From: Pseudomonas antarctica
GTDB lineage: Bacteria; Pseudomonadota; Gammaproteobacteria; Pseudomonadales; Pseudomonadaceae
Assembly: GCF_001647715.1 (NCBI RefSeq)
Contig: NZ_CP015600.1
Span: 6,200,001 to 6,264,000, forward strand
Length of the DNA: 64,000 bases
Direction: 5' to 3'
Shown: piece by piece, positions 1-64,000 of the stretch
Position numbering within the stretch: position 1 is the first letter of the stretch
Layout of the letters: each line of letters begins with the position of its first letter
Made by a program: the position numbers and the translations under genes
Notes under the pieces: model-generated
Told to the model about the DNA's origin: nothing
Databases searched by the model: none
Seen by the model: the letters and a program-made list of their open reading frames with translations, nothing else

Positions 1-50
1 TGGTCCTTGGCCGCGCGCGGACAGGCGTCCGCATCAATCCAGACGCGCAC
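1..50 (-). CDS. YaiI/YqxD family protein (UPF0178), N-terminal fragment
   Basis: Only the first 16 codons are in the window. Reading leftwards from a GTG at 50-48, the peptide is M-R-V-W-I-D-A-D-A-C-P-R-A-A-K-D, which matches the conserved N-terminus (WxDADACP) of the UPF0178/YaiI family of small proteins with a PIN-like fold and no settled function. The GTG lies just after the stop codon of the FTR1 permease gene on the same strand, so the two are probably cotranscribed. Identification rests on this short but distinctive motif. Confidence 0.75.
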   Translation of the reverse strand, partial: MRVWIDADACPRAAKD

Positions 51-52
51 GA

Positions 53-1948
53 TCAGGCCACCACACGCTGTTTTTCGGCCAGACGGCTGCGGCCGTAAAG
101 CACCACAATCGCCAGGATCGCCAAAGCCTGCGCACTCAACGAGTACGCATCGGCATGGATGCCCAACCAGTCGAAGTCAAAAAACGCCACCGGCCGCGTA
201 CCGAAGATGCCCGCTTCCTGCAACGCCTTCACGCCATGCCCGGCGAACACCACCGACAGCGCACACAGCAACGCCGCGTTGATGCCGAAGAACAGCGCCA
301 ACGGCAGCTTCGCCGAACCCCGCAGGATCACCCACGCCAAACCCACCAACAGCACCAGCGCCGTAGCACCACCCGCCAGCACTGCGTTGTGCCCGGCCGG
401 GCCGGCTTGCAGCCACAGGGTTTCGTAGAACAGGATCACTTCGAACAGCTCACGGTACACCGAGAAAAACGCCAGCAGCGCAAAACCAAAGCGCCCTCCG
501 CCGCCGACCAGGCTGCTCTTGATGTAATCCTGCCAGGCTGCTGCATGACGCCGATCATGCATCCACACGCCAAGCCACAGCACCATCACACTGGCGAACA
601 GCGCCGTGCAACCTTCCAGCAATTCGCGCTGGGCACCGCTGACGTCAATCACATACGCCGCCAACGCCCACGTCGCCAGACCGGCCAGTAGCGCCAGGCC
701 CCAGCCGACGTTCACACTGCGCACCGCCGATTGCTGGCCGGTGTTACGCAGGAACGCCAGGATCGCCGCCAGCACCAGGATGGCTTCCAGGCCTTCACGC
801 AACAGAATCAACAGCCCGGAGATATAGCTCAACGACCAGCTCAAGCCATCGCTGCCCAACAAGCCGGCGGACTCGGCGAGCTTGCCTTTAGCAACGTCCA
901 GACGCTGCTGCACTTGCTCGATCGGCAGGCCGTCCTGCAATGACTGCCGGTAGGCCATCAGGGCTTTCTCGGTGTCCTTGCGCACGTTGGCGTCAACGTT
1001 ATCCAGAGAGCTTTCCACCAGCTCGAAGCCCTCAAGGTAAGCGGCTACCGACAGGTCATAAGCCTGCTCGTGCTCACCGCTACGGAATGCGGCGAGACTC
1101 TTGTCCAGGGTGGCGGCGGTGTAGTCGAGCAACTGCGCCGGGCCACGCTTGACCTGTGGCGGTTGTGCGCGCTGGGCACGGAAGGTCGCGGCGGCGCCTG
1201 GACCGTTTGCGGCCAGCACTTCATTAGGCGTCTGGCGTGCCAGGTCGGCGAGGTTGAAGGGCTGTTCACTTTTTGCCGCAGCCGGGCCCGCTGTGAAGCC
1301 GGCGATGTAAGTGGCCAGGTCCCAGCGCTGACGGTCATCCAGTTGATCGGCGAAGGACGGCATGTCAGTGCCTTCAACGCCCAGGCCGAGGGTGTTGTAG
1401 ATCGCATAGAGGCTCAGGCGGTCCAGACGCACGGCATCTCGCAGGTTGGCAGGTGGCGGCGTCATCCCCGTACTGGCCGGACCATCACCCGCGCCGGCAG
1501 TGCCGTGGCAAACCGAGCAATGCTGGGCGTAGAGCGGTGCGCCACGTGCGGGGTCGGGCGTGATGACCGGCGCCTGGCTGACTTCATAGGCCACCGCCAA
1601 CTTGGCGCCCAACTGCCGGGCCAGGCGAGCGACAGCTGCGCCATCCTGGTGGGCGGTCACAGCCGCTAACAATTCGTCGACGCCCTTGACCAACTCCGCG
1701 CGCTCCGGCCTTTCCGGCAGCTCAGTCACCAGGCCCTGCAACACGCCGAGAAACTCCAGTTGTTCGCGATATTCGGATTCATCGATAACCTTGCCCGCCT
1801 CCACCGTCGGTGGGTAGTCAGCGCCAATGTAATCCAGCAAATGCAGGGCTTGTGGGGCGCCCTCGGCAGTCGCGGCCAGCAGATTGAAGCTGCACGACAT
1901 CAGGGCCGGCAGCACCAGCCAGGCGAGAAAACGGAAGGGGGCAATCAT
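53..1948 (-). CDS. FTR1 family iron permease with N-terminal cytochrome c domain
   Basis: A 631-residue membrane protein. A signal peptide (about residues 1-26) precedes a class I cytochrome c module with a CSVCH haem motif (C144, C147, H148) and a likely axial Met at 196. A helical linker follows, then an FTR1/EfeU-type permease from about residue 370. The two REXXE iron-binding motifs of the family are present: R-E-G-L-E at 384-388 and R-E-L-F-E at 499-503. FTR1 permeases carry iron across the membrane coupled to ferroxidation; the fused haem domain could accept the electron from Fe(II), which is inference. It sits directly upstream of a YaiI-type gene. I saw no convincing Fur box upstream. 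Confidence 0.9.
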   Translation of the reverse strand: MIAPFRFLAWLVLPALMSCSFNLLAATAEGAPQALHLLDYIGADYPPTVEAGKVIDESEYREQLEFLGVLQGLVTELPERPERAELVKGVDELLAAVTAHQDGAAVARLARQLGAKLAVAYEVSQAPVITPDPARGAPLYAQHCSVCHGTAGAGDGPASTGMTPPPANLRDAVRLDRLSLYAIYNTLGLGVEGTDMPSFADQLDDRQRWDLATYIAGFTAGPAAAKSEQPFNLADLARQTPNEVLAANGPGAAATFRAQRAQPPQVKRGPAQLLDYTAATLDKSLAAFRSGEHEQAYDLSVAAYLEGFELVESSLDNVDANVRKDTEKALMAYRQSLQDGLPIEQVQQRLDVAKGKLAESAGLLGSDGLSWSLSYISGLLILLREGLEAILVLAAILAFLRNTGQQSAVRSVNVGWGLALLAGLATWALAAYVIDVSGAQRELLEGCTALFASVMVLWLGVWMHDRRHAAAWQDYIKSSLVGGGGRFGFALLAFFSVYRELFEVILFYETLWLQAGPAGHNAVLAGGATALVLLVGLAWVILRGSAKLPLALFFGINAALLCALSVVFAGHGVKALQEAGIFGTRPVAFFDFDWLGIHADAYSLSAQALAILAIVVLYGRSRLAEKQRVVA

Positions 1949-2087
1949 GAATGAATCTCAAAGGTAAATACGAAGTAACACATTGTTTAACTTTAAAGGC
2001 TCTGACTCAAGGCGTTCGTGATCTGGCGCTTGGAATATCACTAACGGATTGATGGCACTCACCGCATTAAGGCGTAACAAAAAGCCA

Positions 2088-2115
2088 TTGTTTTGCCAGT
2101 AATGGCGCCTATAAT
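2088..2115 (+). promoter_or_regulatory. Sigma-70 type promoter for the lipoprotein operon
   Basis: TTGTTT at 2088-2093 and a perfect TATAAT at 2110-2115 are separated by 16 bases and lie about 90 bases upstream of the COG3014 lipoprotein start. The spacing and the exact -10 make this the most likely promoter of the four-gene operon. Confidence 0.6.
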
Positions 2116-2206
2116 GCCGCGCCCTGTTATTTCTAAAGGGTATTTATTTCCTCGTTTTTATGAGGAATTTGCACATCTGCTTATCACTTTCAAGGAAGAA
2201 GTTTGC

Positions 2207-3601
2207 ATGGCATTTCGCGCCTTGACCCCGCTCACGCTTGCGGCGGTTACCTTGCTTTCCGGTTGTTCGATGTTTCGCAGCTACGACACTGAGCTGCAAG
2301 CCACTAACCAGCAGTTGGCCACCGGTAACGTCGATGGCGCCCTGACCCTGCTGGAAAAGAACAACACCGGCGAAGACAAGGACCTGCTCTACTTCTTCGA
2401 AAAGGGTGAGCTGTTGCGCGCCAAAGGTGACCTCACCGGCAGCCAGACCGCCTGGCGCAGTGCCGACCTGCAGGTCTACAAGTGGGAAGAGTCGGTCAAG
2501 TTCGACAGCGAAAAGTACCTCGCCCAGTTCGGCAGTTTCCTGGTCAACGACAAGGTGCGCCGCTACGAAGGCTACGACTACGAAAAGGTCATGCTGACCA
2601 CCCAAATGGCCCTGAACCTGCTGGCCGTGAATGACTTCGACGGCGCCCGCACCGAAATCAAGAAGACCCACGAGCGCGAAGCCGTTATCGCCGACCTGCG
2701 CGACAAGGAATACCTCAAGCGCGAAAACGAGGCCGAGCGCCAGGGCGTAACCACCCAGATCAAAGACCTGCGTGGCTACCCGGTTGAAGCACTGGATGCG
2801 CCGGATGTGGTCGGCCTGAAGAACAGCTACCAGAGTGCGTTCAGCCATTACCTGGCAGGCTTTGTCTACGAAGCCCTGGGAGAGAAAGACCTGGCCGCAC
2901 CGGGTTATCGCAAGGCAGCCGAGTTGCGCCCCAACACGCCGCTGCTGGAGCAAGCGCTGATGGACCTGGACAAATCCAGGGTCGGCGCCGACGAGACCGA
3001 CGTGCTGATCGTGGTGCAGAGTGGCCTGGCACCGGCGCGGGATTCGATCCGCCTACCGCTGCCGATCCCGATCGACGGCCACCTGGTCATCACCCCACTG
3101 TCATTCCCGGTGATCAAGGCAGACACCTCGACCGCGACCTTCGGCCAGATCGGCGTCGACGGCAAGCAGCAGAACCTCACCGCACTCAATAGCACCACCG
3201 CCATGTCCCGCCGCGCCCTGCGTGACGACATGCCTGGGATCATCCTGCGCACCACCGTGCGTGCAGTCAGCCGTGGCGTGACGCAAAACAACCTGAACAA
3301 GACCAACCCCATGGCAGGCCTGGTGCTGGGCATCGCCTCGGCGGTGACCGAAGGTGCTGACACCCGCACCTGGCGCACCCTGCCGGACATGACCCAAGTG
3401 ACGCGCCTGCGCCTCAAGCATGGCGAACACCAAGTCAGCCTGCCCAACGCCTTGGGCGGGACGCTGGTGACGGTCAAGGCCGACCAGCGCTATCAAGTGA
3501 TCACTCTGCGTGTGGTCGGCAACCAGGTTTTCGCCGGTGGCCTTGCCGCGCATGTGGTGCCAGGCACTTCCGCTCAGGCCATCGCCCTCAAACAACCTTA
3601 A
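2207..3601 (+). CDS. COG3014 family lipoprotein
   Basis: A 464-residue protein starting at an ATG preceded by AAGGAAGAA. An upstream in-frame start at 2093 is rejected because it would bury the signal peptide. The N-terminus is a lipoprotein signal ending in the lipobox L-L-S-G-C. The next 250 residues are helical and resemble tetratricopeptide-type repeats (A-x-G-N-V-D-G-A-L-T-L-L-E and similar). The C-terminal half is beta-rich. It matches the uncharacterised COG3014 proteins that sit upstream of ycfL and lpoB homologues. It is first in an operon of four envelope proteins, so a role near the peptidoglycan synthases is plausible but unproven. Confidence 0.8.
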   Translation: MAFRALTPLTLAAVTLLSGCSMFRSYDTELQATNQQLATGNVDGALTLLEKNNTGEDKDLLYFFEKGELLRAKGDLTGSQTAWRSADLQVYKWEESVKFDSEKYLAQFGSFLVNDKVRRYEGYDYEKVMLTTQMALNLLAVNDFDGARTEIKKTHEREAVIADLRDKEYLKRENEAERQGVTTQIKDLRGYPVEALDAPDVVGLKNSYQSAFSHYLAGFVYEALGEKDLAAPGYRKAAELRPNTPLLEQALMDLDKSRVGADETDVLIVVQSGLAPARDSIRLPLPIPIDGHLVITPLSFPVIKADTSTATFGQIGVDGKQQNLTALNSTTAMSRRALRDDMPGIILRTTVRAVSRGVTQNNLNKTNPMAGLVLGIASAVTEGADTRTWRTLPDMTQVTRLRLKHGEHQVSLPNALGGTLVTVKADQRYQVITLRVVGNQVFAGGLAAHVVPGTSAQAIALKQP

Positions 3602-3611
3602 GGAGCACGTT

Positions 3612-3983
3612 ATGCGTCATTTCATCCTCGGCGCCCTCGCGCTGATCCTGCTCGCCGGCTGCGCCACCCCACCGCCACCGGAACCCGGCAGCGCCGCCAG
3701 CAAAATCGTGGTGATGGGTAAATTCAAAGGCATCGCCGTCGGTGCCATTCGCGTTGCCCGCGAAAACGGCTTCCTCACGGCCAAAGTGCAGCTGAGCAAT
3801 ATCACCAGCAGCAACCAGATGATGTATTACCGCTTCGCCTGGCTGGGCGCCGACGGTTTCCCTGTGGGCGATGAAGAAACCTGGAAAGTGCTGAACCTGT
3901 ACGCCAACCAGGCGACCTTCCTGCCCGCCATTGCCAATTTGCCCCAGGCCGCGGACTTCCGTCTTGAAGTGAAGACGCCTTGA
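3612..3983 (+). CDS. ycfL: YcfL family lipoprotein (DUF1425)
   Basis: A 123-residue protein with a lipobox (L-L-A-G-C at residues 13-17), a Pro-rich tether and a small beta domain containing the family pattern around M-M-Y-Y-R-F-A-W-L-G-A-D-G-F, typical of YcfL/DUF1425. The start ATG follows AGGAG, ten bases after the stop of the previous gene. In Escherichia coli ycfL is immediately upstream of lpoB, as here, which supports the assignment. Its function is unknown; outer-membrane lipoprotein location is inferred from the lipobox. Confidence 0.85.
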   Translation: MRHFILGALALILLAGCATPPPPEPGSAASKIVVMGKFKGIAVGAIRVARENGFLTAKVQLSNITSSNQMMYYRFAWLGADGFPVGDEETWKVLNLYANQATFLPAIANLPQAADFRLEVKTP

Positions 3984-4033
3984 GTCGCGCCCCTGCTCTT
4001 CAACTAAAAAGCCTGTTTCAGAGAGATTTCCCC

Positions 4034-4621
4034 ATGTTCGTACGCTTCTCGTTCCTCGCCGTGGTCGCCCTGCTGGCCAGCGGTTGCTCCAACACCTCGC
4101 CGGTACTCGGCGGCAAGAACATCAGCTACGGCGACACCAAGGCCGTGGAGTTGGTGACCAACGAGTTCGGTTCCACCGACCTGCAGATGATCGCTGAAAG
4201 CATGACCCGCTCTCTGGCGCAGTCCGGCATTCTGCAAGGCCGTCCGGTGGTGCAGGTGTATGACGTGAAGAACAAGACCAGCGAGTACATCGATACCCGC
4301 GAGATCACCACGTCGATCAAGACCCAGTTGATGAAAACCGGCACCGCGCGCTTCGCCAGCGACAACACTGAAATGCAAAGCCAGGTCGACCAGCTCAAGC
4401 TGCAGAACCAGAGCGGCCTGTACAAAAAATCCACGGTGAGCAAGACCGGCAACATGGTTGCCGCCAAGTACCGCCTGGAAGGCTCCATCAGCTCCATCGT
4501 CAAGCGCAGCTCGGACTACAAGGACGTGTTCTACAAATTCAGCCTGCAGCTGATCGACGTCGAGAGCGGCCTGGCCGAATGGATGGACGAGAAAGAAATC
4601 CGCAAAACCACGGAGCGCTAA
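4034..4621 (+). CDS. lpoB: Penicillin-binding protein activator LpoB
   Basis: A 195-residue lipoprotein (lipobox L-A-S-G-C) with the LpoB/CsgG-like fold. The I-S-Y-G-D-x-K-A-V-E-L-V-T-N-E-F-G-S-T-D-L-Q start of the domain and the long helix with R-S-L-A-Q-S-G-I-L resemble E. coli LpoB. In E. coli LpoB spans the periplasm from the outer membrane to stimulate PBP1b. Pseudomonas is reported to use a different activator, LpoP, so the partner here is uncertain. The start at 4034 is chosen because it gives the signal peptide directly. It ends four bases before the next gene. Confidence 0.85.
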   Translation: MFVRFSFLAVVALLASGCSNTSPVLGGKNISYGDTKAVELVTNEFGSTDLQMIAESMTRSLAQSGILQGRPVVQVYDVKNKTSEYIDTREITTSIKTQLMKTGTARFASDNTEMQSQVDQLKLQNQSGLYKKSTVSKTGNMVAAKYRLEGSISSIVKRSSDYKDVFYKFSLQLIDVESGLAEWMDEKEIRKTTER

Positions 4622-4624
4622 GCA

Positions 4625-5365
4625 ATGCGTGCATGGATCGGCATGATCGGCCTGCTGTGCGCCTTTGGCGCCTCGGCCGCCCCTAAGATCGCGGTAACCG
4701 ACCTGGCCTACGAGGCGCGGGTCGAGGAGTACATCCACGCGGTGTCGGCCAGCAATAACTTCCAGGCCAGCGCGTATCAGGCCAGCGGTGCGTCGAACTA
4801 CAGTGAGTACGAGAGCCGTACCAGCTACATCGAACAGACCGAGCTGCGTAAATTCAGCGGTGACATCAAGGGCGAAATCCTCAAGTCGCACCAGTTCCAA
4901 CTGGTGCAGGGAACGCCCTACACCGCCGACGCCAAGGGCGACGTCTATGACGTGATCAAGCGCATCAAGGCCGGTAACTTCAAGGGTGCTGACTACGTGC
5001 TGTTCGGCACACTGTCGGACATCGACTTCACCCAGGACATCAATGCCCTGGACCACACCAACAGCTATTCGGCGGTACTGGGCCTGACGTTGGTGGCCGA
5101 CTTCAGCCTGATCAACACCCGCACCTTCGAGATCACCTCGGCATTTACCGCCATGGGTGAAGGCCAGGACACCAAGCTGGTGAACAGCCGCGATGTGCGC
5201 GTCAGCCTGAACCGGCCACGTGTCGTGAAGGAAGTCTCGAAAGCCTTGGGTGAGGATGTAGCCAGGCAGTTGGCGGAACAGTTGGGCGGCGGGTATCAAG
5301 ACCCGGGCAAGCCTGCGTTGCGCAATAACCTGCCAAGGGATGAAGCGCCAAAGATTCTGCGCTGA
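4625..5365 (+). CDS. Periplasmic LpoB/CsgG-like protein
   Basis: A 246-residue protein with a cleavable Sec signal (A-S-A-A at about 17-20) and no lipobox. The mature part begins K-I-A-V-T-D-L-A-Y, the first strand pattern of the CsgG/LpoB fold, and contains G-A-D-Y-V-L-F-G-T-L-S-D-I and a C-terminal helix (V-S-K-A-L-G-E-D-V-A-R-Q-L-A-E-Q-L). It follows lpoB by three bases and closes the operon. It may work with the LpoB homologue as a soluble partner; this is inferred from context and fold only. Confidence 0.7.
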   Translation: MRAWIGMIGLLCAFGASAAPKIAVTDLAYEARVEEYIHAVSASNNFQASAYQASGASNYSEYESRTSYIEQTELRKFSGDIKGEILKSHQFQLVQGTPYTADAKGDVYDVIKRIKAGNFKGADYVLFGTLSDIDFTQDINALDHTNSYSAVLGLTLVADFSLINTRTFEITSAFTAMGEGQDTKLVNSRDVRVSLNRPRVVKEVSKALGEDVARQLAEQLGGGYQDPGKPALRNNLPRDEAPKILR

Positions 5366-5396
5366 GCCCCCACTTCAAAGCCAGCACATAACCAAT

Positions 5397-5484
5397 GTGG
5401 GAGCGGGCTTGCTCGCGAATACAGTGAATCAGCCACTCTTTCTGTTGACTGACATAGCGCATTCGCGAGCAAGCCCGCTCCCAC
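5397..5484. repeat. REPIN (inverted REP pair)
   Basis: A left arm GTGGGAGCGGGCTTGCTCGC and its inverted copy ending at 5484 enclose about 40 bases. This is the common Pseudomonas REP doublet. It lies between convergent genes, after the lpoB operon and before the LysE gene's 3' end. Confidence 0.9.
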
Positions 5485-5506
5485 AGTTTTAATCTCGTTT
5501 GTTCAG

Positions 5507-6139
5507 TTACGCCGTTGCGCGATGCAAGCTGGCCAAGAACCCCGCAGCCCCCACGAATAACCCGGCAAACGTGCGGTTCATGCGCTTTTGCTGCTTGGGC
5601 GTGCGCAACACGCGCAAGACTTTCGACGCCAACCCCGTATAACCCGCCATCACAATCATATCGACGCCGATCATGGTCGCGCCCAGGATCAGGTACTGGA
5701 TCAGCAAAGGCGCCTGCGGGTTCACGAACTGCGGCAGCACCGCCAGCATGAACACCAGAGCCTTGGGATTGCTGGCGTTGACCAGGAACCCACGGAACAT
5801 CATCGCCATCGGCTTACCGATCGGGCGTATCGCCGCGTCCTCGCTCATGTCCATGGGCAGGGCACGCCATTGCTTGATGGCCAGGTACACCAGGTACGCC
5901 ACACCAAACCATTTGATCGCATAGAACGCAGTGGAAGACGCCGCAAGAATGGCACCCAGCCCGCCCGCCACCACGGCAATCTGCATCGCCAGGCCCAGTT
6001 GCAGGCCAATGGCATTCCAGTAACCGCGCAGGAAACCGTATTGCAAGCCGCTGGACATCGACGCGATTGCGCCGGCACCGGGGGAAAGGGAGATGATCCA
6101 ACTGGCCAGGAAAAAGGCCAGCCATGTGTCGAGTGCCAT
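5507..6139 (-). CDS. LysE/RhtB family amino acid exporter
   Basis: A 210-residue inner membrane protein with about six helices. It carries the family signature near the N-terminus (S-P-G-A-G-A-I-A-S-M-S-S-G-L-Q-Y-G) and the hydrophobic pattern V-A-Y-L-V-Y-L-A-I-K-Q-W. Members export amino acids such as lysine, homoserine or threonine; the substrate here cannot be told. It stands alone, with its 3' end next to a REPIN. Confidence 0.85.
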   Translation of the reverse strand: MALDTWLAFFLASWIISLSPGAGAIASMSSGLQYGFLRGYWNAIGLQLGLAMQIAVVAGGLGAILAASSTAFYAIKWFGVAYLVYLAIKQWRALPMDMSEDAAIRPIGKPMAMMFRGFLVNASNPKALVFMLAVLPQFVNPQAPLLIQYLILGATMIGVDMIVMAGYTGLASKVLRVLRTPKQQKRMNRTFAGLFVGAAGFLASLHRATA

Positions 6140-6227
6140 TACACACCTCAGAAGGGAGTTTGCCGTCAGGCCTTAAGCTAACTCCGCCGACCGAAGGCTG
6201 GCTATAGATTTTTAAAAGATCTGAGCG

Positions 6228-6800
6228 CTAGCGGTCGCCCGGGAACACGTGAGTACCCGGCCAACGCCGCACGGAGCGCTGGAAGAACAAACTGTTAGGC
6301 ACTTGTACCATCGCGCTGTCGGTACCGGCATCTTCCACTTCGATCAACGTGGTGTAGAGCAGGTTGATCGCCACTACCCGACCCTTCACGCCCGGCTTAT
6401 CGACGGTGTCCACCAACTCGACGATATCACCGAGGCGGAACGGCCCGACGGTGAAAATCAAGATAGCGCACAGCAGGTTGGACAGTACCGACCACATGGC
6501 GAAGAACGCCACAGCGGCAACCGCGACAAACCCTGACAGTGCCGTCCACAACACCGTGGCGGACACGCCCAGGCGGCCCAGCACGAAAATCAACGCACTG
6601 CCCATGATCAGCCAGCGCAGGCCGCCGCGCAGAGGCATCAGCAGTTGCGGTGGGAACGGGTAGCGCTCACCCAGACGGGTGAGACCTTTGGCAACAAAAC
6701 GCTGGGTGAGATAACCAGCCAGCAGAATCAGCAGGATTTGCACGCCGATCCAGGCCGGCTCCACCCATTGCGTCGGTAACGGCAGTTGCAGCGCCTCCAT
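6228..6800 (-). CDS. MscS family small-conductance mechanosensitive channel
   Basis: A 190-residue short MscS homologue: three membrane helices, then the pore-lining segment (G-F-V-A-V-A-A-V-A-F-F-A-M-W-S-V-L-S-N) and the beta domain (F-R-L-G-D-I-V-E-L-V-D). The C-terminal alpha/beta domain of full-length MscS is largely missing, which is common for this short class. Its ATG shares one base with the TGA of the ABC-F gene upstream (TGATG), so the two are translationally coupled. Confidence 0.85.
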   Translation of the reverse strand: MEALQLPLPTQWVEPAWIGVQILLILLAGYLTQRFVAKGLTRLGERYPFPPQLLMPLRGGLRWLIMGSALIFVLGRLGVSATVLWTALSGFVAVAAVAFFAMWSVLSNLLCAILIFTVGPFRLGDIVELVDTVDKPGVKGRVVAINLLYTTLIEVEDAGTDSAMVQVPNSLFFQRSVRRWPGTHVFPGDR

Positions 6801-8710
6801 CAGGACAGCGCCTCCAGCTCCGCTTGCAAGCTTTCCAGCAGCTCGAGGGCTTCCATCCAGGTTTCCTCCAACTGCCCTTCACGCACCTTGAGCTTGGCCT
6901 GTTCGGCCAGCAGGTCGCGCAGCTCGTCCTTGCGCGCCGCCTCGTAGACGGCGCTGTCGCCCAGGCTGGTTTCGATCTTGGCCAGGCGCTCATGCACCTT
7001 GCCCAGCTCGGCTTCCAGCTTGTCGGCTTCACGCTTGTGCGGCGCCAACTGCTGACGCAGTGCGGCGGCGGCCTGGCGCTGGGCTTTTTTGTCGGTTTTG
7101 TCCGGGTTGACCGGCGTGTTGCTGACCGGCGAGTTGCGCAGACGGTAATCCGTCAGCCAGCGTGCGTAATCATCCAGGTCACCGTCGAACTCTTCGACTT
7201 TGCCGTCAGCCACCAGCAGGAAGTTGTCGGTGGTGCTCTTGAGCAAGTGGCGATCGTGAGACACCACCAGTACCGCGCCACTGAACTCCTGCAGGGCCAT
7301 GGTCAACGCCAGGCGCATTTCCAGGTCCAGGTGGTTGGTGGGTTCGTCGAGCAACAGCAGGTTCGGTCGGTCCCAGGCGATCAATGCCAGGGCCAGACGC
7401 GCCTTTTCGCCACCGGAGAAATTCAATACCGGCTCATCGATGCGCGCGCCACGGAAGTCGAAGCCACCGAGGAAGTCGCGCAGGGTTTGCTCACGCTCGG
7501 TCGGCGCCAGACGCTGCAGGTGCAGCAACGGGCTGGCCTTGGAATCAAGGGAGTCCAGTTGATGCTGAGCAAAATAGCCCACCACCAGGTTCTCGCCACG
7601 GGTCAGGCGGCCGGCCAGCGGTTGCAGTTCACCCGACAGGTTCTTGATCAGTGTCGACTTGCCGGCGCCATTAGGGCCGAGCAAACCGATACGTGCGCCC
7701 GGCGTGAGCTGCAGCTTGACCTTCTCCAGAATGGTTTTGTCGCCATAACCCAGGCGCGCATCCGAAAGGTCCAGCAACGGGCTGGAGATCTTCACCGACT
7801 CACGAAATACGAAGTCGAACGGCGAATCGACGTGGGCCGCCGACAGTTCCTCCATTCGCTCCAGGGCCTTGATCCGGCTCTGGGCCTGACGGGCCTTGGT
7901 GGCCTGGGCCTTGAACCGGGCGATGTAGCTTTCCATGTGCGCGCGTTGCGCCTGCTGCTTCTCGAAAGCCTGCTGCTGCTGGGCCAGACGCTCGGCACGC
8001 GCGCGTTCGAACGCGGTGTAGCCGCCACGGTAGAGGGTGATTTTCTTCTGTTCGACGTGGGCGATGTTGTCGACCACGGCATCGAGGAAATCCCGGTCGT
8101 GGGAAATCAGCAGCAAAGTACCTGGGTAGCTCTTGAGGAAATCTTCCAGCCACAGGATCGCATCGAGGTCCAAGTGGTTGGTCGGTTCGTCGAGCAGTAA
8201 CAAGTCCGACGGGCACATCAGCGCCTGAGCCAGGTTCAGGCGCATGCGCCAACCACCGGAGAAGTCGGCGACCGGGCGGTCCATCTGCTCATTGGTAAAG
8301 CCAAGACCGGCAAGCATCTTGCGGGCGCGGGCGTCGGCGGTATAGCCATCGGCACTGTCGAGTTCCGAGTGCAGGCGGGCCTGAGCCGCGCCGTCCTGGG
8401 TTTTCTCGGCCTCGGCCAGGTCGTGTTGCACCTGGCGCAGGCGCAGGTCGCCATCGAGCACGTAGTCGATCGCAATGCGGTCCAGGGTGTCGATCTCCTG
8501 GCGCATATGGGCGATGCGCCAGTCGGCCGGCAGCAAGCAGTCCCCGGAATCCGGGGTCAGCTCACCCAGCAACAGGGCGAACAACGTGGATTTGCCGGCA
8601 CCGTTGGCACCGATCAGGCCGGCTTTGTGACCGGCGTGCAGGGTCAGCTCGGCGTCTTCGAGAAGACGTTGCGGGCCACGCTGTAATGTTAGGCTTTGAA
8701 GTCGGATCAT
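6800..8710 (-). CDS. yheS: ABC-F ATPase, YheS type
   Basis: A 636-residue soluble protein with two ABC domains. Walker A motifs are G-A-N-G-A-G-K-S-T and G-P-N-G-A-G-K-S-T, signature motifs are F-S-G-G-W-R-M-R and F-S-G-G-E-K-A-R, and both Walker B motifs read L-L-L-D-E-P-T-N-H-L-D. Between the domains is the charged interdomain linker with A-K-Q-A-Q-S-R-I-K-like sequence. The C-terminus is a coiled coil rich in K, E and L. Length and sequence are close to E. coli YheS (637 residues). ABC-F proteins act on ribosomes rather than in transport. Confidence 0.92.
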   Translation of the reverse strand: MIRLQSLTLQRGPQRLLEDAELTLHAGHKAGLIGANGAGKSTLFALLLGELTPDSGDCLLPADWRIAHMRQEIDTLDRIAIDYVLDGDLRLRQVQHDLAEAEKTQDGAAQARLHSELDSADGYTADARARKMLAGLGFTNEQMDRPVADFSGGWRMRLNLAQALMCPSDLLLLDEPTNHLDLDAILWLEDFLKSYPGTLLLISHDRDFLDAVVDNIAHVEQKKITLYRGGYTAFERARAERLAQQQQAFEKQQAQRAHMESYIARFKAQATKARQAQSRIKALERMEELSAAHVDSPFDFVFRESVKISSPLLDLSDARLGYGDKTILEKVKLQLTPGARIGLLGPNGAGKSTLIKNLSGELQPLAGRLTRGENLVVGYFAQHQLDSLDSKASPLLHLQRLAPTEREQTLRDFLGGFDFRGARIDEPVLNFSGGEKARLALALIAWDRPNLLLLDEPTNHLDLEMRLALTMALQEFSGAVLVVSHDRHLLKSTTDNFLLVADGKVEEFDGDLDDYARWLTDYRLRNSPVSNTPVNPDKTDKKAQRQAAAALRQQLAPHKREADKLEAELGKVHERLAKIETSLGDSAVYEAARKDELRDLLAEQAKLKVREGQLEETWMEALELLESLQAELEALS

Positions 8711-8760
8711 AATGGCGGCGGAGTCTACCAGCTTCGTTGCTCGCTGGCTTGGGTGTGAAT

Positions 8761-9222
8761 ATGTGCGCTGACCTGTGGAGCTTTGCCCTCTCGACTTACG
8801 CCCGGCCGGGCGTTGAAGCCGCTTGCCTGCGCTTGCAGGATCAAGGCGCGGATGTGTGCCTGTTGCTCTGCGCCGCCTGGCTGGAGCGGCGCGGCGTGGC
8901 GCTTGAGCCCGAGCGTATTCAGGCGCTGCAGCAGGTTGCCCTGCCGTGGCAGAAAAATGTGGTCGAACCGTTGCGACAGATGCGCGCGCAATGGCGAGCC
9001 ATGGCGCAACAGGATTTACCTTTGGCGGCGTTACGCGAGCGGGTCAAAGCCCTGGAGCTGGAAGCCGAACGGGAGTTGTTGGCACGCCTGGAAGTGTTGA
9101 CGCAGGCATGGCCGACTGAAGAAGGGGATCAACTGGGGTGGCTTGAAGGTCTGGCGGCCGGAACCGCCAACCTTGACCGCGACGCGCTGCAGCAACTGCG
9201 CGTCGCGGCCACCGGCACTTAG
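8761..9222 (+). CDS. TIGR02444 family protein
   Basis: A 153-residue helical protein starting M-C-A-D-L-W-S-F-A-L with Y-A-R-P-G-V-E-A-A-C-L, the hallmark of the uncharacterised TIGR02444 family found mainly in gammaproteobacteria. An in-frame start at 8737 is possible, but homologues begin near the W-S-F motif. It is divergent from the ABC-F gene and its 3' end overlaps algP by four bases in convergent orientation. No function is known. Confidence 0.7.
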   Translation: MCADLWSFALSTYARPGVEAACLRLQDQGADVCLLLCAAWLERRGVALEPERIQALQQVALPWQKNVVEPLRQMRAQWRAMAQQDLPLAALRERVKALELEAERELLARLEVLTQAWPTEEGDQLGWLEGLAAGTANLDRDALQQLRVAATGT

Positions 9223-10385
9223 GAAGCGCTGGTTGGGGTGGTGCTTGGCGCTACCGGTGCAGAAGTGCTGCTGGCCGATGCCGTTGGAGCGGCGGACGCT
9301 GCCGGCGTAGCAGACGAAGCTGCCGGGGTAGCAGGCTTGGCCAGTGCTGGTTTCGCAGCAGCAGGTTTGGCGGCTGGCTTGGCGGCTGGTTTTGCAGCCG
9401 TGGTTTTAGCTACTGGCTTGGCAGCTGGTTTCGCAGCAGCCGGTTTGGCAGCAGGCTTGGCGGCTGGTTTTGCAGCAGCGGGTTTAGCAGCTGGCTTGGC
9501 GGCTGGTTTCGCAGCAGTGGTTTTAGCTACTGGCTTGGCAGCTGGTTTCGCAGCAGCGGTTTTAGCAGCTGGTTTGGCGGCTGGTTTCGCAGCAGCAGTT
9601 TTAGCAGTTGGCTTGGCGGCTGGTTTTGCAGCAGCGGTTTTAGCAGCTGGCTTGGCGGCTGGTTTCGCAGCAGCGGTTTTAGCCGCTGGCTTGGCGGCTG
9701 GTTTTGCAGCAGCGGTTTTAGCCGCTGGCTTGGCGGCCGGTTTTGCAGCAGCGGTTTTAGCCGCTGGCTTGGCGGCCGGTTTCGCAGCGGCGGTTTTAGC
9801 CGCTGGCTTGGCGGCTGGTTTTGCAGCAGCGGTTTTAGCCGCTGGCTTGGCGGCTGGTTTCGCAGCAGCGGTTTTAGCCGCTGGCTTGGCGGCTGGTTTC
9901 GCAGCAGCGGTTTTAGCCGCTGGCTTGGCCGCTGGCTTGGCCGCTGTCTTAGCCGAAGCCTTCGACGCAACAGCTTTTGCGGGTGTACGAGCGCCCAGCA
10001 CTTTAGCCACAGCTTCTTTCACACGACCAACGCCCTGGGCCAGTTTCAGGCTTTCCTGAGCATCGCGTTTGAGTTGAGAAATGTAGGTGCGGGTTTCAGC
10101 TTGGCGATCCTTGAGGGCGTCCAGCAAGTCCTCAAGTTCTTTAACAGCGTCTTTGGCTTTGGCTTGTGCCTTGGCCTTGCCGGCAGTAGCGGCGTCTTGC
10201 AGTTTGGTGCGGGACTTGTGCAGCTTCTCTTGCGCTTTACCGCGTTGTTTTTCCAGTTTGGCGAGCAGTTTTTCTGCATCAGCCAAGGCTTGGGAACACG
10301 CGCTTTCCAGATGTTCGAGCAGGCTGCCCGAAAGTTGTTGGAGTAAGTGCAACGGGGTATTTACAGGCTTCTGTTTGGCCGACAT
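9219..10385 (-). CDS. algP: Histone H1-like alginate regulatory protein AlgP
   Basis: A 388-residue very basic protein. Residues 1-110 form a coiled-coil domain (L-L-A-K-L-E-K-Q-R-G-K-A-Q-E-K-L), and most of the remainder is Lys/Ala/Pro repeats of the K-T-A-A-A-K-P-A-A-K-P-A-A type, ending in a Ser/Ala/Thr-rich tail. This is AlgP (AlgR3), the eukaryotic histone H1-like nucleoid protein first found through alginate regulation in P. aeruginosa. The position beside the FKBP isomerase and algQ is as expected. AGGAGG lies just upstream of the ATG. Confidence 0.92.
   Translation of the reverse strand: MSAKQKPVNTPLHLLQQLSGSLLEHLESACSQALADAEKLLAKLEKQRGKAQEKLHKSRTKLQDAATAGKAKAQAKAKDAVKELEDLLDALKDRQAETRTYISQLKRDAQESLKLAQGVGRVKEAVAKVLGARTPAKAVASKASAKTAAKPAAKPAAKTAAAKPAAKPAAKTAAAKPAAKPAAKTAAAKPAAKPAAKTAAAKPAAKPAAKTAAAKPAAKPAAKTAAAKPAAKPAAKTAAAKPAAKPAAKTAAAKPAAKPTAKTAAAKPAAKPAAKTAAAKPAAKPVAKTTAAKPAAKPAAKPAAAKPAAKPAAKPAAAKPAAKPVAKTTAAKPAAKPAAKPAAAKPALAKPATPAASSATPAASAAPTASASSTSAPVAPSTTPTSAS
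9345..9950. repeat. 39-bp tandem repeat array inside algP
   Basis: About fifteen copies of a 39-base unit encode the 13-residue Lys/Pro/Ala repeat. Copies near 9640-9900 are almost identical, differing mainly at a GGC/GGT or TTC/TTT position. Those near 9360-9640 carry substitutions giving T-T-A-A or V-A-K variants. The period is a multiple of three, so copy number can change without breaking the frame. Confidence 0.9.
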
Positions 10386-10577
10386 GGTTTACCTCCTGGC
10401 TGACGTGGGTGCGGCTCATACTAGCCCTCTGCTCTTACCGCCGCTAGGGCATGTTGACAGTATCGTTTGCCTTGCGTTGCACGGTGAGAAAATTCTTATC
10501 GATATAACAAAAAACCACGGCACTTTTTACGCACTCAGGCTGGCATAATCCGTCGCACTTTCGGCGGGAGACTCCCC

Positions 10578-11255
10578 ATGTCGCGTTACCTTTTTTTAGT
10601 GCTTGGCTTGGCGATTGGCGCGGCCAATGCGGGTGAGCAATCGCCGTCAGGCAGCACTGCCCAAGACCCGCACGATCTCGCGTACAGCTTGGGCGCAAGC
10701 CTCGGCGAGCGCTTGCGCCAGGAAGTCCCCGACCTGCAGATCCAAGCACTGGTTGACGGCCTCAAGCAAGCCTACCAAGGCAAACCACTGGCGCTGGACG
10801 ATGCACGTATCGAACAGATCCTCGCCCAACACGAAGCACAGAGTGCGGCCGACGCCGAGGTTCCAAAGAGCGAAAAAGCGCTCGCTGCCGAACAGCAATT
10901 TTTAACCCAGGAAAAAACGGCAAGCGGCGTGCGTGAATTGTCGGATGGCATCCTGCTCACCGAGTTGAAGCCGGGCACTGGCAGCAAGCCGTTGGCCAGT
11001 GATGAGGTGCAGGTGAAATACACCGGAAAGTTGCCCGACGGGACGGTCTTCGATCAGAGCACACAGCCCCAATGGTTTCGTCTGGACAGCGTGATCAGCG
11101 GCTGGAGCAAAGCACTCCAACAGATGCCGACAGGCGCAAAATGGCGCCTGGTGATTCCATCGGCCCAGGCCTATGGCGCCGACGGTGCCGGCGAGTTGAT
11201 ACCGCCGTATACGCCGCTGGTATTTGAGATCGAGTTGCTCGGTACTCGCCACTGA
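10578..11255 (+). CDS. FKBP-type peptidyl-prolyl cis-trans isomerase
   Basis: A 225-residue periplasmic protein. A signal peptide (cleavage about A-N-A-G at 17-20) is followed by an N-terminal helical dimerisation region (Y-S-L-G-A-S-L-G-E-R-L) like Mip/FkpA/FklB and a C-terminal FKBP domain (V-Q-V-K-Y-T-G-K-L-P-D-G-T-V-F-D-Q-S). It catalyses prolyl isomerisation and may chaperone envelope proteins. It lies between algP and algQ as in P. aeruginosa. Confidence 0.88.
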   Translation: MSRYLFLVLGLAIGAANAGEQSPSGSTAQDPHDLAYSLGASLGERLRQEVPDLQIQALVDGLKQAYQGKPLALDDARIEQILAQHEAQSAADAEVPKSEKALAAEQQFLTQEKTASGVRELSDGILLTELKPGTGSKPLASDEVQVKYTGKLPDGTVFDQSTQPQWFRLDSVISGWSKALQQMPTGAKWRLVIPSAQAYGADGAGELIPPYTPLVFEIELLGTRH

Positions 11256-11261
11256 CCCAAT

Positions 11262-11292
11262 AAAAAACGGTGCGCCATGCGCACCGTTTTTT
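11262..11292. terminator. Bidirectional intrinsic terminator
   Basis: A perfect 14-bp inverted repeat (AAAAAACGGTGCGC and its complement) around a three-base centre, with A and T runs on either side. It serves the FKBP gene on the plus strand and algQ on the minus strand. Confidence 0.92.
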
Positions 11293-11307
11293 ATGTATCA
11301 CCCAGGA

Positions 11308-11766
11308 TCAAACCTGCGCGACAGACTCTTCCTTATGGGCGTTGTGCAACACTTCGATCAAGCAGTCTTCCAGCTCGAAACGCTCGTGGAGCAGTCCACC
11401 CAACTCTTTAAATTTTTCAGCAACACACTCACCGGCATCACACAGGTCGTTAAAGGCCAGCAGCTTTTCGGTGATGACATCGATGCGCGGGTAAATAGTC
11501 TCGGCCAGTTCCAGGCCACGCTCATCGTTAAACGCTTTCGCCTCGCCGGTCAGTTGCTCGTAAATCTCGAAATGGCCGGTAGACACATAGTCCACCAATA
11601 CACCGCAGAAATCTTGCAGCGACTCGCGATTCTCAGCCAATGCTTCGGGCTTGGCGCCAAGAGCATCAAAGGCCCGAACCAGTTCGTGACGTGCCTTCAA
11701 CCAGCTGTCGATCAGCTTGTGCACCCCACCCCAGCGTTCCTGAGCATTCTGACAACTTTCCAGCAT
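11308..11766 (-). CDS. algQ: Anti-sigma-70 factor AlgQ (Rsd family)
   Basis: A 152-residue all-helical protein with the Rsd/AlgQ pattern, including [18 protein letters not shown] at 12-29 and [17 protein letters not shown]. Rsd-type proteins bind region 4 of the housekeeping sigma factor; AlgQ also influences alginate, siderophore and virulence gene expression in P. aeruginosa. Its 3' end meets the FKBP gene's terminator. Confidence 0.92.
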
Positions 11767-11977
11767 GGTGATCTCTCTTCCCTATAGGGGGCGCTGCCGC
11801 TCTGTGCCCGCGCAACACTTCAAGGATAAAAGCGGCAGCCGGACAAGGCCGCATCTGACAAACGGTTTCAGTAATGCGTGCGGGCCAGATTATGCCCGCA
11901 TGACTATGGCTTCAAGGTACGCAGGAGAGAAAGTTCATACAAGTGTTTAATCCCATCCTACAAACTGCCATTGGCCT

Positions 11978-12499
11978 TCAATACCTCGCAAGGTCCAAAC
12001 GACTGCCCAGTAGCAGCCGTGAAAACTGCATGATGCCCATGGCCAGCATCGCCACGAAGAACAACAAGCTCCACTCCGGCAGGCTCAGGTCGAACAGCGT
12101 CCAGTTGAGCTCCACACAATCGACGGTGCCTCTGACCGTCAATTGCAGTGCTTGCCAAAGCGACAGGTTCTCAATCATGTATTGCAGACTGGGCCAGCAA
12201 TCGCTGGCCTGCTCCAGTGCGGCATTTTGTAGCAGTACCTGGCGCACAGCAGTAATAGCGCCAAGCAACGCACAACCCATGCTGGCCAACCCGTAAAGGT
12301 AAGCCGCAGAGCGTCTTGGGCCGTGAATCACGGCAACCAGATTGATCAGGGTAAAGGCGGCCAGAAAGATGCGTTGCACCTGGCAAAGGAAGCAAGGGCG
12401 CAAGAGCGCGCCGAACTCGAGATAAAAAGACGCACCCAACGTCAGCGCACCCGCCATGAACGCCAGGAGAAAGAAGGAGCGTGAAGGGGCCAAAGACAT
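11978..12499 (-). CDS. dsbB: Disulfide bond formation protein DsbB (DsbH)
   Basis: A 173-residue inner membrane protein with four helices. The first periplasmic loop has C-F-L-C-Q and the second has the other redox pair (D-C-W-P and T-V-D-C). It re-oxidises DsbA and passes electrons to quinone. The start at 12499 is preferred because it begins directly with the short cytoplasmic segment before helix 1; an upstream in-frame ATG at 12559 would add a non-conserved 20-residue extension. This is the DsbB paralogue usually found between algQ and hemY. Confidence 0.88.
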   Translation of the reverse strand: MSLAPSRSFFLLAFMAGALTLGASFYLEFGALLRPCFLCQVQRIFLAAFTLINLVAVIHGPRRSAAYLYGLASMGCALLGAITAVRQVLLQNAALEQASDCWPSLQYMIENLSLWQALQLTVRGTVDCVELNWTLFDLSLPEWSLLFFVAMLAMGIMQFSRLLLGSRLDLARY

Positions 12500-12685
12500 T
12501 GTTATCCGTACCGCAAGAGACAGGTCGTTACGGTAGAGTAAAGGCCTGATCCCTTTCAATACGCGATAGAGCAGACAATTCCGCGAGAGCCTGGGGATAT
12601 CCCGTCAGAAGCTGGATGACTTCAAGCTGTTAGCGGTAGGAATTTGCTACATCGCGCTTTAGACCCAGCCTTTACACGATAAAGA

Positions 12686-12719
12686 AGGGTTGGCCCTAAG
12701 AAGCTTCCGAGCCAACCCT
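12686..12719 (-). terminator. Intrinsic terminator of the hem operon
   Basis: A 9-bp stem (AGGGTTGGC with its complement) around a 16-base loop lies just downstream of the hemY stop. On the minus strand it is followed by a TCTTTAT stretch. Confidence 0.6.
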
Positions 12720-12735
12720 CGCACTCTTTCCTACT

Positions 12736-13977
12736 TCAAACCCGCGCGGGCACAGGCAGCGGTGATGCCAGCAACCGGCTGTCCAACAGACCCAGGCCTT
12801 CCTGGAACAATTGGTTACTGCGCTCGGTGTCACCCAACTGGGCCAGTAAACGTGCCAGCTCAGCGCAGGCTTCGGGATTTCGCTGTACCTGCAGACTGCT
12901 TTCCAAATAGTCCCGCGCCTTGCCCCACAAGCTGTTTTGCAGACAAAGGCGGCCCAGGGTCAGCAGCAGGCTGGCGTCACCCGGATGGTCCTTGAGCCAA
13001 CCTTCAGCAAACTTCAACTGTCGGCCTGGGTCGCTGCCGCGCAGCAACCCATAAAGCCGGATCAGATGGCTGTCATAGCCGCGCTTGATGGCTCCGCGCA
13101 GCACTTCCTCAGCCTTGGCATCAGCGCCCAGCCGACGCAGTTGCTCAGCGTAGGCCAAGACCAGTTGTGGCTCCTGGCGCTGGGCTGAAGTCAGTTGCTC
13201 CCAGGCGCGCTCCAAAGATTGCAAGCCCGCTTCACCTTGCTCTTCACGCTGCACGGCAAGGCCAAGGTTCTCGCCCCATGCGCGGCGCTCAAGCTCCGCC
13301 AGTTCTGTGGCGGGAAGCACTTTGTCCTTGCGCAGTTCCGGCAACAAGCGAATCACCGATGGCCAATCGCCTCGCTGCTGATGCAAGCGCTGCAACTGGC
13401 GCAAGACCTGTGCGTTATGGGGATGACGCTCGTACATCGCCTGCAAGGTAACCAAAGCCCCTTCCGTATCGCCGCGATCCATCTGCAACTGCGCGTGGCT
13501 CAAGGCGACAGCAAGTTCCGCCTGTGGCTGGCGCTCCATGGCGCGCTCCAGCAAACCGTCGGACTCTTCATAACGGCCCTGCTCATTGGCGGCACGTGCA
13601 GCCCCAAGGTAATACAGCAAGGGCTGGCGCTCGGCTTCGGCGGCACGGTGCAGGTGGCGCTCGGCGCTGGCCCAGCGGCCCTCGGCGAGGTCCAACTGAC
13701 CTTGCTCAATCGCAATCTGTATGCGGCGGCTGCGGTTACGTCGCGACCACGGGTTGACTACGCCACCGGAGGTGGTGAGCAGGCTCAGCAGCACACGAAC
13801 CAGGTAGATCGCCAGGCCGACGGCAAACACTGCCACCAGCGTGGCCCACAGGCTCGACTCGTAATGCAGCAGATGAGGATAGGTAATCAGCACGTAGCCG
13901 GTGTGTTTCGAAATACCCACGCCCAGTGCCAAGGCAATCGCAATCGCCAGTACCAGGATCACATAGAAACGCTTCAT
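12736..13977 (-). CDS. hemY: HemY, haem biosynthesis-associated TPR membrane protein
   Basis: A 413-residue protein with two N-terminal membrane helices (about 1-23 and 40-65), the HemY_N region (Y-V-L-I-T-Y-P-H-L-L-H-Y-E-S-S-L-W), and tetratricopeptide-like helices through the rest. This is the proteobacterial HemY of the hemCDXY cluster, not the protoporphyrinogen oxidase of the same name. It is thought to help organise late porphyrin steps at the membrane. It starts five bases after hemX. Confidence 0.92.
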   Translation of the reverse strand: MKRFYVILVLAIAIALALGVGISKHTGYVLITYPHLLHYESSLWATLVAVFAVGLAIYLVRVLLSLLTTSGGVVNPWSRRNRSRRIQIAIEQGQLDLAEGRWASAERHLHRAAEAERQPLLYYLGAARAANEQGRYEESDGLLERAMERQPQAELAVALSHAQLQMDRGDTEGALVTLQAMYERHPHNAQVLRQLQRLHQQRGDWPSVIRLLPELRKDKVLPATELAELERRAWGENLGLAVQREEQGEAGLQSLERAWEQLTSAQRQEPQLVLAYAEQLRRLGADAKAEEVLRGAIKRGYDSHLIRLYGLLRGSDPGRQLKFAEGWLKDHPGDASLLLTLGRLCLQNSLWGKARDYLESSLQVQRNPEACAELARLLAQLGDTERSNQLFQEGLGLLDSRLLASPLPVPARV

Positions 13978-13982
13978 CGGCT

Positions 13983-15095
13983 CTACTCCTGGGTGGCCGG
14001 CGTGCCCGCCGCCGCCTTGGCTTCACCGGCAGACAGATGGCGGCGCTCAAGATAAGCCTGCACAGCCGCCAGGCTGGCGGCCAGGTCAGGGGTCGCCACG
14101 GAAACAGCCTTGGGCTCGAGCTCGCCAATACGTGCCAGCATCGCTTTGCTCTGCGGGTTGTCCTGGTTGAAGTTGTCCTGCAGCACGCTGCGGGCTTCAC
14201 CCAAGGAGCGGCTGTACACCGCCGTTTCGCCGTTGAGCGCTGCCCATTGTGCTTGCTCCAGGGCGAGGCTCAGTGCCAGGCGTACCTGGTTCAAACCTTG
14301 ACCGGCCAGCAACGGACGAATGTTGTCATCCGGGTTGAAGTCGATGCGGAAGTAGCGAGATATCTGCTCCCACCACTGGTGCAGGCGGCTTTCCGTGTCG
14401 GTCGTCGGGCGCCCCTCGGAAGAGGGCTCGGTGAGTTGATATTCAGGGGCGATAGCCGCCAGTTGCACGACCTGGTCACGCAAGGCTGCCAGTTGCAGGT
14501 AAAGCCCGGTGCGGTCAGGTTGTTCAGTGCTGCGCAAGGCGGTAAGGCTTTTGGCCAATTGCTCACGGGCGGCGTAGGCGCCTGGATCGCTCTGCTCGCG
14601 GAGAATTTCGTCAGCGCCCTGGACCAGCGATTGAGCACTGTTGATGTCCTGCAGGGCAGACAGGCGCAAGCTGGCCAGACGGATCAAGTGCTCGGCTTCG
14701 GCCAGGCGCCAGTCCTGGCGGCTGGCACCCAGCACGGTTTCCAAACGCTGGCTCAAGCGCTGCTGATCACCCTGCAACTGGGCGACGAGGCGGCGGCGCT
14801 CCTCCAGCTCATCGGCTGCTGGCAATTGTGCCAGGCGTGCAGCCAGTTGCTGCTGACTCTGCTTGAGTGATTGGGATTGGTCATCGAGGGTCTGCACCTG
14901 GCCCAGCTGTTGCTGGCTGCTGGCTTGCAGGGCACGGACCTGCCAAATCCCCCAACCGCCGGCGGCAACACCTGCGGCACCGAGCAACAGGGCCACAATA
15001 GCCAGGCCATTGCCACGGCGTGGCGCGGTGGCCGGTTTAACCTGCGCATCAAGTGCTGGCTGGGCTTCATCTTTAGGCAAGGCTGTTTCGCTCAC
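13983..15095 (-). CDS. hemX: HemX family protein
   Basis: A 370-residue protein: cytoplasmic N-terminus with an R-R-G-N-G segment, one membrane helix at about 30-50, a long coiled coil (about 55-140, rich in Q and L), and a conserved C-terminal helical domain (E-H-L-I-R-L-A-S-L-R-L). HemX lacks methyltransferase residues despite the frequent 'uroporphyrinogen-III C-methyltransferase' label. It probably works with HemY. The start codon is GTG. It follows hemD by 41 bases. Confidence 0.9.
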   Translation of the reverse strand: MSETALPKDEAQPALDAQVKPATAPRRGNGLAIVALLLGAAGVAAGGWGIWQVRALQASSQQQLGQVQTLDDQSQSLKQSQQQLAARLAQLPAADELEERRRLVAQLQGDQQRLSQRLETVLGASRQDWRLAEAEHLIRLASLRLSALQDINSAQSLVQGADEILREQSDPGAYAAREQLAKSLTALRSTEQPDRTGLYLQLAALRDQVVQLAAIAPEYQLTEPSSEGRPTTDTESRLHQWWEQISRYFRIDFNPDDNIRPLLAGQGLNQVRLALSLALEQAQWAALNGETAVYSRSLGEARSVLQDNFNQDNPQSKAMLARIGELEPKAVSVATPDLAASLAAVQAYLERRHLSAGEAKAAAGTPATQE

Positions 15096-15136
15096 GTATC
15101 CGTCCTTTGCGTATCAGAGAGTGGGCGCCGCATGCC

Positions 15137-15886
15137 TCACGAGGCAGCGCTGCGCAACGCCACTAACAAAGCCGCGGCACTCGCGCCGCGACAATCCACA
15201 ACTTTTTCTGCGCCGGCGGCCCGCGCCATTTCATAAACGCGCGGGCTGGGCACGAACAACGGCAGCTGCGCCACCTTCGGCCAATCGAGGCCGGCCAGGG
15301 CTTGCAGGTGCAAAAAACCCTGCCCACTGCTGACCACCAGGCCGTTCAAGCGTTCCAACTGGATGCGCTGCGTCAACACCCCGGCCTCGTAGGCCGGAAG
15401 GAAGCGGCGATACAACTCCAGATAATCGACACTAGCACCTTGCTCACGCAAACGCTCAGCCAGCAGCTCTCGCCCACCCTCGCCACGCAGGATCAGCACC
15501 CGGGCACCGGGCTGTGCGATAGCCTCGCGCAAGGCGGGCAATTCAAGCAAGGCCTCGCTGTCATCCCCGCTAGGCGGATAGTGAACGCTGAGTCCGTGAT
15601 CGGCCAGTACCTGCGCGGTGGCAGCCCCGACGCTGAACCACGGCAACTGCGGCCAAGGCTGATTCAACTGCTGTACAGCAAGGCGTGCGGCCGGCTTGCT
15701 GACCACAATCACCGCGCAATAACGGCCCAGGTCACGCAACACAGACTGTTGTTCAGGCGTCACGGGCAAGGCTTCGATGTCCAGCAAAGGCAGGCTGCTG
15801 CTGAAAATACCGGCTTCGGACAGCGATGCCGCCAGGGCAGCCGACTCTTCGGCAGGCCGCGTCAGCAGCACACGCCAGCCAGTCAC
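15137..15886 (-). CDS. hemD: Uroporphyrinogen-III synthase
   Basis: A 249-residue two-domain enzyme that closes and inverts ring D of hydroxymethylbilane to give uroporphyrinogen III. Conserved elements are L-L-T-R-P near the start, I-V-V-S-K-P-A-A-R in the middle and [12 protein letters not shown]. The start is a GTG overlapping the hemC stop (GTGA), so translation is coupled to hemC. Confidence 0.93.
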
Positions 15887-16824
15887 TGCGGGCCGGCCTC
15901 GCCGTAGACTTTTTGCAGAATGGCGCCGGCGCCCTTGCCCAGCAGCTCTTCAGCGACCTGGATACCCAAGGCGGTCGCGTCACGCTGTGGCCCACGCACC
16001 TCGGCGGTGAGCAGGTTGCCGCCTTCAGGATCCCCTACCAGGCCACGCAGCCAAAGGTTTTCACCCTCAAGCACGGCGTAGCAGGCAATCGGCACCTGGC
16101 AGCCACCGTTGAGGTGCTTGTTCAGCGCGCGCTCGGCGGTGACACGCACTTCGGTGTCAGGGTGGTCCAGGGGTTTGAGCAAGGCGTGAATTCCAGTGTC
16201 GGCGGTGCGACATTCGATGCCCACAGCACCCTGCCCGCCTGCAGGCAAGCTGTCTTCGACGCTGATGGCCGAGGTGATACGGTCTTCGAAACCGAGGCGG
16301 ATCAATCCAGCCGCCGCGAGGATGATCGCGTCATAATCACCGGCATCCAGCTTGGCCAGGCGCGTGTTGACGTTGCCGCGCAGGAAACGGATCTGCAGAT
16401 CCGGGCGACGAGTCAGCAACTGCGCCTGACGACGCAGGCTGGAGGTGCCGACGACGCTGCCCAGTGGCAAATCATCCAACGACGCGTAGGTGTTGGAAAC
16501 GAAGGCATCGCGCGGGTCTTCACGTTCGCAGATGCAATACAGGCCGAGGCCTTCAGGGAAGTCCATCGGCACGTCTTTCATCGAATGCACGGCGATGTCG
16601 GCTTCGTTTTCCAGCAGTGCGGTTTCCAGCTCTTTGACGAACAAGCCCTTGCCGCCGATCTTCGACAGTGGCGAGTCGAGCAGCTTGTCGCCGCGACTGA
16701 CCATGGGCACCAGGGACACTTTGAGGCCCGGGTGGGCCTGTTCAAGGCGTGCTTTGACGTATTCGGCCTGCCACAAGGCCAAGGCGCTTTTACGGGTGGC
16801 GATGCGGATTTCGCGAGAGGACAT
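15883..16824 (-). CDS. hemC: Porphobilinogen deaminase
   Basis: A 313-residue enzyme that polymerises four porphobilinogens to hydroxymethylbilane. It shows [11 protein letters not shown] at the N-terminus, H-S-M-K-D-V-P, the L-R-G-N-V-N-T-R-L substrate-binding segment, and the cofactor cysteine in G-I-E-C-R. It is the first gene of the hemCDXY operon, separated from algR by about 140 bases. Confidence 0.95.
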
Positions 16825-16962
16825 GGATCAATCCGTACTGAATAGATACGGCAGATAATAACAGCTCAGGCAAACACGCTTTGATTTGAATCAGCAAGTG
16901 CGGGGCCTCCCTGGCCGCATCGCACCGGGATAAGGAAGGCAGACCTCGCCAAAGCCCTTGGG

Positions 16963-17709
16963 CTAAAGCTGCTGCATCATCTTGCGCACACCGGCGACAT
17001 GACGTCGGCTGACGATCAAGGCATCGCCATTGAGCCCTTTCAGGAACAGCTGAAAATGCCCCAGTGGCGTGCGTTGCAAACGTTCTATTCGCTCGCGGGC
17101 CACCAGCGCGTTGCGGTGAATGCGCACGAAGCGGTCGCCAAACTCATCCTCCAACGCCTTGAGCGGCTCATCGAGCAATACTTCGCCCGTCTCGTGGCGC
17201 AGGGTCACGTACTTGTGATCAGCGATAAAGTAGACCACCTGGCCCAGAGGAATCAGCTCGATGCCTTTGCGGGTTCGCGCGCTGATATGGCTGCGAGGCC
17301 CATTGCCACTCTGGGCAGCCGGCTGGGTCAGCGCAGCCAGTTGAAGGCGGTTTGGGCGCTCGGCCTTTTTCAGGGCCTTGAGCAACGCTTCGCCGGTTAC
17401 CGGCTTTGCGAGAAAACTGACACCGCTGGCTTCCAGCGTTTCCGTAGAAAACTCTTCCTGGGCTGCACATAACACCACGGCCGGCGGCGATTCTCGCTCA
17501 CTCAGGCGGGCGGCGACTTGCAGGCCATCGAGGCCCGGCAAGCGGATATCGAGCAGCACCACGTCAGGCTTGAGGCTGTCGATCAGCGTCAACGCCTCCT
17601 CGCCACTGGTGGCGCTCGGTTCAAGGACTTTATAACCCTCGAGCTCATTGACCAAACGGCTCAGTCGCTCGCGGGCTTGGGGTTCGTCATCAACGATCAG
17701 GACATTCAT
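16963..17709 (-). CDS. algR: LytTR-type response regulator AlgR
   Basis: A 248-residue protein, the same length as P. aeruginosa AlgR. The receiver domain has acidic residues D7/D8 and the phospho-acceptor D54 (V-L-L-D-I-R-L-P-G-L-D-G-L). The LytTR DNA-binding domain is C-terminal (G-Q-V-V-Y-F-I-A-D-H-K-Y-V-T-L and R-I-H-R-N-A-L-V). It controls alginate and motility genes in P. aeruginosa. The start at 17709 is chosen by homology (M-N-V-L-I-V-D-D-E); an upstream ATG at 17742 adds unrelated residues. The cognate sensor gene fimS/algZ that precedes algR in P. aeruginosa is absent here. Confidence 0.94.
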   Translation of the reverse strand: MNVLIVDDEPQARERLSRLVNELEGYKVLEPSATSGEEALTLIDSLKPDVVLLDIRLPGLDGLQVAARLSERESPPAVVLCAAQEEFSTETLEASGVSFLAKPVTGEALLKALKKAERPNRLQLAALTQPAAQSGNGPRSHISARTRKGIELIPLGQVVYFIADHKYVTLRHETGEVLLDEPLKALEDEFGDRFVRIHRNALVARERIERLQRTPLGHFQLFLKGLNGDALIVSRRHVAGVRKMMQQL

Positions 17710-18212
17710 ATTGCGCTGGATTCCTGCGTGAGTCTCGCACAAGGATAGCGTAGACAGGTGCGGTGACTTGCGTCACAGCGATCCACGCTAAGACTAGCGC
17801 GAGCGGCAAAAAGTGCCCCGAGAGCGGCACCCAAATTTACCCGGACCTGTTCAGTTGCGCCCAAAACCTGCTGCCTCTGGGCATCGCCGTAGGGTTTGCT
17901 GATACACAATCCGAATACCCCCCTTTTTTAATGGATAGTCTGGGCTATGACCACATCACCCGACTTTGGTGCATTCATGCTCTATCAGTGCAACTGTAGA
18001 CGCTTGCTGAGACGATATTGCTCGATCGTCAAATATCGTTTCAATTAACGCCTACCTCCAGTCTCGTCCCGGATGCGTTCGGCGGCAAGGCACTTAGCCA
18101 TCCTTCGTACAAATAAAAATGCCGACCACCCGCAGCACCGCCTCCACGGGCAACCCTGTTATTATCGGCGGCACACCTCCACGCCTCTTTTAAGCAGATC
18201 ACGAGCGAATCC
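17710..18212. other. 503-base intergenic region between algR and argH
   Basis: This divergent interval must hold the algR and argH promoters. No coding sequence is supported: the short open frames on both strands lack ribosome binding sites and resemble no protein known to me. No histidine kinase remnant (no H-box or ATP-binding motifs in any frame) was found. No sigma-22 (AlgU) promoter was recognisable. Confidence 0.6.
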
Positions 18213-19607
18213 ATGAGCACCGACAAGACCAACCAGTCCTGGGGCGGCCGCTTCAGTGAACCCGTCGACGCCTTCGTCGCCCGCTTCACCGCCTCCGTCA
18301 CCTTCGACCAGCGCCTGTACCGCCACGACATCATGGGCTCGATCGCCCACGCCACGATGCTGGCCAAGGTCGGCGTGCTGACCGACGCCGAGCGCGACAG
18401 CATCATCGACGGCCTGACTACCATTCGCGGTGAGATCGAGGCCGGCACGTTCGACTGGCGCATCGACCTGGAAGACGTGCACATGAACATCGAGGCCCGC
18501 CTCACCGATCGTATCGGTGTGACCGGCAAAAAACTGCACACCGGTCGCAGCCGTAACGACCAGGTGGCGACCGATATTCGCCTGTGGCTGCGCGACGAAA
18601 TCGACCTGATCCTGGCCGAAATCACGCGCCTGCAAAAAGGTTTGCTGGAGCAGGCCGAGCGTGAGTCGGACACCATCATGCCCGGCTTCACCCACCTGCA
18701 AACCGCACAGCCAGTGACCTTCGGCCACCACCTGCTGGCCTGGTTCGAAATGCTCAGCCGCGACTACGAGCGCCTGGTGGATTGCCGTAAACGCGCCAAC
18801 CGCATGCCATTGGGCAGCGCCGCGCTGGCGGGCACCACTTACCCGATCGACCGCGAGTACACCGCTCAACTGCTGGGTTTTGACGCCGTGGGCGGCAACT
18901 CCCTGGATGGCGTATCGGACCGCGACTTCGCCATCGAATTCTGCGCTGCCGCCAGCATCGCGATGATGCACCTGTCGCGTTTCTCCGAAGAGCTGGTGCT
19001 GTGGACCAGCGCGCAATTCCAATTCATCGACCTGCCGGATCGCTTCTGCACGGGCAGCTCGATCATGCCGCAAAAGAAAAACCCCGACGTGCCGGAGTTG
19101 GTGCGTGGCAAGAGCGGCCGTGTATTCGGCGCACTGATGGGCTTGCTGACCCTGATGAAGGGCCAGCCGCTGGCCTACAACAAGGACAATCAGGAAGACA
19201 AAGAGCCGCTGTTCGACGCTGCCGACACCTTGCGCGACTCGCTGCGTGCGTTTGCCGACATGATCCCCGCAATCAAGCCCAAGCACGCGATCATGCGTGA
19301 GGCGGCCTTGCGCGGTTTCTCTACTGCGACCGACCTGGCGGATTACCTGGTGCGCCGCGGCCTGCCGTTCCGTGACTGCCACGAAATCGTCGGCCATGCC
19401 GTCAAATACGGCGTGGACACCGGCAAGGACCTGGCGGAAATGAGCCTGGAAGAGCTGCGTCGTTTCAGCGACCAGATCGAGCAGGACGTATTTGCGGTGC
19501 TGACCCTGGAAGGCTCGGTGAATGCCCGTAACCACGTAGGCGGCACTGCACCGGCGCAGGTCAAGGCAGCCGTAGCGCGCGGCCAGGAACTGCTGGCCAG
19601 CCGCTAA
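18213..19607 (+). CDS. argH: Argininosuccinate lyase
   Basis: A 464-residue enzyme of the fumarase/aspartase superfamily that splits argininosuccinate into arginine and fumarate. It has the signature [12 protein letters not shown], the [11 protein letters not shown] region and F-T-H-L-Q-T-A-Q-P. Start [14 protein letters not shown] is typical. It ends close to a REP pair. Confidence 0.96.
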
Positions 19608-19611
19608 AAGC

Positions 19612-19693
19612 TTCACGAGCAAGCCCGCTTCCACTATTGACCGAGTTCCACCTCTGGGATGCAGTCGAATGTGGGAGCGGGCTTGCTCGCGAA
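19612..19693. repeat. REP pair, outward orientation
   Basis: A reverse-oriented REP (CGAGCAAGCCCGCTTCCAC, one base off consensus) at 19616-19634 and a forward REP at 19671-19693 (GTGGGAGCGGGCTTGCTCGC). The order of the two arms is opposite to that of the other pairs in this window. Confidence 0.85.
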
Positions 19694-19717
19694 GGCGTCA
19701 CCGCAGGCGCCAACTCG

Positions 19718-20377
19718 CTATTTCTTCGCCGCAATCATCGCCATAAACGCCGGCATCGCCGCTTCTCTGTCCGCCGCCACCTTCTGCGCGTTGGGCATGG
19801 CATGCAATCGCTCCAGCAGCGCTTTGGCCGCCGGCAGCTCAGCCAGCAAATCCAGGCCAAACAGCTTCTCGCCCACGCCACAGGCGAGGTTCACGCTGTA
19901 CATGAAATACAGATCGGCAATCGTAAAGCTCTCCCCCGCCACGTATGGCGCGAACTTACCGTGTCGACCTAAAGAAGCGATCCCCAACAGCAACTCGGCC
20001 TTGGATTTTTCCTTGATCGCATCCGGCACCGGCATACCGAAGAACGCCTCGGCGAAACACGCGCGCGCGGGCAGCTCGATATACAGCTCGATTTCCCTGC
20101 AGAACGCCAGCACTTGGGCACGTTGAAACGGGTCGGCCGGCAGCAACGAACGGCCCTCCTGGGTCTGCTCGATGTATTCGAGGATCACGCTGGTTTCGTT
20201 GATAAACCCCTGTTTCACGCCAAGAATCGGCACTTTGCCACGGGGGCTGACGGCAAGCGCCTCGGGCGTCTGGCTCGGGTAAAACGGTACTTCTTCAAAC
20301 GGCAGACCCTTCTCCATCAGCGCCAGCTTGACCATGTTGTAGTAGTTACTGACCGAAAATCCGTAAAGCTTGAGCAT
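19718..20377 (-). CDS. Glutathione S-transferase family protein
   Basis: A 219-residue protein with an N-terminal thioredoxin-like domain (L-K-L-Y-G-F-S-V-S-N-Y-Y-N, then G-K-V-P-I-L and the glutathione-binding E-T-S-V-I motif) and a C-terminal helical domain (F-T-I-A-D-L-Y-F-M-Y). The substrate cannot be predicted. It is a single gene with a REP pair past its 3' end. Confidence 0.88.
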   Translation of the reverse strand: MLKLYGFSVSNYYNMVKLALMEKGLPFEEVPFYPSQTPEALAVSPRGKVPILGVKQGFINETSVILEYIEQTQEGRSLLPADPFQRAQVLAFCREIELYIELPARACFAEAFFGMPVPDAIKEKSKAELLLGIASLGRHGKFAPYVAGESFTIADLYFMYSVNLACGVGEKLFGLDLLAELPAAKALLERLHAMPNAQKVAADREAAMPAFMAMIAAKK

Positions 20378-20503
20378 TGCGAATGCCTCCAGGCCGGGTG
20401 TGGGGTTGGCTGCAGAAGTTATAGAACGTCGCGCCCGACCTGACCAGCAGCATCACCTGCTTGAATGGAGGTAGACTGGCGCCCTTTCCTTGAGGAGCCT
20501 GCC

Positions 20504-20788
20504 ATGAGCGAGCCGACCGATATCGACAGCGACGAAGAAGAGTTCACCGAGAGCACACTGGTCCAAGCCATCGAAAACCAGATCGAAAGCGACAATCCGC
20601 CTGCCGCCAAAGCCACTTTGAATAAGCTCACGCTGGTGGGTTACGAACGCGAAGAGATTCTGAACCTCATGGCTCACGTATTGGCCGTGGAAATCGACAA
20701 GATGTTGGACGAAGACCGCGCATTCAATACCGAATGGTACGAAACAGCGCTGCGGGCGCTGCCGGAATTGCCACCGGAAAACGACTGA
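20504..20788 (+). CDS. Small acidic conserved hypothetical protein
   Basis: A 94-residue protein beginning M-S-E-P-T-D-I-D-S-D-E-E-E-F, strongly acidic at the N-terminus and then helical (A-K-A-T-L-N-K-L-T-L-V-G-Y-E-R-E-E-I-L-N-L-M-A-H-V-L-A-V-E-I-D). TGAGGAG lies seven bases before the ATG. It has no membrane segment or signal. I do not recognise a named family. Codon use and the strong RBS indicate a real gene. Confidence 0.75.
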   Translation: MSEPTDIDSDEEEFTESTLVQAIENQIESDNPPAAKATLNKLTLVGYEREEILNLMAHVLAVEIDKMLDEDRAFNTEWYETALRALPELPPEND

Positions 20789-20940
20789 ATCGAGCACCTT
20801 GGTGGCGAAGCAGCAGGCTTGCTCACCACAAAGGTGCGCCATATCAAGACCCACGACTTTCTCACTGGACAGCCCGGCAAAGTGCGTTCACCTTATGCCC
20901 TGCTAGCCTCTAATAAATTCTTAGAAAGTCTGGAGTCCTT

Positions 20941-21195
20941 ATGTCGTATACCCCTGAGTTGGTTGCCGAACTGGAAATCCTTGCACTCTTCAACCTGGGC
21001 AGCTCCCAGGAAGGTCTAAAAGTCCACCAGACCGCCGCACCCTCCGCCATCGCCGCCGCCAAACGCCTGTTCGAGAAAAAACTGATCGACCAGCCGGACG
21101 GGGGCTACCTGACCAGCCTTGGCCGGGACGCTGCCGAGCAGGCCCAAACCCTGTTGACCATTCTGACCACTGCCTCGACCAAAGAAGCCGCCTGA
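20941..21195 (+). CDS. TIGR02647 family protein
   Basis: An 84-residue protein (M-S-Y-T-P-E-L-V-A-E-L-E-I-L-A-L-F-N-L) with a helical layout and a central R-L-F-E-K-K-L-I-D segment, resembling a small winged-helix fold. It matches the TIGR02647 family, found next to cyaA in pseudomonads. The function is unknown; a DNA-binding role is a guess from shape. Confidence 0.7.
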   Translation: MSYTPELVAELEILALFNLGSSQEGLKVHQTAAPSAIAAAKRLFEKKLIDQPDGGYLTSLGRDAAEQAQTLLTILTTASTKEAA

Positions 21196-21363
21196 CACCT
21201 GTTACCGCCCATGGAGTCCGCCCTTTGCGGATTCCGAGGGCGCTGCTGTCCAGCGCTCAAAATTCTGACGTCAAAAACAATTTCCCTCTAAAACTCCTAC
21301 GCTACTGGCTGTAAACTCCTACACGGCCGCCCATGTCGGGCCCTGCGAGCCACCGAGTTCTAC

Positions 21364-24204
21364 ATGACCCGCACCCATGAGATCCGCCCCGACCTGGACG
21401 AAGGCATCGACCGCAAGGTGCTGGCTCAACTGCGCGCGCGCTTCATGGCCCTCAATGAAGGCCGCATGGCCCGGGCCGTCGAGGGGCTGACGCCACGCCA
21501 ACAAAGCGTGCTGACCCTGCTGCCGCTGTTTTTTCACGTCAATCATCCGCTGCTGCCCGGTTATGTCTCGGGCAGCACGCCGGCCGGGCTGTCGAACTTC
21601 GAACCTGACGCCCAAGCGCTCGCCGAAGCCCAGCGCCTGACCCGCTCGTTCTCTTACAAGGCACGCCACGGCAACCCGCCGCGGCCGATCCACGGCCTGT
21701 TTCTGATGGGCAGCCTCGGCACCCTGGCTCAGGCAGACCAAAGCGATATGGACGTGTGGGTATGCCACGCGCCCGACCTGGGCGAAAACGAGCTGGCTGA
21801 GCTGCGCAAAAAGTGCCAGTTGCTGGAAGCCTGGGCCTTGACCATGGGGGCCGAGGCGCATTTTTTCCTGATCGAGCCGACGCGCTTTGTGCTGGGTGAA
21901 CGCGACACACAACTGAGCTCCGATGACTGCGGCACCACTCAGCATTACTTGCTGCTGGATGAGTTCTACCGCACCGCAATCTGGCTCGCCGGGCGCACAC
22001 CCATCTGGTGGCTGGTGCCGGTCTACGAAGAACGTCGCTACGCCGAGTTCACTCACGCACTGATTTCCAAGCGCTTTATCCGCGCCGATGAAACCCTCGA
22101 CCTCGGTCACCTGGCCCAAATCCCCCCCGGCGAATTCATTGGCGCCGGGCTGTGGCAACTGTTCAAAGGCATCGAGTCGCCCTACAAATCGGTGCTCAAG
22201 TTACTGCTGACCGAGGTTTACGCCAACGAACACCCGAACGTGCATTGCCTGAGCCTGCGCTTCAAACGCTCGGTATTCGCCAATCAGATGGATCTGGATG
22301 AGTTGGACCCGTATATCGTGGTCTACCGCCGCATCGAGGAACACCTCAAGGTGCGTAACGAGCCCGAACGCCTGGAGTTGGTAAGACGCGCGCTGTACCT
22401 GAAGGTCAACCGCAAGCTCAGCGCCGGCCAACGCAGCACCAGTTGGCAGCGCCTATTAATGGAACGCCTGGCCCATGAATGGGGTTGGGACCAGCGCCAA
22501 CTGGCTCTGCTGGACAGTCGCAGCCAGTGGAAAGTGCGCCAGGTCGCCTCCGAACGCCGTGCGCTGGTCAATGAGCTGAATTACAGCTACCGCTTTCTCA
22601 CCCAGTTCGCTCGCACCGAGCAGACCGTCAGCCTGATTAACAAGCGCGACCTCAACGTGCTGGGCCGGCGCTTGTATGCGGCGTTTGAGCGCAAGGCCGG
22701 CAAAGTCGAATTCATCAACCCCGGCATCGCGCCGGACCTGGCCGAAGACACCCTGACCCTGGTGCAATCGCCCAACCGCAAGGAGCCCGGCCAGCATCAC
22801 TGGGGCCTGTACAACGGCAACCTTACGGCACTGGAATGGGAGCACTTCGCGCCGATCAAGCGCAGCCGCGACCTGCTGGAAATGCTCACCTGGTGCCACC
22901 GCAACGGCGTGATCGACAGCAGCACGCGCCTGGCGCTGCACCCGGGCGTCAGTGACATGACCGAATTCGAGCTGTTCAACCTGTTGGGCAGCCTGCAACA
23001 GACCATCGCCCTACCGTTGACCAGCGTCGATGAAGATCGCCTGCTGCGCTCGGCCATGCCGGAAGACGTGTTGTTGCTGATCAACGTCGGCGTTGACCCG
23101 CTCAAGCATCATCGCGACCTGAATATCCTGATGACCACCGAGCGTACCGACTCCTTGAGCTATGCCGGCGTGCGCGACAACCTGGTACTGACCCTGGATC
23201 AGGTGACGCTCAACAGTTGGAACGAGGTGATGGTCAGCCGCTATGACGGCCCCCACGCGTTGCTCGACTGCTTGCGTGACTACCTCAACCAACTGCCGCC
23301 GGACCATTTGCCACGGCTGCGGGTGCGCTGCTTCTGTCACAACCGTGCGCAGTTCATTGCCCAGCGCGTGGAAGAAATCTTCGATACGGCGCAGAGCCTC
23401 CTGCTGGGTCAGTCCAATCACCGCTACCTCCTGCAAGTGCAGCAGCACTATCACGTGATGGAACTGACCCCGGGCCAGGCCACTCATGTGTCGCTGCCGA
23501 CCCAGGACGCGCTGATCGCGTACCTCAGCGAAGAACTGGCCAGCTACAGCCCGCTGCACCTGGACGCCATGGCCCTGGAAGACCACGATCTGGCGCTGCT
23601 GTTGCCCATGGGCCAGGCCAATTGTGTACAGGTGTTCTACCGCGTCAATGAAGGCTTCGCCGAGTTGTATGTGCTGGATGAGTTCAACGCGCTGTGGCAG
23701 CAGCGCCTGCCATTTCATGACGAACAAAGCCTGCTGGCGCCGTTGCAGCGCTTTCTGCAATCGATCATCTACCGCCGTGAAGCGCTATCGCCGCTGGATA
23801 CGCAACAGACGCTGGGTGAAGTGCAAACTCTGTATTACCAACTGTTGCCGTCCGGCAGCAATCGCGCCCGCAGCATCGAGCCGCGGCCAGCCCCTCAAAA
23901 CCCGGCCAATAAGCCGTTTTATGACGTGCAGGCGATTATCGGCAAAGCGGCGCACGGCCAGGTGGGTATCACCCTGTACTGCAATCAGCGGGAGTTTTGC
24001 GAACTGGAGTTTGGCGACCAGTTGTTTGCGGTGGTCGCCCAGCAAATCGTCGGGCAGCGTCGGGAGACCGAGCGCTACCGCTGCTACATCACCGACCTGG
24101 ACCTGTCGGGCCTGCTCGGTGATGTGCAAAGCCCGAGCAACTTGTATCTGCGCTACAAGGCCGAGCTGGAGCTGTCGCTCAACAAGGCGTTGAACCAGGT
24201 TTAG
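21364..24204 (+). CDS. cyaA: Class I adenylate cyclase
   Basis: A 946-residue enterobacterial-type (class I) cyclase that makes cAMP from ATP. The catalytic N-terminal half has the nucleotidyltransferase motif G-S-x(10)-D-x-D (G116-S117, D128, D130), matching the position in E. coli CyaA. The C-terminal half is the regulatory region. The cAMP would act through Vfr/CRP. The stop overlaps the rnk stop by four bases in convergent orientation. Confidence 0.94.
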   Translation: MTRTHEIRPDLDEGIDRKVLAQLRARFMALNEGRMARAVEGLTPRQQSVLTLLPLFFHVNHPLLPGYVSGSTPAGLSNFEPDAQALAEAQRLTRSFSYKARHGNPPRPIHGLFLMGSLGTLAQADQSDMDVWVCHAPDLGENELAELRKKCQLLEAWALTMGAEAHFFLIEPTRFVLGERDTQLSSDDCGTTQHYLLLDEFYRTAIWLAGRTPIWWLVPVYEERRYAEFTHALISKRFIRADETLDLGHLAQIPPGEFIGAGLWQLFKGIESPYKSVLKLLLTEVYANEHPNVHCLSLRFKRSVFANQMDLDELDPYIVVYRRIEEHLKVRNEPERLELVRRALYLKVNRKLSAGQRSTSWQRLLMERLAHEWGWDQRQLALLDSRSQWKVRQVASERRALVNELNYSYRFLTQFARTEQTVSLINKRDLNVLGRRLYAAFERKAGKVEFINPGIAPDLAEDTLTLVQSPNRKEPGQHHWGLYNGNLTALEWEHFAPIKRSRDLLEMLTWCHRNGVIDSSTRLALHPGVSDMTEFELFNLLGSLQQTIALPLTSVDEDRLLRSAMPEDVLLLINVGVDPLKHHRDLNILMTTERTDSLSYAGVRDNLVLTLDQVTLNSWNEVMVSRYDGPHALLDCLRDYLNQLPPDHLPRLRVRCFCHNRAQFIAQRVEEIFDTAQSLLLGQSNHRYLLQVQQHYHVMELTPGQATHVSLPTQDALIAYLSEELASYSPLHLDAMALEDHDLALLLPMGQANCVQVFYRVNEGFAELYVLDEFNALWQQRLPFHDEQSLLAPLQRFLQSIIYRREALSPLDTQQTLGEVQTLYYQLLPSGSNRARSIEPRPAPQNPANKPFYDVQAIIGKAAHGQVGITLYCNQREFCELEFGDQLFAVVAQQIVGQRRETERYRCYITDLDLSGLLGDVQSPSNLYLRYKAELELSLNKALNQV

Positions 24205-24611
24205 AGAGGGAAGGCGCCGCCATCTTTGGGCTGGCCTTCAACGCTGAGCAATTCAAGCTTGAGGGTCTTGCCACCGGGTGCTGGCCAGTCGATGTGCTGA
24301 CCGACCTGCAGGCCCAGCAAGGCGCTGCCGACCGGAGCCAGAATCGAAATCTTGCCTTCGTCGGCATTCGCATCCTTGGGATAAACCAAGGTCAGGTGAC
24401 GCTCCTTGCCACTGCTTTCTTCACGGCAATGGACACGGGAGTTCATAGTCACGACGTCTCCCGACACTTCATCGTGGCCGACTGTTTCTGCGCGGTCGAG
24501 TTCGGCTTGCAACGCTTCGACGCCGGGAAACTCATCGCCCAAGCGGTCGATCAGTTGCTCCAGACGCTGCACGTCAAGACGGGTGAGGATGATGGAAGGT
24601 GCGGTGGTCAT
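24201..24611 (-). CDS. rnk: Regulator of nucleoside diphosphate kinase
   Basis: A 136-residue GreA-like protein. It has an N-terminal coiled coil (about 5-50) and a C-terminal FKBP-like domain (R-H-L-T-L-V-Y-P-x-D-A-N, I-S-I-L-A-P-V-G-S-A-L-L-G-L). Rnk binds RNA polymerase near the secondary channel and affects nucleotide pools and alginate in P. aeruginosa. Confidence 0.93.
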   Translation of the reverse strand: MTTAPSIILTRLDVQRLEQLIDRLGDEFPGVEALQAELDRAETVGHDEVSGDVVTMNSRVHCREESSGKERHLTLVYPKDANADEGKISILAPVGSALLGLQVGQHIDWPAPGGKTLKLELLSVEGQPKDGGAFPL

Positions 24612-24645
24612 GATTCAGGCAGACTCCTTTTTTCTGCACAAAAAA

Positions 24646-24674
24646 GCAAAACCCCGCCAGGAAAAGGCGGGGTT
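24646..24674 (-). terminator. Intrinsic terminator for cyaY-DUF1289
   Basis: The stem ACCCCGCC and its complement GGCGGGGT surround a seven-base loop; on the minus strand it continues TTTGCTTTTTT. It ends transcripts from cyaY/DUF1289 just before rnk. Confidence 0.85.
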
Positions 24675-24742
24675 CTCACGGACCTCGATGATTTGAGGTG
24701 TAGCCGGACACTACCACAGCGTCACAAATAAACAAGACGGCC

Positions 24743-24967
24743 TCAAGCGCGCTCCCGGCGCTGCTCGGCCTCGGCACAGATCACGCGGCGCCGTGCGTCG
24801 TCGGCAGAGCGCCATTCACGGATGTCTTCCACATGGCGGAAGCAGCCGAGGCAGACTTTTTGCTCGTCCAGGCGACACAAACTGATACAAGGTGACGGCA
24901 CCGCCGGGCTGACATTGCTGAACAGCGGCTTGGGCGGGCGTACAGGTGCAGGCTGGGTCACGATCAA
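24743..24967 (-). CDS. DUF1289 domain protein
   Basis: A 74-residue protein with the DUF1289 cysteine pattern C-I-S-L-C-R-L-D and C-L-G-C-F-R, probably a small metal site, followed by a charged helix ending R-R-V-I-C-A-E-A. The ATG overlaps the cyaY stop (ATGA). Linkage to frataxin suggests iron or Fe-S handling, which is inference. Confidence 0.85.
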   Translation of the reverse strand: MIVTQPAPVRPPKPLFSNVSPAVPSPCISLCRLDEQKVCLGCFRHVEDIREWRSADDARRRVICAEAEQRRERA

Positions 24968-25296
24968 ATCTCGTCGAAGTCCAAGTCGGCGCCGGACTGT
25001 TCTTTCGTGAGGCGAGCAAGCATTTCGCTCAGCAGCTCGTCAGTGGTGTCGTGCGCCCAGCGATTTTCCTCTTCATCGTAGTCGAAGTGAAAACCACCCG
25101 AGCGGGCTGCCAGCCACAACTGGCGCAGCGGTTCCTGGCGACTGAAGATCAGTTGGGTGCCGTTTTCAAACTTGACCGTCAGCACGCCGGCCGAGTTTTC
25201 CAGGTCCACGTCCAGGCCGCTGTCGTCGAAAATATCTTCCAGCGCCTGCTGGGTCGAATCCACCAGGTCGTGAAAACGGGCTTCGGTCAAACTCAT
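24964..25296 (-). CDS. cyaY: Frataxin homologue CyaY
   Basis: A 110-residue frataxin-fold protein: an acidic first helix (M-S-L-T-E-A-R-F-H-D-L-V-D-S-T-Q-Q-A-L-E-D) and beta sheet with the conserved Q-L-I-F-S-R-Q-E-P-L-R-Q-L-W-L-A motif. It binds iron and modulates Fe-S cluster assembly on IscU/IscS. It is translationally coupled to the DUF1289 gene and divergent from lptM. Confidence 0.95.
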   Translation of the reverse strand: MSLTEARFHDLVDSTQQALEDIFDDSGLDVDLENSAGVLTVKFENGTQLIFSRQEPLRQLWLAARSGGFHFDYDEEENRWAHDTTDELLSEMLARLTKEQSGADLDFDEI

Positions 25297-25534
25297 TGTG
25301 GCAACCTCAAAAGTGTCTGGTTTTGCTCAAGCGCCGCACGATACGGGCGAGCCCCGCTGATTGCAAAGGATACCGAGTTCATTACCGATGACAGTATGAA
25401 ATATCCGCGACCATCGTAGCCTGCTTCCCAACTATCTCGGCAAACCCCCGCCGGACGGGTATTCCGGCGCATAGGCAAGCTGGCGGGTGGTCGGTATACT
25501 CGGGCGCAATTAATGCATATTCAAGGATTTCGCC

Positions 25535-25696
25535 ATGAAGCGCCTGATCTCTTCCCTTGCTGCGCTCGTCGCGGTCGCTTGCCTCGTTAGTGCCTGTGGT
25601 CAAAAAGGTCCGCTGTACCTGCCCGATGACAGCAAAGACCCAAATGACCAGGCGCAAACGTCGCAGTCCAAAGCGCACAAGCACGACACCTATTAA
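25535..25696 (+). CDS. lptM: Small lipoprotein LptM (LppL/YifL family)
   Basis: A 53-residue lipoprotein. The signal ends in a lipobox V-S-A-C, and the mature end is the family-defining [10 protein letters not shown], then a charged linker. In E. coli LptM stabilises the LptD/E LPS translocon. The position immediately upstream of lysA-dapF matches lppL of P. aeruginosa. AAGGATTT precedes the ATG. Confidence 0.92.
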
Positions 25697-25705
25697 GGGA
25701 AACTC

Positions 25706-26953
25706 ATGGACGCTTTTAACTACCGGGACGGCGAGCTGTTCGCGGAAGGCGTGGCGCTGTCCGCGATTGCCGAGCGCTTTGGCACCCCGACCTATGTGTA
25801 CTCCCGTGCGCACATCGAAGCCCAATACCGTAGCTTTACCGACGCTCTGGAAGGCACGCCGAGCCTGGTGTGCTACGCCGTCAAGGCCAACTCCAACCTG
25901 GGCGTACTGAATGTCCTGGCGCGCTTGGGCGCTGGTTTCGACATCGTCTCCCGTGGTGAGCTGGAACGGGTACTGGCTGCCGGTGGCACGCCGGACAAGA
26001 TCGTGTTTTCCGGCGTCGGCAAAAGCCGCGAAGACATGCGCCGCGCCCTCGAAGTCGGCGTGCATTGCTTCAACGTCGAGTCCACCGACGAGCTGGAGCG
26101 CCTGCAGGTCGTCGCTGCCGAGATGGGCGTTCGCGCGCCGATCTCCCTGCGCGTCAACCCGGACGTCGATGCCGGCACTCACCCGTACATTTCCACCGGT
26201 CTCAAAGAGAACAAGTTCGGCATCGCCATTGCCGACGCCGAGGACGTGTACATCCGTGCCGCGCAATTGCCGAACCTGGAAGTGCTGGGCGTCGACTGCC
26301 ATATCGGCTCGCAACTGACCACCCTGCCACCGTTCCTGGACGCCCTCGACCGCCTGCTGGCGCTGACCGAGCGCCTTGGCGAGTGCGGCATCTACCTGCA
26401 ACACATCGACCTCGGTGGTGGTGTAGGCGTGCGTTATCGCGATGAAGAGCCACCACAGATCGCCGACTACATCCAGGCCGTGCGCGAGCGCACCGAAGGC
26501 CGCGGCCTGACCCTGATGTTCGAGCCGGGCCGTTATATCGTCGCCAATGCCAGCGTACTGCTGACCCAGGTCGAATACCTCAAGCACACCGAGTACAAGG
26601 ATTTCGCCATCGTCGACGCGGCGATGAACGACCTTATTCGCCCGGCGCTCTATCAGGCCTGGATGGATGTGACTGCGGTCAAGCCACGTACTGGCGAAGG
26701 TCGCAACTACGACATCGTCGGCCCGATCTGCGAGACCGGCGACTTCCTGGCCAAGGATCGTCAACTGGCCCTGGAAGAAGGCGACCTGCTGGCTGTGCAT
26801 TCGGCCGGTGCCTACGGGTTTGTCATGAGCTCCAACTACAACACTCGCGGCCGTGCCGCCGAGGTGCTGGTGGACGGTGATCAAGCGTTTGAAGTGCGTC
26901 GCCGCGAGACGGTAGCCGAGTTGTATGCTGGCGAAAGCCTGCTGCCGGAGTAA
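25706..26953 (+). CDS. lysA: Diaminopimelate decarboxylase
   Basis: A 415-residue PLP enzyme of fold III that makes lysine from meso-diaminopimelate. The PLP lysine is in Y-A-V-K-A-N-S-N. H-I-G-S-Q, the glycine-rich phosphate loop L-G-G-G-V-G-V and E-P-G-R are present, and the active-site cysteine is in C-E-T-G-D. It follows lptM by nine bases. Confidence 0.97.
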   Translation: MDAFNYRDGELFAEGVALSAIAERFGTPTYVYSRAHIEAQYRSFTDALEGTPSLVCYAVKANSNLGVLNVLARLGAGFDIVSRGELERVLAAGGTPDKIVFSGVGKSREDMRRALEVGVHCFNVESTDELERLQVVAAEMGVRAPISLRVNPDVDAGTHPYISTGLKENKFGIAIADAEDVYIRAAQLPNLEVLGVDCHIGSQLTTLPPFLDALDRLLALTERLGECGIYLQHIDLGGGVGVRYRDEEPPQIADYIQAVRERTEGRGLTLMFEPGRYIVANASVLLTQVEYLKHTEYKDFAIVDAAMNDLIRPALYQAWMDVTAVKPRTGEGRNYDIVGPICETGDFLAKDRQLALEEGDLLAVHSAGAYGFVMSSNYNTRGRAAEVLVDGDQAFEVRRRETVAELYAGESLLPE

Positions 26954-26956
26954 GCC

Positions 26957-27787
26957 ATGCTGCTGCGTTTTACCAAGATGCACGGGCTGGGCAATGATTT
27001 CATGGTTCTCGACCTGGTCAGCCAGCACGCGCATATCCTGCCCAAGCACGCTAAACAATGGGGCGACCGTCACACCGGTATCGGCTTCGACCAATTGCTG
27101 ATCGTTGAGGCGCCAAGCAACCCGGAGGTGGATTTCCGTTACCGGATCTTCAACTCCGACGGTTCCGAAGTGGAACAGTGCGGCAACGGCGCGCGCTGCT
27201 TCGCCCGCTTTGTGCTGGACAAACGCCTGACCGCCAAGCGGCAGATTCGCGTCGAGACCAAGAGCGGTGTGATCGAGCTGGATATTCGCAGCGACGGCCA
27301 GATCAGCGTCAACATGGGTGAACCACGCCTGGTGCCGGCGGATATACCGTTTCAGGCCACCGAGCAGGCCACGCGTTACGCGCTGGACGTTGATGGCAAG
27401 ACGGTGGATATCGCTGCCGTGTCGATGGGCAACCCCCACGCGGTACTGCGGGTCAACGACATCAATAACGCCCCCGTGCATGAACTGGGGCCGAAGATCG
27501 AGCATCACCCGCGCTTTCCGGCACGGGTCAATGTGGGCTTTCTGCAGGTGATCGACCGTTCCCGCGCGCAACTGCGTGTATGGGAACGCGGTGCCGGCGA
27601 AACCCAGGCGTGCGGCACCGGTGCTTGCGCCGCCGCCGTCGCCGCGATCAGCCAGGGGTGGATGGATTCGCCACTGCTGATCGACCTGCCCGGCGGACGC
27701 TTGTCCATCGAATGGGCAGGCCCTGGCCACCCGGTGATGATGACCGGGCCGGCCTCGCGCGTATACGAAGGACAGGTCCGTCTATGA
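26957..27787 (+). CDS. dapF: Diaminopimelate epimerase
   Basis: A 276-residue enzyme converting LL- to meso-diaminopimelate for lysine and peptidoglycan. The two catalytic cysteines are in the symmetrical C-G-N-G-A-R-C and A-C-G-T-G-A-C motifs, and the N-terminus M-H-G-L-G-N-D-F is standard. It lies three bases after lysA. Confidence 0.97.
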
Positions 27788-27800
27788 GTGAGCCAAGCTA

Positions 27801-28517
27801 ATGACCGATAAGCCTCAAGTACCCGCCGAAACGTCCCCGAGCGAAAGTCTGGAGGCCGCTGCTGTCGCGGCGTACCTTGAGGCTAATCCGGACTTCTTCG
27901 TCGAACATGAAGAACTGCTGCCCGCCCTGCGCATTCCCCACCAGCGCGGCGATACCGTGTCGCTGGTGGAGCGGCAGATGAAGATCCTGCGCGAGCGCAA
28001 TATCGAAATGCGCCACAAGCTCTCGCACCTGATGGACGTGGCCCGCGACAACGACCGTCTTTTCGACAAGACCCGTCGCCTGATTCTTACCCTGATGGAT
28101 GCCACCAGCCTCGAAGAAACGGTCATTGCCGTGGAAGACAGCCTGCGCCAGGACTTCCAGGTGCCGTTTGTCAGCCTGATTCTGTTCAGCGACAACCCGA
28201 TGCCGGTGGGTCGCTGGGTCAGCGGCGGCGAAGCACAGACGGCTATCGGCGGCCTGCTCTCCGAAGGCAAGACCATCAGCGGCACCCTGCGCGAGCACGA
28301 ACTGGATTTCCTGTTTGGCGCTGAACAGCGCAAGCAGATCGGCTCCACTGCCGTGGTTGCTCTCAGCCATCAAGGCCTGCACGGTGTATTGGCCATCGCC
28401 AGTCGTGATCCTCAGCACTACAAAAGCTCGGTGGGCACGCTGTTTCTGACCTACATCGCTGAAGTGCTGGGCCGGGTCCTGCCGCGCTTTACCACTGCCT
28501 TGCGCGCGGTGCGCTAG
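27801..28517 (+). CDS. yigA: DUF484 family protein (YigA)
   Basis: A 238-residue protein with an N-terminal helix and [17 protein letters not shown] motif, a coiled coil (about 50-95) and a GAF-like C-terminal domain. It matches DUF484, encoded between dapF and xerC in many gammaproteobacteria as in E. coli yigA. Its function is unknown. Confidence 0.9.
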
Positions 28518-28519
28518 CC

Positions 28520-29419
28520 ATGGACAGGCAACTGGACGCTTACTGCGCTCACCTGCGCAACGAGCGCCAGGTGTCGCCCCATACCCTGGAAGCCTACCGA
28601 CGGGACTTGAACAAGGTCCTGGCGTACTGCGAAAAGCAACAGATCGCCAGCTGGAAGGCCCTGGATATCCAGAGCCTGCGCAGCCTGATCGCGCGCCTGC
28701 ACCAGCAAGGCCAATCCTCGCGCAGCCTGTCCCGCCTGCTGTCGGCGGTGCGCGGCCTCTATCATTACCTCAACCGCGAAGGCCTGTGCGACCACGACCC
28801 GGCCAATGGCCTGGCCCCGCCCAAGGGTGAGCGGCGCCTGCCCAAGACCCTGGACACCGACCGCGCGCTGCAATTGCTCGATGGGGCGGTGGAAGATGAC
28901 TTCCTCGCCCACCGCGATCAGGCGATCCTTGAGCTGTTCTATTCCTCAGGCTTGCGCCTGTCGGAGCTGACCGGCCTGAACCTCGATCAGTTGGACTTGG
29001 CGGACGGCCTGGTGCAGGTGCTCGGCAAAGGCAGCAAAACCCGTGTACTGCCGGTGGGCAGGAAGGCCCGCGAAGCCTTGCAGCTGTGGCTACCGCTGCG
29101 CCTTCTGACCCACCCGGCGGACGATGCCGTGTTTGTCAGCCAACAAGGCCGCCGCCTGGGGCCACGGGCAATTCAATTGCGGGTCAAGGCAGCCGGCGAG
29201 CGTGAGCTGGGGCAAAACCTGCACCCACACATGCTGCGGCATTCCTTTGCCAGCCATATGCTGGAGTCGTCCCAGGACTTGCGCGCTGTGCAGGAACTGC
29301 TGGGCCACTCCGACATCAAGACCACGCAGATCTACACCCACCTCGACTTCCAGCACCTGGCTACGGTGTACGACAGTGCCCATCCACGGGCCAAACGCAT
29401 CAAGGGCGGCGACTCATGA
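28520..29419 (+). CDS. xerC: Tyrosine recombinase XerC
   Basis: A 299-residue chromosome dimer recombinase. The SAM-like N-terminal domain is followed by the catalytic domain with the first Arg in [10 protein letters not shown], then [12 protein letters not shown] and the nucleophile Tyr in T-Q-I-Y-T-H. It acts with XerD at dif. Its 3' end overlaps the HAD gene by four bases. It is the housekeeping recombinase, not a mobile-element integrase. Confidence 0.95.
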
Positions 29420-30111
29420 GTATCAAGCTGATCACCTTCGACCTGGACGACACGCTCTGGGACAACGTACCCGTCATCATCAGCGCCGAAGCGTCGATGC
29501 GTGAATGGTTGGCGACCCATGCTTCCAAGGTCGGCGATTTGCCACTCGAGCACTTCGCGAGCCTTCGCCAGCAGGTACTGGAGCGCCATCCTGAACTCAA
29601 AAATCGGATCAGCGTGCTGCGCCATCGGGTGCTGATGCACGCCTTTGAAGAAGCCGGTTATCCACAACCTGAAGCCACGCAGATGGCCGACGTGTGCTTT
29701 GAAGCATTCATTCACGCACGCCACCAACTCACGGTGTTTCCCGAAGCCGAACCCATGTTGCAAGCCCTGCGCCAGCACTTCCTGCTGGGGGTTATCACCA
29801 ACGGCAATGCCGACGTGCAGCGTGTAGGCCTGGCGGATTACTTTCACTTTGCCCTGCGCGCCGAAGATATCGGTATCGCAAAGCCTGATGCGCGCCTGTT
29901 TCAAGAGGCGCTGCAACGCGGCGGCGTGGACGCCCATCAAGCAGTACATATTGGCGATCATCCTGGCGATGACATCGCCGGGGCGCAGCAGGCGGGGCTT
30001 CGTGCCGTGTGGTTCAACCCGACGGGCAAGGCGTGGGAAGCGGATAAGCGCCCGGATGCGGAAATTCGTAGCTTAAACGAGTTGCCGCCGTTGCTTCGCA
30101 GTTGGCAGTAA
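29416..30111 (+). CDS. yigB: HAD-IA family phosphatase (YigB type)
   Basis: A 231-residue HAD hydrolase. Motif I is D-L-D-D-T-L-W at 9-15, motif II is I-T-N-G-N, motif III is the Lys in I-A-K-P-D-A, and motif IV is I-G-D-H-P-G-D-D. In E. coli YigB is encoded after xerC and dephosphorylates riboflavin pathway intermediates and FMN; the same order here supports the assignment, though substrate range is broad. Confidence 0.88.
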
Positions 30112-30141
30112 CGCTATAGCGGCAACACTGAGAATCAAAAT

Positions 30142-30228
30142 GTGGGAGCGGGCCTGCTCGCGAATGCGGTGTATCAGTCAGCCCATCAGCAACTGACAGG
30201 CCGCTTTCGCGAGCAAGCCCGCTCCCAC
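30142..30228. repeat. REPIN
   Basis: Forward arm GTGGGAGCGGGCCTGCTCGC (one change) and an inverted perfect arm ending at 30228, in the gap after yigB. Confidence 0.9.
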
Positions 30229-30268
30229 GTTTGTCTTGTGGTGACCTGCAGGATTTATTACAGGCATG

Positions 30269-30297
30269 AAAAAGCCCGCAGCGACGGCGGGCTTTTT
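30269..30297 (-). terminator. Intrinsic terminator of sutA
   Basis: AAAAAGCCCGC and its exact complement GCGGGCTTTTT enclose seven bases. It sits 22 bases beyond the sutA stop on the minus strand and could also stop plus-strand read-through. Confidence 0.9.
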
Positions 30298-30318
30298 CTT
30301 ATAAGCAGGTGAGTGACC

Positions 30319-30645
30319 TCAGATAGGTCGACTGCCGTACTTGTTATCCGGCTTTTTCGGTGGATCTGCCACCACGTTGGCCTCGACTTCCTGCACTTTG
30401 CCGCCTTTAGCGAGGAATTCTTCCATCGCACGGGCCAGCGCATCGCGCTCTTTGTTCTTGGCTTCAACGCTCGGCAGTTCGTCTACCGAAACAGCTGCCT
30501 TGGCTTTGCCCTTGGCCGCCGGGGCAGGTGCATCATCGCCACCGTCGTCGTCAGCAACGTCTTCAGCTGCCGCTTCAAGACCTTCTTCGGTCTCGTCGTC
30601 GTCACCTACTTCAAGGTCGTCGTTTTCCAGATCATCGTCGCTCAT
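30319..30645 (-). CDS. sutA: Transcriptional regulator SutA
   Basis: A 108-residue protein with a very acidic disordered N-terminus (about 1-48, rich in D and E), a central helix (E-A-K-N-K-E-R-D-A-L-A-R-A-M-E-E-F-L) and a conserved disordered tail ending P-D-N-K-Y-G-S-R-P-I. This is the architecture and tail of P. aeruginosa SutA, which binds RNA polymerase and raises expression of housekeeping genes during slow growth. Confidence 0.92.
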   Translation of the reverse strand: MSDDDLENDDLEVGDDDETEEGLEAAAEDVADDDGGDDAPAPAAKGKAKAAVSVDELPSVEAKNKERDALARAMEEFLAKGGKVQEVEANVVADPPKKPDNKYGSRPI

Positions 30646-30746
30646 GTTCTACCTCATGACTTGCGAAAAGCAGATTAGTTATAGCCCAGCCTCACTCGCT
30701 GTCGAGTTCGCCGGAAAAAATCAACATCCACCGGATCACCAGTGGC

Positions 30747-31172
30747 TTATGCCCCATCACCGTGCAACGTGGCGAGGACTTTACGAGCACCGCCATGATC
30801 ACGGTGCTCGCCCAGATAAACACCTTGCCAGGTCCCCATTGCCAAGCGGCCGGCCTTGACCGGCAAACTCAGCTGGCAGCCCAGGAGACTGGCCTTGAAG
30901 TGCGCCGGCAGATCATCCGGACCTTCGTCGTTGTGTTCGAACCCTGCACGCCCTTGCGGCACCAGCGAGTTGAAAAAACGTTCGAAGTCACGGCGAACCG
31001 CCGGGTCGGCATTCTCGTTGATGGTCAACGAGGCCGAGGTGTGCTGCAGCCACAGATGCAACAGGCCTACGCGACAAGCCTTCAATTCAGGCAAGCCGGC
31101 AAGCAACTCATCCGTTACCAGGTGAAAGCCCCTGGGCTTGGCCCGGAGGGTAATCAGGGTCTGTTGCCACAT
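30747..31172 (-). CDS. yjbQ: YjbQ/UPF0047 family protein
   Basis: A 141-residue beta protein with the family pattern [20 protein letters not shown] and the C-terminal [13 protein letters not shown]. The conserved histidines suggest a metal site. Members have weak thiamine-phosphate synthase activity in E. coli, but the physiological role is unclear. Confidence 0.88.
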
Positions 31173-31342
31173 ACAGTTCTCCGCCCATCGGCGCGCATTC
31201 TAGCGCGCTCAGGGAAAAAACAAAGTGCCGAATACGCCTACATGCATGTAAGACTTTTGCACGGTGAAAAGTACCGTGTGCGCCCCATCACAAACTCTGC
31301 GCAAAAACCGGTACAGCTTCCTATCACTGACAAACCCCAGGC

Positions 31343-31376
31343 AAAAAAATGCCCGGCAAGCCGGGCATCTTTTTTT
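31343..31376 (-). terminator. Intrinsic terminator of glnK-amtB
   Basis: The stem ATGCCCGG/CCGGGCAT with a CAAG loop is flanked by A7 on one side and T7 on the other. It lies seven bases beyond the amtB stop on the minus strand and can work in both directions. Confidence 0.92.
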
Positions 31377-31383
31377 CGCGTAC

Positions 31384-32724
31384 TTACAAGTTGTAACCGC
31401 GTTCGTTGTGTTGCGCCAGATCGAGGCCGACAGCCTCTTCTTCGTCGGTGACCCGCAGGCCCATGACCGCATCCAGTACCTTGAGGATAATGAAGGTCAC
31501 GATGGCCGTGTAGATCACGGTGAAGCCGACGCCTTTGCACTGGATCCAGACTTGCGCCGCGATGTCAGTGGTCGCCGCGTTGAAGCCGCCCAGCGAAGGG
31601 GCAGCGAATACGCCGGTCAGGATCGCGCCGAGGATACCGCCGATACCGTGCACGCCGAAGGCGTCCAGGGAGTCGTCGTAGCCCAGTTTGCGTTTCAGGG
31701 TAGTGGCGCAGAAGAAGCACACCACGCCTGCCGCCAGGCCGATGACCAGGGCGCCCATCGGGCCCACGGTGCCGGCAGCCGGGGTGATTGCAACCAGGCC
31801 GGCCACTACACCCGAGGCGATGCCCAGTGCACTTGGCTTACCGTGGGTGACCCACTCGGCGAACATCCAGCCCAGCGCCGCAGCCGCGGTAGCAATCTGG
31901 GTGACCAGCATCGCCATACCGGCAGTGCCGTTGGCCGCAGCGGCGGAACCTGCGTTGAAGCCGAACCAGCCAACCCACAACATGGCTGCACCCACCAGGG
32001 TATAACCGAGGTTGTGAGGTGCCATTGGCGTGGTCGGGAAGCCTTTACGCTTGCCGAGTACCAGGCACGCCACCAAGCCAGCCACACCGGCGTTGATGTG
32101 CACCACGGTGCCGCCCGCGAAGTCCAGCACGCCCCAGTCGCCCAGCAACGAACCCGGACCGCCCCACACCATGTGGGCAATCGGTGCGTAGACCAGGGTG
32201 AACCAGACACCCATGAAAATCAGCATCGCGGAGAACTTCATACGCTCAGCGAAAGCACCGACGATCAGCGCAGGCGTAATGATGGCGAACGTCATCTGGA
32301 AGGTGACGAACACCGCCTCAGGGAACAGCGCCGCAGGGCCGGTAATGCTCGCCGGAGTCACACCCGACAGGAACAGTTTGGACAGGCCGCCCACGAACGA
32401 GTTGAGGTTGACGACGCCTGCTTCCATACCGGTGGTGTCGAACGCCATGCTGTAGCCGTAAACGAACCACAAGATAGTGATCAAACCGGTGATGGCGAAG
32501 CACTGCATCATCACGGAAAGAATGTTTTTGGAGCGAACCATACCGCCGTAGAACAGCGCCAGGCCTGGAATGGTCATGAACAGCACCAGCGCGGTGGACG
32601 TAAGCATCCACGCCGTGTCGCCGGAATTGAGGACTGGAGCAGGGACTGGGTCCGCCGCCAATGCCAAGGCCGGCATTACGAGGGACAACAGGGCTCCTAG
32701 CCCTGCGAATTTACGCAGAGTCAT
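31384..32724 (-). CDS. amtB: Ammonium transporter AmtB
   Basis: A 446-residue membrane protein with a cleavable signal (A-L-A-L-A-A-D at 19-25) and eleven helices. Family motifs include F-Y-G-G-M-V-R-S-K-N, D-F-A-G-G-T-V-V-H-I-N-A-G and D-A-F-G-V-H-G-I-G-G, the latter two holding the twin pore histidines. It imports ammonium and is gated by GlnK, encoded 35 bases upstream. Confidence 0.96.
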   Translation of the reverse strand: MTLRKFAGLGALLSLVMPALALAADPVPAPVLNSGDTAWMLTSTALVLFMTIPGLALFYGGMVRSKNILSVMMQCFAITGLITILWFVYGYSMAFDTTGMEAGVVNLNSFVGGLSKLFLSGVTPASITGPAALFPEAVFVTFQMTFAIITPALIVGAFAERMKFSAMLIFMGVWFTLVYAPIAHMVWGGPGSLLGDWGVLDFAGGTVVHINAGVAGLVACLVLGKRKGFPTTPMAPHNLGYTLVGAAMLWVGWFGFNAGSAAAANGTAGMAMLVTQIATAAAALGWMFAEWVTHGKPSALGIASGVVAGLVAITPAAGTVGPMGALVIGLAAGVVCFFCATTLKRKLGYDDSLDAFGVHGIGGILGAILTGVFAAPSLGGFNAATTDIAAQVWIQCKGVGFTVIYTAIVTFIILKVLDAVMGLRVTDEEEAVGLDLAQHNERGYNL

Positions 32725-32759
32725 ATTGTTTTCTCCTGGGGCGTTGGGGGTTTGGCGGC

Positions 32760-33519
<760 letters not shown>

Positions 33520-33780
33520 ATGCTCGCGCCCAAAGACCTTCTCGACGCCCTGAGCGGCCACGCCTCTCGCCTTTTCAGCGGCGACACCCCGCTGCCCCGC
33601 AACGAAATCGAAAGCCAGTTCAAAGCGTTGCTGCAAAGCGGCTTCAGCAAGCTCGACCTGGTGAGCCGGGAAGAGTTTGACAGCCAGATGGTCGTACTGG
33701 CCCGCACCCGTGCGCGGCTGGAGAGCCTGGAGGCGAAGGTGGCGGAGTTGGAAGCCAGGTTAACGCCGCCCACTGAGTAA
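33520..33780 (+). CDS. ubiK: Ubiquinone biosynthesis accessory factor UbiK
   Basis: An 86-residue protein of the YqiC/UbiK (BMFP) family. It starts M-L-A-P-K-D-L-L-D-A-L-S, has the central E-I-E-S-Q-F-K-A-L-L-Q-S-G-F-S-K-L-D-L-V-S-R-E-E-F-D signature and ends in a coiled coil. It binds UbiJ and lipids and supports aerobic ubiquinone synthesis. Confidence 0.9.
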   Translation: MLAPKDLLDALSGHASRLFSGDTPLPRNEIESQFKALLQSGFSKLDLVSREEFDSQMVVLARTRARLESLEAKVAELEARLTPPTE

Positions 33781-33791
33781 ACGCGGTCAGT

Positions 33792-33876
33792 GTGGGAGCT
33801 GGCTTGCCTGCGATGCAGGCGCCTCGGTGTATCAGTTGCACTGAGGTGATGCTATCGCAGGCAAGCCAGCTCCCAC
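33792..33876. repeat. REPIN, second subfamily
   Basis: Arms GTGGGAGCTGGCTTGCCTGC and its inverted copy with about 40 bases between. The arm sequence differs from the GCGGGCTTGCTCGC type at several positions, so this is a distinct REP subfamily. Confidence 0.88.
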
Positions 33877-33993
33877 ATAAAGCGCTGCGACCGACGCTGG
33901 ATACGTTCTGTAAAACCTCTCCCGCCTCGCTCTCCACCCCCTCGTCTACCCTTGAAAAACCGCAGGAAGCGGCCCTCTCTTCAAGGAACGAGC

Positions 33994-35490
33994 ATGTCCC
34001 TCGCCATCGTCCACAGCCGCGCCCAGATTGGCGTCGAAGCCCCTGCCGTCAGCGTTGAAGTGCATATGGCCAACGGCCTGCCCTCCCTGACGCTGGTAGG
34101 CCTGCCGGAAACTGCTGTCAGGGAAAGCAAGGACCGCGTGCGCAGCGCCATCCTTAACTCAGCGCTGCAATACCCGGCCCGCCGCATCACCCTCAACCTC
34201 GCGCCTGCCGACCTGCCCAAGGACGGCGGGCGTTTTGATTTGGCGATTGCCCTGGGGATTCTGGCGGCCAGCATGCAAGTGCCGGCGTTGATGCTGGACG
34301 ACGTGGAGTGCCTGGGTGAGTTGGCGCTGTCCGGTGAGGTGCGCGCGGTCAAAGGCGTGCTGCCCGCCGCGCTGGCGGCGCGCAAGGCCGGGCGCACCGT
34401 GATAGTGCCTCGGGCCAATGCCGAGGAAGCGTGCCTGGCGTCGGGGTTGAAGGTGATTGCGGTAGACCACCTGCTGCAGGTGGTGGCGCACCTGAACGGG
34501 CATGTGCCGATTGAGCCCTATAAGTCCGACGGGCTGCTGTACCTGAACAAACCCTATCCGGACCTGAGCGAAGTGCAGGGGCAACTGGCAGCCAAGCGCG
34601 CTTTGCTGATCGCGGCGGCGGGCGCGCATAACCTGCTGTTCAGCGGGCCACCCGGCACCGGCAAGACGTTGCTCGCCAGTCGGCTGCCTGGGCTGCTGCC
34701 GCCACTGAGTGAACAGGAAGCCCTGGAAGTCGCAGCAATTCAGTCAGTGGTCAGCCCGGCGCCGCTGAGCCATTGGCCGCACCGCCCGTTTCGCCAGCCG
34801 CACCACTCCGCTTCCGGGCCGGCACTGGTCGGCGGGGGTTCAAAACCACAACCCGGGGAAATCACCCTCGCCCACCATCGTGTGCTGTTTCTGGATGAGT
34901 TGCCGGAGTTTGATCGCAAAGTGCTGGAGGTGCTGCGCGAGCCACTGGAGTCGGGGCATATTGTGATTTCCCGCGCCCGTGACCGGGTGAGTTTCCCCGC
35001 GCGGTTTCAATTGGTGGCCGCCATGAACCCCTGCCCTTGCGGCTATCTGGGCGACCCCAGCGGGCGTTGCCGCTGTACGCCGGAGCAGATCCAGCGCTAT
35101 CGCAACAAACTCTCCGGGCCATTGCTGGACCGCATCGACTTGCACGTAACCGTCGCCCGGGAAACGACCGCGCTGAACCCCACCCAACAGGACGGCGATA
35201 ACACGGCGAAGGCGTCAGCAGAGGTTGCCGAGGCCCGCGAGCGCCAGCAACGACGTCAAGGCTGCGCCAATGCTTTTCTGGACCTGCCAGGGTTACGCAA
35301 GCACTGTCGACTGGCGAAAGCCGATGAGAGCTGGCTGGAAAGCGCCTGCGAACGGCTGACATTGTCCCTGCGCGCAGCTCATCGGTTGCTTAAGGTGGCG
35401 CGGACCCTGGCCGACCTTGAACAGGTAGAGCACATCGCCCGCCATCATTTGGCGGAGGCGCTGCAGTACCGCCCTGCGGCAGTTGGTTAA
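33994..35490 (+). CDS. comM: YifB/ComM family Mg chelatase-like AAA ATPase
   Basis: A 498-residue protein starting M-S-L-A-I-V-H-S-R-A-Q-I-G after AAGGAACG. It has an N-terminal Lon-protease-like fold (residues about 20-145), an AAA domain with Walker A G-P-P-G-T-G-K-T, Walker B L-F-L-D-E-L-P-E-F, and a four-cysteine insertion C-P-C-G-Y-L-G-D-P-S-G-R-C-R-C. ComM is a helicase that extends strand integration in natural transformation. Its stop overlaps that of the TetR gene. Confidence 0.92.
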   Translation: MSLAIVHSRAQIGVEAPAVSVEVHMANGLPSLTLVGLPETAVRESKDRVRSAILNSALQYPARRITLNLAPADLPKDGGRFDLAIALGILAASMQVPALMLDDVECLGELALSGEVRAVKGVLPAALAARKAGRTVIVPRANAEEACLASGLKVIAVDHLLQVVAHLNGHVPIEPYKSDGLLYLNKPYPDLSEVQGQLAAKRALLIAAAGAHNLLFSGPPGTGKTLLASRLPGLLPPLSEQEALEVAAIQSVVSPAPLSHWPHRPFRQPHHSASGPALVGGGSKPQPGEITLAHHRVLFLDELPEFDRKVLEVLREPLESGHIVISRARDRVSFPARFQLVAAMNPCPCGYLGDPSGRCRCTPEQIQRYRNKLSGPLLDRIDLHVTVARETTALNPTQQDGDNTAKASAEVAEARERQQRRQGCANAFLDLPGLRKHCRLAKADESWLESACERLTLSLRAAHRLLKVARTLADLEQVEHIARHHLAEALQYRPAAVG

Positions 35491-36071
35491 TGCGCCTTGG
35501 GGAAATCCAATAGCAGCCTCGCCACTTCCATCACCTCATCCAGCACCGCTTCGGCGGATTCGGTGGATGGCTTAAGCATCAGGTCATCGGCATAGCCCAT
35601 CGCCAAGGCAAAGATCTGCCGGGCAGCGCGTTGGGGCGAATCACAGCGAAAAACGCCTTCAGCGACACCTTGCTCGATCACCTCGGCAAGCATGCCTTGC
35701 CATTGAGCATTGATCACCAGATACGCCTGAGCCATCTGCGGGTCATGCATCGCCTCGTCCCACGCATCCAGCCACAGCGCCCAGCCAGCGTCGGCGGTGC
35801 ACGGCAGGCAATCGCGCAAGAACCCGACCAGCGCCTCAAGCGGCGGCACGCCCGCCAGCGGGCCGCGGACCTCATCCAATTGTTCATTGGCAAAACGCAC
35901 AAAGGCTTCGCGGCGCAGCTCATTCCAGTCGCTGAAGTAGTGGTAGACGTGGCTGCGGGACAGGCCGGCATGCTCGGCCAGGTCGCGGGTGGACACATCG
36001 GCAAACCCCTTGCTGCGAAACAGCTCCAGGGCGGCGGCGATGATCTGGTCTTTACGGTCGATACGCGACAT
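35487..36071 (-). CDS. TetR family transcriptional regulator
   Basis: A 194-residue repressor. The N-terminal helix-turn-helix runs about 8-55 (A-A-A-L-E-L-F-R-S-K-G-F-A-D-V-S-T-R-D-L-A-E-H-A-G-L-S-R-S-H-V-Y-H-Y-F), followed by a ligand-binding helical domain. The start at 36071 is chosen by homology. It is divergent from a lone ABC membrane protein, and two palindromic sites lie between them, so it likely represses that gene and itself. Confidence 0.9.
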   Translation of the reverse strand: MSRIDRKDQIIAAALELFRSKGFADVSTRDLAEHAGLSRSHVYHYFSDWNELRREAFVRFANEQLDEVRGPLAGVPPLEALVGFLRDCLPCTADAGWALWLDAWDEAMHDPQMAQAYLVINAQWQGMLAEVIEQGVAEGVFRCDSPQRAARQIFALAMGYADDLMLKPSTESAEAVLDEVMEVARLLLDFPKAH

Positions 36072-36114
36072 GGGTAATTCCTTCGGGCGCCGGTAGATGA
36101 GTGGCGCTTGCTTT

Positions 36115-36152
36115 TTGAGCGATCGCTCAAGGATACTTGAGCAGTCGCTCAA
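36115..36152. promoter_or_regulatory. Paired TetR operators
   Basis: TTGAGCGATCGCTCAA (36115-36130) is a perfect 16-base palindrome. TTGAGCAGTCGCTCAA (36137-36152) is a second copy with two central changes. Their centres are 22 bases apart, two helical turns, in the divergent promoter region of the TetR and ABC-membrane genes. Confidence 0.85.
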
Positions 36153-36183
36153 TAATAGCGTCTATCACCCCATTGGTGCACCT

Positions 36184-37098
36184 ATGTCATCCGTCACTCC
36201 GCAAATTCTGATCGAAGAAAGCAAGAAAATTGGCCAACAGTCCGCCAGCCAGACCCTCAAAGCAATTGCCCGGGCCTACCCTGGCAAGTTGTTTTGCACG
36301 CTATCGCTGGTTGCACTTGAGAACGCGCTACTGCTGGCCTACCCGCTGTTTGCCGGGTTTGCAGTGGACTCGATCATCCGCGGCGATGCCGGCAGTGCAT
36401 TGTTTTACGCCGCCGTGGTCCTGGCGTTTTGGGTGGTCGGGGCGGCGCGGCGCGCGTTGGACACCCGCACCTTCACGCGGATCTACGCTGACCTCGCGGT
36501 GCCGGTCATTCTCAACCAGCGCCTGCAAAACCACAGCACTTCAAGGGCAGCGGCGCGGGTGGTGTTGGCACGGGACTTTGTCGACTTCTTCGAAAAACAC
36601 GTGCCGATCATCGCGACGGCGCTGGTGTCCATCGTCGGTGCGGCAGTGATGTTGCTGGTGATCGAACCGTGGATCGGCCTGGCGTGTCTGGGCGCACTGC
36701 TGTTGTGCACCACCTTGCTGCCACGCTTCGCCCGGCGCAATCAGCAGCTGCATGAGCGCTTGAATGACCGCCTGGAGAAGGAAATCGGTCTGGTGGAAAA
36801 GGTCGGTGCGCAGACCTTGCAGCGCCACTATCACGTGCTGTCGCGCCTGCGGATCTGGCTGTCAGACCGCGAGGCGGCCGCGTTCCTGTTTATCGGTACG
36901 CTGGCCGCCCTGCTATTTGTCGTCGCGATCAGCCAGCTGGCCCTGTCGCCTGCGGTCAAGGCCGGTCACGTGTACGCGGTCATGACTTACCTGTGGACCT
37001 TCGTCAGCAGCCTGGACGAGGCGCCAGGGATGGTCGATCAGCTCGCGCGCCTCAAGGATATCGGCAAGCGTGTGGACCCGGGCCTCGGCGACCGCTAG
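36184..37098 (+). CDS. ABC transporter six-transmembrane domain protein without ATPase domain
   Basis: A 304-residue membrane protein that aligns with the exporter-type transmembrane domain (about six helices; long cytoplasmic helices with R-T-F-T-R-I-Y-A-D-L-A-V-P-V-I-L-N-Q-R-L). It resembles PF13748 (ABC_membrane_3). There is no Walker A, signature or Walker B motif, and no ATPase gene follows: the next gene runs in the opposite direction. The start at 36184 places the ORF just after the operators. Confidence 0.8.
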   Translation: MSSVTPQILIEESKKIGQQSASQTLKAIARAYPGKLFCTLSLVALENALLLAYPLFAGFAVDSIIRGDAGSALFYAAVVLAFWVVGAARRALDTRTFTRIYADLAVPVILNQRLQNHSTSRAAARVVLARDFVDFFEKHVPIIATALVSIVGAAVMLLVIEPWIGLACLGALLLCTTLLPRFARRNQQLHERLNDRLEKEIGLVEKVGAQTLQRHYHVLSRLRIWLSDREAAAFLFIGTLAALLFVVAISQLALSPAVKAGHVYAVMTYLWTFVSSLDEAPGMVDQLARLKDIGKRVDPGLGDR

Positions 37099-37101
37099 GC
37101 C

Positions 37102-39078
37102 TCAACGAAACCGATCCACCTCATGCCGCAAGCCAGCCGCCAGGGTTTCCAGTTCCCTGGCGGTAATGGCCAGGTTCGACACCACTTCACGCTGCTCGCT
37201 GTTGGCCAGCGCAATGCTTTGCAGGTTGCTGCTGAGCACGTTTGCCGTGCTGCTCTGCTCCTGGGTCGCGGTGGTGATCGCGGCAAACTGCTGGCCCGCC
37301 GAGCGGCTTTGCTCGTCGATCCGCGCCAGGGCCGACGCCACGTCAGCATTGCGCGACAGGCCTTCCTGCATCAACACGTTGCCGTGCTCCATGGTACTGA
37401 TGGCGTTACCGGTTTCCTGCTGGATGCTTTGGATCATGCCGGAAATTTCGTCGGTGGCCTGACGGGTGCGCGAAGCCAGGTTGCGCACTTCGTCGGCAAC
37501 CACGGCAAAACCTCGGCCTTGCTCACCGGCACGCGCGGCTTCGATGGCGGCGTTGAGCGCCAGCAGGTTGGTTTGCTCGGCGATCGAGGTGATGACGCCG
37601 ACGATCCCGCCGATTTCCTGGGAACGCTGGCCGAGGGTATTGATTACGGTGGCCGTGCTGTTCAGCGCCGCAGCGATATGCTCCAAAGACGACGACGCCT
37701 CCTGCATCGAGGTGCGGCCGATACGCGTCTGTTGGGCGTTTTCCTGGGCCAGTCGCTCGGTATTGCCCATGTTGTCGGCGATGTTCAGCGAGGTCGCGCT
37801 GAACTCCTCCACTGCGCCGGCCATACTGGTGATCTCGCCAGACTGCTGCTCCATGCCTTCATAGGCACCGCCAGACAGGCCAGACAACGCCTGGGCTCGG
37901 CTGTTGACCTCCTCGGCCGCCTTGCGAATATGCGAAACCATGGTCGACAGCGCTTCGCCCATCTGGTTGAAGCTGCGGGCCAGTTGGCCGATTTCGTCAT
38001 GGCTGGACACATTGAGGCGCGCACTCAAATCACCCGCACCGAGGGCTTCGGCTTGGCGCACCAGGTCGCTCAGGGGCTGCAATTTACTGCGCAACAGCCA
38101 GACCGCAGCGCCCACAGCGAACAACATTGCCAGCACACTGCCAATCACCAGCCGAATGCCCACCGCCCAGGTCACCGCGCGGATTTCGGACTTCGGCATG
38201 CTCGCCACCACCGCCCACGGGCCGCCTTCAAACGGCACCGAGACGCTGTAGAAGTCTTCGTTTTTGTCACTCCAGAAGAGGCCTTTGCCTGGCTTTTTGG
38301 CCAGGTCGAGCATCACCGGGATCGCCTGGTCCAGCGCCTGCACACCTGCCGGCGGCACCAGCCAGTGTTTCTGTTCGTCCAATAAGGCCAGGGAACCCGT
38401 CTGGCCGATACGGAAGCGCTTGAGGTTGTCGAACTGGGCGTTCTGGGCGTCGGTGTAGTCGAAGCCGACAAACAGCACGGCGATCACCTTGCCAGCCGCA
38501 TCCCGCACCGGCGTGTACTGGGTCATGTAGGAGCGGTCGAACAACACAGCCCGGCCGACATAACTCTGCCCGGCCAGCAGGCGTTGATAGGCCGGATGCT
38601 GGTGGTCAAGGGCCGTACCGATGGCGCGGCTGCCATCCTGTTTGGTCAGGGAGGTGCTGACGCGGATAAAGTCTTCGCCGCTGCGCACAAACACCGTGGC
38701 CACGCCGCCGGAAGTGTCCTTGAACTCATCGACCTCATCGAAATCGTTGTTCAACAGGTCGCTGCCCAGGAACAGGCTCGGGGTCTGCACACCGGCCACT
38801 GCTACCGGCTGTTCGCCACGCACACTCAACCCCGCGCCAAAGCGCTTTTCAAACAGCCCGCTCAAACGCTGGGTACTCTCGCGCAAGGTGCTGTGGAAGG
38901 TGTTGAGTTGGTCAGCGAGCAGGCGCGCCTCGCTGGCCAGGTGTTCCTCGCGCGTGTCAAGGTTGGCGGAGTCGAGGGAACGCAAGGCGAAAACAGTACT
39001 GCCGCTAATAACGACAGCCAAAATTACGGCCAAGGCGAGGCCTAACTGAGAGGCGATCCGAGCGCGAGGTTGAGACAT
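37102..39078 (-). CDS. Methyl-accepting chemotaxis protein with Cache sensor
   Basis: A 658-residue receptor: transmembrane helix 1 (about 10-32), a periplasmic Cache_3-Cache_2-type domain (about 35-300), helix 2 (about 305-328), a HAMP domain, and a signalling domain with the conserved hairpin tip ([37 protein letters not shown]). The ligand cannot be predicted. No CheR-binding pentapeptide is seen at the C-terminus. It ends three bases from the ABC-membrane gene, convergently. Confidence 0.93.
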
Positions 39079-39255
39079 GACAGCTCCTGGCCGAGGCCAG
39101 GATCATCCTGATCTCATAGCGCTGCTCGGCAAATTATCTGGTGGGAAACGTTGGTGCACGAAGGTTCCAACACCCCTACTTCGGCGGGCGCGGGTAATAC
39201 TTGAGCGATTCACCGGGGTAACGCGCAAACGATTGCACGGACGCTCGATAGCGCG

Positions 39256-40176
39256 TCAATCCAGACGTTCAACCCGGGGCAACTCCATGGCGTTCACTTC
39301 ACCTTGCAGAAACTCCGCCAAACGGCGCAAGCGCTCACCACCGGGACGGGTTTTCGGCCACACCAGGTAGTAATTTTCCCCACTGGCAACGGCGGTCGGC
39401 CACGGCAGGCTCAATCGCCCTTGGGCGACGTCTTCAGCCACCATCAGCAGATCGCCCATCGACACCCCGTACCCTCGCGCCGCTGCAATCATGCCCAGTT
39501 CGAGGGTGTCGAACACTTGCCCACCCTTGAGCGACACCTGCGACGACAGCCCCATGCGCTCCAGCCAGTTGCGCCAGTCGCGGCGGTCGGGCGTAGGGTG
39601 CAGCAGCTCAGCGGACGCCAAGCGATTAACATCCCAAGGCCCATCGGCCAGCAGGTTGGGGGCGCCCACCGGGATCAGCAGTTCAGGGAACAGGTAACAG
39701 GCCTCCCAGTCTGCCGGGAAATGCCCGTAGCTCAACAGGACCGCGCAATCGAAAGGCTCCTGGTTGAAGTCCACTTCATCCACGCTCATCCACGCACTCG
39801 TGAGTTGCACTTCGTTGCCGGGCTGCAACGCACGAAAGCGGCTGAGCCGCGCCAGCAGCCAGCGCATGGTCAAGGTGGACGGCGCTTTCATGCGCAGGAT
39901 GTCGTCTTCGGCATTCAGGGTATGGCAGGCCCGCTCCAGCGCAGCGAAGCCCTCACGTACTCCGGGCAGCAGCAGGCGCGCCGCTTCGGTGAGTTGCAGG
40001 TTTCGGCCGCTGCGCTGGAACAGGCGGCAGGCGAAATGCTCTTCGAGCGTGCGGATATGTCGGCTGACGGCACTTTGCGTGATCGACAGCTCCTGCGCCG
40101 CACGGGTGAACGAGTTATGCCGGGACGCGGCTTCAAAGGCCCGCAGGGCATAAAGCGGAGGAAGGCGACGAGACAT
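39256..40176 (-). CDS. LysR family transcriptional regulator
   Basis: A 306-residue GcvA-like LysR protein (M-S-R-R-L-P-P-L-Y-A-L-R-A-F-E-A-A-S-R-H-N-S-F-T-R-A-A-Q-E-L-S-I-T-Q-S-A-V-S-R-H-I). The start at 40176 is chosen by family N-termini. It is divergent from the MATE efflux gene 158 bases away and may regulate it, although GcvA-like regulators often act elsewhere. Confidence 0.88.
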   Translation of the reverse strand: MSRRLPPLYALRAFEAASRHNSFTRAAQELSITQSAVSRHIRTLEEHFACRLFQRSGRNLQLTEAARLLLPGVREGFAALERACHTLNAEDDILRMKAPSTLTMRWLLARLSRFRALQPGNEVQLTSAWMSVDEVDFNQEPFDCAVLLSYGHFPADWEACYLFPELLIPVGAPNLLADGPWDVNRLASAELLHPTPDRRDWRNWLERMGLSSQVSLKGGQVFDTLELGMIAAARGYGVSMGDLLMVAEDVAQGRLSLPWPTAVASGENYYLVWPKTRPGGERLRRLAEFLQGEVNAMELPRVERLD

Positions 40177-40334
40177 TGGGAAAGCTCCGACAGCGCAATA
40201 TCGAAACCCTACCAGAATCACTCAAGCATGAGTTTTAATCATGCAAACGATCGCATTTATCGTTTTGTGCAATGCGCTCAAAGCGCCGAGAATCAACCCT
40301 TCCTCAACCCTCCGACTTTTTGAGCGTGATGATC

Positions 40335-41732
40335 ATGCAGCATCCGGTACGTACCGAACTCTGGGCCATTCTGCGGCTGTCGGGGCCGTTGATTGCCTCA
40401 CAGTTGGCACACATGCTGATGGTGCTGACCGACACCCTGATGATGGCCCGCCTTAGCCCCGAAGCCTTGGCCGGTGGTGGCCTCGGCGCCGCGAGCTATT
40501 CGTTCGTGGCGATTTTTTGCATCGGCGTTATCGCCGCCGTGGGCACCCTTGTCGCTATTCGTCATGGTGCGGGCGACATCGAAGGCGCTACTCGCCTGAC
40601 CCAGGCCGGGCTATGGCTGGCCTGGCTGATGGCCTTGGTAGCTGGCTTACTCCTGTGGAACCTCAAGCCCGTATTGTTGATGTTTGGCCAGACCGAAACC
40701 AACGTGCACGCGGCGGGGCAATTCCTGACCATCCTGCCGTTCGCCCTGCCCGGCTATCTGAGCTTCATGGCCTTGCGTGGTTTCACCAGCGCCATCGGCA
40801 AGGCCACCCCGGTGATGGTGATCAGCCTGTGCGGCACGGTGCTTAACTACTTCCTCAACCACGCGCTGATAGAAGGCATGTTCGGCCTGCCCAAATTGGG
40901 CTTGATGGGCATCGGTTTGGTCACGGCCATCGTTGCCAACAGCATGGCCCTGGCGCTGATGTGGTACATCCGCAGCAATCGGACGTACGCGGCCTACCCG
41001 CTCGGCACCGGCCTGCTGCGCCTCAACACCCAGTATTTGCGCGAGCTGTGGCGCCTGGGATTGCCGATTGGCGGCACCTATGCGGTGGAAGTCGGGCTGT
41101 TTGCTTTCGCGGCGTTGTGCATGGGCACCATGGGCAGTACGCAATTGGCGGCGCATCAGATTGCCCTGCAAATTGTCTCGGTAGCGTTCATGGTGCCGGC
41201 GGGCATGTCGTACGCGATCACCATGCGTATCGGCCAGCATTACGGCGCCGGGCAGTTGCTGAATGCGCGCATGGCCGGGAGGGTCGGCATCGGATTTGGC
41301 GCGGCGGTGATGTTGGGATTTGCGGCAGTGCTGTGGCTGTTTTCCGATCCGCTTATCGGGCTATTCCTCGACCATAACGACCCGGCCTTCCACGACGTGA
41401 TCATCCTCGCTGTCAGCCTGCTGGCCGTAGCGGCCTGGTTCGAATTGTTCGACGGCGTGCAGACCATCGCCATGGGCTGCATCCGTGGGCTGAAAGACGC
41501 CAAGACCACCTTCCTGGTGGGCTTGGGCTGCTATTGGCTGATCGGCGCTCCATCGGCATGGCTGATGGCGTTCACCCTGGGCTGGGGGCCGACTGGCGTG
41601 TGGTGGGGCCTGGCACTGGGCCTTGCCTGCGCGGCCATCAGCCTGACTTGGGCGTTTGAGGCGAAGATGGAGAGGATGATTCGTCGGGAGCCGCAAATAG
41701 ATACGCAATTCCAGGCTATGCAACCCGACTAG
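40335..41732 (+). CDS. MATE family multidrug efflux protein (NorM/PmpM type)
   Basis: A 465-residue transporter with twelve helices. The first has the pattern L-R-L-S-G-P-L-I-A-S-Q-L-A-H-M-L-M-V-L-T-D-T-L-M-M-A-R-L typical of NorM/PmpM, and G-G-G-L-G-A-A-S-Y-S-F follows. It exports cationic drugs against H+ or Na+. An ATG at 40329 is an equally possible start; the ribosome binding site is weak for both. Confidence 0.9.
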   Translation: MQHPVRTELWAILRLSGPLIASQLAHMLMVLTDTLMMARLSPEALAGGGLGAASYSFVAIFCIGVIAAVGTLVAIRHGAGDIEGATRLTQAGLWLAWLMALVAGLLLWNLKPVLLMFGQTETNVHAAGQFLTILPFALPGYLSFMALRGFTSAIGKATPVMVISLCGTVLNYFLNHALIEGMFGLPKLGLMGIGLVTAIVANSMALALMWYIRSNRTYAAYPLGTGLLRLNTQYLRELWRLGLPIGGTYAVEVGLFAFAALCMGTMGSTQLAAHQIALQIVSVAFMVPAGMSYAITMRIGQHYGAGQLLNARMAGRVGIGFGAAVMLGFAAVLWLFSDPLIGLFLDHNDPAFHDVIILAVSLLAVAAWFELFDGVQTIAMGCIRGLKDAKTTFLVGLGCYWLIGAPSAWLMAFTLGWGPTGVWWGLALGLACAAISLTWAFEAKMERMIRREPQIDTQFQAMQPD

Positions 41733-41750
41733 AGGATGTGCTCGGTCAAT

Positions 41751-41834
41751 GTGGGAGCAGGCTTGCCTGCGATACAGGCACCTCGGTGTGTCAGGCATAA
41801 CCAAGTGATGCCACCGCAGGCAAGCCAGCCCCCA
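41751..41834. repeat. REPIN, second subfamily
   Basis: Forward arm GTGGGAGCAGGCTTGCCTGC with a degraded inverted partner (GCAGGCAAGCCAGCCCCCAG) between the MATE gene and the GGDEF-EAL gene. Confidence 0.82.
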
Positions 41835-41864
41835 GATTTGATTGGGTTTACAACACTCGAATAC

Positions 41865-43529
41865 TCAGCCCAAAAGCGCCTGCTCACCCTTGCCGAACGT
41901 CAGGTATTCCACCAACTCCGGCAACGGTAAAGGCTTGCTGATCAAGTAACCCTGGGCCTGGTCGCAGCCGAACAACCTCAACAGCGCAAGCTGCTCGGGC
42001 GTTTCCACGCCTTCGGCCACCACTTCCAGGTTGAGGTTGTGGGCCAGGTTGATCATGGCGTGCACCAGCTTGCGGTTTTCTTCACGCTCTTCCATACCGC
42101 CGACAAAGCTTTTGTCGATCTTCAACAAGGCAATCGGCAGGCTGTTGAGGTGCACGAACGACGAAAAACCGGTGCCGAAGTCATCCAGGGAAAACCTCAC
42201 GCCTAGGCGGCCGAGGGCATCCATGGTCTGCTTGACCAGATCACTGCGGCGCATCACGGCGGTTTCGGTGAGCTCAAACTCCAGCCACTGCGCTTCCACA
42301 CCACGCTCGGCAATGAGCCGGCTGAGGGTCGAGAGCAATTGGCTGTCCTGGAATTGACGAAACGAAAGGTTGACCGCCATGTGCAGCGGCGGCAGGCCGC
42401 GCTCGCGCAGGTCTTGCATGTCGCGCAGGGCTCGGGAGATGACCCAGTAACCCAGCGGTACGATCAGACCGCTCTGTTCAGCCAAGGGGACAAATTCGCT
42501 GGGCGGCAACAGGCCTCGTTCGCCGTGGCGCCAGCGCACCAGCGCTTCAAGGCCGACGATGTGCCCGTCGTCCAGGTCCAGGCGCGGCTGGTAGTGCAGT
42601 TCCAGTTCGTCACGGCGCAGCGCGCGGCGCAGTTCACTTTCCAGGTCAGCCAGGCTGCGTGCATTGCGGTTGATGCGTTCGTTGAAGATATGAAAGGTGC
42701 AGCCTTGAGTGCTTTTGGCTTGCTGCATGGCGATGTGCGCGTGCCACATCAACGGGTCGGCACCGGCGCGGGCGCGGGCATGTGCCACACCCAGGCTGCA
42801 ACCGATCAACAGGCTTTCGCCGTCTACCCAGTAGGGCTCGGCCATGGCTTCGGTAATGCGTTCGGCCATCCATTCGGCGCGCTGAGGCGCGCGGCGAGTA
42901 TCAATCAGCAGGGCAAATTCGTCGCTGCCCAGCCGCGCCAGTTGGTCACCGGCTTCGAGTTGGCTCTTGAGCCGCGAGACCACCTGCAGGATCAACCGAT
43001 CGCCCGCCTGATGGCCCAAGGCGTCGTTGGCGTGACGGAAGTTGTCGAGGTCGAGGTGGCCAAGGGCCAAACCGCGGCCTTCGTTCTCAACCAATCGCGC
43101 CGCCAGCAAGGTCTGGAAACCCTGTCGATTGGCGATGCCGGTCAGCGGGTCCTGCTCGGCCAGGCGCTGCAAGGTGTTTTCCAGCACGCCCCGCTCACGC
43201 ACGTGGCGCAAGCACCGGCGCAATGTATCGGAATCCAGGACACTCCGGATCAGCCAATCGCTGACACCCAGCGGCGCAACCAGCGGCTCCTGCTCCAGCA
43301 ACAACACGCACGGCAAGTTGCAGCGCCCGGCACCGGGTTGCAAGTGGGGCGTGGTCAACAGCACGGCGGTGTGGTCGTCATCGAATAGACGACTCACCGA
43401 GTCCCAGTTGGGCGCACTGATCAGCACAGCCCCTTCGCCCATCGGCGCCAGGCACTCGCGCAACAACGCTGCCCACGCTGGCTCATCGGCCAGTAGCAGC
43501 AAACGCAAGGGTTCGACAGGCGTAGACAA
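41865..43529 (-). CDS. GGDEF-EAL domain cyclic di-GMP phosphodiesterase (PA5295/ProE-like)
   Basis: A 554-residue soluble protein. Residues 1-110 look like a degenerate receiver without a clear phospho-acceptor. A GGDEF domain follows in which the signature is G-S-D-E-F, not G-G-D-E-F. The C-terminal EAL domain keeps all the hallmark motifs: E-A-L-V-R-W, N-L-S, E-L-T-E-T, D-D-F-G-T-G-F-S-S, K-I-D-K and E-G-V-E-T. Net phosphodiesterase activity is therefore likely. It sits next to rep as PA5295 does in P. aeruginosa, whose product ProE is a phosphodiesterase. Confidence 0.88.
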   Translation of the reverse strand: MSTPVEPLRLLLLADEPAWAALLRECLAPMGEGAVLISAPNWDSVSRLFDDDHTAVLLTTPHLQPGAGRCNLPCVLLLEQEPLVAPLGVSDWLIRSVLDSDTLRRCLRHVRERGVLENTLQRLAEQDPLTGIANRQGFQTLLAARLVENEGRGLALGHLDLDNFRHANDALGHQAGDRLILQVVSRLKSQLEAGDQLARLGSDEFALLIDTRRAPQRAEWMAERITEAMAEPYWVDGESLLIGCSLGVAHARARAGADPLMWHAHIAMQQAKSTQGCTFHIFNERINRNARSLADLESELRRALRRDELELHYQPRLDLDDGHIVGLEALVRWRHGERGLLPPSEFVPLAEQSGLIVPLGYWVISRALRDMQDLRERGLPPLHMAVNLSFRQFQDSQLLSTLSRLIAERGVEAQWLEFELTETAVMRRSDLVKQTMDALGRLGVRFSLDDFGTGFSSFVHLNSLPIALLKIDKSFVGGMEEREENRKLVHAMINLAHNLNLEVVAEGVETPEQLALLRLFGCDQAQGYLISKPLPLPELVEYLTFGKGEQALLG

Positions 43530-43796
43530 GCTAGCTCCCTAGACTCTGCAAAAGTGTGGTGGCGGCGGGCATTATGACGCGCTGCCTGATAATCACCAAT
43601 GATAGGGGTTATCAAATGCGCCGGCTGTAAGGTTTAGCCGCAACCTTAGCCGTAAAAGCCTCCACATCCTGCGGCAAAGTATCAAAACCGGCAAATTTAG
43701 ATCGAGTGGTACGTCACACTGTCGTTCTGTCAGAGCAGAATCCTGCGAGCCTGTTAAAATGCCCGCCCTTTTGAACAACGACTCCCTGAATTCTGT

Positions 43797-45806
43797 ATGT
43801 CCCGACTCAATCCCCGGCAGCAAGAAGCCGTGAACTACGTCGGCGGCCCTCTATTGGTGCTCGCCGGTGCCGGTTCCGGCAAGACCAGCGTGATCACCCG
43901 CAAGATCGCGCACCTGATCCAGAACTGCGGCATCCGTGCCCAGTACATCGTCGCCATGACCTTTACCAACAAGGCGGCGCGCGAAATGAAGGAGCGTGTC
44001 GGCACGCTGCTCAAGGGCGGCGAAGGCCGCGGCCTCACGGTGTGTACCTTCCACAACCTGGGGCTGAACATCATCCGCAAGGAGCATGCGCGGCTGGGCT
44101 ACAAGCCAGGTTTCTCGATCTTCGACGAAACCGATGTGAAGTCGCTGATGACCGACATCATGCAAAAGGAATATGCAGGCGACGACGGCGTGGATGAGAT
44201 CAAGAACATGATCGGCGCCTGGAAAAACGACCTGATCCTGCCGCCCCAGGCCCTGGAAAACGCGCGCAACCCCAAGGAACAGACCGCCGCCATCGTCTAC
44301 ACCCACTACCAGCGCACGCTCAAGGCGTTCAACGCGGTGGACTTTGACGACCTGATCCTGCTGCCGGTAAAGCTGTTCGAGGAACACGCCGACATCCTCG
44401 AAAAATGGCAGAACAAAGTCCGCTACCTGCTGGTGGACGAATACCAGGACACCAACGCCAGCCAGTACCTGCTGGTGAAAATGCTGATCGGCAAGCGCAA
44501 CCAATTCACCGTGGTAGGCGACGATGACCAGTCGATCTACGCCTGGCGCGGCGCGCGGCCGGAAAACCTGATGTTGCTCAAGGACGACTACCCGTCCCTG
44601 AAAGTGGTGATGCTGGAGCAGAACTATCGCTCCACCAGCCGCATCCTGCGTTGCGCCAACGTACTCATCTCCAACAACCCCCACGAGTTTGAAAAGCAGC
44701 TGTGGAGCGAGATGGGCCATGGCGACGAGATTCGCGTAATCCGTTGCCGCAACGAAGACGCCGAAGCCGAGCGCGTAGCGGTCGAATTGCTGACACTGCA
44801 CCTGCGTACCGATCGGCCCTACAGCGACTTTGCGATCCTGTATCGCGGCAACTACCAGGCCAAGCTGATCGAGTTGAAGCTGCAGCACCACCAGATTCCC
44901 TATCGGCTTTCTGGTGGCAACAGCTTTTTCGGACGCCAGGAAGTAAAAGACCTGATGGCCTACTTCCGCTTGATCGTGAACCCGGATGACGACAACGCCT
45001 TCCTGCGGGTGATCAACGTGCCGCGCCGTGAAATCGGCTCCACCACCCTGGAAAAGCTCGGCAACTACGCCACCGAACGCAAGATCTCGATGTACGCCGC
45101 CACCGACGAAATCGGCCTGGGCGAGCACCTGGATACGCGCTTCACCGATCGCCTTTCACGCTTCAAGCGCTTCATGGACAAGGTGCGCGAACAGTGCGCC
45201 GGCGAAGACCCGATCAGTGCCTTGCGCAGCATGGTCATGGACATCGACTATGAAAATTGGCTGCGCACCAACAGTTCCAGCGACAAGGCTGCGGATTACC
45301 GCATGGGCAACGTCTGGTTCCTGATCGAAGCGCTGAAGAACACCCTGGAAAAAGACGAAGACGGCGAGATGACCGTCGAAGACGCCATCGGCAAACTGGT
45401 GTTGCGCGACATGCTCGAACGCCAGCAAGAAGAGGAAGACGGTGCCGAAGGCGTGCAGATGATGACCTTGCATGCGTCCAAGGGCCTGGAATTCCCCTAC
45501 GTGTTCATCATGGGCATGGAAGAGGAAATCCTCCCGCACCGCTCCAGTATCGAAGCCGACACTATCGAAGAAGAACGGCGCCTGGCCTACGTGGGCATTA
45601 CCCGCGCGCGTCAGACCCTGGCCTTCACGTTTGCCGCCAAGCGCAAGCAGTACGGCGAAATCATCGATTGTGCCCCCAGCCGGTTCCTCGACGAGCTACC
45701 GCCGGATGACCTGGCCTGGGAAGGCAATGACGACACCCCAACCGAAGTGAAGGCCGTTCGCGGCAACACCGCCTTGGCGGATATACGCGCGATGTTAAAG
45801 CGCTAA
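43797..45806 (+). CDS. rep: ATP-dependent DNA helicase Rep
   Basis: A 669-residue UvrD/Rep superfamily 1A helicase: N-R-Q-Q-x-A-V motif Q-like start (L-N-P-R-Q-Q-E-A-V), Walker A A-G-A-G-S-G-K-T, motif II V-D-E-Y-Q-D-T-N, motif III G-D-D-D-Q-S-I-Y-A-W-R-G, and the C-terminal T-L-H-A-S-K-G-L-E-F. It removes roadblocks at replication forks. It is followed by xpt after 58 bases. Confidence 0.95.
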   Translation: MSRLNPRQQEAVNYVGGPLLVLAGAGSGKTSVITRKIAHLIQNCGIRAQYIVAMTFTNKAAREMKERVGTLLKGGEGRGLTVCTFHNLGLNIIRKEHARLGYKPGFSIFDETDVKSLMTDIMQKEYAGDDGVDEIKNMIGAWKNDLILPPQALENARNPKEQTAAIVYTHYQRTLKAFNAVDFDDLILLPVKLFEEHADILEKWQNKVRYLLVDEYQDTNASQYLLVKMLIGKRNQFTVVGDDDQSIYAWRGARPENLMLLKDDYPSLKVVMLEQNYRSTSRILRCANVLISNNPHEFEKQLWSEMGHGDEIRVIRCRNEDAEAERVAVELLTLHLRTDRPYSDFAILYRGNYQAKLIELKLQHHQIPYRLSGGNSFFGRQEVKDLMAYFRLIVNPDDDNAFLRVINVPRREIGSTTLEKLGNYATERKISMYAATDEIGLGEHLDTRFTDRLSRFKRFMDKVREQCAGEDPISALRSMVMDIDYENWLRTNSSSDKAADYRMGNVWFLIEALKNTLEKDEDGEMTVEDAIGKLVLRDMLERQQEEEDGAEGVQMMTLHASKGLEFPYVFIMGMEEEILPHRSSIEADTIEEERRLAYVGITRARQTLAFTFAAKRKQYGEIIDCAPSRFLDELPPDDLAWEGNDDTPTEVKAVRGNTALADIRAMLKR

Positions 45807-45852
45807 AATCGACTACTTTTTAATCTACTTTCGGCGCACACCGCGCCATTAG

Positions 45853-46437
<585 letters not shown>

Positions 46438-46462
46438 TCGCTGCCTGAACGCGGTTAAACAT

Positions 46463-46550
46463 GTGGGAGCGGGCTTGCTCGCGAATGCGGTGTGACAGTC
46501 AATGTATAAGTCGACTGATACACCGCTTTCGCGAGCAAGCCCGCTCCCAC
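46463..46550. repeat. REPIN
   Basis: Two perfect inverted arms (GTGGGAGCGGGCTTGCTCGC and complement) separated by about 45 bases, between convergent xpt and the acetyl-CoA hydrolase gene. Confidence 0.92.
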
Positions 46551-46571
46551 ATTGGGTTTTGCGTTGGGCTG

Positions 46572-48494
46572 TCAGTGCGCGGTGGCCTGTAGGCCGGCGA
46601 GCAATAAACGCTGATAGAGGTCCTCTTTCAGCCCTACCGGCTTATCCAACTGCATCCGCTCCAGATGCTTGGGAAACGCCTCCGGCTCCGGTGCATCCAG
46701 CGCCGCTTTGCCCAACTCCAGAATCTCCGTCAGCTTGAATTTGCTCTTGAGCCAGTTCAACGCCCGCAACAGATCCTTTTCCTCATCCGTGAAGTCAGTG
46801 CCCAGCGGGTACTCCGGAAACAACCGGCGATGCCGTGCCTGAATGCCCTTGAGGCGCTCCGGTGTATTGTCGGCAAAGCGCGGGGCCAGCTGGAAGTCCT
46901 TGGGTAACTTGCCGGCCTTCTGCGCCTGTTCGATCAAGTCATCCTGAAAGCGCGAGTCGGTAATATTCAGCAGCGCCTCGATCACTTTGGCATCCGTCTG
47001 CCCACGCAAATCGGCAATCCCGTACTCAGTGATGACGATATCGCGCAGGTGTCGAGGAATCGTGCAGTGGCCGTACTCCCAAACAATGTTGGAACTGACC
47101 TCCCCCGCCGACTCGCGCCAGCTGCGCAGGATCAATATCGAACGTGCACCTTCCAACGCATGGCCCTGGGCAACAAAGTTGTACTGCCCGCCGACGCCGC
47201 TGAGTACACGGCCGTCCTCCAACTGGTCCGCTACACCTGCCCCAAGCAACGTCACCATGATTGCGCTGTTGATAAACCGCGCATCCAGGCGCTGCAGGCG
47301 CTTGAGTTCTTCCTGGCCGTAGAGCTCGTTGATGTAACTGATACGGGTCATGTTGAATTCGAGGCGCTTGGCGTGAGTCATTTCCTGCAAGCGCTGGTAA
47401 AAACTGCGCGGCCCGAGGAAGAAGCCGCCATGGATCGAAATGCCGTCAGGTTGGGCTGCGTCATCCAGGGTGCCGGCGTTGGCTTGCTGCTGCGTCGCCA
47501 CATCCGGGTAGACCTTGCGCCGGATAATGCCGGCATCGGCCAGTACCAGCAGGCCGTTGACGAACATTTCGCTGCAGCCATAAAGGCCACGGGCAAAGGG
47601 TGCGACGCCGCCTTCGTGGCTGATCAAGGGCGCCCACTGGTACACATCGAGGTCGGTCAGCAGCAGCCGATAGGCTTCGTTATCGGCCTGGCGCGCCAGC
47701 AAGGCGGCGGTCAGCGCATCACCCATGGAGCCGATACCGATCTGCAAGGTGCCGCCATCGCGCACCAGAGTGCTGGCGTGCAGGCCGATAAAATGGTCCT
47801 GGAAGCCCACAGGCATATTCGGAGTGGAGAACAGCGTAGTGCTGTCCTTTTCGTCGATCAGGTAGTCGAATTCGCCCATGCCCCACTCGGCGTCGCCGGG
47901 CATGTAGGGTAAGTCGCTGTGCACTTGGCCAACGATCAGAATGGTTTCCCCTGCCTCGCGGCGCTTCTCGATCATGGGCAACAGGTCGAGCGTGATATCG
48001 GGGTTGCAGCTCAAACTCAGGCGATCCGGATGCTCGGTGCTGCTGGCCACCAGCTGCGCCACCAGATTCAGGCCGGCAGCGTTGATATCTCGTGCCGCGT
48101 GGCTGTAATTGCTGCTGACATAATCCTGCTGCGCCGATGCACTGTGGAGCAGGCTGCCGGGCTGCATGAAGAACTGCTGCACGCGGATATTGGCCGGCAA
48201 GCTGTCCTTGTGCAGGTCGGCGAGGAAATCCAGCTCGGGGTAATCGCCGAACACCCGCTCGATAAAAGGCTCGAGAAAGCGTTTTTGCAAGCCATCGCCC
48301 ATCGTTGGTCGACCCAGGGCCAGCGCGGTGTAGATGGTCAGCGCCCGCTCCGGCAACTTGGCGACGCGCCGGTACAGCGCATTGACGAACAGATTCGGCT
48401 TGCCCAGGCCCAAGGGCATGCCCATGTGGATATGCGCCGGCAAACGCGCCAGTACGTCGTCAACTGCTTGCTCGATTGAACACAACTGCACCAT
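46572..48494 (-). CDS. Acetyl-CoA hydrolase/transferase family protein
   Basis: A 640-residue CoA-transferase fold enzyme. The start at 48494 (M-V-Q-L-C-S-I-E-Q-A) is preceded by AGGAGG and preferred to a longer frame starting at 48569. Features include the glycine loop G-M-P-L-G-L-G-K-P-N and, in the C-terminal domain, E-Y-G-I-A-D-L-R-G. It resembles acetyl-CoA hydrolase/transferases but is longer than the usual 500 residues, having an extra C-terminal segment. The CoA substrate is unknown. It marks the left border of the AT-rich block. Confidence 0.85.
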   Translation of the reverse strand: MVQLCSIEQAVDDVLARLPAHIHMGMPLGLGKPNLFVNALYRRVAKLPERALTIYTALALGRPTMGDGLQKRFLEPFIERVFGDYPELDFLADLHKDSLPANIRVQQFFMQPGSLLHSASAQQDYVSSNYSHAARDINAAGLNLVAQLVASSTEHPDRLSLSCNPDITLDLLPMIEKRREAGETILIVGQVHSDLPYMPGDAEWGMGEFDYLIDEKDSTTLFSTPNMPVGFQDHFIGLHASTLVRDGGTLQIGIGSMGDALTAALLARQADNEAYRLLLTDLDVYQWAPLISHEGGVAPFARGLYGCSEMFVNGLLVLADAGIIRRKVYPDVATQQQANAGTLDDAAQPDGISIHGGFFLGPRSFYQRLQEMTHAKRLEFNMTRISYINELYGQEELKRLQRLDARFINSAIMVTLLGAGVADQLEDGRVLSGVGGQYNFVAQGHALEGARSILILRSWRESAGEVSSNIVWEYGHCTIPRHLRDIVITEYGIADLRGQTDAKVIEALLNITDSRFQDDLIEQAQKAGKLPKDFQLAPRFADNTPERLKGIQARHRRLFPEYPLGTDFTDEEKDLLRALNWLKSKFKLTEILELGKAALDAPEPEAFPKHLERMQLDKPVGLKEDLYQRLLLAGLQATAH

Positions 48495-48763
48495 CCGACC
48501 CTCCTGACATTCCATGATTAGGGGTTGGACCGAGCTTGCCGGGTCTTTGCTGCAATGAACAGCAATCAATTTGATAAGCCCATCCCTGTGCGCATGAAGA
48601 AACTGCCAAATAAAAGCCTAATTAAAACAGAAACATATCATAAAGGTTTAACCCGAGATCACGACCAAAGAAAAGCCTTACGACTCATTGAATAAAAGCC
48701 CTACGTTCATTTAGGACAAGATCAAAACACAAATTATATCCACGCACTAATATCGATTTCAGT

Positions 48764-50155
48764 ATGAAACCATCTTCAAAAGGCTATACACCTAACGAAT
48801 ACAAATACCCAAGGAAGCGCAATGAAAAACATAACCATATAATAATTATCGGTTTCGGAAGCGTCGCACAAGGCCTGCTCCCACTATTATCAAGGCATTA
48901 CAATGGAGTGAACGTGACAATTTTTGAGAAACACCTAAACGAGAGCCTTATCGAAATTACCACCGAATTTTCAGCCACCCTGGAAGAAAAAGTCATAACC
49001 GCTGAAAACTTCAAACCTATACTCTCACCGTACTTAAACGGAAATACTTTTTTAGTGAACCTCGCAGTATCTGTCTCAAGCCTGGAGCTTTTAGAGCTGG
49101 CTCAAAAGTATGACTCACTTTATCTAGACACCTGTATAGAGCCGTGGGCCTACAAAGACGAAAAATACCAGACGCTAACCACAAACTATCAGCTTCGCGA
49201 GGTAATGAAAACGTATCAACAGAAAACGACTGGCCCAACCGCTGTTGTCGCCCATGGCGCAAATCCTGGCTTCATCTCAATTTTATTAAAGAAAGCTTTA
49301 GTAGAAATGGCCGCAGCAAACAACATAGTAGCAGAACCGAAAAACCAGATTGAATGGGCAGCGCTTGCCAACATCCTTGAAATACAAGTTATACAAATCT
49401 CCGAGCATGACTCGCAAGTCAGTGCATCAGCCCGCGCCCCCCTAAACTTCGTCTCCACATGGTCTGTGGACGGTCTTATTACCGAATGCCTGCAAGCAGC
49501 AGAATTGGGCTGGGGCACACACGAAACAGAAATTCCTTACGGCGCAAGAAAAAATGGATATGCACTAGAAATGCTAGAGCAAGGGTGTAACGTTAGAGTT
49601 AAAAGCTGGTCACCTAACTATTTGGAATTTTCTGCCTATTTACTAACCCACAACGAAGCACTGTCAATTGCTGAATATTTGACTTTAGGCGACCCCGAGA
49701 ATCCTACCTACCGCCCAACTGTTTACTATGCGTATGAACCTTGTGATCAGACACTCGATTCAATGCAACTTTTGGGTCAGAGTGAGCAATCAGAAAAAAT
49801 CAAAAAAACGATTTTGAAAGACGAAATTATTTCGGGAATAGATGAGCTTGGCGTTTTCCTAATCAGCAAAAAGTTCCGCGCCTTCTGGTTAGGGTCAAAT
49901 CTATCAATTGGTAAAGCCAGGAAAATGGCCAACTACAACAGTGCGACAAGCTTACAAGTTGCCTCCAGCATAATTGGCGGCATGAAATGGGCAGAATACT
50001 TTCCAAACGCTGGCGTCATAGAATCCGAAAACTTGGATTGGCGTTACGTATACGATATCACTGTTAACTATTGGGAACCCATCGTCAGTCAACAGACAGA
50101 CTGGAAACCATCGGATGTCGACCACACGCTGTCTTTCAGTAACTTTTTAGTATGA
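48764..50155 (+). CDS. Homospermidine synthase-type enzyme (saccharopine dehydrogenase-like)
   Basis: A 463-residue protein. The NAD-binding Rossmann start is I-I-I-I-G-F-G-S-V-A-Q-G at 26-37. The body carries the conserved blocks of bacterial homospermidine synthase: D-T-C-I-E-P-W (E126), H-G-A-N-P-G (N167), E214, S-T-W-S-V-D-G with W233 and E241, A-E-L-G-W-G-T-H-E, and I-D-E-L-G-V (D360). These match, as I recall, the NAD/putrescine-site residues mapped in the Blastochloris viridis enzyme, which joins two putrescines, or spermidine plus putrescine, to homospermidine. The ATG has no clear Shine-Dalgarno sequence, but no other in-frame start fits. It is first of four tightly spaced genes. Confidence 0.85.
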   Translation: MKPSSKGYTPNEYKYPRKRNEKHNHIIIIGFGSVAQGLLPLLSRHYNGVNVTIFEKHLNESLIEITTEFSATLEEKVITAENFKPILSPYLNGNTFLVNLAVSVSSLELLELAQKYDSLYLDTCIEPWAYKDEKYQTLTTNYQLREVMKTYQQKTTGPTAVVAHGANPGFISILLKKALVEMAAANNIVAEPKNQIEWAALANILEIQVIQISEHDSQVSASARAPLNFVSTWSVDGLITECLQAAELGWGTHETEIPYGARKNGYALEMLEQGCNVRVKSWSPNYLEFSAYLLTHNEALSIAEYLTLGDPENPTYRPTVYYAYEPCDQTLDSMQLLGQSEQSEKIKKTILKDEIISGIDELGVFLISKKFRAFWLGSNLSIGKARKMANYNSATSLQVASSIIGGMKWAEYFPNAGVIESENLDWRYVYDITVNYWEPIVSQQTDWKPSDVDHTLSFSNFLV

Positions 50156-50197
50156 AGCCGTCTACCTGAAAAATAACTTTACCAAAAGGCCGCTATC

Positions 50198-50956
50198 ATG
50201 AATAACATGCAGAGCACCTCTAATACGCCGAAAAAATCAAGCAATGCGTCTTCAATTCTCAAGGATTTTTGCTTTCCTCCGGTAACGCTTAGCAAGGCAG
50301 AGAAGGCTACCTGGAAAGAAATTTTCTTCGACTCAATAATTACCGAATACGATGCAAGGAGGCTTTATTGGCATATCGCTGATCAGAATCCAGCTTGCAT
50401 CTCTGAATCGGCAAATATCTTAAAGCCTTGGCTTAGAGATGAAATCGATCACGCGTATGGCTTCTCTCTGATTTATTCAGCCTATACAGGAATTCCGCTT
50501 GACGTTGTAGCAATGGAAGTTGAAACAAGACAATCCGACTTCAACAGCCTAACCCCCTTTATGCAGGACCCACTTAAACTTCTCATCTTGCTTGCGTATG
50601 ACGAGATAATCACGACACACGTCTATCAGCGCAGCATAAAAAATTACGACACCTTTAGTTCCTCGCAATTGTCAGTCTGGATCAGAAAAATCAAAAGAGA
50701 TGAAGCTAAGCATTTTTTCTTTTTCATAGAACAAGCTAAACAGCTATTCCCGAATAGGCTTCAAGAAGCCCCGTCCATACTTAAAGAGCTTTTCACATTA
50801 GATTTTGAAAAAACAGAATATACAGGAACCTTCGTGTTAGACCACAACACGCTTGATTATCCAATCACTAAAAAAGAAATACAAGAATCAATAATCCCAA
50901 CCATCATCAAAAAATTGAGCCATGACACTCACACATCAAACGGAGCAAAAAAATGA
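50198..50956 (+). CDS. Ferritin-like di-iron protein A
   Basis: A 252-residue, mostly helical, soluble protein that I cannot place in a named family. Four helices supply a complete di-iron carboxylate ligand set: E50 (I-I-T-E-Y-D-A), E82/H85 (D-E-I-D-H), E136 (A-Y-D-E-I-I) and E169/H172 (D-E-A-K-H). The E-to-ExxH spacings are 32 and 33 residues, as in ferritin-like oxygenases and desaturases. A shared tail motif Y-x-x-T-F-x-L-D-H is at 208-216. The first 25 residues are polar and disordered. It starts 42 bases after the synthase gene with AAAGG before the ATG, and overlaps the next gene by ATGA. Confidence 0.78.
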   Translation: MNNMQSTSNTPKKSSNASSILKDFCFPPVTLSKAEKATWKEIFFDSIITEYDARRLYWHIADQNPACISESANILKPWLRDEIDHAYGFSLIYSAYTGIPLDVVAMEVETRQSDFNSLTPFMQDPLKLLILLAYDEIITTHVYQRSIKNYDTFSSSQLSVWIRKIKRDEAKHFFFFIEQAKQLFPNRLQEAPSILKELFTLDFEKTEYTGTFVLDHNTLDYPITKKEIQESIIPTIIKKLSHDTHTSNGAKK

Positions 50957-51666
50957 AACCTCCCTTCCTCAATAAGCGTCATTGGAGCTCTAGAGCGCTA
51001 TTCAAAGAAATCGCCAATAGCGATTGGGTCAATCCCGGTATTGACCCAAAATACGAGGATTTCTTTTTGGCCGACTTAGTCTCTGAGTACGACGCGATAA
51101 ACCTGTACCACTACCTTTATCCGAGACGCTCTGAGTTTTCCCCCTACTTCGTGCAATATTTAGACTTATGGTTTTTAGATGAAAAAAATCATGCCGACGG
51201 CTTTATAGAACTGAATCGTTTGATATTTAATACAGACGAAGAAACTCTCTTGGACAATTTAAAATCAAGAAACAGCGACTTTAAACCCTTTGAAGAAATT
51301 TTATCAAACGAATTAAGCTTACTTACTGTGTTTGCGTACGATGAATACATTTCAGTTAAAACATACAAGAAAGATACGTTCTATAATCAGTTTGGGCACT
51401 CGGGCTTCGACACATGGATTGGTAACTTAATCGCCGACGAAGCAACCCATTTCGCAAACGCTATAAAATTATTAAGAAACAACCACTCATCTTGTCTAGA
51501 GCTGATTGAAAAAACCTTAAACCGTATTATTCAACTTGAAAGTACCCCTTACAGAAATACCTTCTTGCTCGATCATGACGGGCCACACTTTCTTCTAGGC
51601 AATAGTGATTATGCGGACGCTGCCGCGAGTGAAATACTAGACATCCTAACTAGAGATAAAAAATGA
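50953..51666 (+). CDS. Ferritin-like di-iron protein B (paralogue of A)
   Basis: A 237-residue paralogue of the preceding protein. Ligands are E45 (V-S-E-Y-D-A), E77/H80 (D-E-K-N-H), E131 (A-Y-D-E-Y-I) and E163/H166 (D-E-A-T-H), with spacings of 32 and 32. The C-terminal Y-R-N-T-F-L-L-D-H at 200-208 corresponds to the same motif in protein A. Both copies keep a full metal site, so neither is a decayed partner. The two may form a heterodimer or catalyse consecutive oxidations; this is inferred. Start and stop overlap its neighbours by ATGA. Confidence 0.78.
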   Translation: MKPPFLNKRHWSSRALFKEIANSDWVNPGIDPKYEDFFLADLVSEYDAINLYHYLYPRRSEFSPYFVQYLDLWFLDEKNHADGFIELNRLIFNTDEETLLDNLKSRNSDFKPFEEILSNELSLLTVFAYDEYISVKTYKKDTFYNQFGHSGFDTWIGNLIADEATHFANAIKLLRNNHSSCLELIEKTLNRIIQLESTPYRNTFLLDHDGPHFLLGNSDYADAAASEILDILTRDKK

Positions 51667-52019
51667 AAAACAGTCACTATTTAATAGCCTCCATGGTGCT
51701 CATGGTGTTTGGCGAAATCCTAACTATCTATAGTGAAGTGTATGCCTCAAAACTTTCTGGACGAGTTATAGAAAACCCTGAACTTTTTATAAAACCTATT
51801 TTACTCATATGCATTGCCGGCATAAGCCTGATATTCGCTTATTGGTTAGGTTACCAAGGCACAGGGAATATATGGATCGTGACAGTGGCGTCACTCACAC
51901 TGCTGCTTATATTAGAACCCATCGTCATTTATGCGATGCTAAAGGAACTACCGGGGCGCGGGGCACTCATCGGATTCATTCTTGGAGCCGTAGGGCTACT
52001 GGCGACCCTGGTACTTTAA
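51663..52019 (+). CDS. Small four-helix membrane protein, SMR/DMT-like
   Basis: A 118-residue protein with four predicted membrane helices (about 6-26, 42-61, 70-90, 98-117). It has the size and layout of small multidrug resistance transporters, with acidic residues in helix 1 (E18, E25) and helix 3 (E85) and a glycine-rich last helix (G-A-L-I-G-F-I-L-G-A-V-G). It overlaps di-iron gene B by ATGA and is last in the unit. An exporter for the pathway product is the natural guess, but no family signature is decisive. Confidence 0.65.
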   Translation: MKNSHYLIASMVLMVFGEILTIYSEVYASKLSGRVIENPELFIKPILLICIAGISLIFAYWLGYQGTGNIWIVTVASLTLLLILEPIVIYAMLKELPGRGALIGFILGAVGLLATLVL

Positions 52020-52045
52020 AATATGCGACAGCGCTCTTGTTATCC

Positions 52046-52075
52046 AAAGGTTAGCCCACTTTGCGGGCTAACCTT
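52046..52075. terminator. Bidirectional terminator closing the AT-rich operon
   Basis: A 12-bp perfect stem (AAAGGTTAGCCC and complement) with a six-base loop and a following T run. It stands between the four-helix protein gene and the convergent cytochrome c5 gene. Confidence 0.88.
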
Positions 52076-52093
52076 TTGTAAATGCTTAACTTT

Positions 52094-52522
52094 TTACTTC
52101 AATCCAGACATCTTCTCGATTGCACCTTTAAGCTCGTCATCCGAGCAATCGGCGCATGTGCCTTTTGGCGGCATGGCGTTCAAACCGGTGATCGCCTTGG
52201 CCAGCAGGCCGTCGAGGCCGCCCTGGTGGTCGGCGCGGTCTTTCCAGGCTGCGGTGTCACCGATTTTCGGCGCGCCCAGCAACCCGGTGCCATGGCACGC
52301 ATTGCAATGCTTGGCGATCACGTCGTCCGGCGTTTTCGCACCGCCACCGCCGCCCACTGCCACCGCCACTTCCATCCCTTTGCATTCCTGGCCCTGAACA
52401 CAGACTTGGCCGACAGGCTCCAGGCGCTTGGCAATTTCATCATTGGTCGCAGCTTGAGCGCTGACAGCCCATAGGGCCAGTACGGTTGCTGGTGCAGCCA
52501 GCATTTTCATAATTAGGTTCAC
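52094..52522 (-). CDS. cycB: Cytochrome c5
   Basis: A 142-residue periplasmic protein: signal peptide to about residue 24, haem motif C-N-A-C-H in the middle, and axial Met in A-M-P-P-K-G. Extra cysteines occur before (C-V-Q-G-Q-E-C) and after (C-A-D-C) the haem. The GTG start has GAGGG nine bases upstream; an ATG twelve bases later is possible. Similar cytochromes carry electrons to oxidases or denitrification enzymes. Confidence 0.88.
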   Translation of the reverse strand: MNLIMKMLAAPATVLALWAVSAQAATNDEIAKRLEPVGQVCVQGQECKGMEVAVAVGGGGGAKTPDDVIAKHCNACHGTGLLGAPKIGDTAAWKDRADHQGGLDGLLAKAITGLNAMPPKGTCADCSDDELKGAIEKMSGLK

Positions 52523-52691
52523 GCGTTCACCCTCAATGGTGGCTATTCACGCCTGCGGCCACGGTTTCGCAGGCGGCGAAAGTATAACGGTTAGCCCGCC
52601 TGGCTGAAACAACCCTATTAAATAAAGGGATATTCAGCTTCGCGGATACAGCTACGGGTGTCTCTGCAACGCTGGCAGGACGCCTCTTCTG

Positions 52692-53240
52692 TCAGAAGTT
52701 CGCGGGTGTGGCTGCGCTGATTAGTCGCGCCGGCACATCGAACGGGTTGCGAAAACGATGAGGCTTGGTGCTTTCAAAGTAGTAGCTATCGCCAGCTTCG
52801 AGCACAAAAGTTTCAAGACCGACCACCAATTCCAGGCGGCCTTCCACCAGAATCCCGGTTTCCTCACCTTCGTGGGTGAGCATTTCTTCGCCTGTATCGG
52901 CACCCGGGGGGTAGATTTCGTTGAGAAACGCAATCGCTCGGCTCGGGTGCGCACGGCCGACGAGTTTCATGGTGACGGCGCCGTCAGAGATGTCGATCAG
53001 CTCATTGGCTTTATAGACGATCTGGGTCGGTATTTCCTGGAGGATCTCCTCGGAAAAGAACTCGACCATGGACATGGGGATGCCGCCCAGCACCTTGCGC
53101 AAGGAGCTGATCGAAGGGCTGACACTGTTTTTTTCGATCATCGAAATGGTGCTGTTGGTGACACCCGCGCGCTTGGCGAGCTCGCGCTGGGAAAGACCCT
53201 TCAGTTTACGGATGGATTGCAGTCGTTCGCCGACGTCCAA
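52692..53240 (-). CDS. pauR: XRE-cupin transcriptional regulator PauR
   Basis: A 182-residue protein with an N-terminal helix-turn-helix (residues about 8-62: L-S-Q-R-E-L-A-K-R-A-G-V-T-N-S-T-I-S) and a C-terminal cupin (H-E-G-E-E-T-G-I-L-V-E-G, F-E-S-T-K-P-H-R-F). It matches PauR/PuuR, the polyamine-responsive repressor of gamma-glutamylated putrescine/cadaverine catabolism in P. aeruginosa, and its place between cycB and dadX agrees. Confidence 0.9.
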   Translation of the reverse strand: MDVGERLQSIRKLKGLSQRELAKRAGVTNSTISMIEKNSVSPSISSLRKVLGGIPMSMVEFFSEEILQEIPTQIVYKANELIDISDGAVTMKLVGRAHPSRAIAFLNEIYPPGADTGEEMLTHEGEETGILVEGRLELVVGLETFVLEAGDSYYFESTKPHRFRNPFDVPARLISAATPANF

Positions 53241-53356
53241 TGCAGGAGCCTCCTAGGATTCAGGCTTTGTTGTAATTGAGCGTTATCATGGCGACAGCGT
53301 TCAGTATTTACAACACTTGGGCCTAAATCCCGGCCAGCTCTACTCGTAGGCGGCGT

Positions 53357-54430
53357 TCAAGCCCCGGAATAGAGCCTTGGCACGCGGCGCAGGTTGCAGA
53401 AGATCTGGTAGGGGATGGTCTCGGCGGCGCCCGCAACGTCGCTGGCGAGGATATTCTTACCCCACAGCTCTACGGTGGAGCCGAGGCCGGCCTGAGGCAC
53501 GTCGGTAAGGTCGACACACAGCATGTCCATGGACACGCGGCCCAGCAATTGGCTGCGTTGCCCCGCCACCAGCACCGGCGTGCCGGTCGGCGCGTGACGC
53601 GGGTAGCCGTCGGCATAACCCATGGCAACCACGGCAATGCGCATCGGCTTCGACGTGATGAACTTGGCGCCGTAGCCCACCGGTTCGCCAGCCGGCAGTT
53701 CGCGCACGCAGATGACTTTCGATTCCAGGGTCATTACCGGCTGCAAGCGCGCGGCGATGGCCTGCTCTTCACCAAACGGCGTGGCGCCGTAGAGCATGAT
53801 GCCTGGGCGTACCCAGTCGCTGGCCACGTTCGCCCACCCCATCACCGACGGCGAATTGCGCAGGCTGACTTCGGCCGACAGGCCTTGGCGTGCCGCTTCA
53901 AACACCTCCACCTGTTCATCGCTGCGTACACAATCGAGTTCATCGGCACGGGCGAAATGGCTCATCAGTACGATTTTCGCCACTTTGCCGCTGGCCAGCA
54001 GGCGTTGGTAGGCCTCGTGATAATCCTTGGGATGCAGGCCAACACGGTGCATGCCCGAATCCAGCTTGAGCCAGATGGTCAGCGGCTTGCTCAACCGGGC
54101 TTGCTCGATCGCTTCCAACTGCCACAGCGAATGCACCACGCACCAAAAATCGTGCTCGATGATCAACGGCAGCTCGTCAGCCTCGAAAAAACCTTCCAGC
54201 AGCAATACCGGCGCACGAATGCCAGCGGCACGCAGCTCCAGCCCTTCCTCGATACACGCCACAGCGAAACCGTCGGCCTCGGCCTCCAGCGCCTGGGCCA
54301 CGCGCACGGCACCATGGCCATAGGCATCGGCCTTGACCACGGCGAGGGCTTTGGCCCCCGTGACTTCACGGGCCAGTTGATAGTTATGGCGCAGGGCTTG
54401 GAGGTCAATCAGGGCACGGGCAGGACGCAT
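53357..54430 (-). CDS. dadX: Catabolic alanine racemase
   Basis: A 357-residue fold III PLP racemase. The Schiff-base lysine is K33 in [10 protein letters not shown], and the second catalytic residue is the Tyr in the C-terminal domain (G-Y-G-A-K-F region). It interconverts L- and D-alanine. It is downstream of dadA and ridA, but a strong terminator lies in the 80-base gap before it. Confidence 0.94.
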
Positions 54431-54460
54431 GGCGGCAGGCTTCTAGGCGGCAGAGTGAAG

Positions 54461-54495
54461 AAAAAACCGGCACCGACCAACAGCGTCGGTGCCGG
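54461..54495 (-). terminator. Intrinsic terminator between ridA and dadX
   Basis: CCGGCACCGAC and its exact complement around a seven-base loop; on the minus strand the stem is followed by TTTTTT. It starts about 16 bases past the ridA stop and ends about 30 bases before dadX. Confidence 0.85.
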
Positions 54496-54510
54496 GAGAG
54501 GGATGTTGGT

Positions 54511-54864
54511 TTAAGGCAGCGCAGCGACGACAGACAGCTCTACCAAAATTTCCGGTTCACACAGCTTGGCTTCAACCGTGGCACGGGCTGGGGCGACGCC
54601 TTTGGGCAGCCATTTGTCCCACACCGCGTTCATGCCGGCGAAGTCGGCGTCGATGTCTTTCAGGTAAATCGTCACCGACAGCAGCTTGGTTTTGTCGGTG
54701 CCGGCCAAGTCCAGCAACCGCTCGATATTGGCCAGGGTTTCACGGGTCTGCTGTTCAATCCCGGCACTCATGTCGTCGCCGACTTGCCCTGCCAGATACA
54801 CGGTACCGCTGTGAACAACGATGTGGCTCATGCGCTCATTGGTGAGCTGGCGCTGGATGGACAT
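54511..54864 (-). CDS. RidA family enamine/imine deaminase
   Basis: A 117-residue trimeric YjgF/RidA protein ([10 protein letters not shown] near the start, and [13 protein letters not shown] at the end). It would deaminate the 2-imino acids released by DadA. The start at 54864 overlaps the dadA 3' end by 29 bases; a start at 54831 would not overlap but loses the conserved R-M-S segment's upstream part. Confidence 0.88.
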
Positions 54865-56137
54865 GTTTTGCGGACTCCTGATGGTTGCCGTAACGGGAAA
54901 TATCGAGGCCTTCGGCGCTGATCTGCGGCGTTTTCTTTGCCATCAGATCGGCCAGCAAACGACCAGAGCCACAGGCCATGGTCCAGCCGAGGGTGCCGTG
55001 GCCGGTATTCAGGAACAGGTTCTTGAACGGGGTTGCACCGACAATCGGCGTGCCATCGGGTGTGGTCGGGCGCAGGCCGGTCCAGAAAGTGGCTTCGGTC
55101 AAATCACCGCCCTGAGGATAAAGGTCGTTGACGATCATCTCCAGGGTTTCGCGTCGACGTGGGTTCAGCGACAGGTCAAAACCGGCTATCTCAGCCATGC
55201 CGCCGACGCGGATGCGGTTGTCGAAACGGGTGATCGCGACCTTGTAGGTCTCGTCGAGAATGGTCGACGTCGGCGCCATCGCCGGGTTGGTGATCGGCAC
55301 GGTCAGCGAGTAACCCTTGAGCGGGTACACCGGTGCCTTGATCCCCAGCGGCTTGAGTAACTTCGGCGAATAACTGCCGAGGGCCAGTACGTAGCGGTCG
55401 GCGGTTTCAAGCTTGCCGTCGATCCACACGCCGTTGACGCGGTCACCCGCATAGTCGAGGCGCTGGATGTCCTGTTCAAAGCGAAACTCCACGCCCAACT
55501 GCTTGCACATGTCCACCAGGCGCGTGGTGAACATCTGGCAGTCGCCAGTCTGGTCGTTCGGCAGGCGCAGGGCACCGGCGAGGATGTCGGTGACGCTGGC
55601 CAGGGCCGGCTCAACGCGGGCGATACCGGCGCGGTCAAGCAGTTCGAACGGCACACCGGACTCTTTCAATACGGCGATGTCCTTGGCCGCACCATCGAGT
55701 TGGGCCTGGGTGCGGAACAGCTGGGTCGTACCGAGGCTGCGGCCTTCATAGGCGATGCCGGTCTCGGCGCGCAGCTCGTCGAGGCAGTCGCGGCTGTACT
55801 CGGACAGGCGAACCATGCGCTCCTTGTTCACGGCATAGCGGCTGGTGGTGCAGTTGCGCAGCATCTGCGCCATCCACAGGTATTGATCGATATCGGCAGT
55901 GGCTTTGATCGCCAACGGTGCGTGGCGTTGCAGCAGCCATTTGATCGCCTTGAGCGGCACGCCCGGGGCGGCCCATGGCGAGGCATAACCCGGGGATACC
56001 TGGCCGGCGTTGGCGAAACTGGTTTCCATGGCAGCGGCGGGCTGACGGTCGACCACAACGACTTCGAAGCCGGCCCGCGCCAAATAGTACGCACTGGTCA
56101 CACCAATGACGCCGCTACCCAAGACCAGAACGCGCAT
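54836..56137 (-). CDS. dadA: D-amino acid dehydrogenase small subunit
   Basis: A 433-residue FAD flavoprotein of the DAO family. The dinucleotide-binding motif is [16 protein letters not shown] at residues 4-19, and the C-terminal [16 protein letters not shown] segment is characteristic. It oxidises D-alanine to pyruvate with quinone as acceptor. It is divergent from lrp, its probable regulator. Confidence 0.95.
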
Positions 56138-56293
56138 TTTTATATCCTCATCACGGGCTTAGCCGCTGACGTGTGTTATTCGAGCAATGATGGGCGCAGT
56201 ATAAAAAGCAATCACCAGTGCATTTCACTATATAAATGCCTATATTTGGCGACAATTCTCGGCAAAAACCCTTTTCACAGAGGCGTATCCCCT

Positions 56294-56782
56294 ATGCGTA
56301 CCAACACCCAGACCAAACGGGAGCTGGACAAGATCGACCGCAATATCCTGCGCATCCTGCAAACCGACGGGCGCATTTCGTTCACCGAGTTGGGGGAAAA
56401 GGTCGGGCTGTCGACCACGCCGTGCACTGAGCGGGTTCGCCGCCTGGAGCGTGAAGGAATCATCATGGGGTACAACGCGCGGCTGAACCCGCAGCATTTG
56501 AAGGGAAGTTTGCTGGTATTTGTCGAGATCAGCCTCGATTACAAGTCCGGCGACACCTTTGAAGAGTTCCGCCGCGCCGTACTCAAACTGCCCCATGTGC
56601 TGGAGTGCCACCTGGTCTCAGGCGACTTTGACTACCTGGTGAAGGCACGGATTTCCGAGATGGCGTCGTACCGCAAACTGCTTGGCGATATCCTGCTCAA
56701 ACTGCCCCACGTGCGCGAATCCAAGAGCTATATCGTGATGGAAGAAGTGAAAGAGAGCCTTAACTTGCCGATCCCGGATTAA
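56294..56782 (+). CDS. lrp: Lrp/AsnC family regulator of the dad genes
   Basis: A 162-residue Lrp (L-D-K-I-D-R-N-I-L-R-I-L-Q-T-D-G-R-I-S-F-T-E-L-G-E-K-V-G-L-S-T-T-P-C-T-E-R-V-R-R-L) with a C-terminal RAM domain. Homologues (DadR, also called Lrp) activate dadAX in response to L-alanine. The start at 56294 agrees with family lengths. It is divergent from dadA with a 156-base control region. Confidence 0.92.
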   Translation: MRTNTQTKRELDKIDRNILRILQTDGRISFTELGEKVGLSTTPCTERVRRLEREGIIMGYNARLNPQHLKGSLLVFVEISLDYKSGDTFEEFRRAVLKLPHVLECHLVSGDFDYLVKARISEMASYRKLLGDILLKLPHVRESKSYIVMEEVKESLNLPIPD

Positions 56783-56819
56783 CTGACCCGACTCAGTCAT
56801 TTTTGACCGAGTACATCCG

Positions 56820-57173
56820 CTAGACCAGCACTTGCCGGGTGCTGGCCATGTAGTCGTGGATCTGCTTTTCGACCCGTGGATGAATCAGTTCCACCGGCCC
56901 GCGCCCGTTGGGGCACGGCAAGGTCTTTGTGGTACCGAACAGGCGGCAGATCAGCGGACGCTCGTCATACACCGTGCAGCCATTCGGCCCAAGGTGCACA
57001 CAGTTCAGCTCGTCCATGGCCGCGTCCTGCTCGGCAGCAGTCTTACGTGGCAGGCGCGACATTTCCTCGGGCGAGGTCGTCACCGGCCCACAGCAGTCGT
57101 GGCAACCGGGGACACACTCGAACGAAGGAATCTGTCGGCGCAGCGCGCTGATTTTCTGACTGTTGCAACTCAT
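56820..57173 (-). CDS. YkgJ family cysteine cluster protein
   Basis: A 117-residue protein with the pattern C-V-P-G-C-H-D-C-C-G at about 20-29 and C-V-H-L-G-P-N-G-C-T-V-Y-D-E-R-P-L-I-C-R-L-F-G later. It belongs to the zinc/iron-chelating CxxCxxCC family of unknown function. It is divergent from the FAD oxidoreductase gene 115 bases away. Confidence 0.88.
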   Translation of the reverse strand: MSCNSQKISALRRQIPSFECVPGCHDCCGPVTTSPEEMSRLPRKTAAEQDAAMDELNCVHLGPNGCTVYDERPLICRLFGTTKTLPCPNGRGPVELIHPRVEKQIHDYMASTRQVLV

Positions 57174-57288
57174 CGAAACACGTACCGAACGGCGAATAGG
57201 CGTGGATTCTGCCGCAAAAAGCCCTGATGAGACAGCTTCGTCCGACCGCTGTATCCTGCGTCAAATTTTCCAAACAGGGATGCTCCCC

Positions 57289-58581
57289 ATGACTGCCAGC
57301 GCCCGGCACACCACTTCCTACTACGCAGCCAGCAGCGTGCCGCAACCCGATTACCCGGCGCTGGCGGGCGAAGTGTGCGCCGATGTCTGCGTGATCGGCG
57401 GTGGCTATTCAGGGCTTAACACGGCGCTGGAGCTGGCCGAGCGCGGTTATAGCGTGGTGTTGCTGGAGGCGCGCAAGATCGGCTGGGGCGCCAGCGGCCG
57501 CAATGGCGGCCAGTTGATTCGCGGCGTCGGCCATGGCCTGGAGCAGTTCGCCAACGTGATTGGCACCGACGGCGTGCGCCAGATGAAGCTGATGGGCCTG
57601 GAAGCCGTGGAGATCGTGCGCGAGCGCGTCGAGCGCTATCAAATCCCCTGCGACCTGACCTGGGGTTACTGCGACCTGGCCAACCAACCTGACCATCTTC
57701 AAGGCTTCGCCGAAGACGCTGAAGAACTGCGCAGCCTGGGCTATCGCCATGAGGTGCGCCTGCTGCAAGCCAACGAAATGAGCAGCGTGATCGGTTCCGA
57801 TCGTTATGTCGGCGGGATGATCGACATGGGCTCCGGCCATTTGCACCCGCTGAACCTGGCACTCGGCGAAGCTGCCGCCGCGCAGCAACTGGGCGTGAAG
57901 CTGTTTGAGCAGTCCGAAGTGACACGCATCGACTACGGCCCCCAGGTCAACGTGCACACAGCCCTTGGCAACGTCCGCGCCAAGACCCTGGTGCTGGCCT
58001 GCAATGCCTACCTCAATGGCTTGAATCCACAGTTAAGCGGCAAAGTGCTGCCCGCCGGCAGCTACATCATTGCCACCGAACCGTTGAGTGCGGCCCAGGC
58101 CGCCAGCCTGCTGCCGCAGAACATGGCCGTCTGTGATCAACGGGTGACGGTGGATTACTTCCGGCTCAGTGCCGACAACCGCCTGTTGTTCGGCGGTGCC
58201 TGCCACTACTCCGGACGCGATCCTCAGGATATCGGCGCCTATATGCGCCCAAAGATGCTCAAGGTGTTCCCACAACTGGCTGACGTAAAGATCGACTACC
58301 AGTGGGGCGGCATGATCGGCATCGGCGCCAACCGTCTGCCGCAGATCGGCCGATTGGCCGATCAACCCAACGTGTATTACGCCCAGGCCTACGCGGGGCA
58401 CGGCCTCAACGCCACGCACCTGGCCGGCAAGCTGCTGGCCGAAGCCATCAGTGGCCAGCAGCAGGGACGTTTCGATTTGTTCGCCCAAGTGCCGCACATC
58501 ACCTTCCCCGGCGGCAAGCATCTGCGCTCGCCGCTGCTGGCACTGGGGATGCTTTGGCACCGATTCAAAGAATGGGTGTAA
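57289..58581 (+). CDS. FAD-dependent amine oxidoreductase (PuuB/PauB-like)
   Basis: A 430-residue DAO-family flavoenzyme beginning about 35 residues before the FAD motif V-I-G-G-G-Y-S-G-L-N-T-A-L-E-L. It has G-W-G-A-S-G-R-N-G-G-Q-L-I and the C-terminal A-G-H-G-L-N-A-T-H. It resembles gamma-glutamylputrescine oxidoreductases; P. aeruginosa has PauB4 (PA5309) at this position. The start at 57289 is chosen by homology over a longer frame from 57163. Confidence 0.87.
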   Translation: MTASARHTTSYYAASSVPQPDYPALAGEVCADVCVIGGGYSGLNTALELAERGYSVVLLEARKIGWGASGRNGGQLIRGVGHGLEQFANVIGTDGVRQMKLMGLEAVEIVRERVERYQIPCDLTWGYCDLANQPDHLQGFAEDAEELRSLGYRHEVRLLQANEMSSVIGSDRYVGGMIDMGSGHLHPLNLALGEAAAAQQLGVKLFEQSEVTRIDYGPQVNVHTALGNVRAKTLVLACNAYLNGLNPQLSGKVLPAGSYIIATEPLSAAQAASLLPQNMAVCDQRVTVDYFRLSADNRLLFGGACHYSGRDPQDIGAYMRPKMLKVFPQLADVKIDYQWGGMIGIGANRLPQIGRLADQPNVYYAQAYAGHGLNATHLAGKLLAEAISGQQQGRFDLFAQVPHITFPGGKHLRSPLLALGMLWHRFKEWV

Positions 58582-58806
58582 TCAGTCACGCCAGAACGGT
58601 TTCAAACCTTCATGGCGCGCCTGCTCGGCGCTGAGCCCTATGTCGAGCAGTTGCTCGTGAGTCAGGCTCAGCAGGGCCTTGCGCGTGTGGCGACGGTGCC
58701 AGAAAAGACTCCAGCGGCCGCAGGTGGGCGTCGACATCGCCCGCTCCTGCCCCGCTTCCAACTCCTGACCGTGTAATGCCAACCGCACATCGCTCATGCC
58801 GCTCAT
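58582..58806 (-). CDS. DUF1127 domain protein
   Basis: A 74-residue protein whose C-terminus matches DUF1127 (K-A-L-L-S-L-T-H-E-Q-L-L-D-I-G-L-S-A-E-Q-A-R-H-E-G-L-K-P-F-W). GAGGGG precedes the ATG at 58806. Small DUF1127 proteins are linked to RNA handling and phosphate/carbon responses in alphaproteobacteria; the role here is unknown. It is divergent from a MocR regulator. Confidence 0.85.
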   Translation of the reverse strand: MSGMSDVRLALHGQELEAGQERAMSTPTCGRWSLFWHRRHTRKALLSLTHEQLLDIGLSAEQARHEGLKPFWRD

Positions 58807-58863
58807 TTTGCTGCCCCTCATTTGCCTGTTGCCATGAGTGACTAGCTTGAGCGCGCGAGCAAA

Positions 58864-58954
58864 ACCATTACAGATTCAACCCACTCTTATTAAATCAATA
58901 CAGATGCTGCCTTCAGGTGGCTGAATCCTGTATTTTCTGTGTATCTGTAATGGT
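58864..58954. promoter_or_regulatory. MocR operator candidates (12-bp inverted repeat plus half-sites)
   Basis: ACCATTACAGAT at 58864-58875 and its exact complement ATCTGTAATGGT at 58943-58954 frame the divergent promoter region. A further half-site ATACAGAT is at 58898-58905. MocR regulators typically bind several such repeats. Confidence 0.6.
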
Positions 58955-58972
58955 CCCCCGGGAGCGACCGCC

Positions 58973-60397
58973 ATGACTCTCTACGTCAATCTCGCCGAAG
59001 TGCTGGGCACTCGCATAGAGCAGGGCTTCTATCGCCCCGGCGATCGCTTGCCTTCCGTAAGGGCCTTGAGTGTGGAACACGGGGTCAGCCTGAGTACCGT
59101 TCAACAGGCCTATCGCCTGCTGGAAGATAACGGCCTGGCAATGCCCAAGCCCAAATCCGGCTACTTTGTGCCCGTCGGGCGCGAGCTGCCGGCCCTGCCC
59201 GAAGTCGGCCGCCCGGCGCAGCGACCGGTAGAAATCTCCCAGTGGGACCAGGTACTGGAACTGATTCGCGCAGTCCCCCGCAAAGATGTCATACAGATGG
59301 GCAGAGGCATGCCGGATGTATTGTCGCCTACCCTGAAACCCCTGCTGCGCAGTCTTGCAAGGATCAGTCGTCGCCAGGATATGCCCGGACTGTATTACGA
59401 CAACATCTTTGGCTGTATGGAATTGCGCGAGCAGATCGCCCGTCTGTCTCTGGATTCCGGCTGCCAACTCAACGCCGAAGATATCGTCATCACTACGGGC
59501 TGCCATGAAGCGCTGTCCGCCAGTATTCATGCCATTTGCGAACCTGGGGATATCGTCGCAGTCGACTCGCCAAGCTTCCACGGTGCCATGCAAACCCTTA
59601 AGGGCCTGGGTATGAAGGCCCTGGAAATACCAACAGACCCGCTCACCGGCATCAGCCTCGAAGCACTGGAATTGGCCCTGGAACAGTGGCCGATCAAGGT
59701 CATCCAGCTGACACCAAACTGCAACAACCCCTTGGGCTACATCATGCCGGAAGCCCGCAAACGCGCGCTGCTGACCCTGGCCCAACGCTTTGATGTGGCG
59801 ATCATCGAAGACGACGTGTATGGCGAACTGGCCTACAGCTACCCGCGCCCGCGCACGATCAAGTCCTTTGACGAAGATGGCCGCGTACTCCTTTGCAGCT
59901 CGTTCTCGAAAACCCTGGCGCCCGGTTTGCGCATCGGCTGGGTTGCACCCGGCCGTTACCTGGAGCGGGTGCTGCACATGAAATACATCAGCACTGGCTC
60001 CACGGCGACACAGCCGCAGATCGCCATTGCCGAATTCCTCAAAAACGGCCACTTCGAACCGCATTTGCGGCGGATGCGCGCACAATACCAGCGCAATCGC
60101 GACTTAATGTTCGATTGGGTCAGTCGCTATTTCCCTGCGGGTACACGGGCGAGCCGGCCACAGGGCAGTTTCATGCTGTGGGTCGAGCTGCCTGAAGGTT
60201 TCGACACCCTCAAGCTCAATCGCATGCTGGTGGAACAAGGCGTACAGGTGGCCGTGGGAAGTATCTTTTCCGCTTCCGGCAAGTACCGGAACTGCCTGCG
60301 CATGAATTACGCTGCCAAGCCAACCCCGCAGATCGAAGAAGCGGTGCGCAAGGTCGGCGCTGCGGCGATAAAAATGCTCGCCGAGACTGCAGACTGA
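58973..60397 (+). CDS. MocR family regulator (GntR-aminotransferase fusion)
   Basis: A 474-residue protein: GntR winged helix in residues 1-70 (G-D-R-L-P-S-V-R-A-L-S-V-E-H-G-V-S-L-S-T-V-Q-Q-A-Y-R-L-L-E), then a fold I PLP domain with N-C-N-N-P-L-G, E-D-D-V-Y-G-E-L and the cofactor lysine in S-F-S-K-T-L-A-P-G-L-R-I-G-W. It probably regulates the divergent DUF1127 gene and itself in response to an amine or PLP adduct. Confidence 0.92.
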   Translation: MTLYVNLAEVLGTRIEQGFYRPGDRLPSVRALSVEHGVSLSTVQQAYRLLEDNGLAMPKPKSGYFVPVGRELPALPEVGRPAQRPVEISQWDQVLELIRAVPRKDVIQMGRGMPDVLSPTLKPLLRSLARISRRQDMPGLYYDNIFGCMELREQIARLSLDSGCQLNAEDIVITTGCHEALSASIHAICEPGDIVAVDSPSFHGAMQTLKGLGMKALEIPTDPLTGISLEALELALEQWPIKVIQLTPNCNNPLGYIMPEARKRALLTLAQRFDVAIIEDDVYGELAYSYPRPRTIKSFDEDGRVLLCSSFSKTLAPGLRIGWVAPGRYLERVLHMKYISTGSTATQPQIAIAEFLKNGHFEPHLRRMRAQYQRNRDLMFDWVSRYFPAGTRASRPQGSFMLWVELPEGFDTLKLNRMLVEQGVQVAVGSIFSASGKYRNCLRMNYAAKPTPQIEEAVRKVGAAAIKMLAETAD

Positions 60398-60459
60398 CCT
60401 TTCGCAGGAATTAGCCGTCATATGCCGACAATTGCCCTGACGTGGAAGCAGCGCCCTTG

Positions 60460-62028
60460 ATGATTCGACGGCTTTTACCGTTTTTCCTGCTGGGCGCCTT
60501 GGCCCTGAGCGGCTGCGCGACGGTCAATGCACCGCGCACGCCCAGCGATGCGCTGCCCGCTGCGCAATCGTCATTCGGCCGCTCGATCCAGGCCCAGGCC
60601 GCGCCATATCAGGGACGCTCAGGCTTTCGCCTGCTGCCCAATAGCAGCGAAGCCTTCATGGCCCGCGCCGAATTGATCCGCAATGCCCAAAGCAGCCTCG
60701 ACCTGCAGTACTACATCGTGCACGACGGCATCAGCACCCGCATGCTGGTGGATGAACTGCTCAAAGCCGCCGACCGTGGCGTGCGCATCCGCATCCTGCT
60801 GGACGACACCACCAGCGACGGCCTCGACCACGTCATCGCGACCCTCGCCGCCCACCCACAGATCCAGGTTCGCCTGTTCAACCCATTGCACCTTGGCCGC
60901 AGTACCGGCGTGACGCGGGCCATGGGGCGGTTGTTCAACCTGTCGCTCCAACACCGGCGCATGCACAACAAGCTGTGGCTGGCGGATAACAGTGTGGCCA
61001 TTGTTGGCGGGCGCAACCTGGGTGACGAGTATTTCGACGCCGAGCCGAACCTGAACTTCACCGATATCGACATGCTCAGCGTCGGCCCGGTGGCTGAGCA
61101 GCTCGGACACAGTTTTGATCAGTACTGGAACAGCGCGCTGAGCAATCCGATTGATGACTTTGTTTCAAACAGCCCGTCCAAAGGCGAACTGGCCGCCGCA
61201 CGCGTGCGCCTGCAAGACTCGCTGGCCGAATCTCGCCAGCAGAACCACGCGCTGTACAACCGCTTGCGCACCTACCAGACCCAGCCGCGCATGGACATCT
61301 GGCGCCGCGAGCTGATCTGGGCGTGGAACCAGGCATTGTGGGATGCGCCGAGCAAGGTGTTGGCCGAAGCTGACCCAGACCCCCGCTTGCTGCTCACTAC
61401 CCAACTGGCGCCGGAGCTGAACGGCGTCAGCCGTGAGCTGATAATGATCTCGGCGTATTTCGTACCCGGGCAGCCCGGGCTGGTGTACCTCACCGGCCGT
61501 GCCGATGCAGGCGTGTCGGTAAGCCTGCTGACCAATTCTCTGGAGGCCACGGACGTGCCGGCCGTGCATGGCGGCTACGCGCCTTATCGCAAGGCTTTGC
61601 TGGAACACGGCGTGAAACTCTACGAGCTGCGCCGCCAGCCCGGCGACCCAAGCGGCGTCAGCGGCCCGCACCTGTTTCGCCGGGGCGCCTTCCACGGCTC
61701 GGACTCGAGCCTGCACAGCAAGGCGATGATCTTTGATCGGGAGAAGTCGTTTATTGGCTCGTTCAACTTCGACCCGCGCTCGGTGCTGTGGAACACCGAG
61801 GTCGGCGTGCTGGTGGACAGCCCCGAGCTGGCGGAGCACGTACGCAACCTAGCGCTGCAAGGCATGTCGCCAGCCTTGAGCTACCAGGCGAAATTGCAGG
61901 ACGGCCAGGTGGTATGGGTGACCGAGGACAATGGCCAATTGCACACGCTGAGCCGTGAACCCGGCAGCTGGTGGCGCAGGTTTAATGCCTGGTTCGCCAC
62001 CTCAGTCGGATTGGAACGCATGCTCTAG
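60460..62028 (+). CDS. Phospholipase D family lipoprotein (ClsC-like)
   Basis: A 522-residue protein with an N-terminal lipobox (A-L-S-G-C). Two HKD motifs give the bilobed PLD active site: H-N-K-L-W-L-A-D, followed by G-G-R-N-L-G-D-E-Y-F, and H-S-K-A-M-I-F-D with G-S-F-N-F-D-P-R-S. The arrangement resembles the cardiolipin synthase ClsC/YmdC group, but an export signal suggests an envelope phospholipid or related substrate. The ATG at 60460 is used instead of an upstream GTG at 60442. Confidence 0.87.
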   Translation: MIRRLLPFFLLGALALSGCATVNAPRTPSDALPAAQSSFGRSIQAQAAPYQGRSGFRLLPNSSEAFMARAELIRNAQSSLDLQYYIVHDGISTRMLVDELLKAADRGVRIRILLDDTTSDGLDHVIATLAAHPQIQVRLFNPLHLGRSTGVTRAMGRLFNLSLQHRRMHNKLWLADNSVAIVGGRNLGDEYFDAEPNLNFTDIDMLSVGPVAEQLGHSFDQYWNSALSNPIDDFVSNSPSKGELAAARVRLQDSLAESRQQNHALYNRLRTYQTQPRMDIWRRELIWAWNQALWDAPSKVLAEADPDPRLLLTTQLAPELNGVSRELIMISAYFVPGQPGLVYLTGRADAGVSVSLLTNSLEATDVPAVHGGYAPYRKALLEHGVKLYELRRQPGDPSGVSGPHLFRRGAFHGSDSSLHSKAMIFDREKSFIGSFNFDPRSVLWNTEVGVLVDSPELAEHVRNLALQGMSPALSYQAKLQDGQVVWVTEDNGQLHTLSREPGSWWRRFNAWFATSVGLERML

Positions 62029-62046
62029 GAACAATGAAGATCCCGT

Positions 62047-62132
62047 GTGGGAGCGGGCTTGCTCGCGAATGCGGTGGGTCAGTCAATATTTCCGTTAACT
62101 GACACACCGTATTCGCGAGCAAGCCCGTACAC
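62047..62132. repeat. REPIN with a damaged right arm
   Basis: The left arm is perfect (GTGGGAGCGGGCTTGCTCGC); the right arm ends CAAGCCCGTACAC, having lost bases from the usual CCCGCTCCCAC. It separates the PLD gene and the convergent MFS gene. Confidence 0.85.
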
Positions 62133-62150
62133 ATTTGATCCCGTTTAAAA

Positions 62151-63293
62151 TCAGGCGGGCTGCGCAACGCCAAATGCGCCCTGACGCAGCAACAAAACCA
62201 CCAGCCCCAGCGCGCCGGCAGCCATCAACAACGGCAATGCATGCCCATTGATCCACTGGCTGCCCGCACCGGCCACCAGCGGCCCGATCAGGCAACCGAT
62301 GCCCCACAACTGCGCCACGTGAGCGTTGGCGCGCACCAGCGCGTCGTCGCGATAGCGCTCGCCAATCAGGATCAGCGACAACGTGAACAACCCGCCGGCG
62401 CTGGCGCCGAAGATCACCCACACCGGCCAGATCAGCGGCGTGTGCAACAGCAGCGGAATCGCCAGGCTCGAGACCAGCAACAGCACCGCACAACTCAAGA
62501 ACAGCGTGCGTCTCGGCAGGTAGTCAGCCAACGCGCCAATGGGCAATTGCAGCAGCGCATCGCCAACCACCACCGTACTGACCATGGCCAAGGCGATCTC
62601 GGCGGTAAAGCCTTGTTGCAGGCAATACACTGGCAGCAGCGTCAGAATCATCGCCTCGAACGCAGCGAATAACGCCACCGCCCAGGCAATCGCGGGCAGG
62701 CTCAGGCAAAAACGCCATAGATCGCCGAAGGTGACACTGAAGGAATCGGCCGTTGGCGCGCCGGAACGCCCCAGCAACAGCAGCGGCGCGACCATCAGCA
62801 GGCCCACGCCCACCCAGAAACCGTAGTCATGGTCGGTGCCCAGCACGCCCAACAGCAGCGGGCCTGACAGTTGACTCAAGGCATAGCTGCAGCCATACAG
62901 CGCCACCAATCGGCCACGCCACTGCTCCACCACCAACTGGTTGATCCAGCTTTCGCCGAGGATAAACACGATGGTCAGGATCACCCCGATCATCAGTCGC
63001 AGCACCAGCCACACCGGATAGCTGGGCAGGACCGCCAGCAACCCGATGGACACCGCGCCGGCCCACAAGCACAGACGCATCAGGTTGGCGGTGCCGAGCC
63101 ATGAGGCCATGCGACTGGAGACCTTCGCCCCCAGCAGCACGCCGAAGGCCGGCATGGCTGCCATCACACCAATGGCGAAACTGCCGTAGCCCCAGCCTTC
63201 GAGGCGCAGGGACACCAGCGGCATGCTGACGCCCAGGGCCAGGCCGACGCTGAGTACCGAAGCCAGGACGGCGAAATAAGTCGCCCAACGCAT
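62151..63293 (-). CDS. MFS transporter (YcaD-like)
   Basis: A 380-residue protein with twelve predicted helices (S-V-G-L-A-L-G-V-S-M-P-L-V-S-L-R-L in helix 1, G-E-S-W-I-N-Q-L-V and R-G-R-L-V-A-L-Y in the middle). It resembles the YcaD group; PA5311 occupies this position in P. aeruginosa. The ATG at 63293 has AGGAG seven bases upstream and is preferred to a GTG at 63299. The substrate is unknown. Confidence 0.87.
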   Translation of the reverse strand: MRWATYFAVLASVLSVGLALGVSMPLVSLRLEGWGYGSFAIGVMAAMPAFGVLLGAKVSSRMASWLGTANLMRLCLWAGAVSIGLLAVLPSYPVWLVLRLMIGVILTIVFILGESWINQLVVEQWRGRLVALYGCSYALSQLSGPLLLGVLGTDHDYGFWVGVGLLMVAPLLLLGRSGAPTADSFSVTFGDLWRFCLSLPAIAWAVALFAAFEAMILTLLPVYCLQQGFTAEIALAMVSTVVVGDALLQLPIGALADYLPRRTLFLSCAVLLLVSSLAIPLLLHTPLIWPVWVIFGASAGGLFTLSLILIGERYRDDALVRANAHVAQLWGIGCLIGPLVAGAGSQWINGHALPLLMAAGALGLVVLLLRQGAFGVAQPA

Positions 63294-63333
63294 TTCCACG
63301 CTCCTGTGGATAATTTCCGAGGTTGCAAACGAA

Positions 63334-63455
63334 CTGTAGGAGCGAGCTTATGTGGGAGCCGGGCTTGCCCGCGATAGCAGATGCTTCGGTGTGTCCGTCA
63401 CACCTTGGCGCTGCTATCGCAGGCAGCCAGCTCACTCACAAGCTTGCTCCTACAG
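63334..63455. repeat. Nested REP elements
   Basis: An outer pair CTGTAGGAGCGAGCTT (63334-63349) and its exact inverted copy AAGCTTGCTCCTACAG (63440-63455) encloses an inner degenerate pair (GTGGGAGCCGGGCTTGCCCG at 63352 onward; CTATCGCAGGCAGCCAGCTC at 63415-63434). It appears that one REP pair was inserted into another. Confidence 0.75.
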
Positions 63456-63472
63456 GGGATCAGCGGTGTTGC

Positions 63473-64000
63473 TTACAGCTTGATCCAGGTCGACTTCAAC
63501 TCGGTGTACTTGTCGAACGCATGCAGCGACTTGTCGCGACCGTTACCCGACTGCTTGAAGCCACCAAACGGCGCGGTCATGTCACCACCATCGTATTGGT
63601 TGACCCACACGCTACCGGCGCGCAGGGCCTTGGCGGTCAGGTGCGCCTTGGAGATGTCCGCCGTCCATACCGCTGCGGCCAGGCCGTATTGGGTGTCGTT
63701 GGCGATGGCGATGGCTTCTTCGGCACTGTCGAAGGTGATTACCGACAGGACGGGGCCAAAAATCTCTTCCTGAGCGATCTTCATGGCGTTGGTCACACCG
63801 TCAAAAATCGTCGGTTCCACGTAAGTACCGCCGGTTTCTTCCAGCGTGCGCTTGCCGCCCGCGACCAGTTTGGCGCCGTCGGCGTGGCCGGCTTCGATGT
63901 ACGACAGCACGGTGTTCATCTGCTGGGTGTCCACCAGTGCGCCGACGTTAGTCGCCGGGTCCAGCGGGTTGCCCGGCTTCCAGCCCTTGAGGGCCTCAAT
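63473..64000 (-). CDS. Aldehyde dehydrogenase (KauB/PuuC type), C-terminal part
   Basis: The reading frame is open to the right edge of the window, so the N-terminal two thirds, including the catalytic cysteine, are missing. The visible 175 residues show E-E-I-F-G-P-V-L, N-D-T-Q-Y-G-L-A-A-A-V-W-T, V-N-Q-Y-D-G-G-D-M-T-A-P-F-G-G-F-K-Q-S-G-N-G-R-D and the family tail. The sequence and neighbourhood fit the KauB/PauC aminoaldehyde dehydrogenases of polyamine and ketoarginine catabolism. Confidence 0.85.
   Translation of the reverse strand: MEALKGWKPGNPLDPATNVGALVDTQQMNTVLSYIEAGHADGAKLVAGGKRTLEETGGTYVEPTIFDGVTNAMKIAQEEIFGPVLSVITFDSAEEAIAIANDTQYGLAAAVWTADISKAHLTAKALRAGSVWVNQYDGGDMTAPFGGFKQSGNGRDKSLHAFDKYTELKSTWIKL

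Follow-up and report, generated by a model that had tools for sequence, protein, structure and literature searches.

A 64,000-nucleotide stretch of Pseudomonas antarctica DNA (contig NZ_CP015600.1), called the window below, contains four genes on the forward strand between positions 48764 and 52019, in agreement with the original prediction for this DNA. They encode a homospermidine synthase (HSS), two ferritin-like di-iron proteins (FL1 and FL2) and a small membrane protein, MP4 (Table 1). The genes are packed as tightly as had been claimed, with a gap of 42 bp between HSS and FL1 followed by two ATGA overlaps of 4 bp, and this spacing suggests that HSS is co-transcribed with both di-iron genes and the membrane protein gene, which sets it apart from known bacterial HSS. 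In a comparison with the copy from P. gessardii, dN/dS ratios of about 0.06-0.10 were obtained for all four genes, values that are only approximate because dS exceeds 1. A chance packing of open reading frames is ruled out by this purifying selection and by recurrence of the set in other loci.

Table 1. Features of the HSS-FL1-FL2-MP4 locus (positions refer to the window).
Feature	Position	Strand	Description
A+T-rich insertion holding the operon	about 48564-52093		GC drop and empty site in relatives
Homospermidine synthase (HSS)	48764-50155	+	463 aa; divergent, 'type A' clade
FL1, ferritin-fold di-iron protein	50198-50956	+	252 aa; E50, E82xxH85, E136, E169xxH172; C-terminal TFVLDH
FL2, second ferritin-like di-iron protein	50953-51666	+	237 aa; E45, E77xxH80, E131, E163xxH166
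MP4, SMR-like membrane protein with four predicted helices	51663-52019	+	118 aa; E18, E25, E85 invariant
Terminator-like hairpin	52046-52076	+	12 bp, short T run; fold z -3.36

A strong terminator had also been predicted downstream of MP4, and this was confirmed in part. The hairpin at this position folds better than shuffled sequences, but its T run is short and it is absent from the listing of a consensus terminator scan. Visual inspection also shows a hairpin at the corresponding position in relatives without the island, and for this reason the one in the window may belong to the adjacent cytochrome gene.

The operon lies within an insertion whose GC content (0.414 for 48564-52040) is far below that of the remainder of the window (0.607). 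In all four relatives with an empty site that were compared, homology ends at 48562-48563 and restarts at 52094-52104; no convincing pair of transposon termini or target-site repeats was found at the island. With no insertion at this site in relatives and HSS confined to 35 of the 398 Pseudomonas genomes drawn, an ordinary core polyamine gene can be ruled out. A phage origin was rejected as well, FL1 being without a match in phage records and none of the four proteins matching a PHROG, and none of 16 candidate stretches from viral contigs was confirmed. Similarly, a defence system was rejected, as none of six proteins matched a PADLOC model at E 0.01.

The suggestion that the four genes might never co-occur elsewhere does not hold. 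Nine distinct loci of the window's type (type A) were found at several chromosomal sites and on one plasmid, among them one remnant (L040) and one with an interrupted HSS. The order HSS-FL1-FL2-MP4 is seen in L009-L014 and L022, and in six of the nine type A loci a fifth gene, for a rubredoxin, adjoins MP4. A second arrangement (type B: L024, L039, L041, L042) consists of HSS, one FL and an EamA exporter, the latter assigned by tblastn in L039, L041 and L042. Type B is present in three other Pseudomonas genomes and, with a GNAT acetyltransferase added, in 15 records of P. aeruginosa plasmids. This P. aeruginosa cluster shares with the window the tandem of HSS and FL, an exporter of the drug/metabolite type and mobility, but has one FL instead of two, EamA in place of the SMR-like protein and the added acetyltransferase, and no rubredoxin was found by tblastn in the four type B loci. 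Among the 398 Pseudomonas genomes drawn, FL is present in seven (including the remnant L040 and the window's own genome), all of which are among the 35 with HSS (p = 2.3e-8 if independent, kinship ignored). When pairwise distances were compared among the four proteins over seven loci, correlations of 0.86-0.97 were obtained, which is read as co-evolution. No description of such a cluster was found in the open-licence PMC papers searched, and the available parts of the published text on P. aeruginosa HSS make no mention of the type B cluster.

The assignment of the first gene product as an HSS-type enzyme was confirmed by its match to PDB homospermidine synthases (2ph5, E 7e-95) and by Pfam domains PF03435 and PF16653 (saccharopine dehydrogenase NADP and C-terminal domains) above cut-off; no NCBIfam HSS model was reached at its cut-off. 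All seven catalytic residues of the P. aeruginosa enzyme (PaHSS E113, N158, E206, W225, E233, H292 and E294; listed in the available text of PMC8489232, with N158 as our mapping of BvHSS Asn162) are present in the window HSS, and they are kept in each of the seven type A sequences scored, L022 and L040 having been left out. The window HSS has the fold family, the NAD-binding and C-terminal domains and the catalytic residues in common with bacterial HSS (EC 2.5.1.45) from B. viridis and P. aeruginosa, but type A forms a deep separate clade with a long branch (100/100 in the tree), and two substrate-entrance residues differ: in all seven sequences scored, PaHSS Asp90 is replaced by S or T (S in the window) and Tyr119 falls in a gap. 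As both positions are outside the published catalytic list, they do not define an HSS. The type B HSS is identical to P. aeruginosa HSS (PDB 6y87, Q6X2Y9) at 468 of 469 positions; for this enzyme the crystal structure was solved and homospermidine production measured (PMC8489232, section 3.6), and the available text of the same paper describes its role as unexamined.

FL1 and FL2 had been predicted to be paralogues with intact di-iron ligands, and both claims were borne out by a profile-profile comparison (E 1.2e-43, 23% identity) and by the ligands E, ExxH, E, ExxH in both proteins, which are distant paralogues. The ligands are invariant across 62 aligned FL sequences, those of FL2 being read from an alignment of 18, and in the FL1 model they are carried on a four-helix bundle. 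Among the 50 matches listed for the FL1 model, desaturases, oxygenases and R2lox predominate and no rubrerythrin or ferritin chain occurs, a listing that leaves room for other families; VIA-align was used for a second look at the fold comparison. As a model, FL1 thus resembles O2-activating di-iron oxygenases. The predicted fold and the ligand pattern on four helices are shared with acyl-ACP desaturase, aldehyde deformylating oxygenase, VlmB azoxy synthase and R2lox, but the FL proteins are without a family match above a curated cut-off and possess an additional C-terminal TFxxDH, invariant in the aligned FL sets, with DY in the distant L037 protein. The gathering score of the rubrerythrin family PF02915 (22.8 bits) was not reached by FL1 (22.0) or FL2 (14.6), and three of 20 diverse FL matched this family at E 0.01 or better. 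No NCBIfam model was reached by FL at its cut-off, FL2 showing a weak match to AcsF (15.2 vs 192.5 bits). In the tree, FL1 and FL2 fall in separate starred clades (100/99), which rules out a recent duplication.

The four-helix membrane protein of the original prediction was recovered for MP4 by helix prediction and hydropathy. Its model matches the small multidrug resistance (SMR) exporters EmrE and Gdx-Clo over nearly the whole chain with a score that is not decisive, so that MP4 resembles SMR exporters less decisively than FL1 resembles oxygenases. MP4 is longer than these exporters, and no significant match to SMR or transporter sequences was obtained with Pfam or in a PDB sequence profile search. 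Its E18, invariant in 32 of 32 sequences, lies near EmrE Glu14, a membrane glutamate, as placed from the ends of the aligned range only. EamA and SMR proteins belong to one superfamily, MdtIJ is a spermidine exporter of the SMR type, and a sequence profile comparison of MP4 with EamA gave a probability of 0.5%.

Put together, the locus may be a horizontally mobile operon for the synthesis of homospermidine or a related compound, its oxidation by di-iron enzymes and the export of the product, a reading to which we give about an even chance. HSS would make homospermidine by joining putrescine to a second putrescine or to a closely similar amine, a synthesis shown in the literature for the type B enzyme of P. 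aeruginosa and extended here by analogy to type A. FL1 and FL2 would then use activated O2 to oxidise this polyamine, the electrons coming from the rubredoxin of the operon or, in this host, presumably from one encoded elsewhere in the genome, and the putative cationic product would leave the cell through MP4, an export suggested by its model, or through EamA in type B. The oxidation would more likely than not be a monooxygenation, C- and N-hydroxylation taken together, whereas a desaturation or cyclisation seems unlikely, and a non-oxygenase role of the FL proteins seems equally so. The earlier polyamine-pathway reading is thereby upheld in part: the recurring cluster, the intact catalytic residues of HSS and the oxygenase-like fold of FL1 support it, as does the exporter-like MP4 model, within the limits of its score, while the cyclic or N-oxygenated alkaloid suggested there would be a putative product. 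New with respect to that reading are the nature of the cluster as an insertion, its frequent rubredoxin gene, and the shorter plasmid-borne version in P. aeruginosa with its crystallised HSS (to one residue).

FL1 and FL2 could instead be rubrerythrin-like scavengers of peroxide or oxygen that work with the rubredoxin, while HSS provides a protective polyamine and no new small molecule is made. Polyamines are stress protectants, and the weak PF02915 similarity and the rubredoxin gene in most type A loci fit such a role. However, the rubrerythrin cut-off was missed, the fold matches listed for FL1 point elsewhere, the type B loci yielded no rubredoxin, and scavenging needs neither two non-redundant paralogues nor a conserved exporter-like protein, so that we regard this explanation as quite improbable. 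Nearly as doubtful, if a little less so, is a shift of type A HSS to another amine pair or to a different Schiff-base reduction, giving a different triamine or an imino compound that would then be oxidised and exported. The deep clade and the altered entrance residues would agree with it, as would the side products that BvHSS forms from C3-C7 diamines (available text of PMC4725965), but the catalytic residues are all kept, the Asp90 position also varies in other Pseudomonas HSS, the BvHSS mutants D94N and D94K hold 61% and 52% activity (PMC8489232, section 3.6) and homospermidine is made by the type B enzyme.

It is very improbable that the operon supplies a precursor for metallophores based on homospermidine, of which rhodopetrobactin and methylolanthanin are examples. 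According to the available text of PMC11317620, methylolanthanin holds homospermidine with its central amine acetylated, and its locus reportedly includes the gene of a ferritin-like DUF4142 protein. The GNAT acetyltransferase of the P. aeruginosa plasmids and one IucA/IucC gene in the present genome would be in line with this idea, but that gene, the only IucA/IucC match of the genome (C1:4611891), is 1.64 Mb away, the IucA/IucC-type synthetase of homospermidine metallophore clusters is absent from the window's cluster, and the conserved four- or five-gene unit contains no ligase.

Within the favoured polyamine-oxidation scheme, the operon might be a small-molecule counterpart of hypusine formation, in which HSS would transfer an aminobutyl group and the di-iron proteins would then hydroxylate that chain, although we consider this unlikely. 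The eukaryotic pathway of deoxyhypusine synthase and deoxyhypusine hydroxylase likewise combines NAD-dependent 4-aminobutyl transfer with a subsequent di-iron enzyme, in the order proposed here. It differs in that its substrate is the protein eIF5A and its hydroxylase has a HEAT-repeat fold, whereas FL1 is modelled as a ferritin-type bundle, and therefore the operon would at most work like the hypusine pathway. If this were true, exported hydroxylated homospermidine would represent a new class of polyamines secreted by bacteria, the ferritin-fold FL pair would be served by a dedicated rubredoxin, and the genes would move from one Pseudomonas strain to another, in some cases on plasmids carried by patient isolates of P. 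aeruginosa.

The genomic setting suggests a role for P. aeruginosa HSS: its gene opens a mobile set that also encodes a di-iron enzyme and an exporter, and with three or four genes to express, this role can be tested directly. Should the di-iron proteins prove to oxidise polyamines, they would constitute a new enzyme family on that substrate class, for which deoxyhypusine hydroxylase is, to our knowledge, the only di-iron counterpart. The operon looks like a new and experimentally accessible polyamine pathway.

The original prediction of a compact four-gene cluster was confirmed: four genes are encoded on the forward strand at 48764-52019, separated by one gap of 42 bp and joined by two overlaps of 4 bp.

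Genes of the homospermidine synthase operon in the window
Gene	Length	Strand	Description
HSS	463 aa	+	homospermidine synthase, first of four packed genes
FL1	252 aa	+	ferritin-fold di-iron protein, second gene, 42 bp after HSS
FL2	237 aa	+	ferritin-fold di-iron protein, third gene, 4-bp overlap with FL1
MP4	118 aa	+	membrane protein, fourth gene, 4-bp overlap with FL2

The setting of the operon is richer than could be told from the sequence alone. The genes lie in an insertion (about 48564-52093) with a GC content of 41.4% (48564-52040) compared with 60.7% elsewhere in the window, flanked by genes that were named by eye as acetyl-CoA hydrolase-type on one side and cytochrome c5-type on the other. 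In all four empty-site relatives compared, homology ends at 48562-48563 and restarts at 52094-52104. Among 15 same-genus genomes, the hydrolase gene lies within about 350 bp of the cytochrome gene in 11 and at about 1.4 kb in one; in the other three, the 1.5 kb next to the cytochrome gene showed no hydrolase gene. The same site is occupied by the operon in P. gessardii (L009) and in L010. Inspection of the ORFs of the insertion by eye revealed no integrase or transposase, a search for terminal repeats gave no convincing one, and a promoter scan returned 5 sites compared with 6.8 in shuffled sequences and so no excess. A hairpin at 52046-52076 has a folding z of -3.36, yet it is missing from the output of the terminator scan.

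When conserved co-occurrence of the four genes was searched for, as had been proposed with the original prediction, the order HSS-FL1-FL2-MP4 (type A) was found to recur at nine distinct loci, namely the window, L009, L010, L011, L012, L013, L014, L022, and the remnant L040, with L009 and L014, judged by length to be the same contigs as those of G143 and G033, each counted once. A second insertion site, beside a lysyl-tRNA synthetase-like gene, appears to be common to L011 and L040, and other type A loci are found at further places (flank names by eye). In L022, a P. tremae plasmid, the HSS frame is interrupted; upstream of this cluster, at L022:3560-4660, a polyamine ABC transporter substrate-binding protein is annotated. 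An internal deletion in L040 has left parts of HSS and FL2 together with MP4 and rubredoxin. A rubredoxin gene follows MP4 in six of the nine loci (L011-L014, L022, L040) and is missing from the three at the window's site (window, L009, L010); two other rubredoxin genes are present in the window's genome.

A related arrangement, HSS-FL-EamA (type B), is present in L039, L041, L042, and on P. aeruginosa plasmids, one of which (L024) has genes for a GNAT protein and a Tn3-family transposase beside the type B genes. The type B four-gene stretch was detected in 17 PLSDB records, 15 with at least 80% coverage and two partial (45% and 2%); in L023, one of the 15, HSS reads in two frames. The type A/B unit recurs and moves. 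The L024 stretch (NZ_CP039294.1, 16.5 kb) contains a transposon-like segment with genes for a site-specific integrase, Gp37/Gp68-type and TcmP proteins, FL, EamA, GNAT, and the Tn3-family transposase, and this segment houses the crystallised P. aeruginosa HSS (PaHSS, PDB 6y87) with one difference in 469 residues.

FL and HSS counts were treated as one draw of 398 Pseudomonas genomes, with agreeing handles. FL was found in 7 (E 1e-8; among them the window's genome and the one with the remnant L040) and HSS in 35 (E 1e-30), and all 7 FL genomes fall within the 35 HSS genomes (2.3e-8 if independent, kinship ignored). Within Pseudomonas, FL accompanies HSS; HSS does not depend on FL, because 28 genomes carry HSS without FL. 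A subset of Pseudomonas HSS loci without FL (L062, L066, L072, L073) shares a recurring family of genes downstream of HSS, which by eye seems to encode a transporter. In a phylum-wide sample of 398 genomes FL was found in 3, including the window's own; G395 has FL and HSS on separate contigs, and G342 has no HSS, while at the edge of one of its contigs lies an FL-like gene with several ligand residues missing (by eye). At L037:8491-10314, the FL relative of G395 has a GNAT acetyltransferase gene in its neighbourhood, an arrangement also present on the type B plasmids.

When GTDB contigs were scanned with the FL1 family, 13 of 37 candidate stretches were confirmed, and HSS adjoins FL in all six Pseudomonas loci among them. 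L015:1-2232 (Myxococcales) carries FL-FL-EamA at a contig end, and as the contig begins inside the first FL, any upstream HSS would lie outside it. L016 (Pedobacter) combines an FL relative with a distant saccharopine-dehydrogenase-type gene (below Pfam cut-offs) and an NRPS, and its FL region is possibly a natural-product cluster. L016:1267-12324, from a MAG, encodes a 2OG-Fe(II) oxygenase together with, by eye, a two-module NRPS with a reductase-like final domain and an aminotransferase-like protein. No HSS was found within the stretches around FL in L017 and the cyanobacterial L018-L021. At L018:8506-13785 and L019:1237-3515, both cyanobacterial, the FL relatives lie immediately downstream of glutathionylspermidine synthase-type genes; those of L018 belong to PF03738, and there the synthase-FL pair is duplicated.

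The best PDB matches of the window HSS are homospermidine synthases. According to PMC8489232, PaHSS makes homospermidine, reaching roughly one third of the B. viridis figure. In the window and six other scored type A enzymes, equivalents of E113, N158, E206, W225, E233, H292, and E294 are retained, the place of D90 is taken by S or T, and that of Y119 by a gap. A tree of 62 HSS sequences groups type A as a single clade (100/100) set off by a long branch; type B does not form a clade of its own, since the L024 enzyme is paired with L058, a Pseudomonas HSS whose surroundings showed no FL-like ORF on inspection by eye.

No description of a cluster of this HSS/di-iron/membrane-protein kind was found in the open PMC literature, the body of work covered. 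The nearest mechanistic parallel, in likeness and not in membership, is hypusine formation, described in PMC9117371 as NAD-dependent aminobutyl transfer and then hydroxylation by a di-iron enzyme that has a HEAT fold. The fold of FL1 is predicted to be oxygenase-like. That FL1 and FL2 are instead rubrerythrin-like protective scavengers of peroxide or oxygen, with no new small molecule being made, we regard as improbable. The pathway of the original prediction remains plausible, and synthesis by HSS, oxidation by the FL pair, and export is the most likely reading, in which we place about even confidence, slightly lowered because the modelled match of MP4 to small multidrug resistance exporters is not decisive. 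What the sequences show is co-localisation, conservation, the HSS active site, and the di-iron ligands, and we infer the FL substrate, oxidation type, product, transport, and transport direction. HSS would convert putrescine to homospermidine, the FL pair would oxidise homospermidine with electrons from rubredoxin, and MP4 in type A or EamA in type B would export the product.
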